Shown: positions 1-32,185 of the stretch, piece after piece
How the letters are laid out: each line of letters starts with the position of its first letter
How positions within the stretch are numbered: position 1 is the first letter of the stretch
Source: an uncultured Lachnospiraceae bacterium
GTDB taxonomy: Bacteria; Bacillota; Clostridia; Lachnospirales; Lachnospiraceae
Direction of reading: 5' to 3'
Assembly: GCA_947626795.1 (NCBI GenBank)
Contig: CANQTH010000030.1
Coordinates: 1-32,185 of the forward strand
Length of the DNA stretch: 32,185 nucleotides
Made by a program: the position numbers and the translations under genes
The notes under the pieces: generated by a model
Told to the model about the DNA's origin: nothing
The model's input: the letters and a program-made list of their open reading frames with translations, nothing else
Database searches by the model: none

Positions 1-35
1 TCCCCCGTCCCCTCGGCCCGCGGGACGCCTCCGCG

Positions 36-782
36 TCACGCCGCTATCTTCGATTCGATGGCGATCTCGCCGAAAATGCTTTCCTGCACGATCTGGATCT
101 TTTCCGTCCGCATCAATTCCAGCACGGACAAAAAAGTCACGATCACTTCCATCTTGCTGCTCTGCGCCTCCAAAAGCTCGCGGAAGCTGAACCTCCTGTG
201 GGCAATGGCGTACTGCTCCAAATATTCCATCCGCTCCTCCAGGGACACCTCTTCTTTCTCGATCCGCCCGAATTTGGAACGGATCGGGTCGATCTTGTCC
301 TCCTGCCTGCGCATGACAGTCTGGAAGACCGCGTTCAGCTTCTTTAGCGTAAGCCCTAAGAGAAGCTCGTCCAGATCCACCGGGGCTTCGTACTGGCTCA
401 CCTCTTCTGGAATGGTCGGCTCCTTGAACAGCGCCTTTTGCGCGTCCACCTGCCTGTCCTTCAGCTCATACGACATACATTTGTACATCTTATATTCCAG
501 GAGCTTCTGCACCAGCTCCGCCCGCGGGTCCTCTTCTTCCTCTTCCGTCTCTTCCTTGGGGAGCAGCATCCTGGACTTGATATCCAAAAGCGTCGCCGCC
601 ATCACGAGAAATTCGCTGACGACGTTCAGGTCCTGCCTCTGCATCTCATTAATATATTCCATATACTGGTTCGTGATCTCCACGATCGGGATATCGTAGA
701 TGTTCACTTTGTTTTTCTCTAAAAGATGCAGCAATAGGTCTAAAGGCCCCTCGAACACCTGCAGCTTCACTTTCAGATCCAT
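36..782 (-). CDS. scpA: Segregation and condensation protein A
   Basis: This is the kleisin subunit of the bacterial SMC-ScpAB condensin, which organises and separates the newly replicated nucleoid. The 248-residue length and the N-terminus, with its FEGPLDLLLHLLEKN motif near residues 10-24, are characteristic of ScpA; an acidic linker (around residues 77-86, rich in Glu) precedes the C-terminal winged-helix part. The ATG is preceded by GGGGAG at a 5-nt spacing, and a TTGCAA-17-TAGAAT promoter lies upstream. The 35 bases beyond its stop reach the window edge, where scpB is usually found, but no start of scpB is visible here. Recognition is confident from sequence alone. Confidence 0.95.
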   Translation of the reverse strand: MDLKVKLQVFEGPLDLLLHLLEKNKVNIYDIPIVEITNQYMEYINEMQRQDLNVVSEFLVMAATLLDIKSRMLLPKEETEEEEEDPRAELVQKLLEYKMYKCMSYELKDRQVDAQKALFKEPTIPEEVSQYEAPVDLDELLLGLTLKKLNAVFQTVMRRQEDKIDPIRSKFGRIEKEEVSLEERMEYLEQYAIAHRRFSFRELLEAQSSKMEVIVTFLSVLELMRTEKIQIVQESIFGEIAIESKIAA

Positions 783-814
783 GGTATCTCCCCTTTTTTC
801 AAACGTTATCCCCT

Positions 815-843
815 ATTCTACCTTGATTCAATTTTTTTTGCAA
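815..843 (-). promoter_or_regulatory. Sigma-A type promoter of scpA
   Basis: On the minus strand a TTGCAA -35 box (838-843) and a TAGAAT -10 box (815-820) are separated by exactly 17 bases. The predicted transcript starts about 25 bases before the scpA ATG and includes its GGGGAG ribosome binding site. Confidence 0.7.
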
Positions 844-872
844 GGAATTTTTTCTGTCTTCCAGACGCCCTG

Positions 873-1739
873 TCACGGGGCGGGCCGCTCCGGCAGGAGC
901 TTCACGCGCAGAAGTTCCGCGCGGTTGAAGATCCGGATGTGGTAGGTGTGCGTGCCAAGCCCGCGGCTTGTGATAATGCTGCTCTCCCCGATCCGGCTCA
1001 GACCCGCGTCATACTTTGGAAACAGCGTAAGCTGCGGGGACAGCAGGCTCCCGATCCCGGGGATGCGGATCAGCCCCCCATGGTTATGCCCGCAGAACGC
1101 CACGTCCGCGCCCCATCTGGCATAATCTTCCGCATAAGCCGGGTTATGCGCGAGCAAGATCTGGAACAGCCCCTTTTCCCGCATGGGAAGGCGCGCTTCT
1201 AAGTATCCTTCTTCCAACGGGGCAATCCGGCCTTTCTCATAATAAGCAAGCTCCAATTCCAGCGCGGAGAGCATCACCTGATCCTCCCCCAGCCGGATCT
1301 TTCGGCTCTCCGTTTCCATGAGCGTCACGCCCGCCCGCCTTACGCCGTCCAAATACTGCAAAAACAGCGGATGGCTCGCCGCGTCCGGGTCGCGCAGGCG
1401 GCTTTCGTGGTTGCCGTAACTGTAATAGACCGGGGCGATCTCTACAAGCTTTCGCAAAGTCTCCAACGCGTCCCAATACGTGTCGCTGTATTTCGACACG
1501 ATCATGTCCCCGGGGATCAGGATCGCCTGCGGGGCGATCTCCCGGACTTTCCCGATCAGCCTCTCGTTCCCCTTGCCGTAAGAATAGCCGTGCAGGTCGG
1601 AAATGACGACGACTTCCGCGCGCCCCGTAAGCTTCGGGGAACGCACTTCGTACTCCGTCACCTCAAATTTTGTCAGCTCCCATTTTTGCCATAGGATAGA
1701 AAAAGCCGCCAAAAGCAGCAAAAAAAGAATGATCTCCAT
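873..1739 (-). CDS. Membrane-anchored metallophosphoesterase (YkuE-like)
   Basis: This is a calcineurin-like phosphoesterase of 288 residues with one N-terminal membrane segment (residues about 2-17) that would place the catalytic domain outside the cell. The metal-binding motifs appear in order: D48-x-H50, G77-D78, G109-N110-H111-E112, and a late CGHNHGG block. The start at 1739 was chosen because GGAGGGA lies 8 bases upstream; an in-frame ATG at 1778 lacks such a site. Members of this group act on phospholipid-like or nucleotide substrates, but the substrate cannot be read from the sequence. It runs divergently from the interrupted carboxypeptidase gene and towards scpA. Confidence 0.85.
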   Translation of the reverse strand: MEIILFLLLLAAFSILWQKWELTKFEVTEYEVRSPKLTGRAEVVVISDLHGYSYGKGNERLIGKVREIAPQAILIPGDMIVSKYSDTYWDALETLRKLVEIAPVYYSYGNHESRLRDPDAASHPLFLQYLDGVRRAGVTLMETESRKIRLGEDQVMLSALELELAYYEKGRIAPLEEGYLEARLPMREKGLFQILLAHNPAYAEDYARWGADVAFCGHNHGGLIRIPGIGSLLSPQLTLFPKYDAGLSRIGESSIITSRGLGTHTYHIRIFNRAELLRVKLLPERPAP

Positions 1740-1905
1740 ATCGTTCCCTCCACGAGCCTCCGCAGGAATAATATACAAGCATACGCCTTACAATGGTTAT
1801 ATACTGAATGGAGGTGCAGCCATGCATTGTATCCGATCTATGTTACTGTCCGTCTGCCTCTCCGCCTCCCTGCTGTCCCAGGCGGCCGGGATGGGCGGGG
1901 CGCAG

Positions 1906-2094
1906 GCGGATAAAGCTCTCTTTTCCGCTTCCCTTCCGTCCGCGGCGGACGGGTCAGAAGCGGCGCAGGCGGACAAATCTCTCTTTTCCGCCTCCCTTCC
2001 GTCTACGGCGGACAGGTCAGAAGCGGCGCAGGCGGAAGAATCCCTCTTTTCCGCTTCCCTTCCGTCCACGGCGGACGGGTCAGAAGCGGCGCAA
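1906..2094 (+). repeat. Three tandem 63-bp repeats in the carboxypeptidase linker
   Basis: Three adjacent 63-bp units (1906-1968, 1969-2031, 2032-2094) encode 21-residue units containing the core LFSASLPS and ending SEAAQ. They lie between the signal peptide and the catalytic domain, a place where family members have only a short linker. The units differ by only a few bases, which points to recent expansion. Confidence 0.93.
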
Positions 2095-2387
2095 GCGGAA
2101 GTAGTTCCCATCTCCGCCCCGTCCGCCGTACTGATGGAGGCGTCCACCGGGCAGGTCATTTATGAAAAGAACGCCCATGCCGTCCTGCGGCCCGCCAGCA
2201 TCACCAAGATCATGACGCTCATCCTGATCTTCGACGCGCTGTCCGCCGGGAAGCTCTCGTTAGACGACGTCGTCACTGTGTCCGAACACGCCGCCAGCAT
2301 GGGCGGCTCCCAGGTCTTTCTGGAGCCTGGGGAGACCCAGACGGCCGACACGATGATCAAATGCATTTCCGTCGCAAGCGCCAACGA

Positions 2388-2399
2388 CGCCTGCGTCGC
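2388..2399 (+). repeat. Left attachment-site core (attL)
   Basis: CGCCTGCGTCGC here is identical to 10689-10700. With the flanking host bases it forms CGACGC-CT-GCGTCG (2385-2398), a perfect 6-bp dyad around a central CT. Serine integrases use sites of this kind and cross over at the central dinucleotide. Confidence 0.85.
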
Positions 2400-2465
2400 G
2401 TATCAGAAAAGGAATGGCCAAAAATCCCATCGTTGCGAAAAGGATCTCCCGGCAAAGGGCCGCGC

Positions 2466-4082
2466 TTACGCGCCGTCCCGGAACTTGTAATAAATGTTCG
2501 CCACGCCGCCCTCTTCCACCTCGATCCGGTCGATCAGCCCCACGACGGCCTCCCGCGTTAAGCGATCCACGCAGACGCCCTTTTGGAACCCTTCCGCCCA
2601 ATCGTCCGTCCCGCCTTCCTGCCCGGCGCGCCGCCGCTTTTCGTTTCGCAGGGCTTCCTCGTGCCGCTTTAGCGCCTCGGCCTCTTTTTCCTGCTCCCGG
2701 CGGTAATTCCGGTATTCCTCTTTCGTGATCAGGCCTTCCAGCAGGCTCTCGTACGTCTTTTTCTGAAACCCTTCCAGCTTCCGCAGCCGTTTCCTTATAT
2801 TCCTGATCTCGCGCTCAAAAAAATCCGCGCCGCCCGCGGCGTCCCGCGCCTGCATAAGCTCCTCTCGGTCCGCTTCCGTCAAGATCCTGCCCGCTTCCCG
2901 TTTTAGGGACTGCAAAACGGCTTCCTCCAGCTCCTGCCGCCCGATCCCGTGGCTTGCGCAGAAACGCTTCCCTTTCGTCTTGTACGTCCGGCAGACGTAT
3001 CCCGTGAACCCGCCGCCTGCGCGCCCCGCGTATTTTTTCACCATGGCGCGGCCGCAGTCCGCGCAGTACAAGATCCCGGAAAACAATCCGCTCGCCGGAA
3101 GCGGCCCGACGCTCCTCGCCCGCGCCTTCTGGAGCTTTTGCGCCAAGTCGAACGTTTCCTGGCTGACGATCGGCTCATGGGTACCGCGCACGACGATCCA
3201 CTCCTCCTTCGGAAGGGCGCGCTTCCGCCTGTCCTTATAGGACCGCGTGTTCGCCTTGTTCTGGACGAGATGCCCGGCATAGGCCTGGTTGTTCAAAATG
3301 GCATGAACCGTCTGGTACGACCACGCGCTCGGATCCACCGCGGCGTTCGGGTTCTGGTAATTCTCCCCTAAGACCTCCCGCTTATACGCCGTCGGGACCA
3401 AGATCCCCTCCGCGGACAAAAGCGACGCGATCTTCGCCTTCCCATGCCCGGAGAGGTAAAGCGCGTAAATCTTTTGCACCACGCCCGCGGCGTACGCGTC
3501 CGGCACGAGATGGTTATGGTCGGCGGCGTCCTTCTTGTACCCATACGGGCAGGACGAGCCTAAAAACTGCCCGGAACGCATCTTGGCCCGGAACGCGCTG
3601 CGGACGTTCTTTGAGAGATCCTCGCAGTACCACTCGTTGACAAGCCCGTGGATCTGCCTGCTTTTCTTATTCCCCTCATTCTCCGTGTCCGCCCCGTCGA
3701 CGACGCCGATAAAGCGGACGCCCAGATCGGGGAGGTCGTGGTGCAAATATTTCTCGATATGCTCCAGATTGCGGGAAAAGCGGGACTGCGTCTTCGCGAT
3801 GATCACGTCGAACGCGCCTGCCCGGGCGTCCCGCATCATCGCCCCGAACCCCGGCCTGTCGTCGTACAGCCCGCTCTCGTCGTCGTCCGAATATGACCCG
3901 ACGACCTCGTACCCGCGCGCCCTCGCATAATCCAAAAGCAAGAGCCGCTGGCTGCGGATGCTCGCGCTGTCGTCCCCTTCGTTCAGTTTGTCCGCGTCCT
4001 CCTTGCTCAGGCGCAAGTACAGCACGGCACGGTCCTTTCCCATGCCGCGCTGCCCCGCCTTGCCGTCATTTTGCCCTGGCAT
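2466..4082 (-). CDS. Large serine site-specific recombinase
   Basis: This 538-residue protein should catalyse integration and excision of the surrounding element through a phosphoserine DNA linkage. It shows the resolvase catalytic domain (about residues 17-165) with the R24-L-S26 active-site motif, a Recombinase domain (about 175-320), a zinc ribbon (C340, C343, C364, C375, with H378 nearby), a long charged coiled coil (about 405-495) and a C-terminal end resembling DUF4368. The length is usual for the TnpX/TndX group. It ends 66 bases from the left attachment core, the normal place for an integrase. The start at 4082 overlaps the end of a small upstream ORF, suggesting coupled translation; an alternative ATG at 4043 has no better ribosome site. 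Confidence 0.93.
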   Translation of the reverse strand: MPGQNDGKAGQRGMGKDRAVLYLRLSKEDADKLNEGDDSASIRSQRLLLLDYARARGYEVVGSYSDDDESGLYDDRPGFGAMMRDARAGAFDVIIAKTQSRFSRNLEHIEKYLHHDLPDLGVRFIGVVDGADTENEGNKKSRQIHGLVNEWYCEDLSKNVRSAFRAKMRSGQFLGSSCPYGYKKDAADHNHLVPDAYAAGVVQKIYALYLSGHGKAKIASLLSAEGILVPTAYKREVLGENYQNPNAAVDPSAWSYQTVHAILNNQAYAGHLVQNKANTRSYKDRRKRALPKEEWIVVRGTHEPIVSQETFDLAQKLQKARARSVGPLPASGLFSGILYCADCGRAMVKKYAGRAGGGFTGYVCRTYKTKGKRFCASHGIGRQELEEAVLQSLKREAGRILTEADREELMQARDAAGGADFFEREIRNIRKRLRKLEGFQKKTYESLLEGLITKEEYRNYRREQEKEAEALKRHEEALRNEKRRRAGQEGGTDDWAEGFQKGVCVDRLTREAVVGLIDRIEVEEGGVANIYYKFRDGA

Positions 4083-4170
4083 GGCTTGCGACCACTTCCT
4101 TCATGCAGTCCACAAGCCGCTTTTTCCCGTAAAACACCTTTACCCTGACGGGTTTTTTCTGCTTCTCCAA
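4066..4170 (-). CDS. Small 34-codon ORF coupled to the recombinase
   Basis: A TTG start at 4170 is preceded by GGAGG at a 5-nt spacing, the best ribosome site near the recombinase. The ORF encodes a basic 34-residue peptide with a central VRVKVFYG segment and a C-terminal stretch that looks helical. Its TGA lies 17 bases inside the recombinase gene, so ribosomes finishing it could re-initiate at 4082. It is the only unassigned coding candidate in the element. It could be a leader peptide that couples translation or a directionality factor; no homology is claimed, and the coding call rests on the ribosome site and the overlap. Confidence 0.55.
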   Translation of the reverse strand: MEKQKKPVRVKVFYGKKRLVDCMKEVVASHARAK

Positions 4171-4223
4171 CTGTGCCTCCGCTGTTTTTTTCTATTCTAT
4201 TCCGGGAAGGCTTGTCCTATGCC

Positions 4224-5858
4224 TCACGTCTCGTTCTGCTGCGCTACAAGATGCTCCACTCCGTATTTTTTCCGGAGCGCGGGCTTTTCGATCTTCCCGG
4301 TCGCGTTCCGCGGCACTTCCGCGAAAATGATCTTCTTTGGCCGCTTGTACCTTGGAAGCTGCCGGCAGAACTCGTTGATCTCGTCTTCCGTGCAATCCAT
4401 CCCTTTTTTGATCTCGATCACGGCCCCCGTGATCTCCCCTAAGCGCTCGTCCGGCAGCCCGATGACCGCGACGTCCTGGACTTTCTCATGCGTGCTTAAA
4501 AAGTTCTCGATCTGCACCGGATAGATGTTTTCCCCGCCGCTGACGATCACGTCCTTTTTCCGGTCGACGAGAAAATAAAACCCGTCCTCGTCCTGCTTCG
4601 CCATGTCGCCCGTGTACAGCCAGCCGTCCTTTAACGTCTCCGCCGTCGCCTTCGGGTCGTTGTAATAGCAGGTCATGACGCCCGGCCCCTTGACGCAAAG
4701 CTCCCCGACCTCGCCCTGCCTTACCTCCGCGCCGTCCTCGCCCACGATCTTGCATTTCCACCGATACCCCGGGACGCCGATCGCGCCTACCTTGTGAATG
4801 TTCTCGATCCCGAGATGGACGCACCCCGGCCCGGTCGATTCGGACAGGCCGTAATTCGTATCGTACATATGATCCGGGAAATATTCCTTCCAATGCTTGA
4901 TCAGCGACGGCGGCACGGGCTGCGCCCCGATGTGCATCAGCCGCCACTGGCCAAGCTCGTAATCGGACAGCTTCAAGTCGCCCCGGTCAAGCGCGGTGAG
5001 GATGTCCTGCGCCCACGGCACTAAGAGCCAGACGATCGTGCAGCGTTCCTTGGACACGGCGTCCAGGATGATCTCCGGCGTCGTCCCCTGCAAAAGGACG
5101 GCCCTGCTCCCCGCGCACAGGCTTCCCATCCAGTGGAATTTCGCGCCCGTATGGTAGAGCGGCGGGATGCACAAAAACACGTCGTCCCGGCTGGTCAGGT
5201 GGTGCCGCTGCTCCATCTGCGCCGCCTGCATCAGGCTCTCATGGTTATGTAAGATCGCCTTGGGGAATCCGGTCGTCCCGGACGAAAAATAAATGGCCGC
5301 GTCGTCCTCGTCCTCCAGCCGGACAAGCGGCGGCTGGCTGGAGCAGTCGGCCACAAGCTCCCGGTAGCTCTCCGCGAACGTCGGGCAGCCGTCGCCTACA
5401 TAAATAAGAAGCCGCCCCTTGCTCAATTCCTCCTCGATGGACTCGATCCGCCCGATGAACTCAGGGCCGAAAAGCAGCACATGCACTTCCGCTAAGTCCG
5501 CGCAGTACTGGATCTCGTCCGCGGAAAAACGGAAATTGAACGGGACCGCGATCGCCCCGGCCTTCAAGATCCCGAAATAGATCGGCAGCCACTCTAAGCA
5601 GTTGAACATCAGGATCGCCACGCGGTCGCCCTTTCGCACGCCGCGCGCTAAGAGCATATTCGCCACGCGGTTCGCCTTCTCGTCAAAAATGCCCCAGGTG
5701 ATCTCCCTGCGGTACGGGATGGGCGAAGTCTGCTGGACCAGGTTATATTCCTTCCATGTCGTCTTCCTGGTGTCTTTTATCAGCGGATTCAGCTCCACCA
5801 GCGCCACTTCGTCCCGATAGAGCTTATGGTTCCTCTCTAGCAAATCAGTTACCGGCAT
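4224..5858 (-). CDS. AMP-forming acyl-CoA synthetase (class I adenylate-forming enzyme)
   Basis: This 544-residue enzyme should activate a carboxylic acid with ATP and join it to CoA. Class motifs are all present: the phosphate-binding SSGTTGFPK (192-200), YGLSEST, GWLYTGD, the hinge-region DRKKDVIVSGGENIYP and the C-terminal catalytic lysine in ATGK (K522). The overall look is of the FadD/CaiC group, but the acid substrate cannot be assigned; the neighbourhood suggests an aryl or aryl-alkanoic acid. AAGGAAGG precedes the ATG by about 8 bases. The gene is divergent from the amidohydrolase, with overlapping promoters, and reads towards the small ORF and recombinase 53 bases downstream, so all three could share a transcript. 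It is cargo of the mobile element. Confidence 0.88.
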   Translation of the reverse strand: MPVTDLLERNHKLYRDEVALVELNPLIKDTRKTTWKEYNLVQQTSPIPYRREITWGIFDEKANRVANMLLARGVRKGDRVAILMFNCLEWLPIYFGILKAGAIAVPFNFRFSADEIQYCADLAEVHVLLFGPEFIGRIESIEEELSKGRLLIYVGDGCPTFAESYRELVADCSSQPPLVRLEDEDDAAIYFSSGTTGFPKAILHNHESLMQAAQMEQRHHLTSRDDVFLCIPPLYHTGAKFHWMGSLCAGSRAVLLQGTTPEIILDAVSKERCTIVWLLVPWAQDILTALDRGDLKLSDYELGQWRLMHIGAQPVPPSLIKHWKEYFPDHMYDTNYGLSESTGPGCVHLGIENIHKVGAIGVPGYRWKCKIVGEDGAEVRQGEVGELCVKGPGVMTCYYNDPKATAETLKDGWLYTGDMAKQDEDGFYFLVDRKKDVIVSGGENIYPVQIENFLSTHEKVQDVAVIGLPDERLGEITGAVIEIKKGMDCTEDEINEFCRQLPRYKRPKKIIFAEVPRNATGKIEKPALRKKYGVEHLVAQQNET

Positions 5859-5876
5859 AAGGTTTCCTTCCTTTCA

Positions 5877-5905
5877 TTGACAATTTTTCCTCTTTATTTT
5901 ATCAT
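5877..5905 (+). promoter_or_regulatory. Promoter of the amidohydrolase gene
   Basis: TTGACA (5877-5882) and TATCAT (5900-5905) are spaced by 17 bases. The predicted leader is about 38 nt and contains AAAGGAG (5934-5940). Its -10 box overlaps that of the divergent promoter for the acyl-CoA synthetase. Confidence 0.75.
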
Positions 5906-5923
5906 ATTATCCGAATAAATCAA
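5896..5923 (-). promoter_or_regulatory. Promoter of the acyl-CoA synthetase gene
   Basis: On the minus strand TTGATT (5918-5923) and TAAAAT (5896-5901) are spaced by 16 bases, giving a leader of about 30 nt. It shares bases 5900-5901 with the opposing promoter, so RNA polymerase probably cannot occupy both at once. Confidence 0.5.
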
Positions 5924-5949
5924 AATATTTCTTAAAGGAGATTCCGAAC

Positions 5950-6813
5950 ATGGTCATTGATTTTCATACACATACGTTTCCTGCGAAGATTTCAGAAAAA
6001 ACGCTGGCGAAGCTGGCTCTAGCGTCCCACACGAAATATTTCACGGACGGCTCTACGGACGGCCTGCGCGCGTCCATGGAGGCCTCCGGCGTCGACTATT
6101 CCGTCAACCTCCCGGTCATGACTTCCCCCGGCCAGGTGGAAAAAGTCAACCGCTCGCTGATGGAGAGCAGAGAGAGCCTGCTAAGCCAGGGCATCGTCAC
6201 GTTTGGCGGGATGCACCCGGACTACGATAACTACCGGGAGGAGCTGCGCCTTTTGAAAGCGCACGGGATCCCGGGCGTCAAGCTCCACCCCGCCTACCAG
6301 AACACGGACTTGGACGACATCCGGATGGAACGCATCATCGGCTGCGCTTCCGAGCTTGGGCTTATCGTGCTGGCGCACGCCGGGATCGACATCGGCATCA
6401 CCGACCATAACTACGCCTCCGTCCGCCACATCCTGAACGTGCTGCGGGACGTCCGCCCGGAGAAGCTCGTCTTAGCGCACATGGGGAACTGGGGATGCTG
6501 GGAAGACGTGGAAAGCGACCTCGCCGGGGCTCCTGTCTGGCTCGACACCGCGTTTTCCATCGGCCCGGTCACGCCGGACGATTCCCAAAAGGAAGCCCCC
6601 TACCTGTCTTACAACTTAACGGAAAAAGATTTTGTCCGCATCGCGCGAAAGCACGGCACGGACAAAATCTTATTCGCTACCGATTCCCCCTGGGAATCCC
6701 AGGAAAGCTATATCCAGCGCATCCAGAGCCTTCCGCTTGACGAGGCGGAGAAAACGCGGATCTTCTCTGAGAACGCAAAGGAGCTGCTGCAGCCCGCAGG
6801 CCGCCCTTATTGA
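5950..6813 (+). CDS. Amidohydrolase-superfamily (amidohydrolase 2) TIM-barrel protein
   Basis: This 287-residue metal-dependent hydrolase or decarboxylase has the N-terminal H6-x-H8 metal motif (DFHTHTFP), an internal KLHP segment, a LAHAGID segment, a LAHMGN strand and a late FATDSPWES block carrying the catalytic Asp. The layout is that of the amidohydrolase 2 family, which includes both hydrolases and ring decarboxylases; the substrate is unknown. AAAGGAG sits 9 bases before the ATG and a good promoter lies upstream. It is the only cargo gene on the plus strand, and its last 7 bases overlap the end of the convergent paaK. Confidence 0.85.
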   Translation: MVIDFHTHTFPAKISEKTLAKLALASHTKYFTDGSTDGLRASMEASGVDYSVNLPVMTSPGQVEKVNRSLMESRESLLSQGIVTFGGMHPDYDNYREELRLLKAHGIPGVKLHPAYQNTDLDDIRMERIIGCASELGLIVLAHAGIDIGITDHNYASVRHILNVLRDVRPEKLVLAHMGNWGCWEDVESDLAGAPVWLDTAFSIGPVTPDDSQKEAPYLSYNLTEKDFVRIARKHGTDKILFATDSPWESQESYIQRIQSLPLDEAEKTRIFSENAKELLQPAGRPY

Positions 6814-8111
6814 TACAGGTTCCTTTTGTCGATCACGCGCACGGCCTTGCCCTCGCTCCGCGTGATGCTCTTTGGCGCCACGACCCTGACGTCCGCCTTG
6901 ATGCCCAGCATGGATTTTAATCCGCTTACGAGCTTTTTCTCACGCTCTTCTGCGGGCGTGGAGCCGTCTTTTTCCATTTCCGGCGTCAATTCCACCTGGA
7001 CTTCCATGGTGTCGCTGTTGCCGATCCGGTCCACAACGATCTGGTAATTCGCCTGGAAGCCCTGGTTCAGTAGTACCGTCTCGATCTGGGACGGCCATAC
7101 GTTGACGCCCTTGACGATCATCATGTCGTCGCTCCTTCCCTTCGGCTTCATCATGCGCACATGGGTGCGCCCGCAGGAGCATTTTTTCCTTGAGAGGCGG
7201 CATAAGTCGCGCGTGCGGTAACGCAGGAGCGGGAACGCCTTTTTCGTGATGCAGGTAAACACCAGCTCCCCGACTTCGCCCTCCGGCAGGACTTCCCCGG
7301 TGTCCGGGTCTATGATCTCCGGGATGAAATGATCCTCCTGGACGTGCATCCCCGCCTGCTCTTCGCATTCAAACGACACGCCCGGGCCGGAAATCTCGGT
7401 CAGCCCGTAAATGTCATACGCCTTGATGCCGAGGGATTCCTCGATGTTATGGCGCATCTCCTCCGTCCACGGCTCCGCGCCGAAGATCCCCGCCTTTAAC
7501 TTGATCTTATCCCGCAGCCCGCGCTCGTTGACCGCCTCGCCTAAATTGGCCGCGTAAGACGGCGTGCAGCATAAGATGGTCGATCCTAAGTCCGTCATGA
7601 ACTGGAGCTGGCGCTCCGTGTTGCCGGACGACATCGGGAGCGTCAGGCAGCCGACCTTGTGCGAACCGCCGTTCAGCCCGGGTCCTCCGGTGAACAGCCC
7701 GTATCCGTAGCAGACGTGGCAGACGTCGTCCGGCGTCCCGCCCGCCGCGACGATCGCCCGCGCGCAGCATTCGTCCCAGATGTCGATGTCTTCCTGCGTA
7801 TAGAACGCGACGACGCGGCGCCCGGTCGTCCCGCTCGTGGACTGGATGCGCACGCAGTCCTTTAACGGCACGCCCAAAAGCCCGTACGGGTACTGGTCGC
7901 GCAAGTCGTCCTTCGTGATGAACGGCAGCTTGTGCAGATCGCCAATCCCCTTGATATCCTGCGGCGCAACGCCCGCCTCATCCATCCGCTCGCGGTAAAA
8001 CTTCACGTTCTCGTAAACAAACTGCACCTGCTTTACCAGCCGCTCGCTCTGGAGCGCCTGGAGCTGTTCTAACGGCATTGTCTCAATTTCCGGTTGATAA
8101 TAATTTTTCAT
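6807..8111 (-). CDS. paaK: Phenylacetate-CoA ligase
   Basis: This 434-residue AMP-forming ligase converts phenylacetate, or a related arylacetate such as indoleacetate, to its CoA thioester. The PaaK-type P-loop STSGTTG is at residues 91-97, followed by YGLTEISGPG, a YRTRDL segment, a Cys/His patch (CSCGRTH) and the C-terminal KGRSDDMMIVKGVNVWPSQIE region, written here only as family landmarks. The start at 8111 has GGAG about 9 bases upstream; longer in-frame starts do not. It is the third gene of an iorA-iorB-paaK operon. In anaerobes and archaea this trio links aryl-pyruvates and arylacetates through a common aryl-acetyl-CoA. Confidence 0.93.
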   Translation of the reverse strand: MKNYYQPEIETMPLEQLQALQSERLVKQVQFVYENVKFYRERMDEAGVAPQDIKGIGDLHKLPFITKDDLRDQYPYGLLGVPLKDCVRIQSTSGTTGRRVVAFYTQEDIDIWDECCARAIVAAGGTPDDVCHVCYGYGLFTGGPGLNGGSHKVGCLTLPMSSGNTERQLQFMTDLGSTILCCTPSYAANLGEAVNERGLRDKIKLKAGIFGAEPWTEEMRHNIEESLGIKAYDIYGLTEISGPGVSFECEEQAGMHVQEDHFIPEIIDPDTGEVLPEGEVGELVFTCITKKAFPLLRYRTRDLCRLSRKKCSCGRTHVRMMKPKGRSDDMMIVKGVNVWPSQIETVLLNQGFQANYQIVVDRIGNSDTMEVQVELTPEMEKDGSTPAEEREKKLVSGLKSMLGIKADVRVVAPKSITRSEGKAVRVIDKRNLYQ

Positions 8112-8140
8112 CTCTTTTCTCCAATCGTTGATTCTGTTGC

Positions 8141-8163
8141 GGGGACGCCCGCGGGGCGTCCCC
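8141..8163. other. Perfect 10-bp hairpin between iorB and paaK
   Basis: GGGGACGCCC and GGGCGTCCCC surround a 3-base loop in the 60-base gap between the iorB stop and the paaK start. There is no T-run after it on the minus strand, so it is not a typical terminator. It may protect or partition the mRNA between the two cistrons. Confidence 0.6.
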
Positions 8164-8171
8164 AAAGCCTC

Positions 8172-8744
8172 TTACGCCTCCCCGCGCCCGAGCAGGAACG
8201 CCTTCTGGTTCATCTCCTCAAATTTCGCCGGGACGCATTCCGCGATGGCCTTCTGCCATTTCTCCGCCGGGATGTCAAAATACAAGGACAGCCGCCCCAT
8301 CAGCACGATGTTCACCGCCTTGGCCGAACCCGCTTTCTCGGCGAGCGACAGGCAGTCCATGGCGTCCACCCGGATGCCGAGCGCCTGCATTTTCCCGATC
8401 AGCCCTTCCGGGTAAGGCGCCGCGCCGATGATCACGGGCATTGGGTCGATCTGCTGCGTATTCGTGACGATCCTGCCGCCTTCCTTTAAATATTCCACAT
8501 AGCGGGCCGCCTCTAACTCTTCAAAGGAAACGATGAAATCCGCCTCCCCCTTGTCGATGATCGGGGAATATACCTTGTCCCCGAACCGCACGTAGGTGAC
8601 GACGCTCCCCCCGCGCTGGCTCATCCCATGGACTTCCGACACTTTCACGTCATATCCCTCGGACAGGAGCAGATGCCCCAAAAGTTTGCTGGCGAGCAGG
8701 GAGCCTTGCCCCCCGACGCCCACGATCATGATATTCTTCGTCAT
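8172..8744 (-). CDS. iorB: Indolepyruvate:ferredoxin oxidoreductase, beta subunit
   Basis: This 190-residue gamma-type 2-oxoacid oxidoreductase subunit partners IorA in oxidising aryl-pyruvates (indolepyruvate, phenylpyruvate) to aryl-acetyl-CoA, CO2 and reduced ferredoxin; the reverse direction is known in some anaerobes. Landmarks are GVGGQGSLLASKLLG near residues 9-23 and SEVHGMSQRGG, typical of IorB. The start at 8744 follows GGAGGT by 6 bases and overlaps the iorA stop as ATGA, indicating translational coupling; upstream in-frame ATGs would extend into iorA without a ribosome site. It is cargo of the mobile element. Confidence 0.93.
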   Translation of the reverse strand: MTKNIMIVGVGGQGSLLASKLLGHLLLSEGYDVKVSEVHGMSQRGGSVVTYVRFGDKVYSPIIDKGEADFIVSFEELEAARYVEYLKEGGRIVTNTQQIDPMPVIIGAAPYPEGLIGKMQALGIRVDAMDCLSLAEKAGSAKAVNIVLMGRLSLYFDIPAEKWQKAIAECVPAKFEEMNQKAFLLGRGEA

Positions 8745-10483
8745 TTCCGCACCTCCCCCGGCTGCAATGCGTCGGGCCTGCATAACTGCCGACAGACGCC
8801 GCAGCCGACGCAAAGCGTATTGTCAATGGCCGCTTTCCCGTCCTTTATGCTGATCGCCGGGCAGCCGATCTTCATGCAGGACTTGCACCCCACGCATTTT
8901 TCCTTGTCCACGCGCAGGGGCGGCTGATGCTTCACGTATTTCAGCAAGGCGCAGGGCCGCCTGCTGATGATGACGGACGGCTCTTTCGCGGCCATCTCCT
9001 CCTTCAATACGCGGTCGCACGCTTCCAGGTCATAGGGATCCACGACCGTCACGCGCTGAAAGCCCATGGCGCGGCACAAGCTCTCCAGATCGATCTTGCC
9101 GGCCGGGTCGCCCTTGATGTTGTACCCGGTCGTCGGGTTCTGCTGATGCCCCGTCATCCCGGTGATGGAATTGTCCAGGATGATCACGGTGGAAGCGCTC
9201 TGGTTGTATGCGATATTGGCAAGCCCCGTCATCCCGGAATGCATGAAGGTGGAATCCCCGATGACCGCCACCGTCTTCCCCTCGCTCTCTTCCCCCAGCG
9301 CCTTGTTAAAGCCGTGGATGGAGCTGACGGACGCCCCCATGCAGAGCGTAAGCTCGATCGCATTTAAGGGGGACACCGCGCCCAGGGTATAGCACCCGAT
9401 GTCGCCCAAGACCGTGCAGTGATTCTTAGATAACGTATAGAACAGCCCCCTGTGCGGGCATCCCGCGCACATCACAGGCGGGCGTCCCGGAAGAGCCTCG
9501 CCCAGGCTCTTGTAGGAAGGCGGCTCCTTGCCCAGCCGTTCCGCGACCATGTTCTGGGAATATTCCCCCTCCAGCGGGAACACGTCCTTCCCGATCACCG
9601 TAAGCCCCAGCTTCCGGCAATGGTCCTCGATAATGGGATCCAGCTCCTCGACGACAGCCAGCTTGTCCACTTTTGCGGCAAAATCAAGGATCAGCTTCTC
9701 CGGGAGCGGATAGGCCATGCCAAGCTTCAAGATGCTGGCCTCCTCCCCAAAGGCCTCCTTCACATACTGATAGCACGTCGAAGATGTGATAATGCCCAGC
9801 TTCGTCCCGCCCATCTCCACGCGGTTGAACGCGCAGTCCTCCGCGTAGGCCGTAAGCTTCCTTGTGCGCTCCTCCACGATCGGATGGCGGCGGATCGCAT
9901 TGCCCGGCATCATCACGTACTTCGCGATATTTTTCTCATACGGAAGCCGCTTCTCCTCCGTCCGCTCCCCCGTCTCGACTATGCTCTGGGAATGCGCGAT
10001 CCTCGTGCACATCTTCATAATGACGGGCGTGTCAAATTCCTCCGACAGCTCATACGCCTTCCTGGCAAAAAGATAAGCCTCCTCTGAGTCCGAAGGCTCC
10101 AGCATCGGCACTTTGGCCGCCGCCGCGTAATGCCGGGAATCCTGCTCGTTCTGGGAGGAATGCATCCCCGCGTCGTCCGCCACGCAGATCACCATCCCGG
10201 CGTTCACCCCGGTATAAGAGCAGGTGAACAGCGGATCCGCCGCGACGTTCAATCCTACGTGCTTCATCCCGCAAAAGCTCCGCCTGCCCGCCAGGGACGC
10301 GCCGAACGCCACTTCCAGCGCGACCTTCTCGTTCGGCGCCCATTCGCAGTAGATCTCGTCGTACTTGGCGGCTTCTTCCGTGACTTCCGTGCTGGGCGTC
10401 CCCGGGTAGCTGGACGCCACCGCGCACCCCGCCTCATACAGCCCTCTCGCAAACGCCTGATTGCCTAACATCAATTGTTTCAT
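8741..10483 (-). CDS. iorA: Indolepyruvate:ferredoxin oxidoreductase, alpha subunit
   Basis: This 580-residue catalytic subunit binds thiamine diphosphate and electron-transfer clusters. Visible are the N-terminal pyrimidine-binding domain with SSYPGTPSTE, a middle transketolase-type domain, the diphosphate-binding region around MCAGCPHRG and GDSTFMHSG, and a C-terminal ferredoxin domain with cysteines at about 530/533/536/541 and 558/561/564/568. AAAGGA lies about 9 bases before the chosen ATG at 10483; the in-frame ATGs at 10492 and 10579 are less well placed. It is the first gene of iorA-iorB-paaK, transcribed from a promoter beside the right attachment site through a structured leader of about 150 nt. 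Confidence 0.95.
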   Translation of the reverse strand: MKQLMLGNQAFARGLYEAGCAVASSYPGTPSTEVTEEAAKYDEIYCEWAPNEKVALEVAFGASLAGRRSFCGMKHVGLNVAADPLFTCSYTGVNAGMVICVADDAGMHSSQNEQDSRHYAAAAKVPMLEPSDSEEAYLFARKAYELSEEFDTPVIMKMCTRIAHSQSIVETGERTEEKRLPYEKNIAKYVMMPGNAIRRHPIVEERTRKLTAYAEDCAFNRVEMGGTKLGIITSSTCYQYVKEAFGEEASILKLGMAYPLPEKLILDFAAKVDKLAVVEELDPIIEDHCRKLGLTVIGKDVFPLEGEYSQNMVAERLGKEPPSYKSLGEALPGRPPVMCAGCPHRGLFYTLSKNHCTVLGDIGCYTLGAVSPLNAIELTLCMGASVSSIHGFNKALGEESEGKTVAVIGDSTFMHSGMTGLANIAYNQSASTVIILDNSITGMTGHQQNPTTGYNIKGDPAGKIDLESLCRAMGFQRVTVVDPYDLEACDRVLKEEMAAKEPSVIISRRPCALLKYVKHQPPLRVDKEKCVGCKSCMKIGCPAISIKDGKAAIDNTLCVGCGVCRQLCRPDALQPGEVRK

Positions 10484-10632
10484 ACCAGACATCCTTTCGT
10501 AATCAAGTCTCGCCCGCGCGTCCTGGCGCGAGATCCGGGCCGCTTTCGCAGGCATTTTCTGATCCGGATCTTTGCGCATCCCCGCGGAGCGTCAGTCAGA
10601 TGGTCCTGTCTCCCATCTGATGTGAATTTCCA
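10484..10632 (-). promoter_or_regulatory. Structured leader of iorA
   Basis: The predicted 5' leader holds three inverted repeats: TCAGATGG with CCATCTGA (within 10595-10621), AGATCCGG with CCGGATCT (within about 10535-10575), and a CTCG...CGAG stem close to the ribosome site. None matches a T-box, TPP or other riboswitch consensus known to me, and no T-run terminator is evident. It may regulate translation or be fortuitous in GC-rich DNA. Confidence 0.45.
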
Positions 10633-10638
10633 AATGAC

Positions 10639-10667
10639 ATCATACCATTTTTTCCTGGATTCGTAAA
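10639..10667 (-). promoter_or_regulatory. Promoter of iorA-iorB-paaK
   Basis: On the minus strand TTTACG (10662-10667) and TATGAT (10639-10644) are spaced by 17 bases, with TGG directly before the -10 box as in extended -10 promoters. It lies about 20 bases inside the right end of the element. Confidence 0.7.
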
Positions 10668-10688
10668 CACTTTTCCATATCTTTACGC

Positions 10689-10700
10689 CGCCTGCGTCGC
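10689..10700 (+). repeat. Right attachment-site core (attR)
   Basis: This 12-bp sequence is identical to 2388-2399. The base after it completes the GCC alanine codon that precedes ATGGCGGAA of the carboxypeptidase second half. Confidence 0.85.
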
Positions 10701-11490
10701 CATGGCGGAACAGATCTGCGGCAGCGAGCAGGAATTTGTCAGCCAGATGAACAAACGCGCGCAGGAGCTTGGCATGAAAGACACGACGTTCGTCAACTGC
10801 TGCGGTCTGGACACGGACGGCCACATGACGACGGCCTACGACGTGGCCCTCATGTCGCGCGAGCTGATCACGCGGTACCCGCAGATCCACGATTATTGCA
10901 CGATCTGGACGGACGCGATCACGCACAATACGAAAAAAGGCCAGTCGCAATTCGGCCTTGCGAACACCAACAAGCTCATCCGGCAGTACCCCTACGCCAC
11001 AGGGCTAAAGACAGGTTCGACCTCCCAGGCAAAATACTGCGTCTCCGCCACAGCAAAAAAAGACGGCCTGAACTTGATCGCCGTCGTGATGGCCGCTCCG
11101 GATCACAAAGTCCGTTTCCAGGACGCGGCCGCTTTATTGGATTATGGATTCGGGAAATGCCAGGTATACCGGGATGAGAATCAGGATTCCCTCCCAAGCC
11201 TGCCCGTCCTGGGCGGCCTGGAGGAGACGGTCCCCCTCGCCTACGCTTCCGGCTTCTCTTACCTGGACGTCGCAGGGTCGGACCTGTCCGCCGTCACAAA
11301 AGAGCTGCTGCTGCCGGAATCCGCGGGTGCCCCGATCGAGCAGGGGCAGGTCGCGGGGAAGGCCGTATACAAGCTGAACGGCAAAGAGATCGGCTCGGTC
11401 AGCGTGCTGTTCCAAAAATCCGTTGGGAAGGCCCTGTTCAAGGACTATTTCTTAAAGGCCCTGGGGCGCTTCTGCTTATCCAAAGGCTAG
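10700..11490 (+). pseudogene. 3' part of the interrupted D-Ala-D-Ala carboxypeptidase gene
   Basis: This half encodes the rest of the DacA/DacF-type catalytic domain, with the K296-T-G298 motif of the restored protein in GLKTGST. A C-terminal PBP5-like beta domain and a final helical KALFKDYFLKALGRFCL segment, suited to peripheral membrane binding, follow. It opens with ATG at 10702, but that codon is residue 194 of the restored protein and has no ribosome binding site, so it is probably not translated alone. Reading across the joined 12-bp repeat with 1822-2399 gives one frame of 455 residues. The half itself has no internal stop or frameshift, consistent with a recent or reversible interruption. 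Confidence 0.9.
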
Positions 11491-11534
11491 GCCGGATCCT
11501 CTGCGATCTTTGCGCGCCTCTTTTCCCCGCCCAT

Positions 11535-13073
11535 TTAAAGCAGCGGGGCGAACAGGCGCGCGACGCTTTGGAACGTGCGGACGGCCGCCGGGCGCTTCCG
11601 GCAAAATTCCAGATTGATCTCTTCCGACTCCCCCATGGCCTTCACCATGTCTTCTTTTACCTGCGCCACCGCCTTCGCGCGATAGAGGAACACGCCGCAC
11701 TCAAAATGGAGGTACAGGCTGCGGTAATCCATATTGATGCTCCCCACTGTGGCGATCTCGTCGTCGCAGACGAAGCATTTTGAATGGAGGAAGCCCGGGT
11801 TATACTGGTAGATCCTGACGCCGCACTCGATCAGCGGCTCGTAATAGGACTGGCTCATCCAGTAGACGACGCGCTTGTCCGGGATGCCCGGCAGGACGAT
11901 CCGCACGTCCACGCCGCTCTTGGACGCGTTCTGCAGAGCCTTCAACAGCTCATGGTCGATGATCAGATACGGGGTAAAGATATAGACGTACTCCTTGGCG
12001 CGATTGATGATGTTCATGTAGATATTTTCCCCCACAGTCTCATTGTCAAGCGGGCTGTCGTCGTACGGCTGCACATAGCCGTCCGTCCCGAATTCCGCGC
12101 CCGCGCCGCCCTGGAAGCGGAATTTCCCAAGATCCGGCTCTTTCGTCTTGTTGACATAGCACCACATCTCTAAGAACATCACGGTAAAGCTCCAGACAGC
12201 CTCCCCCTCCAGTCGGATCCCGGCGTCCTTCCAGTAGCCGAAGCGCGCGACCCGGTTGATATACTCGTCCGCCAGATTGACGCCCCCGGTAAAGCCCGTC
12301 TTGCCGTCCACCACCAGGATCTTCCGGTGGTCGCGGTTGTTCATGATCACGGACATGACCGGATAAAGCGGATTGAACCGCACGCACTTGACGCCCCATT
12401 CCTGCATCTTCCGGTAATATTTTGCCGGGAGCGTCGTCACGCACCCGAAATCGTCATAGATCATCCGGACGTCCACGCCCGCGGCGGCCTTGCGCCTTAG
12501 GATATCCAGGATCGCCCCGAACATCTCCCCCTCTTCCACGATAAAATATTCCAGGAAGATGAAATGCTCCGCCGATTCCAGCGCCTTTAGGATATCCGGA
12601 AACATTTCCTCCCCGCAGGAATAGTAATCCGTCCGCGTATTCTTATAGGCCGGGAAGCCCGCCCACTCCCTGATGTACTTCGCCTGGCGGCAGGCGGCCG
12701 GGTCGATCTCGCCCAGTTCCTCCAGCAGCTCCTGGTTCCCGGGCAGCTCCTTTTCGATCTCTAAGTTCACCGCCTCCATCCGCTTCCTGGTCCTGCGCGT
12801 CAGCTCCGACCGCCCGAAGATAAAATAGACCAAGATCCCGACGATCGGAACCGCCAGGATCAGCACGGTCCACGCGATCTTGTAAGACGGGTTGCTCCTC
12901 TTGTTCACGACGACCAGCACGACCAGGATCGCGGCCACCTGCATGAAGGTGTTCGCGAGCGGATAGCGGATCCGGAACTCCTGGAGGAATGCCAGCAGCC
13001 AGCCCAGTTGGACCAGGATCGCAAAAGCCACGATCGTCGCCCGCCCCAATAGGAATTTCTTTATCTTCTTCAT
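11535..13073 (-). CDS. cls: Cardiolipin synthase
   Basis: This 512-residue membrane enzyme joins two phosphatidylglycerols to form cardiolipin and glycerol. It has hydrophobic N-terminal segments (about 11-30, 44-56 and 67-86), the last two belonging to the PLDc_N region. Two phospholipase D HKD motifs follow, H249-x-K251-x4-D256 and H430-x-K432-x4-D437, each followed by the usual Gly-rich sequence. AGAGGA lies about 7 bases before the ATG. It is convergent with the carboxypeptidase second half, 44 bases away, and downstream of the interrupted subtilase. Confidence 0.94.
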   Translation of the reverse strand: MKKIKKFLLGRATIVAFAILVQLGWLLAFLQEFRIRYPLANTFMQVAAILVVLVVVNKRSNPSYKIAWTVLILAVPIVGILVYFIFGRSELTRRTRKRMEAVNLEIEKELPGNQELLEELGEIDPAACRQAKYIREWAGFPAYKNTRTDYYSCGEEMFPDILKALESAEHFIFLEYFIVEEGEMFGAILDILRRKAAAGVDVRMIYDDFGCVTTLPAKYYRKMQEWGVKCVRFNPLYPVMSVIMNNRDHRKILVVDGKTGFTGGVNLADEYINRVARFGYWKDAGIRLEGEAVWSFTVMFLEMWCYVNKTKEPDLGKFRFQGGAGAEFGTDGYVQPYDDSPLDNETVGENIYMNIINRAKEYVYIFTPYLIIDHELLKALQNASKSGVDVRIVLPGIPDKRVVYWMSQSYYEPLIECGVRIYQYNPGFLHSKCFVCDDEIATVGSINMDYRSLYLHFECGVFLYRAKAVAQVKEDMVKAMGESEEINLEFCRKRPAAVRTFQSVARLFAPLL

Positions 13074-13124
13074 CCAACCATCCTCTCCTGTACGCTTTTC
13101 CCATTCTGTCTTCTTTCGTCCATT

Positions 13125-13925
13125 CTAGCACATCAGCTTCCCGATGTCCACCATGCCCCAGCCCTGTTTTGACGAGGGCAGGCCTAAGTCCGCCGCCCGC
13201 TGGTACAGGCGCAGCTTTACATCCGCCGGGGTAAAATACGGATATTTGCAAAGCAAAAGCGCGACGCTCCCGCTCACCATCGGGACGGCCATGGACGTGC
13301 CGCTCTTCCGCACGTAAAGCTGCGGGTAGATGGAGCAGCTCGCGACGTTCGTCCCGGGCATGACCACCTCCGGCTTCACGACGCAGCTCTCGGTCGGCCC
13401 CTGTCCGGAATAATTCGGCTTTAGCTGCGCGCGTCCGATCTGCTCTCTCGTGTCGTCAAAGCAGCCCGCCGTAATGACCTTGCGGCTGACGCCCGGAACC
13501 GTGACGCTCTGCCCGGCCGGCCCGTTATTCCCCGCCGCCGCCACGACCACGATATCGTTGTCCCATGCAAATTCCACCGCCTGCAGCATCCGGACGCGTT
13601 CCTTGCTCTCCGCCTGCAGGACCATCCCGATGGAGATATTTATGATCCGGATGTTGTAGATCTCCTTCCTGCTGACCAGCCACTGGATCGCCTGCACCAC
13701 GTGTTCCGTCTTCCCATTCCCCTTTTTGTCCAGGATCTTCACAATGACCAGATGGCTGCGCGGGGCGATCCCCATGTATTTCCCGCCGGACGCCTCGCCG
13801 TTCCCGCCAAGGATCCCGGCGATATGCGTCCCATGCCCGTTGTCGTCATACGGCGCCTTCCGGTCGTTGACCAGATCCAGGAAGCAGGCGACCCGTTCCC
13901 CATAATCCGGGTGCAGGGCAGCCCC
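13125..13925 (-). pseudogene. 3' part of an interrupted subtilisin-like serine protease gene
   Basis: This part encodes the S8 peptidase from just after the catalytic Asp. It carries the catalytic His in NGHGTHIAG, the oxyanion Asn in AAAGNNG and the catalytic Ser in SGTSMAVP (H61, N163 and S241 of the restored protein). The open frame extends upstream to 13955, but the ten extra codons come from the insertion. Joining at GGGGC (13921-13925 with 14578-14582) to the first part gives VLDTGAALHPDY and a 296-residue protein with no signal peptide, like intracellular subtilases of Clostridia. No internal stops or frameshifts are present. Confidence 0.88.
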
Positions 13926-14582
13926 CTCTCCTGTTACAGGAGCGCAGGAATGCATAAATTTTGCCGAAAAAACACTGCCGCCCGCGCCCGATGGCGTGAA
14001 ACGGCAGTGACTCTTTTTACAGGTATCCGCGCAGATCGGCGGCGAGATCTTCTTCCAGCCCGATCAGCTTCTTCGCGACGTCCTTCGCCTGCTCGTCGGC
14101 CGCCTGGTACTGGTTCAAATATTTACTGAGCGATTTCACGCCCATGTCGCACCCGTCCGTCATGATCCCGGCGATCGTCCCGTCCGACTCATTCAGCACG
14201 AGCTTCACATTCGTCTTGAGCCAGGACATCCCCTTCGCCACGGGGCTTGGGTCCTTCCCCGTATCGTGCCGCTCGCCCAAAAGCCCCTGAACCTCATCCT
14301 TTAGCCGGATATGCTCGTCCTTGCAGTCCACCAGGCGCTGCTTGAGCCTCACGTCGCCGACATATCCCAGCACATCGTCGATCGAATCCACTCCCATCTT
14401 GATCCCGGCGTCGCATTCGCGAAGCAGCCGTACCGTATCTTGTCCTTCCATTTTCCCACTCCTTCTTTCCCGGGCGGACGGGCATAGCCTCCGACCGCCT
14501 TGTCGTTATGAGAAGAAGTATTCCTGTTTTCTTTCTTTTTTATGCGCCTAAAACCGTCTGGCGCTTATGCCACACGCGCCCC
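13921..14582. mobile_element. 657-bp insertion interrupting the subtilase gene
   Basis: A 657-bp unit lies between two copies of GGGGC (minus-strand reading). Removing one copy plus the insert restores the protease frame. It carries one complete gene (14017-14451) and no transposase. Hairpins lie at both ends: CTCCTGT/ACAGGAG at about 13928-13942 and GCGCC/GGCGC at about 14544-14565. No terminal inverted repeats are evident. The 5-bp repeat could be a target duplication or a crossover core; the type of element is unknown. Confidence 0.75.
14017..14451 (-). CDS. Small helical protein of unknown function, carried by the insertion
   Basis: This 144-residue protein has no signal peptide or membrane segment and is dominated by amphipathic helices, with many charged residues and a late TDGCDMGVKSLSKYLNQY segment. 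The pattern recalls four-helix-bundle ferritin-like proteins of the DUF2383 type, but the identification is weak. AAGGAG is well spaced before the ATG. It is the only gene in the 657-bp insertion and reads in the same direction as the protease it splits, so the protease promoter at 14751-14779 may drive it; no convincing promoter of its own was found. Confidence 0.75.
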   Translation of the reverse strand: MEGQDTVRLLRECDAGIKMGVDSIDDVLGYVGDVRLKQRLVDCKDEHIRLKDEVQGLLGERHDTGKDPSPVAKGMSWLKTNVKLVLNESDGTIAGIMTDGCDMGVKSLSKYLNQYQAADEQAKDVAKKLIGLEEDLAADLRGYL

Positions 14583-14672
14583 GGTATCTAATACCGCGAT
14601 CCCGACGCCTTCGCCATAATAGCCTTTCCGATACGCTTCCGACGCATGGAGCAGCTCCCTGACCCTATCCAT
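14565..14672 (-). pseudogene. 5' part of the interrupted subtilase gene
   Basis: The start at 14672 gives MDRVRELLHA and leads to the catalytic Asp in GIAVLDTG (D29), after which the frame enters the insertion and stops at 14565. GAGAGGGG lies upstream, somewhat far (about 12 bases) from the ATG. The frame can be extended to 14822, but that would run through the promoter and has no ribosome site. Host sequence ends at 14578-14582, the shared GGGGC. Confidence 0.8.
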
Positions 14673-14750
14673 ATTGCCACACGCCCCTCTCTTGGCTGCC
14701 AAAGGTTCCAGACATACCATCCGATAAGACTTCGGCAGCCGGGATACTAT

Positions 14751-14779
14751 AATATATGCAGGCGGGGAGGGTTTGCCAA
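14751..14779 (-). promoter_or_regulatory. Promoter of the subtilase gene
   Basis: On the minus strand TTGGCA (14774-14779) and TATATT (14751-14756) are spaced by 17 bases, about 75 bases before the predicted protease start. Confidence 0.65.
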
Positions 14780-14818
14780 ATGAGATCCAAGCCGGAGGCT
14801 GAGCCGCCGCTTCGCGCC

Positions 14819-15544
14819 TCACTCTTTCAGCGCCTGAAGCTCCTCCTCGGTCAGCTCCCGGTATTCCCCTGGCTTTAGCGAATCGTCCAGCTTGAGGCCG
14901 CCCATAGCGTTTCTTTTTAAATACAGCACATTTTTCCCGACCGCCTGGAACATCCGCTTGACCTGGTGGTATTTCCCTTCCGTGATGGTAAGCTCCACCT
15001 CGGAAACCCAGCGGCCGTCCAGCTCCCCGACCGACAAGATCTCCAATTTCGCGGGCCTTGTCAGGGAATCCTCCCCGATGTCGACCCCGCGCTGAAACAA
15101 TGCCGCGTCCTCTTCCGACACCTTGCCGGACACTTTCGCGTAATAGGCTTTCGGAACGTGCTTCCCAGGAGCCAGCAGGTTGTGGGCCAATTCCCCGTCG
15201 TCCGTGACCAGGAGCAGCCCTTCCGTGTCAAGATCCAACCTGCCGACCGGGAACATCCCCTTTTTCCGCCCGTCCGCGATCAGATCCAGGACGGTCTTAT
15301 GCAGCTTGTCCTCTGTCGCGCTGACGCAGCCCTGCGGCTTGTACAGCATGAGATAGATATGTTCCGCATAAGCGACCCGCTTTCCCTGGAACGTGACGGC
15401 GTCCGTCCCTGTGTCGACCTTCTGCTCCGGCCCGTTGGGAAGGCTGCCGTTCACCAACACCTGCTTCTGGCGTATGTGCCGCCTCACCTGGCTGCGCGTC
15501 CCGATCCCCATGTCCGCGAGGTATTTGTCTAATCGGATCTGCAT
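14819..15544 (-). CDS. rsuA: 16S rRNA pseudouridine synthase, RsuA family
   Basis: This enzyme isomerises a uridine of 16S rRNA (position 516 in E. coli numbering) to pseudouridine. The 241-residue protein has an N-terminal S4 RNA-binding domain (residues 1 to about 55) and the family motif GRLDLDTEGLLL with catalytic D104. Late landmarks are EGKYHQVKRMF and LKRNAMGGLKLDD. The start at 15544 begins MQIRLDKYLA, the usual family N-terminus, with AAAGGA and GGGAG upstream. RluB-type specificity on 23S rRNA is possible, but the length fits RsuA. It follows the M23 peptidase gene after 47 bases. Confidence 0.88.
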   Translation of the reverse strand: MQIRLDKYLADMGIGTRSQVRRHIRQKQVLVNGSLPNGPEQKVDTGTDAVTFQGKRVAYAEHIYLMLYKPQGCVSATEDKLHKTVLDLIADGRKKGMFPVGRLDLDTEGLLLVTDDGELAHNLLAPGKHVPKAYYAKVSGKVSEEDAALFQRGVDIGEDSLTRPAKLEILSVGELDGRWVSEVELTITEGKYHQVKRMFQAVGKNVLYLKRNAMGGLKLDDSLKPGEYRELTEEELQALKE

Positions 15545-15591
15545 CCCGCTCCCATCCTTTCCGCATGGCCGCCCTGCAGCGGGAGGCGCCC

Positions 15592-16437
15592 TCACTCGTA
15601 CGCATAGCTTAAGCGCCGCCCTTCCAGCCATCTCAGCACCCAATACGGGTTCACGCTGATCTCTTCCCCGTCCGCGTCGTTAAGGTAGATCCCAACGTGG
15701 AGATGGACGTCGAACTTCCCGACCGTCCCCTCTTCCCCGTAGCCGCTGTCCCCCATGAATCCCAAAAGCTCCCCGGCCGCCACTTCATCCCCTTCTTTAA
15801 ACTCCTTCGCGTAATCGTAAAGATGGGCGTAATAAAAATAACCGCCGCTCGGGGAACGGACGCCGATGCGGTAGCCTCCCAGCTTCAGCCACCCGACCTT
15901 TTCCACCACCCCGTCCGTCATGCTGACGACCGGGTAATGGCCCCGCTCGTTGCGCGAGGCCATGACGTCCGTCCCCTCATGCCCCCGCTCGCCGCCGAAG
16001 CTGCGCGCGAACATCCAGGAATCCTCAAAGGAGTCTGTCAGCGCGCCGTCCGTTCTTGACAACGGGATCGGGAAATACGAGACGTCCTCCCAGATCGCCC
16101 GCTCTTCTTTTTCCAGCTCCCGGACCTCCCGCGGCCGATATTGGCGCAAAAGCCCCAGATAGCCGTCCAGCTCCCGCCGCGTCTCCCTGCCCGTAAACAG
16201 ATACCCTAACAGGTATTCGTAGCTGGAATATCCCGAGCCTTCCCCGTAGCCGCAAAGCCGCTCGTACGTATCCGCCGGGATCTCCTGCGCGCGCAGGCGT
16301 TCCCTCGCCCCTTCTTCCTCCAAAAGCTGCGCGATCTGCGCAGCCTGCCGCAGGCGTCCGGCAAGCAGCGTCACGAAACAAAGCTGCGCCGCCAGCAGCG
16401 CCAGGCAGATCATGATCTTCTTCCCCTTACTCCCCAA
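15592..16437 (-). CDS. M23-family (LytM-type) metallopeptidase, membrane-anchored
   Basis: This 281-residue zinc peptidase probably acts on peptidoglycan or associated peptides outside the membrane. An N-terminal membrane segment (about 8-27) follows a lysine-rich start; a charged helical region links it to the C-terminal LytM domain. Zinc ligands are visible as H153-x3-D157 (GHEGTD) and H245-x-H247 (DVHLHVG). The chosen start is TTG at 16437, just after a GGGGGGAG ribosome site; an ATG at 16413 would remove the basic residues before the membrane helix. The closest use elsewhere is in sporulation or cell-wall turnover, but no specific role can be assigned. It lies 14 bases after pepD. Confidence 0.85.
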   Translation of the reverse strand: MGSKGKKIMICLALLAAQLCFVTLLAGRLRQAAQIAQLLEEEGARERLRAQEIPADTYERLCGYGEGSGYSSYEYLLGYLFTGRETRRELDGYLGLLRQYRPREVRELEKEERAIWEDVSYFPIPLSRTDGALTDSFEDSWMFARSFGGERGHEGTDVMASRNERGHYPVVSMTDGVVEKVGWLKLGGYRIGVRSPSGGYFYYAHLYDYAKEFKEGDEVAAGELLGFMGDSGYGEEGTVGKFDVHLHVGIYLNDADGEEISVNPYWVLRWLEGRRLSYAYE

Positions 16438-16451
16438 ATTCTCCCCCCTCT

Positions 16452-17906
16452 TTACTTAGAACGCCGCAAGAACTCCACGAGCAGGTTCCATACCCGCTCC
16501 GTGGACGCAATGTCCAGCCGCTCCTTCGGCGTATGGATATCGAGAATGTCCGGCCCGAAGGAAATGCAGTCCAGCCCCTCGATCTTCCCGGAGAGGATGC
16601 CGCACTCCAGGCCCGCGTGGATCGCCTGGATCTTCGGCTCTTCCTGGAATAAGTCGCGGTACGTCCTGGCCATGCGTTCCCGCAAAGGGGAATCCGCCTT
16701 GTATTCCCACGCCGGGTAATCCCCGCTGACGTCCGCCTCGCCGCCCAAAAATTCCGTCAGGAAAGTTAAGCGGTCGGTCACTTCGTATTTCCTGCTCGTC
16801 ACGCTGCTCCGCACGGAAAAGCTCAGGGAAAACGCGTCTTCGCCCAATTTCAGGATGCCCGCATTCAGGGAAGTCTCCACCAGCCCCTCTATGTCCATGC
16901 TCCAGTTCTGCACGCCGCACGGCATCATCCTAAGCATGAAGAGCGCTTTCGCTCCGGACACCCGGTCCAGCGCGTCCGCCGTCCCGGCCTTGATCTTTTT
17001 CGCCTGCACGGCGACGCCCGGGTCTGAGATCCGGTACTCCTGCTTCAATTCCTGGTTCAGCGTCTCTATGGTCTCTTTCAATTTCGCCTCATCTTCCTCA
17101 TTTGGCGCAAGCAGGATAGTCCCGACGGCCTCCCGCGGGATGGCGTTGTCCTTCAGCCCGCCTTCCAGCGAGACGGTCAGAAACGGGATCTCCTTTGCCA
17201 GCGCGCTTAACGCCCGCCCCAGCAGGGCGATCGCATTGCCGCGCTCCTTGTGGATCTCCGTGCCGGAATGGCCGCCAAGAAGGCCTAAGACCCTGATCTC
17301 ATAAAGGACGCCATCCTCTTTCGCGCGCGCCACCGGGAAGCTGCATTCCACGGCGAGTCCCCCGGCGCAGCTCGTCAGGAAGATCCCTTCCTCCTCCGAG
17401 TCGATATTCAGCAACTGCCTCCCTTTCAGCATGGAGACGTCGATGTCTTCCGCGCCGAACATCCCGATCTCCTCATCCACCGTAATGACCACTTCCAGCG
17501 GCGGATGCTGCAGCGTGTCGTCGTCCAAAATGGCAAGCGCGTAGGCGACCGCGATCCCGTCGTCGCCCCCCAGCGTCGTGCCTCGGGCCTTCAAGTACCC
17601 GTCTTCCACATACAGATCCAGCCCGTCCTTTTCAAAATCGATCTCCACGCCGCTTTCCTTCTCGCATACCATGTCCATATGCCCCTGGAGGATCAGCGTC
17701 TCGGAATCCTCATATCCCTTTGAGCCGTCCTTGAACAAGATGACGTTCCCGGCCTCGTCCTGGATCCACTTTAATCCATGCTCTTTCGCAAATTCCACGC
17801 AATAATCACTGATCGCCCTGACGTTCCCCGATCCATGCGGGATCCCGGCGATCTCCTCAAAATACGCAAATACCTTCTTCGGGCTTAACTGCTCGCAAAC
17901 TCCCAT
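16452..17906 (-). CDS. pepD: Aminoacyl-histidine dipeptidase (M20 family)
   Basis: This 484-residue cytosolic dipeptidase cleaves Xaa-His and similar dipeptides. The di-zinc M20 site is visible as H76-x-D78 (QGHMDMV), D115 in GGDDGIAVAY and the general base E145 with E146 in DEEIGMFG. The length matches PepD. A strong AAGGAGG lies 6 bases before the ATG. It heads a minus-strand run with the M23 peptidase and rsuA, and is divergent from ylbJ. Confidence 0.93.
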   Translation of the reverse strand: MGVCEQLSPKKVFAYFEEIAGIPHGSGNVRAISDYCVEFAKEHGLKWIQDEAGNVILFKDGSKGYEDSETLILQGHMDMVCEKESGVEIDFEKDGLDLYVEDGYLKARGTTLGGDDGIAVAYALAILDDDTLQHPPLEVVITVDEEIGMFGAEDIDVSMLKGRQLLNIDSEEEGIFLTSCAGGLAVECSFPVARAKEDGVLYEIRVLGLLGGHSGTEIHKERGNAIALLGRALSALAKEIPFLTVSLEGGLKDNAIPREAVGTILLAPNEEDEAKLKETIETLNQELKQEYRISDPGVAVQAKKIKAGTADALDRVSGAKALFMLRMMPCGVQNWSMDIEGLVETSLNAGILKLGEDAFSLSFSVRSSVTSRKYEVTDRLTFLTEFLGGEADVSGDYPAWEYKADSPLRERMARTYRDLFQEEPKIQAIHAGLECGILSGKIEGLDCISFGPDILDIHTPKERLDIASTERVWNLLVEFLRRSK

Positions 17907-17948
17907 TTTTTCCTCCTTTTCCTACCCGCCGGGCCTTATCCCGCGCAG

Positions 17949-17976
17949 GTATATTTATCTTATTGCCTCATAGAAT
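17949..17976 (+). promoter_or_regulatory. Sigma-E-like sporulation promoter before ylbJ
   Basis: GTATATT (17949-17955) and CATAGAAT (17969-17976) are 13 bases apart. The sigma-E consensus of Bacillus is GHATATT, about 14 bases, CATACAHT, so only one base of the two boxes differs. In B. subtilis ylbJ belongs to the sigma-E regulon. Start of transcription would fall close to the ATG at 17982. Confidence 0.5.
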
Positions 17977-17981
17977 AAACT

Positions 17982-18896
17982 ATGAGAAAAATTATTTACA
18001 TTCTTCCACTGGCCGCGCTGCTCTGCTATATGCTCGGCTTCCCAAAAGACGCCGTCCGCGCCGCCGCCCTGGGACTTAGCCTCTGGTACGGGAAAATGCT
18101 CCCTACGCTGCTCCCCGCTGCGATCCTCTCTTACATCCTTATCCATTCCGGGATGCTCGATTCGCTCGCAGGCGTCCTGCACCGCTTCCTGCGGCACATA
18201 TTCCCGATCAGCCGCTCGGGCGTCTACCCGCTCGTCGCCGGGATGCTGTTCGGCTTCCCGCTGGGCAGCAAGATCACGGCCGAGCTGGTAAAGGCCGGGA
18301 AAATGGACGCGGACGAAGGAAGACGCCTCTTTTGCGCCTGCAACAACATCAGCCCCATGTTCGTCAGCGGGTTCCTTTTGAACGACTGCCTGCACCGCCC
18401 GGACCTGCGGATCCCCACTTACCTGATCCTGTACGCCCCGCCGCTCGCGCTTTACATGATCCAAAACAGACGGCGCAAGTTCGCCTCGCCCATGGGAGCC
18501 CCCGAAAAAAAAGCGGCGCCCATGAGCTTTCAGGTCATAGATGCCGGAATCATGAATGGGTTCGAGACGCTTACGAAGCTCGGCGGCTACATCACCCTGT
18601 TCGCCATTTTCGCGCAGATGATGCTGCTGCTCCCGGACGCGAGCCCAATCTTAAAATGTATCGTCATTGGAAATATCGAGATCACGAACGGCATCGCCTA
18701 CACGGCCAGCCAGCCCCTGGGCTTTCAGACCGCCTACCCGCTCATCATGGCCTGCACCGCCTTTGGCGGGCTTTCCGGATTCGCCCAGACCGCCTCCATG
18801 GTAAAAGACGTCGGCTTCCCGATGCTTCCGTATCTTGGAATGAAGCTCTTGGGAAGCGCATTGACCTTCCTGCTGGCGTTCCTTCTCGTGTCTTAA
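17982..18896 (+). CDS. ylbJ: YlbJ-like sporulation integral membrane protein
   Basis: This 304-residue protein has about seven or eight hydrophobic segments and two related halves, each with a Gate (nucleoside-recognition) type core. Landmarks are the N-terminal helix, WYGKMLPTLLPAAILSY, FGFPLGSKITAELVKAG and CNNISPMFVSG, which resemble YlbJ. Known members are needed for spore cortex formation in Bacillus; the transported molecule is not established. The ATG at 17982 has no ribosome binding site, and a sigma-E-like promoter ends 5 bases before it, so the message may be leaderless. The assignment to YlbJ rather than another Gate protein is an inference from motifs and neighbouring coaD, which is common in Clostridia. 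Confidence 0.82.
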   Translation: MRKIIYILPLAALLCYMLGFPKDAVRAAALGLSLWYGKMLPTLLPAAILSYILIHSGMLDSLAGVLHRFLRHIFPISRSGVYPLVAGMLFGFPLGSKITAELVKAGKMDADEGRRLFCACNNISPMFVSGFLLNDCLHRPDLRIPTYLILYAPPLALYMIQNRRRKFASPMGAPEKKAAPMSFQVIDAGIMNGFETLTKLGGYITLFAIFAQMMLLLPDASPILKCIVIGNIEITNGIAYTASQPLGFQTAYPLIMACTAFGGLSGFAQTASMVKDVGFPMLPYLGMKLLGSALTFLLAFLLVS

Positions 18897-18920
18897 AGCC
18901 GCCGCGTCCCCGTAGGATCC

Positions 18921-18982
18921 GCGAAAACCGCTTATTGCCCGCAAAAGCCGTTTATCTGACTGCAAAAGCCGCTTACTTGCCT
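18921..18982. repeat. Three decayed 20-21-bp tandem repeats
   Basis: Units at 18921-18940, 18941-18961 and 18962-18982 share GCAAAAGCCGCTTA with substitutions. They fill the space between the convergent ylbJ and coiled-coil genes and include the stop codon of the latter. Confidence 0.7.
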
Positions 18983-19617
18983 GCGGGAGCCGCTTCCGCC
19001 TGCGGCTGTGCCTGCGACTGGGGCTGCGCCTTGCTCTCCTGCGCCTGCGCGCCCGCCGCCTCTTCCATGACTTCCGCGTCCATCGGCACAAGCTCGATGC
19101 GGTTCGCGTTCACCCGCTCATAATACCCCTGCAGGGAAGCGAGCAGCTTGTCCGACCGATTCTTCGTCGTCTCCAGCGCATGCCCCAGCAATTCCTCGAT
19201 CTCCCGCAGGAGCTTGTCCGCATACTGAACCGCCCCGCCGCGGATCTCGTCGGCGTAAGCCTGCGCCCGGTCTATGATATCCTGCGCCTGGCCCGTCGCG
19301 ATCCCAACGACCTCTTCCGCCCGGGCGTAAGCCTGCTGCATGATCTGATGCTCGCTGATCAGCTCCGTCGTCTGCACCTGGGCCTGCGCGATGATGGCGT
19401 CGGCCTTCTCCTTGGCATCGGCCATGATCGCCTCCTTATTGCTGAGCATCTTCTGGTACTTCTTGATCTCGTCCGGCGTCTTCCTGCGCAGCTCCGCCAG
19501 CAGATCCTCCAGCTCGTCCTTGTTCACGACGATCTTCGTGTTGGAAAGCGGCTGGTACTTGCAATTCTCAATATAATCCTCAATCTCGTCAATGATCTGT
19601 TCTATCCTGCTGCTCAT
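18973..19617 (-). CDS. Coiled-coil protein, ATPase-subunit-like, function unknown
   Basis: This 214-residue protein is almost entirely helical, with long heptad-like stretches rich in Ala, Glu, Lys and Gln (about 50-160). The C-terminus is low-complexity, rich in Ala, Gln and Glu. Similar proteins next to coaD in Lachnospiraceae are often labelled V-type ATPase subunit H or DivIVA-like; neither label is proven by sequence. The start at 19617 has GGAGGAG six bases upstream; an ATG at 19635 has none. It is the last gene of the coaD operon, 23 bases after coaD. A role as a cell-envelope or division scaffold is only a guess. Confidence 0.8.
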   Translation of the reverse strand: MSSRIEQIIDEIEDYIENCKYQPLSNTKIVVNKDELEDLLAELRRKTPDEIKKYQKMLSNKEAIMADAKEKADAIIAQAQVQTTELISEHQIMQQAYARAEEVVGIATGQAQDIIDRAQAYADEIRGGAVQYADKLLREIEELLGHALETTKNRSDKLLASLQGYYERVNANRIELVPMDAEVMEEAAGAQAQESKAQPQSQAQPQAEAAPAGK

Positions 19618-19640
19618 ATACTCCTCCTCACTCATGGTAT

Positions 19641-20117
19641 TCAGCGATATTTCGCATAAATCTTATCCATAAGCTGCTTCGGCACAAATTTGGAAATATC
19701 CCCGCCATAAGAAGCAACTTCTTTCACGATCGTAGAGCTTAAATATGCATATTCCAAGCTGGTCGTCAAAAATACGGTGTCAATTCCTGAATCTATCGTG
19801 CGGTTCGTCTGCGCGATCTGCAGCTCATACTCAAAATCCGTCACGGCCCGCAGCCCGCGAATGACGATCGAAGCCCCCACTTCCCTTGCATGATCGATCA
19901 AAAGCCCCTGGAAGGACGTGATCTTGATATTGGGAAGATGCCCCGTGATTTCCTCTAACATACTAACACGTTCTTCCACAGAAAACAAGGGAATTTTTGC
20001 GCTGTTGTTCAAAACCGCCACGACCAGCTCGTCCACCATCCTGGAAGAGCGCTCGATCATGTCCATATGCCCAAATGTCGCCGGGTCAAAGCTCCCCGGA
20101 TATATCGCACGTCTCAT
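19641..20117 (-). CDS. coaD: Phosphopantetheine adenylyltransferase
   Basis: This enzyme makes dephospho-CoA from 4'-phosphopantetheine and ATP, the penultimate step of CoA synthesis. The 158-residue length is that of the family. Landmarks are [12 protein letters not shown] with the nucleotidyltransferase H17, the [14 protein letters not shown] segment (around 85-97) and [15 protein letters not shown] near 126-140. The start overlaps the rsmD stop as ATGA, so translation is probably coupled; the rsmD-coaD pair is conserved in many Firmicutes. Confidence 0.96.
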
Positions 20118-20698
20118 AGCCGCCCCCGTCCCATCGTATCTTCCGCCCCGCCCCGCGTCAGGAACACATGCTGGTTCGTCCGGTATTTCTTCTCCCTCAC
20201 GACCGCATACCCAAGCTCCCGCGCGAAGGAAGGATCCCAATCCAGCGCGGCCTCCAGGACGAGCAGCGTGTCCTCCGTTATCAGCGAAGAATCCGCAAGC
20301 GCACGGAGCGCCTCCTGTTCCAATCCCTTTCCGTACGGGGGATCTAAAAAGACGAGGCCAAACGTCTCCTTCCCCTCCAGACAGCGGATCGCGGAGACAA
20401 CGTCCCGCACGAGCAAGTCGCATTTTTCCGTAAACTTCGTAAATTCTATGTTCTCCTTGATGCACGCCGCCGCTTTCCGGTTGTTTTCCACAAACACAGC
20501 CTTCTTAGCCCCGCGGCTGACAGCCTCTAAGCCGATCTGCCCGCTCCCCGCGAACAGATCCAGGAAATGGCAGCCGAAAAGCCTGGGGTTTAAAATGTTA
20601 AATAACGTCTCCTTGACCCGATCCGTCGTCGGGCGTGTATCCAGGCCGGAGGGCGTCTTCAATGGAAGGCTCCGTGCCGTCCCTGCTATGATCCTCAT
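20114..20698 (-). CDS. rsmD: 16S rRNA (guanine966-N2)-methyltransferase
   Basis: This SAM-dependent enzyme methylates G966 of 16S rRNA. The 194-residue protein shows the N-terminal IIAGTARS and [14 protein letters not shown] signatures, the SAM-binding [12 protein letters not shown] (47-58) and the catalytic DPPY motif (119-122). GAGG precedes the ATG by about 9 bases. A 146-bp palindromic insertion now separates it from cinA, which ended directly before it in the inferred ancestral arrangement. Confidence 0.95.
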
Positions 20699-20708
20699 AT
20701 CCTTACCT

Positions 20709-20870
20709 CATTCAACGTAACTGTTCAGCCTTCCGGCCTCACAGTTACGGAATCCGGCTCATTTCAAGTTTTCCTTCGGCAAAGAGCCGGATCCCACTCG
20801 GCAAAATTTACACGTTCTTACGGACTTCGCAGCAAGCGCAAAGTCCTGGGCTGAACTGTTACCATTCAAC
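20709..20870. mobile_element. 146-bp MITE-like palindromic element with 8-bp target duplication
   Basis: The element (20717-20862) has terminal inverted repeats of 14 bp with one mismatch (20717-20730 and 20849-20862). It is flanked by direct repeats CATTCAAC (20709-20716 and 20863-20870). Inside are a perfect 9-bp stem (20752-20760 with 20784-20792) and a GGACTT/AAGTCC stem (20822-20827 with 20841-20846), giving a branched fold. It has no coding capacity. It sits at the cinA stop codon. A partial relative is at 30699. Confidence 0.85.
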
Positions 20871-22121
20871 ATCCGTCCGCCGCCCGTATTCCAGGATGGC
20901 TTTCCGAAGGAGCGTCAACGCGCTCGCCACGGCATATTCCCGCACCTTTCCGCGGTTCCCGGTATACTGCTTCTTCACCGTCAGGACCTTCCCCTTGCAA
21001 AAACAGCTCAGGTAGACAAGCCCAACCGGCTTTTCCGCCGTGCCGCCGTCCGGCCCCGCGATCCCAGTCACCGCGACGCAGGCGTCGGCTCCCGCGGCCT
21101 TTGCCCCGCCCACGGCCATCTCCTCCGCGACCTGCGGGCTGACCGCCCCATGCTCCTTTAAGGACTCCGCCGAAACTCCCAAAAGCTTCTCTTTCGCCTG
21201 GTTGGAATACGTGACGTACCCCTCCTTGAAGCAATCGGAGACGCCCGGCACGTTCACAAGCCGCCCGGCTAAAAGCCCGCCTGTGCAGGACTCCGCCGTG
21301 GCGACGGTGAGGCCGTGCGCCTTTAACATTTCCACGACCGCCTGCTCCAGCGTGACGTTCGGATCGTCGGTATAGGCCAAGTCCCCAAAACGCCTCCGCA
21401 GCTCTTCTTCCACAGGCCGGATCATCTCATACGCGCGGCTTTCCTCCTCCGCCCGCGCCGTGATGCGCAGATGCACCTCGCCCGTCTTCGCGTAAGGCGC
21501 GATCGTCGGGTTCTTTTGCGCGTCGATCAAGTCTAAGATCCTCGTCTCGGCCGCGCTCTCCCCGATGCCGCAAAGCTTCACCATCTTTGAGCGGATCGCC
21601 TGGGGCTGCTTTTTTTCCAGATAAGGCGCGACCTGATCCTCGAACATCGGGATCAGCTCGTTCGGCGGCCCCGGGAGCAGGATCACGCAGGTTCCCTCTT
21701 CTTCCATGAGGATGCCCGGCGCAGTCCCGTTCGGGTTATAAAGAACCTTGCAGCCCTCTGGCACGAGCGCCTGCTTCCAGTTGTTCTCCGTAATGTCCCG
21801 CCCCAGCTTCGCGAGCGTCCGCTCGATCTCTGCGCGCGCCCGCGCGTCCTCGACTAAGGGCTTCCCCATCACCTTCGCCGCCGTCTCCTTCGTCAGGTCG
21901 TCCTCCGTCGGCCCCAGACCGCCGGATAACAAAACGACGTCCGAACGCCCGACCGCTTCCCGCAGCAGCCCTTCCAACCTTCCCGGATTATCGCCAACGA
22001 CGCTCTGGTAATACATCGAAAGCCCCAGCTGCGCGCATTTTTCCGCAAGGAACGCCGCGTTCGTGTTCACGATATTCCCGAGCAGCAGTTCCGTCCCCAC
22101 GCAGATCAATTCCACTGTCAT
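20859..22121 (-). CDS. cinA: Competence/damage-inducible protein CinA
   Basis: This 420-residue protein has an N-terminal molybdopterin-binding-like domain (COG1058; GTELLLGNIVNTNA near 8-21 and LSGGLGPTEDDLTKE near 65-79), linked to ADP-ribose pyrophosphatase activity in the family. The C-terminal CinA domain is a nicotinamide-nucleotide amidase (TAESCTGGLLAGRL, and VAVTGIAGPDGGT). The product probably recycles pyridine nucleotides. A purine-rich GGGGGGG stretch precedes the ATG. The last residue, Trp, and the TAA stop come from the palindromic insertion; the inferred original ended one residue earlier with TGA. Confidence 0.93.
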   Translation of the reverse strand: MTVELICVGTELLLGNIVNTNAAFLAEKCAQLGLSMYYQSVVGDNPGRLEGLLREAVGRSDVVLLSGGLGPTEDDLTKETAAKVMGKPLVEDARARAEIERTLAKLGRDITENNWKQALVPEGCKVLYNPNGTAPGILMEEEGTCVILLPGPPNELIPMFEDQVAPYLEKKQPQAIRSKMVKLCGIGESAAETRILDLIDAQKNPTIAPYAKTGEVHLRITARAEEESRAYEMIRPVEEELRRRFGDLAYTDDPNVTLEQAVVEMLKAHGLTVATAESCTGGLLAGRLVNVPGVSDCFKEGYVTYSNQAKEKLLGVSAESLKEHGAVSPQVAEEMAVGGAKAAGADACVAVTGIAGPDGGTAEKPVGLVYLSCFCKGKVLTVKKQYTGNRGKVREYAVASALTLLRKAILEYGRRTDVEW

Positions 22122-22160
22122 CTCATTGCCCCCCCCTAAGCTGAACCCTTGTAACGGTTC

Positions 22161-22703
22161 CTATTTTTGTTCCTTCAGCACGTCCTTATTCTTCATCGCG
22201 TAATCCGCCAGGGAGATCAACGTCAGCGCGAGCGCAAGGTACGTCACGGCCGTCGCGCAGGCCTGGTAGGCCTCGTTCCCATAATCTAAGATCAGCATCA
22301 CGATCATGGCCATCTGGGACGCCGTCTTGAACTTCCCCCAGTAGCTCGCGGCGATCACGATCCCGTTGTCCGAGGCCACCAGCCGGAAGCCGCTGATGAT
22401 AAATTCGCGGCTGATGATGAGGATCGCGATCCAGGCCGCCAGCCTTCCGTCCGACGTCAGGCAGACCAAGGCGGACGCCACCAGCAGCTTATCCGCCAGC
22501 GGATCCATGAATTTCCCGAAATTCGTCACGAGGCCGTATTTCCTCGCGATCTTCCCGTCCAAAAAATCCGTGAGGCCCGCGGCGACAAAAAGCGCCGCCG
22601 CCGCATATCTCCCGGCCGCCCCAAGCCCCGGGGCCAGCATAAAGGCCACGAAAGGCACGATTAAGATCACGCGCAAAACCGTCAATTTGTTTGGCAAATT
22701 CAT
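22161..22703 (-). CDS. pgsA: CDP-diacylglycerol-glycerol-3-phosphate 3-phosphatidyltransferase
   Basis: This membrane enzyme makes phosphatidylglycerol phosphate, the committed step towards phosphatidylglycerol and, with Cls in this window, cardiolipin. The 180-residue protein has four or five hydrophobic segments and the complete CDP-alcohol phosphotransferase signature: D46-x2-D49-G50-x2-A53-R54-x8-G63-x3-D67-x3-D71. GAGAGG is about 7 bases before the ATG. It sits between rimO and cinA in a conserved Firmicutes order. Confidence 0.95.
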   Translation of the reverse strand: MNLPNKLTVLRVILIVPFVAFMLAPGLGAAGRYAAAALFVAAGLTDFLDGKIARKYGLVTNFGKFMDPLADKLLVASALVCLTSDGRLAAWIAILIISREFIISGFRLVASDNGIVIAASYWGKFKTASQMAMIVMLILDYGNEAYQACATAVTYLALALTLISLADYAMKNKDVLKEQK

Positions 22704-22730
22704 CTTGGTCCTCTCCTATCAAATCTCCTG

Positions 22731-24077
22731 TCAGATTTCCCCGATCAAGTCGTATCCGTACGCCCCCGTCACTTTCGCCCGCACGAAATCCCCGGTCATG
22801 AGCGCCTCCGGCGTATCGAGGAACAAATATCCGTCCACGTCCGGCGCGTCCCGGTAAGTCCTGCCGACATACACGCCCTCGTCTTCCGCCTTCCCCTCTA
22901 TGAATGTCAGAAGCTTGCGTCCCTTCATCTCCTCGTTCTGGTCGAAGATGATCTCCTCCTGCAACTCCATGATCTCGTCCTTCCAGGCCTGCTTCTGCTC
23001 TTCCGTCACCTGATCCGGGAACGCGGCCGCCGCGGTCCCTTCCTCCGGCGAATAGGCAAAGACGCCGAGCCTGTCAAATTCCGCCTCGTTTAGGAAGCGC
23101 ATCAGCTCCTCGTGCATCTGCTGCGTCTCGCCCGGGAATCCGCTGATGATCGTGGTGCGCAGCGTAATGTCCGGGATCTCCTCCCGGATATGCGCGATCC
23201 TGCGCTCCAGCTCCTCTTTTGTCATGCGGCGCCCCATCCGCCTCAAGATATCGTCGTTCACATGCTGGATCGGGAGATCCAAATAATGGCACACTTTCCC
23301 GTTCCGCTTTATCGAGGCGAGCAGCTTGTCATCGATCTCCTCCGGATAGCAGTAAAGGATGCGGATCCATACGATCCCCGGTATCCCGTTTAGCTCGTCC
23401 AACAGCCTGTGCAGGGATTTTTCTCCATACAGATCCACGCCGTAGAGCGTCGTCTCCTGCGCGACTAAGATCAGCTCCTTCACGCCGCGCTCCGCAAGCT
23501 CCCGCGCCTGGGCAAGCAGCTCCTCCATCGGGACGCTGCGGTAACGCCCGCGCAGCTTCGGGATGATGCAGTACGTGCAGTTCTTGTCGCACCCTTCCGC
23601 GATCTTGAGATACGCGTAATGTCCGCCCGTCGTAAGCGCGCGCTTCCGCCCGGCTCCCGGCAGGCCCTCCAACGGCTTGTAATCCTCATAACGCCTGCCG
23701 CCCAACGCCTCGTCGACCGCGCGCAGGATCTCCTCCTGGGAATTTGTGCCAAGCAGCGCGTCCACCTGCGGGATCTCACGGACGATCTCGTCCCGGTAGC
23801 GTTCCGCCAGGCAGCCCGCGACGATCAGCGCCCTGCACTTCCCTGTTTCCTTATAAGAGGCCATCTCTAAGATCGTATTGACGCTCTCTTCCTTGGAATC
23901 GTTGATGAAGCAGCAGGTATTGACGACGATCGCGTCCGCCTCCCGCTCCTCGTACGTGAAGGAATATCCCGCCTCGCCCAGCGCGCCCAGCATGAACTCG
24001 CTGTCCACCAGGTTCTTGTCGCACCCGAGGGAAACGAAAAAGATCTTCCCCTTATTCTTCGTTTGCATCGTCCTCAC
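22731..24077 (-). CDS. rimO: Ribosomal protein S12 methylthiotransferase
   Basis: This radical-SAM enzyme adds a methylthio group to an Asp of ribosomal protein S12. The N-terminal domain has cysteines C19, C55 and C89 for the auxiliary [4Fe-4S] cluster; the radical-SAM motif is C163-x3-C167-x2-C170; a C-terminal TRAM domain ends the 448-residue protein. Two starts are possible: GTG at 24077 with GGGAG at a 9-nt spacing, used here, and ATG at 24068 with GAGG only 3 bases away. Both lie inside the 3' end of rpoZ, so the genes are translationally coupled. Confidence 0.94.
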   Translation of the reverse strand: MRTMQTKNKGKIFFVSLGCDKNLVDSEFMLGALGEAGYSFTYEEREADAIVVNTCCFINDSKEESVNTILEMASYKETGKCRALIVAGCLAERYRDEIVREIPQVDALLGTNSQEEILRAVDEALGGRRYEDYKPLEGLPGAGRKRALTTGGHYAYLKIAEGCDKNCTYCIIPKLRGRYRSVPMEELLAQARELAERGVKELILVAQETTLYGVDLYGEKSLHRLLDELNGIPGIVWIRILYCYPEEIDDKLLASIKRNGKVCHYLDLPIQHVNDDILRRMGRRMTKEELERRIAHIREEIPDITLRTTIISGFPGETQQMHEELMRFLNEAEFDRLGVFAYSPEEGTAAAAFPDQVTEEQKQAWKDEIMELQEEIIFDQNEEMKGRKLLTFIEGKAEDEGVYVGRTYRDAPDVDGYLFLDTPEALMTGDFVRAKVTGAYGYDLIGEI

Positions 24078-24315
24078 TGTCGTCTTCTCCCAAAATCTTC
24101 ACTTTTCCGCTGTATACTTCCTCAACCGCGACGGAAAACGGCTTCTCGTTGGGGGCTGTGTCCAAAAGCGGCTCCTCCCCGCCGATGATCTGCCTTGCCC
24201 GCTTCGCTGTGGCAAGGACGATGGAATAGCGGCTGTTCACGACCGGCTCTTCCCCCGGCTCAACGTCGCTGTTGACAGCTTTTATTAAGTCATTGTAAGA
24301 CGGATGCAGCATCAT
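24052..24315 (-). CDS. rpoZ: RNA polymerase omega subunit
   Basis: Omega assists folding and assembly of the beta' subunit. The 87-residue protein has the N-terminal LHPSYNDLIKAV motif and a central SRYSIVLATAKRARQI helix, typical of Firmicutes RpoZ, with an acidic C-terminal tail. GGAG is about 9 bases before the first ATG; a second ATG follows at once and may be the real start. It lies 4 bases after gmk and overlaps rimO. Confidence 0.93.
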   Translation of the reverse strand: MMLHPSYNDLIKAVNSDVEPGEEPVVNSRYSIVLATAKRARQIIGGEEPLLDTAPNEKPFSVAVEEVYSGKVKILGEDDSEDDANEE

Positions 24316-24319
24316 AATA

Positions 24320-24958
24320 TCATTCTCCTTTCGAAAAGCCCTTTAATTCTGTCCTGATCTGCTCGATCAGCGCGCGCCTTCTTTCCGCGCGGATATGCTC
24401 GCTCTGCAAGATGTGATGCACCTCCTGCACGCAGGCCTCCAAGTCGTCGTTGACGACAAAATAATCATACGCCTCCACGCCCTGGGCCTCCTGCCACGCG
24501 CGGCTTAGGCGGGACGCGATGACGTCCTCCGTCTCGGTCCCGCGCCCGGTCAGACGCCGGCGCAGCTCCTCCGCGCTCGGCGGGGACACGAACAGCAGCA
24601 CCGTGTCGGGATATGCCTCCCGCACCTTTAACGCCCCCTGGATCTCAATCTCTAAGATGACGTCCTTTCCTTCTTCCAGATGGCGGAACACGTATTCCTT
24701 CGGCGTCCCGTAAGAGTGGTGGACATACCGCGCGTATTCCAGCAGCTCCTGCCGTTTCGCCATCTTTTCAAATTCCTCTTCCGTAATGAAAAAATAATCC
24801 CGCCCGTGCTCTTCCTCGGGCCGCGGGCTTCTCGTCGTCACGGAAACGCTCAATGCGTAACGCTCCGGGTATTCCTCAATGAGACGCTTCATGATCGTCC
24901 CCTTCCCCGATCCGGAGAATCCGGAAACCACGGCCAAAATGCCTTTTCTCTTCTCCAT
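24320..24958 (-). CDS. gmk: Guanylate kinase
   Basis: This enzyme phosphorylates GMP to GDP with ATP. The 212-residue protein has the P-loop SGFSGSGKGT at residues 12-21, a GMP-binding VTTRSPRPEEEHGRDYFF segment and the LEIEIQGALKV stretch of the family. The start at 24958 follows AGGAGG by 5 bases; an in-frame ATG at 25006 would overlap yicC and lacks a site. It is followed by rpoZ, a common pairing. Confidence 0.96.
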   Translation of the reverse strand: MEKRKGILAVVSGFSGSGKGTIMKRLIEEYPERYALSVSVTTRSPRPEEEHGRDYFFITEEEFEKMAKRQELLEYARYVHHSYGTPKEYVFRHLEEGKDVILEIEIQGALKVREAYPDTVLLFVSPPSAEELRRRLTGRGTETEDVIASRLSRAWQEAQGVEAYDYFVVNDDLEACVQEVHHILQSEHIRAERRRALIEQIRTELKGFSKGE

Positions 24959-24998
24959 GCCAACCTCCTGCCGCGCCTCTTTTCGCGCTATCGCCCTC

Positions 24999-25877
24999 TC
25001 ATTCAATATTCTGTATCTGCTCCCGCACCTTCTCGATATCGGTCTTCAGCTCGATCGCGATATCCGAGACTGCGAGGTCGTTCGCCTTCGACAGGATCGT
25101 GTTTGCCTCGCGGTTCATCTCCTGCGCGATGAAATCCAGCTTCCTGCCGACGCTCCCGCCCTGCAGGAGCGTGTCCTTCGTGCTTTTTATATGGCTCCTC
25201 AGCCGCACGGTCTCTTCGTCCGTGCAGATCTTATCCGCGAAAAGGGTCGTCTCCGCCACGATCCGGCTCTCGTCCGCCTGGACGTCCGCCAGCAGCTCGC
25301 TCACCTTATCCAGCAGCCTCTGGCGGTATTCGCTCACGATCTGGGGAGAACGCTCCTCGATCCGCCCTACGTATCCCTCCATCAGCTCCAGCTTGGCCAG
25401 CAGGTCCTCCCGAAGGCGGCCTCCTTCCCGCTCCCGCGCCTCCACAAACTGCTTGGCCGCGCCCCGGACTGCCTTCTCCAAAAGGTTCCAAAGCTCATCC
25501 TCATCCTCCGCGGCGGCTTCTATCGTGAAGACCTCCGGAAAGCTGGAAAGCCGCGCCGCGCTCAGCCCTTCCGGCAGGGAAAACGCCGCGGCCATCCGGC
25601 GCACATATTCCACATATTCCGCCGCCAGGCTCTCGTTGTACTTTAAAGCCGCCAGGCCTTCCGCGCCGTCCTCGTACGTGACGTAGACATCCACCTTCCC
25701 GCGCTGGATGTATTCTTTTAAGAGATTCCGAACCGCGCTCTCAAAAAAATTCAGTTTTTTCGGCGTCTTCACCGCAAGATCCAAATAGCGATGGTTCACC
25801 GCCTTTATCTCAACTGTGATCTTTCGCTGCCCGTCCGCGGCCTCATGGCGTCCGAATCCGGTCATGCTCCTTATCAT
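24999..25877 (-). CDS. yicC: YicC-family protein (endoribonuclease family)
   Basis: YicC proteins are stress-linked RNases; the B. subtilis homologue is YloC. The 292-residue protein begins MIRSMTGFGRHEA and has the IEIKAVNHRYLDL-type segment (around 22-35), an internal coiled region and the C-terminal KLDFIAQEMNREANTI block, all diagnostic. AGGAGG lies 7 bases before the ATG at 25877; longer in-frame starts run into the GC-rich leader. It is the first gene of the operon running to the coaD region. Confidence 0.94.
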   Translation of the reverse strand: MIRSMTGFGRHEAADGQRKITVEIKAVNHRYLDLAVKTPKKLNFFESAVRNLLKEYIQRGKVDVYVTYEDGAEGLAALKYNESLAAEYVEYVRRMAAAFSLPEGLSAARLSSFPEVFTIEAAAEDEDELWNLLEKAVRGAAKQFVEAREREGGRLREDLLAKLELMEGYVGRIEERSPQIVSEYRQRLLDKVSELLADVQADESRIVAETTLFADKICTDEETVRLRSHIKSTKDTLLQGGSVGRKLDFIAQEMNREANTILSKANDLAVSDIAIELKTDIEKVREQIQNIE

Positions 25878-26010
25878 AGAGATACCTCCTATCCCCCGGC
25901 CCCGCCCGATGGCTGCCGCGGGTATCCGCCCCTTCCTGCGCCGCCCGGGAACGCCGGGAATCCAGTCCCCGGCCCAGCCCCGGCCCGCGCGCATCCTTTT
26001 GAGCATTTAG

Positions 26011-26039
26011 ATTATAATGCAATTTCCAAAAATAGTCAA
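26011..26039 (-). promoter_or_regulatory. Promoter of the yicC-gmk-rpoZ operon
   Basis: On the minus strand TTGACT (26034-26039) and TATAAT (26011-26016) are spaced by 17 bases, a near-perfect sigma-A promoter. The -35 box abuts the carB stop codon (26040-26042). It yields an unusually GC-rich leader of about 125 nt before yicC. Confidence 0.85.
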
Positions 26040-29000
26040 TTACCGGATCTCCTCATGCAGGCTCTGCAGGGACTTCACCTCGCTGCTGCCATGTTCCTTC
26101 ACGGTCCGTATGCCGCTGATGGTCGCCTTCGCCGCCGCTATCGTCGTCATGTACGGGATCTTTTTCTTGATGGCGGCTTTGCGCAGGTAGCTGTCGTCCG
26201 CGTGCCTGTCCTGCCCGACCGGGGTATTGACGATGACGTCGATCTTCCCGTTCGTGATCAAGTCCAGCATATTGGGCCTGCCCTCCTGCAGCTTGCAGAC
26301 TTCCTCCGCCTCGATCCCCGCTTCCCGGATCAGCCTGCAGGTGTTCTTCGACGCGATGATCCGGAATCCGGCCTGCGCAAATTCCCGCGCGACCTCCACG
26401 ACCTCCGGCTTGTCCCGGTCGCTGACTGAGATCAGCGCCGTCCCCTCCAGCGGGAGCTTCATCTGCGCCGCCTCCTGCGCCTTGTAGAACGCTTCCCCAT
26501 AGGAGGCCGCAAGCCCCAGCACTTCCCCTGTGGAACGCATTTCCGGCCCAAGCACCGGATCCACCTCCTGGAACATATTGAAGGGGAAGATGGATTCCTT
26601 CACGCCGTAATAAGGGATCGTCCGCTCCTTTAAGCCCGGGACGGGGGACGGCCGCCCGGTCAGCTCCGACGTCACGATGTCGATCGCCAGCGGCACCATA
26701 CGGATGCCGCACACCTTGGACACCAGCGGCACTGTCCTGGACGCCCTCGGGTTGGCTTCCAGCACGAACACCTTGCCGTCCTCGATGGCGTACTGCATGT
26801 TCATGAGGCCTTTTACGTGCATCTCTTCCGCGATCTTGCGGGTATATTCCTTGATCGTCCGGACATTTTCCTCGGAGATATGCTTAGAAGGCACGATGCA
26901 GGCGGAATCCCCGGAATGCACGCCCGCCAGCTCGATATGCTCCATAACGGCCGGGACAAACGCGTGCGTCCCGTCGCTGACGGCGTCCGCCTCGCATTCT
27001 GTCGCGTGTCCCAAGAAGCGGTCGATCAGGATCGGGCGGTCCGGCGTTACGCCGACGGCCGCCTCCATATACCCAACCATGCTGTCCGCGTCGTACACCA
27101 CTTCCATCCCGCGCCCGCCCAGCACATAAGAGGGGCGCACCATGACCGGATACCCGATCCGCTCCGCGATCTGCAGCGCTTCCCCGACATTGACCGCCAT
27201 CCCGGACTCCGGCATCGGGATCCCAAGCTTGTCCATCATCGTGCGGAACTGATCGCGGTCCTCCGCCAGATCGATGACCGAGGGAGCTGTCCCTAAGATC
27301 CGCACGCCGTTTTTCTCCAGGTCGGCCGCCAGGTTCAAGGGCGTCTGCCCGCCAAACTGCGCGATGACGCCGACCGGATTTTCCTTCTTGTAGATGCTCA
27401 GCACATCTTCTAACGTCAGCGGCTCAAAATAAAGCTTGTCGGACGTGTCGTAATCGGTCGAAACCGTCTCCGGGTTGCAGTTCACGATGATCGTCTCGAA
27501 CCCGAGCTTCTTTAACGCGAGGGACGCGTGGACGCAGCAATAGTCAAATTCGATGCCCTGCCCGATGCGGTTCGGCCCGCCGCCTAAGATCATGACCTTC
27601 GGCTTCCCTTCCGACACCGGATTCTTGTCCTTCGCGTTATATGTGGAATAATAATACGCGCTGTCCTCCGTCCCGCTCACATGGACGCCTTCCCAGGCTT
27701 CCTCCACGCCTAATGAGATCCTCTTTTCCCGGATCTTGTCTTCCGGCACTTCCAGCAGCTCGCTCAAATATTTATCGGAAAAGCCATGTCTTTTCGCCGA
27801 AGCCAGCGCCTCGTCGGACGGGAGCCGCCCCCGCGCGCCCAGCAGTGCCTCCTCTTCTTCCACAAGTTCTTTCATCTGCCCCAAGAAATACAGCTTGATC
27901 TTCGTGATCTCATGGATCTCTTCCGGGGACGCCCCTTTGCGCAGCGCCTCGTAGATCATGAAATACCGCTCGCTGGACGGCGTGGCCAGGCATCTGAGCA
28001 ATTCTTCCTTCGTCCTGTCCCCAAAATCCTTCGCATGTCCCAGACCGTAACGCCCGTTCTCCAGGCTGCGGATCGCCTTTTGGAAGGCTTCCTTGAAATT
28101 CTTGCCGATGCTCATGACCTCGCCCACCGCGCGCATCTGCGTGCCGAGCTTGTCCTCCACGCCGCGGAATTTTTCAAACGCCCACCGCGCGAATTTGATC
28201 ACCACATAATCTCCATCCGGCGCATACTTGTCCAGCGTCCCGTATTTCCCGCAGGGGATCTCGGATAACGTAAGGCCCGACGCAAGCATCGCGGACACGA
28301 GCGCGATCGGAAATCCCGTCGCCTTCGAGGCCAGCGCGGAGGAGCGGGACGTCCTGGGGTTGATCTCGATGACGACGTCGCGGTCCGTCTTGGGATCGTG
28401 CGCCCATTGGACGTTCGTGCCGCCGATGACCTGGATGGACTCCACGATCCGATAGGATTTTTCCTGCAGGCGCTTCTGCACCTCCTCCGAGATCGTGAGC
28501 ATCGGCGCGGAGCAGAAGGAATCCCCGGTATGCACGCCCATCGGGTCTATGTTCTCAATGAAGCAGACCGTGATCATGTTGTTGTCCGCGTCGCGCACGA
28601 CCTCAAGCTCCAGCTCTTCCCAGCCTAAGACAGATTCCTCGACCAGCACCTGCCCGACCAGGCTCGCCTGCAGCCCCCGCGCGCAGACGGTCCTTAGCTC
28701 TTCCACGTTGTACACGAGCCCGCCGCCCGCGCCGCCCATCGTATAGGCCGGACGCAAAACGACCGGATATCCCAGCTCATCCGCGATCTTCTCCGCCTCT
28801 TCCACGGAATAAGCGACCTCGCTTCTCGCCATCTCGATCCCAAGGCTGTCCATCGTATGCTTAAACTCGATCCGGTCCTCCCCTCGCTCGATCGCGTCCA
28901 CCTGCACGCCGATGACCTGCACGCCGTACTTCTCCAAAACGCCGTTCTTCGCAAGCTCAGAGCATAAGTTCAAGCCCGACTGCCCGCCGAGGTTCGGCAG

Positions 29001-29258
29001 CAGCGCGTCCGGCCTTTCCTTCGCGATGATCTGCTCCATGCGCGCGGCATTGAGCGGCTCGATATAGGTGACGTCCGCGATCTCCGGATCCGTCATGATG
29101 GTCGCCGGGTTCGAGTTTACCAGCACGATCTCATATCCCAGGCTCCGAAGCGCCTTGCACGCCTGCGTCCCGGAATAGTCAAACTCGCACGCCTGCCCGA
29201 TGATGATCGGGCCGGAACCGATGATCAGTACTTTGTGGATATCTTTTCTTTGAGACAT
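26040..29258 (-). CDS. carB: Carbamoyl-phosphate synthase large subunit
   Basis: CarB makes carbamoyl phosphate from bicarbonate, ammonia delivered by the CarA glutaminase, and two ATP, for arginine and pyrimidine synthesis. The 1,072-residue protein has the two homologous ATP-grasp halves (IIGSGPIIIGQACEFDYSG near the start, and ILGGGPNRIGQGIEFDYC in the second half) and a C-terminal MGS-like allosteric domain (SVSDRDK onwards). GGAGGAG is well spaced before ATG 29258; the frame extends upstream to 29351 but that stretch is a terminator hairpin. carA, usually upstream, is not present. Confidence 0.97.
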   Translation of the reverse strand: MSQRKDIHKVLIIGSGPIIIGQACEFDYSGTQACKALRSLGYEIVLVNSNPATIMTDPEIADVTYIEPLNAARMEQIIAKERPDALLPNLGGQSGLNLCSELAKNGVLEKYGVQVIGVQVDAIERGEDRIEFKHTMDSLGIEMARSEVAYSVEEAEKIADELGYPVVLRPAYTMGGAGGGLVYNVEELRTVCARGLQASLVGQVLVEESVLGWEELELEVVRDADNNMITVCFIENIDPMGVHTGDSFCSAPMLTISEEVQKRLQEKSYRIVESIQVIGGTNVQWAHDPKTDRDVVIEINPRTSRSSALASKATGFPIALVSAMLASGLTLSEIPCGKYGTLDKYAPDGDYVVIKFARWAFEKFRGVEDKLGTQMRAVGEVMSIGKNFKEAFQKAIRSLENGRYGLGHAKDFGDRTKEELLRCLATPSSERYFMIYEALRKGASPEEIHEITKIKLYFLGQMKELVEEEEALLGARGRLPSDEALASAKRHGFSDKYLSELLEVPEDKIREKRISLGVEEAWEGVHVSGTEDSAYYYSTYNAKDKNPVSEGKPKVMILGGGPNRIGQGIEFDYCCVHASLALKKLGFETIIVNCNPETVSTDYDTSDKLYFEPLTLEDVLSIYKKENPVGVIAQFGGQTPLNLAADLEKNGVRILGTAPSVIDLAEDRDQFRTMMDKLGIPMPESGMAVNVGEALQIAERIGYPVMVRPSYVLGGRGMEVVYDADSMVGYMEAAVGVTPDRPILIDRFLGHATECEADAVSDGTHAFVPAVMEHIELAGVHSGDSACIVPSKHISEENVRTIKEYTRKIAEEMHVKGLMNMQYAIEDGKVFVLEANPRASRTVPLVSKVCGIRMVPLAIDIVTSELTGRPSPVPGLKERTIPYYGVKESIFPFNMFQEVDPVLGPEMRSTGEVLGLAASYGEAFYKAQEAAQMKLPLEGTALISVSDRDKPEVVEVAREFAQAGFRIIASKNTCRLIREAGIEAEEVCKLQEGRPNMLDLITNGKIDVIVNTPVGQDRHADDSYLRKAAIKKKIPYMTTIAAAKATISGIRTVKEHGSSEVKSLQSLHEEIR

Positions 29259-29300
29259 ATCGCTCCTCCTCGTATCTTGAAAAATTGCATGGATATTTTT

Positions 29301-29329
29301 ATTATACAGGAAAAAAGATGCAGAAGCAA
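29301..29329 (-). promoter_or_regulatory. Promoter of carB
   Basis: On the minus strand TTGCTT (29324-29329) and TATAAT (29301-29306) are spaced by 17 bases. The -35 box lies in the terminator hairpin upstream. The leader would be about 36 nt, too short for a PyrR attenuator. Confidence 0.7.
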
Positions 29330-29348
29330 TGCGCTTTCTGCATCTTTT
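29311..29348 (-). terminator. Rho-independent terminator upstream of carB
   Basis: A 13-bp perfect stem (29313-29325 with 29336-29348) and a 10-base loop end in a run of six T on the minus strand. It would stop transcription coming from the amidotransferase and HipA remnant. Confidence 0.85.
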
Positions 29349-29369
29349 CACGTCTTTTCACGTCTTCTT

Positions 29370-29921
29370 TATTTAACGCCTTAAAAATCTTTTTTATTCC
29401 GATCCTTTCTGCGGCCTGCAGAAGATCCTCTCTTGTAATTTTATCCGCCTTGCCATTTATGAGCATCTGATGCGCGCTTACCCATGTGCTGTTTTTGTTA
29501 TAAGAAAATGTCACGTCATATGCGGCGCGCCAAATGCCATACGCCTTTTTTGTCCATTAAAAATGTTATATTCTTTGTATGGTCATCATAATTTTTCGCA
29601 TACTCGTTAAACACCATTCTTTGATATAACTGCAAAAAGCCGCCATGGGAAAGCTCTAATTTTCTCATATGAATACGTTCTCGGCAAATTGAAATCCATA
29701 TGCGCGATCGTGCATAGGCTCTGCATATGAAGCTTTTCCCCCTTAGCGCCTTCGCGGTCAAACCTCTTCGTCATAAAATGCGCCCTTCCATTTTCTTCAT
29801 GCAGCCGACATTCGCTCATTTCTATTCCCGCCGCTTTCGCCATAAGATAATACGCGTATTCAATTTTTGTATATTCTTTGCCATCGGGAGTTATAAACTG
29901 CAATCTTCCATGCAAAGCAAA
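29370..29921 (-). pseudogene. Decayed HipA-like kinase gene
   Basis: The stretch between carB and the next gene encodes pieces of a HipA-type serine/threonine kinase (toxin of HipBA-like systems) in shifting frames. The first piece (about 29921-29665) has IEYAYYLMAKAAGIEMSEC and ENGRAHFMTKRFDREG. The second (about 29670-29520) has the kinase core YDDHTKNITFLMDKKGVWHLA. The third (about 29530-29370) has YNKNSTWVSAHQMLINGK. At about 29527-29533 one extra base breaks what would read LAPAYDVTFSY, and another shift with loss of sequence lies near 29665. The N-terminal half is gone. No hipB is seen. The region is more AT-rich than its surroundings. Confidence 0.8.
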
Positions 29922-29931
29922 ACGGTTCCGA

Positions 29932-30645
29932 TCAGCCCTCCCTTTTTGCCTTCCGGATAAACTCGGAAAAGATCGTCCTGCTGCTTTCGTCCGTCCGATA
30001 CGAAAATTCCGGATGCCACTGTATTCCCCAGATAAAGCTCTTTTCCGGGACGCATGCCGCCTCGACCAGGCCATCCTCCGAGATTGCCATGGCGAGCAGT
30101 TTCGGAGCTAACACGCGGATCGCCTGATGGTGGTAGCTGTTCACCATCAGGGTTTTCTTTTGCAGCAGCTCATGCAGCGGGCTATGCTCGACCAGATTTA
30201 CGGAATGGGTTGGCGCGTCATAGGGCGGCGGCTGATGATGCCCTATATCCGAAGGATGCTCCGAGGGCAGATCCTGATACAGCGTCCCGCCCATGAGGAC
30301 GTTGAGCAGTTGTATGCCCCGGCATATCCCAAGAAGCGGCTTGTCCTTTTCATACGCCATCCGAAATAACATCGCCTCCATCTCATCGCGCCCGCTGCAG
30401 CATGGGCCGCATTTTTCCGAGCGTTCCTGCGCGTACAGATCGGGAGAGACGTCCTGCCCTCCGGTATATAAAAACCCGTCCATTTCCTCCGCGATCTGCC
30501 ATAATTCCTCTTTCCCGGACGTCAGCGGGAGCATGACGGGAATCCCGCCCGCCTGCCCGATCCCCTCCATATAGCCCGGGAGCATCCAATAACTCTGCCT
30601 CTCTTCATCCACTAACGGGATCAGCCCGATCATTGGTTTTCGCAT
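29932..30645 (-). CDS. Class I glutamine-amidotransferase-like hydrolase (peptidase C26)
   Basis: This 237-residue cytosolic enzyme resembles PuuD, which hydrolyses gamma-glutamyl-GABA, and other gamma-glutamyl hydrolases. The catalytic cysteine is C108 in LGICRGIQ and the His-Glu pair is H211-x-E213 in WGIQWHPEF; GGQDVSP near 62-68 is also typical. The start at 30645 follows a GGAAGG site; an ATG at 30666 lies upstream of it without a better site. It stands alone, with a decayed hipA downstream, so no pathway can be assigned. Confidence 0.88.
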   Translation of the reverse strand: MRKPMIGLIPLVDEERQSYWMLPGYMEGIGQAGGIPVMLPLTSGKEELWQIAEEMDGFLYTGGQDVSPDLYAQERSEKCGPCCSGRDEMEAMLFRMAYEKDKPLLGICRGIQLLNVLMGGTLYQDLPSEHPSDIGHHQPPPYDAPTHSVNLVEHSPLHELLQKKTLMVNSYHHQAIRVLAPKLLAMAISEDGLVEAACVPEKSFIWGIQWHPEFSYRTDESSRTIFSEFIRKAKREG

Positions 30646-30698
30646 CGCTTTTCCTTCCTTTCTCATGTTTTCACGCTACGGCGCTCAAGATCCGAGCC

Positions 30699-30743
30699 GC
30701 AACAGTTCAGCCCAGGGCTCGCCTGCGAGTCCTGCGTAAAATA
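30699..30743 (+). repeat. Partial copy of the palindromic MITE-like repeat
   Basis: The first 14 bases match the terminal repeat of the 20717-20862 element at 13 positions, and 16 bases (AACAGTTCAGCCCAGG) are identical to its minus-strand end. An adjacent AGGGCTCGC/GCGAGTCCT hairpin corresponds to the GGACTT stem of the full element. No second terminal repeat is seen. Confidence 0.65.
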
Positions 30744-30810
30744 GCAAAAAGCGCCCTGCCGCTGTAGAACGCCTTTGTCCTTAGAACCTATATGCCGCAT
30801 CCTTGCGGAG

Positions 30811-31803
30811 CTACTTTTTCCACCATTTCGCGATCCATTTCCCGGACGCCGACAGATCCCCCTTCCTGATCCCCTTCGTCTTCCGGCAGTCCGGCCGGAT
30901 CAGCGCGGACGTCTCATTTTTATTGGAAACGTTCCACGCCACATACCCAATCTTGTATTTCTTCAAAAGCTTCATCCATGCCGTCCCGCTCGCGCCGTCG
31001 ATCGCCCCGCTGCCGGACGCGTCGCACACGCTAAATTCCGTCACCAGGATCGGCAGGCCCATGCCGCGCGCCGCCGACAGCTTGTCGCGCAGCCAGCCCG
31101 TATGCGTCGCCGCGTAAAAATGGAGCGCATAGGCGATATTTTTCTGCTTCAGCGGCTTCTGCGCCGCGAGGTCGACGTCCTGCGACCAGGTCGGCGTGCC
31201 GACGATAATGATATTTTTCTTGTCGTGCTTCCGGATCTTTTTTATCACCTTATTGGCATACGGGCGGATGTCCCTCTCCCACGTCACGTCGCCGTTCGGC
31301 TCGTTGCAGATCTCATAAAGGACGTTTTTCTGCTTCTTATACTTCTTCGCAAAGTAATTGAAGAACGAAAGCGCCTGTTTCTGGTAAGTCTTTGGATTGC
31401 CGTCGCTTAGGATATGCCAGTCGATGATGACGTACATCCCAAGCTCCGTCGCATATCTCACGCCTTTTTCCACCGTCGGGTACAGGCTCTTGGAATAGCC
31501 CGCGTTCGGGTCGCTGTAAAACGCCAGGCGGATGACGTTCACTCCCATCTTGCGGAAGCTCTTAAAACAGGATTTGTTGACATACTGCGGATACCACGCA
31601 AGCCCATGCGTGCTGACGCCCTTGAGCTGCACGGGCTTCCCCTTTTCATTCACGATATCCGTGCCGGACACTGAAAGCCGCCCCCATTTCTCAAGCGGCG
31701 TCGCCGCGTGGGCGGTCGTCTTTCCCATGCACAGGAAAAGAGCGGCCAAAAAGGCGCATACGCAGGGCAGCAAAAATAAGTTTCTCTTTCTTCCTTTTAT
31801 CAT
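30811..31803 (-). CDS. Secreted glycoside hydrolase family 5 endoglucanase-like
   Basis: This 330-residue protein should hydrolyse beta-1,4-linked glucan or a related plant polysaccharide outside the cell. A signal peptide (about 1-33, ending AHA) has a basic start and hydrophobic core. The GH5 acid/base Glu is E168 in YEICNEPNG and the nucleophile is E256 in LVTEFSVCD; VIRLAFYSD and DWHILSDG are other family landmarks. No carbohydrate-binding module, dockerin or sorting signal is present. AAGGA precedes the ATG. It lies downstream of the tRNA gene after two terminator-like hairpins and has no obvious operon partner. Confidence 0.92.
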   Translation of the reverse strand: MIKGRKRNLFLLPCVCAFLAALFLCMGKTTAHAATPLEKWGRLSVSGTDIVNEKGKPVQLKGVSTHGLAWYPQYVNKSCFKSFRKMGVNVIRLAFYSDPNAGYSKSLYPTVEKGVRYATELGMYVIIDWHILSDGNPKTYQKQALSFFNYFAKKYKKQKNVLYEICNEPNGDVTWERDIRPYANKVIKKIRKHDKKNIIIVGTPTWSQDVDLAAQKPLKQKNIAYALHFYAATHTGWLRDKLSAARGMGLPILVTEFSVCDASGSGAIDGASGTAWMKLLKKYKIGYVAWNVSNKNETSALIRPDCRKTKGIRKGDLSASGKWIAKWWKK

Positions 31804-31879
31804 ATCAAAGTTCCTTTCTGCGAGCCGCGCGTCCGCTTAGATTTTGCTTCATGGAAATTTGACGGAATTTCTCATGATA

Positions 31880-31906
31880 AGAAAAAGAACGTGAATGCAT
31901 CACGTC
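31880..31906 (-). terminator. Second terminator-like hairpin after tRNA-Ala
   Basis: ACGTGA (31889-31894) and TCACGT (31900-31905) form a 6-bp stem with a 5-base loop, followed on the minus strand by TCTTTTTCTT. Confidence 0.6.
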
Positions 31907-31934
31907 CATAAATCCAGCGCGGGTTTCCGATCGT

Positions 31935-31956
31935 CAAAAATGAAAGCGGCCCGCTT
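31935..31956 (-). terminator. Terminator-like hairpin directly after tRNA-Ala
   Basis: A short AAGCG/CGCTT stem with a 3-base loop is followed on the minus strand by TTCATTTTTGA. It lies 14 bases past the tRNA 3' end. Confidence 0.55.
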
Positions 31957-31969
31957 ATCTTAAAAAGAA

Positions 31970-32042
31970 TGGAGCATACGGGATTCGAACCCGTGGCCTC
32001 TACAATGCGAATGTAACGCGCTCCCAACTGCGCTAATGCCCC
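31970..32042 (-). tRNA. tRNA-Ala (CGC anticodon)
   Basis: The 73-nt sequence folds as a complete cloverleaf with acceptor GGGGCAT/ATGCTCC, D-arm GCGC/GCGC, anticodon stem TTACA/TGTAG and T-arm ACGGG-TTCGAAT-CCCGT. The 7-base anticodon loop TTCGCAT gives anticodon CGC, reading GCG. The acceptor has a G3:U70 pair, the main alanine identity element. No CCA is encoded. A promoter ends 9 bases before it. Confidence 0.93.
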
Positions 32043-32051
32043 AGTGACTTT

Positions 32052-32081
32052 ATTATAGCACACGTTCATGCCAAATGGCAA
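32052..32081 (-). promoter_or_regulatory. Promoter of tRNA-Ala
   Basis: On the minus strand TTGCCA (32076-32081) and TATAAT (32052-32057) are spaced by 18 bases, directly upstream of the tRNA. Confidence 0.75.
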
Positions 32082-32107
32082 GAGTTATTTTCAATTTTTA
32101 CGAAATT

Positions 32108-32143
32108 AAAAAAGTCAAGCATTAAATGTCATGCTTTTAATGC
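32108..32143 (-). terminator. Possible terminator of a gene beyond the right edge
   Basis: GCATTAAA (32119-32126) and TTTAATGC (32136-32143) form an 8-bp stem with a 9-base loop, followed on the minus strand by TTGAC and a run of six T. The remaining bases to the window edge are AT-rich and hold no visible gene. Confidence 0.45.
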
Positions 32144-32185
32144 AAAATATCACTTTCAGCGTTTTGCACAGTTCTTTGTATTGTT

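Follow-up and report, generated by a model that had tools for sequence, protein, structure and literature searches.

Is a cell-wall carboxypeptidase gene that has been cut in two by an 8.3-kb insert dead, or can the cell put it back together? The question is raised by a locus in an uncultured Lachnospiraceae bacterium (assembly GCA_947626795.1, a genome of 2.89 Mb in 144 contigs) on contig CANQTH010000030.1, whose 32,185 nt are the window analyzed here. According to the original prediction, a serine-recombinase element interrupts a D,D-carboxypeptidase gene (dac) in this window and can restore it exactly. Few sporulation genes are described as being rebuilt by DNA excision; those named in the two accounts we draw on are sigK, spsM, spoVFB, gerE, and yabG (PMC10747680, PMC5595907). 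Because related species bear unlike inserts at one and the same codon of dac, with the halves intact, our comparison suggests that the insert is removed by the cell during spore formation. A dac gene split in dozens of gut genomes under selection would make such excision a routine step in how common gut bacteria develop.

Results

The reading frame of dac runs from position 1822, is lost after 2399, and is taken up again at 10701. The interruption is an element of 8,301 bp bounded by 12-bp direct repeats on the forward strand at 2388–2399 and 10689–10700; both copies read CGCCTGCGTCGC, and on the basis of the repeat and the reconstructed composite we designate them the left and right core repeats (attL and attR). 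The predicted 8.3-kb size, the flanking 12-bp repeat, and the meeting of the halves in frame at DACVAMAE on loss of one repeat copy are all confirmed by this reconstruction, in which the 455-residue composite contains no stop and reads ANDACVAMAEQIC across the junction. The 5′ half (1822–2399, forward strand), delimited by translation, PF00768, and orthologues, contains the signal region with SITK and SAN, and the 3′ half (10701–11490, forward strand), identified by translation and Pfam, contains KTG and PBP5_C. The two halves match positions 6–110 and 107–238 of the 239-position PF00768 profile (Peptidase_S11). We take SITK, SAN, and KTG to be the S11 catalytic motifs SxxK, SxN, and KTG, in which case all three expected penicillin-binding-protein motifs are present across the halves; since the first two lie on one side of the insert and the third on the other, neither half should be a carboxypeptidase alone. 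The 5′ boundaries stand as first proposed, while the 3′ half had been placed at 10700–11490 and its retained part begins at 10701, because the right repeat extends through 10700. The element therefore splits its host gene into two in-frame parts with a short direct repeat, as elements of the skin class do.

The element encodes its own site-specific recombinase, a further property of the skin class. This large serine recombinase (2466–4082, reverse strand; 538 aa) has Resolvase, Recombinase, and Zn-ribbon domains by Pfam, is an integrase by PHROG, and is supported by alignment. The gene faces the left repeat and ends 66 bp inside it, in agreement with the predicted position against one end of the element. 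Translation probably begins at Met16 (4037), as in relatives, since a start at the first ATG (4082) would make the gene overlap a small conserved ORF. Against known structures, the N-terminal part matched TnpX (2mhc, E = 1e-14) and SPbeta YokA (9dxh, E = 2e-11); both are otherwise distant in sequence, and the attachment site of the recombinase described here is dac.

The small ORF (4066–4170, reverse strand; 34 aa from a TTG start) lies directly upstream of the recombinase and is a candidate recombination directionality factor. It matched no Pfam entry or known family. Of 39 distinct loci, 35 have an ORF with its motif, YG..(L/I)..C(M/L), ahead of the recombinase, as does L099 in addition; no match was found in L097, L098, or L101. 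Among recombinase loci with other targets, the pattern gave 4 hits in 42, and only the one in L117 looks real.

We reconstructed attP sequences from the integrated elements. Seven relatives have a clearly palindromic attP, with a symmetry equaled by no more than 2 of 300 shuffles. For the window, the palindrome in the reconstructed attP is weak (13/26), and 47 of 300 shuffles do as well; that of L105 is likewise weak (28 of 300). This scoring left out L087, L099, L103, and L107, for which the automatic core finder picked wrong repeats, and junctions were therefore placed by codon register. In one genus member (G021), the part of the site retained at the left end, ahead of the element, is no more than GCATG and the right end reads TTGTGTCGC, which narrows the crossover to TG, the dinucleotide common to both.

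The remainder of the element is metabolic cargo. It comprises an acyl-CoA synthetase (AMP-binding; 4224–5858, reverse strand; Pfam, NCBIfam), an amidohydrolase (Amidohydro_2; 5950–6813, forward strand; Pfam), a phenylacetate-CoA ligase-like protein (PaaK; 6807–8165, reverse strand; TIGR02155 as best match, below its cut-off), and the beta and alpha subunits of an indolepyruvate ferredoxin oxidoreductase, IorB (8172–8813, reverse strand; NF005325, over cut-off) and IorA (8741–10579, reverse strand; TIGR03336, over cut-off). No phage genes, structural ones included, were recognized in the window element, whose content is the recombinase, the small ORF, and these five genes. The ior operon is also found in four other genomes (G018, G019, G020, and G024), where an IorA orthologue of 84–86% identity adjoins the 3′ dac half. 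Inspection by eye of other elements indicated toxin–antitoxin-like genes in L085 and AAA-ATPase-like proteins in L100.

We compared the locus across 29 genomes of the genus. In 11 of them (G000, G001, G002, G010, G013, G017–G021, and G024), dac is split at the same codon, with the 3′ half beginning at that codon; in the other 18 the gene is intact. The 3′ half was found in 29/29 genomes and a match to the 5′ half in 29/29, that of G018 only at paralogue level. A recombinase orthologue (E < 1e-150) is present in 10/11 split and 0/18 intact genomes (p = 5e-7). The eleventh split genome, G020, has a C-terminal recombinase fragment at a contig end, beside the 5′ half. When G018 is excluded, as its recombinase match lies on a doubtful contig, the count is 9/11 (p = 5e-6); this contig (C168) was also left out of the genus tree pairing because the dac half on it is another one (61%) and the contig may be a contaminant of the bin. 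Distant recombinases (37–38%) in three intact genomes (G014, G015, and G016) were not counted as orthologues. A search of related genomes for empty sites had been suggested as a check on the original prediction, with a lack of such sites together with a dispensable gene copy as the case against it; the 18 intact genes are such sites. Besides the split gene, the window genome does contain two full-length Dac genes: one (C4) shares 32% identity across the 3′ half, and the other (C1) served as a control paralogue.

Beyond the genus, a collection of 84,980 species was scanned with short peptide patterns, and the best 80 of 82 recombinase relatives were used. Among these 80, 38 loci have a recombinase of at least 50% identity, and a dac half is present in the fetched stretch of 35, in many cases flush with the recombinase. 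As to the exceptions, L096 has another gene beside the recombinase, and in L116 and L160 a contig end truncates the recombinase; in L116 the same contig also includes the dac 3′ half. The same-codon split thus extends to dozens of loci, with recombinases 51–66% identical to that of the window (73% for one fragment), and named carriers include Petralouisia muris, Schaedlerella arabinosiphila, and Dorea sp. 5-2. Both halves are available in the window and 12 relatives, all split at the same codon, a recurrence that makes chance an unlikely explanation. Twelve of these 13 loci were scored in frame and stop-free; in the thirteenth, L087, the frame holds across the junction, and the alignment continues beyond the natural stop. 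The halves lie 2.7–15.3 kb apart in these 12 relatives, about 52 kb apart in G013, and about 59 kb apart in G002, so that elements range overall from about 2.7 to 59 kb.

The elements occur in two orientations, with the recombinase toward the 5′ half, as in the window, or toward the 3′ half, as in other species. Each orientation forms one group on the dac tree (71/79), which is not the case on the recombinase tree. The two trees agree in part (Mantel r = 0.47 for 29 loci and 0.79 for 9 genus loci). Two genus members have recombinases identical at 520/522 residues and dac 3′ halves that are only 86% identical, indicating that some elements are recent arrivals. Strict codescent of recombinase and dac is therefore only partly supported, and horizontal transfer is present.

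Next to these elements stand phage relatives. The large G013 element encodes a 2,889-aa tape-measure protein, and three viral contigs encode recombinases 58–61% identical to that of the window; in the 24 phage records, all recombinases are below 60% identity. Phage tail genes were found in one large element, that of G013, and in two viral contigs. One of these contigs, L200, encodes tape-measure, distal-tail, and other tail proteins and has no dac half within the 21 kb covered; right after its recombinase stands a 48-bp palindrome, GTCTACTAT...ATAGTAGAC, that is intact and has a dac-like core. Integrated elements, L083 and L085 among them, predict a similar attP. A search of viral contigs with the attP DNA pattern returned 10 stretches, two of them from the L200 and L201 contigs, which both hold an intact palindromic copy. 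The tail genes and attP in viral contigs indicate that the family includes phages and that many chromosomal copies look reduced.

We then asked what selection has acted upon. For the 3′ half, the median dN/dS is 0.064 among split genus genomes (7/55 pairs usable) and 0.070 among intact ones (25/136); pairs that were saturated or had tiny dS were dropped (48/55, 111/136, and 185/190). Among the genomes with the ior cargo, in which the split probably dates from their common ancestor, dN/dS is 0.044–0.084 for the 3′ half (7/10 pairs unsaturated) and 0.013–0.107 for the 5′ half (4/6 pairs; residue 97 onward, without G018). Both halves are stop-free in this group at synonymous distances of mostly dS 0.5–1.6, whereas neutral simulation yields a mean of 6.9–7.4 stops in the 3′ half on one branch. 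Across the scored split loci, 5′ halves are stop-free and 3′ halves complete, with L107 ending at a contig end. The claim that neither half has other lesions is upheld by these values (stop-free, dN/dS 0.01–0.11). Given the low dN/dS and the lack of stops relative to the neutral simulation, selection very likely acts on the joined dac protein, and the split gene, like those of the skin class, appears to have remained functional in evolution.

The suggestion that this carboxypeptidase serves sporulation gains support from its distribution. Among 195 relatives, spoIVA is present in 146 and the dac orthologue in 139; 134 genomes have both, 12 only spoIVA, 5 only dac, and 44 neither (Fisher p = 6e-27). 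Within the family but outside the genus, the corresponding counts are 52/5/1/33, compared with 50/7/26/8 (p = 0.24) for the control paralogue, which shows no link with sporulation. The window genome has spoIVA; no match was found in the split genomes G021 (85% complete) and G024 (95% complete).

Upstream of dac lies a sigma-E-like promoter, GAATAAT-N14-CTTACAAT (1766–1794, forward strand), that fits 12/14 consensus positions; 6 of 1000 mononucleotide shuffles were as good, and relatives have a match of similar place and spacing. Scoring used consensus forms of the sporulation sigma factors, which are of unequal length. Across 38 distinct dac upstream regions, sigma-E was the best of four sporulation sigmas, with a mean z of 2.35 versus 1.30, 0.61, and 0.82; sigma-F, -G, and -K were set aside as the weaker fits under these unequal forms, sigma-F control appearing to fit dac in part. 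The upstream regions of spoIVA provided no clean sigma-E yardstick. From the spoIVA co-occurrence, the behavior of the control paralogue, and this promoter, the split gene qualifies as a probable sporulation gene.

A second promoter-like motif, GCATAGG-N14-AATAGAAT (4194–4222, reverse strand), of sigma-E/K type, precedes the operon of small ORF and recombinase. It is weak in the window alone (25 of 200 shuffles as good) and recurs in 11/31 loci, against a mean of 0.83 and a maximum of 4 in 200 shuffled sets. For two further patterns the counts were 12/31 (mean 2.42, maximum 6) and 7/31 (mean 0.14, maximum 2). All three patterns were chosen post hoc, with the sequences already seen, and related loci are not independent. 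Sigma-E promoters have an ATA −35 element and a −10 element much like that of sigma-K (PMC3789822).

Discussion

We consider it quite probable that the window holds a skin-type intervening element in dac that is excised in the sporulating mother cell by its own serine recombinase. The skin-like layout first proposed is reinforced by empty sites, the recurrent same-codon split, selection on the halves, the spoIVA association, and the sigma-E-like promoter. In the course of events that we infer, sigma-E would direct synthesis of the small protein and the recombinase in the mother cell, by analogy with the C. difficile element skinCd. Acting together, the two proteins would recombine attL with attR at the Cys codon of DACVAMAE, releasing an 8.3-kb circle and rebuilding an intact D,D-carboxypeptidase gene, which the same sigma factor would transcribe and whose product would act on the spore cell wall. 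Excision would most likely be confined to the mother cell; because that cell dies, the element would stay in the inherited genome. The family may derive from temperate phages that integrated into dac, with shorter descendants having lost phage genes and taken up other cargo, in the window the indolepyruvate/aryl-acid operon.

A different view of the phage relatives is that dac is an ordinary integration hot spot, entered by phages or islands by means of a serine integrase and restored at induction or loss, with no developmental program. The tail genes of one large element and of viral contigs, the intact attP, the signs of horizontal transfer, the intact dac of 18/29 genus genomes, and the two split genomes lacking a spoIVA match would all suit such a site. 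We nevertheless regard this account as unlikely, as it fits poorly with the purifying selection on both halves in the ior-cargo group, the existence of small, gene-poor elements, the tie of dac to sporulation, and the sporulation-type promoter motifs before the recombinase operon.

Excision might also be real and yet take place in vegetative cells or the forespore as well, with the element re-integrating or often being lost, a reversible switch that we judge improbable. No rebuilt dac junction was found in the window's own assembly, and no circle junction in the viral contigs, results that tell against our preferred reading as well; as minor forms are collapsed in assembly, the missing excised form says little in either direction. 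Against a switch stand the missing rebuilt junction, the better fit of sigma-E than of sigma-F and the persistence of low-cargo elements, whereas the many empty sites in the genus, the intact attP accompanying an integrase in phage contigs, and the partial fit of a sigma-F promoter to dac speak for it. If dac were expressed in the forespore, excision would be passed on to progeny, and it would be harder to see how the element has been maintained for long.

A static insertion that killed dac and left the halves as remnants is highly improbable despite the two further full-length Dac genes, and we reject it because dN/dS is as in intact orthologues and the halves are stop-free despite synonymous distances of about 0.7–1.1. 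Least credible of all is a split enzyme assembled from separately expressed halves: Met at 10702 could start the 3′ half, but this residue is the M of AMAE in joined orthologues, the 3′ half lacks a signal region, joining at the repeat puts the frame back exactly, and in the genus the recombinase accompanies the split.

The skin-type reading places the dac element beside several known systems. In the published accounts, skin in sigK (Bacillus subtilis, and skinCd in C. difficile) likewise splits a sporulation gene, encodes its own serine recombinase, and on excision leaves that gene restored. The skin target is a sigma factor, whereas here it is a D,D-carboxypeptidase; the window element in addition has metabolic in place of phage genes, both orientations occur across species, and a small ORF lies directly upstream of the recombinase. 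For skinCd, sigma-E and SpoIIID are reported to switch on a directionality factor, upon which a constitutive recombinase excises the element (PMC5025042); that factor has 53 residues (PMC10747680). The gin element in gerE of Bacillus cereus ATCC10987 is described as also non-prophage, with a repeat of 9 bp and, alongside a serine recombinase, the accessory factor GirX, but it differs from the dac element in being a 28.6-kb element of Bacilli with three recombinases and, in that account, no metabolic operon (PMC5595907). Like the dac element, yin in yabG (PMC10747680) and SPbeta in spsM (PMC4191935) are reported to interrupt a sporulation gene and excise precisely; yin is described as prophage-like and from one strain only (PMC10747680), whereas dac elements occupy dozens of loci, and selection on the gene that they split can be measured.

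We found no report of an intervening element in a D,D-carboxypeptidase gene in the open-access literature, as covered by titles and the starts of abstracts, with most subscription journals and preprints outside this scope; the term "dac" is absent from the main text of PMC10747680 and PMC5595907. The target, breadth, and cargo thus appear new, while the principle of the intervening element is already known. The family spans a natural range from phages down to small elements, supplies a set of integrases whose attB is defined, and includes an example of a metabolic operon housed in a removable element. It also provides a possible reason why spore genes look broken or missing in metagenome-assembled genomes.

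Other genes may be used in the same way. We lean toward the view that mother-cell excision is common in gut Lachnospiraceae and related Clostridia, with one recombinase family having colonized several spore-linked genes (dac, an Isp-like subtilase, a PRK06851 ATPase), another splitting spoIVA, and these genes serving as safe harbors for phages and later for metabolic operons; inheritance in such genes would be cost-free because the rebuilt gene is required in the dying mother cell alone. The Isp orthologue of C. difficile, CD2000, is reported to be sigma-E controlled (PMC3789822). Distant recombinases (35–48%) split the Isp-like subtilase in L119, L121, and L122 and the PRK06851 ATPase in L123, L128, L134, L137, L140, L145, and L161, with gene parts on either side of the recombinase. 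The other recombinase group splits spoIVA in G010, G137, and G176, the recombinases of the last two having been named by eye.

Genes Split by Relatives of the dac Recombinase and by Another Recombinase Group

Among the fetched loci (L numbers), recombinases related to the one that halves the D-Ala-D-Ala carboxypeptidase gene, dac, also split two other genes. An Isp-like S8 subtilase gene is split near GHGTH at L119, L121, and L122, and a PRK06851-family ATPase gene is split near DGTAPH/VVDP at L123, L128, L134, L137, L140, L145, and L161. A close relative of the dac recombinase may likewise have another target, because the frame that begins 23 nt past the 56% identical recombinase at L096 is not dac but another one, at least 292 codons long. 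A two-piece subtilase was also seen at L144, L147, L148, L150, L154, L156, and L159.

Profile matches to the sporulation marker gene spoIVA fall in two pieces at four loci: L178 (G010:C56:14902-19844), L195 (G137:C54), L196 (G176:C40), and L197 (G151:C6). The break point lies near profile position 399-412, with a gap of ~3.5-17 kb between the pieces. At L178, L195, and L196, large serine recombinases of a group other than that of the dac recombinases are present at the split gene.

Element Transfer and Cargo

The recombinases of L086 and L089, which belong to two different species, are identical at 520 of 522 residues, whereas the dac 3' halves at these loci are only 86% identical. From this near-identity of the recombinases relative to the dac halves, we infer that an element was transferred recently.

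The IorA type carried as cargo in the window (indolepyruvate ferredoxin oxidoreductase alpha) was found only adjoining a 3' dac half, in five genomes (G000, the genome of the window, and G018, G019, G020, and G024), with its orthologues being 84-86% identical; in G018, it extends across two contig pieces. The remaining genomes of the genus have an IorA copy at 53-54% or no match at E 1e-100.

By eye, an inverted repeat seems to lie between the recombinase and the small ORF just upstream, a candidate directionality factor, at L082, L084-L086, L088-L090, L095, L096, and L104, and its arms seem to vary in concert across elements. No such repeat was seen at this position in the window.

Local Features of the Window

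Two genes from dac, an S8 subtilase gene (13125-14672, minus strand) is broken by ~0.6 kb containing a 144-aa ORF (14017-14451). No recombinase was seen within this interruption, which may be a small insert or mark a pseudogene. Within dac itself, an in-frame 63-bp tandem repeat of 3.2 copies (1899-2100) extends the region after the signal peptide in this genome.
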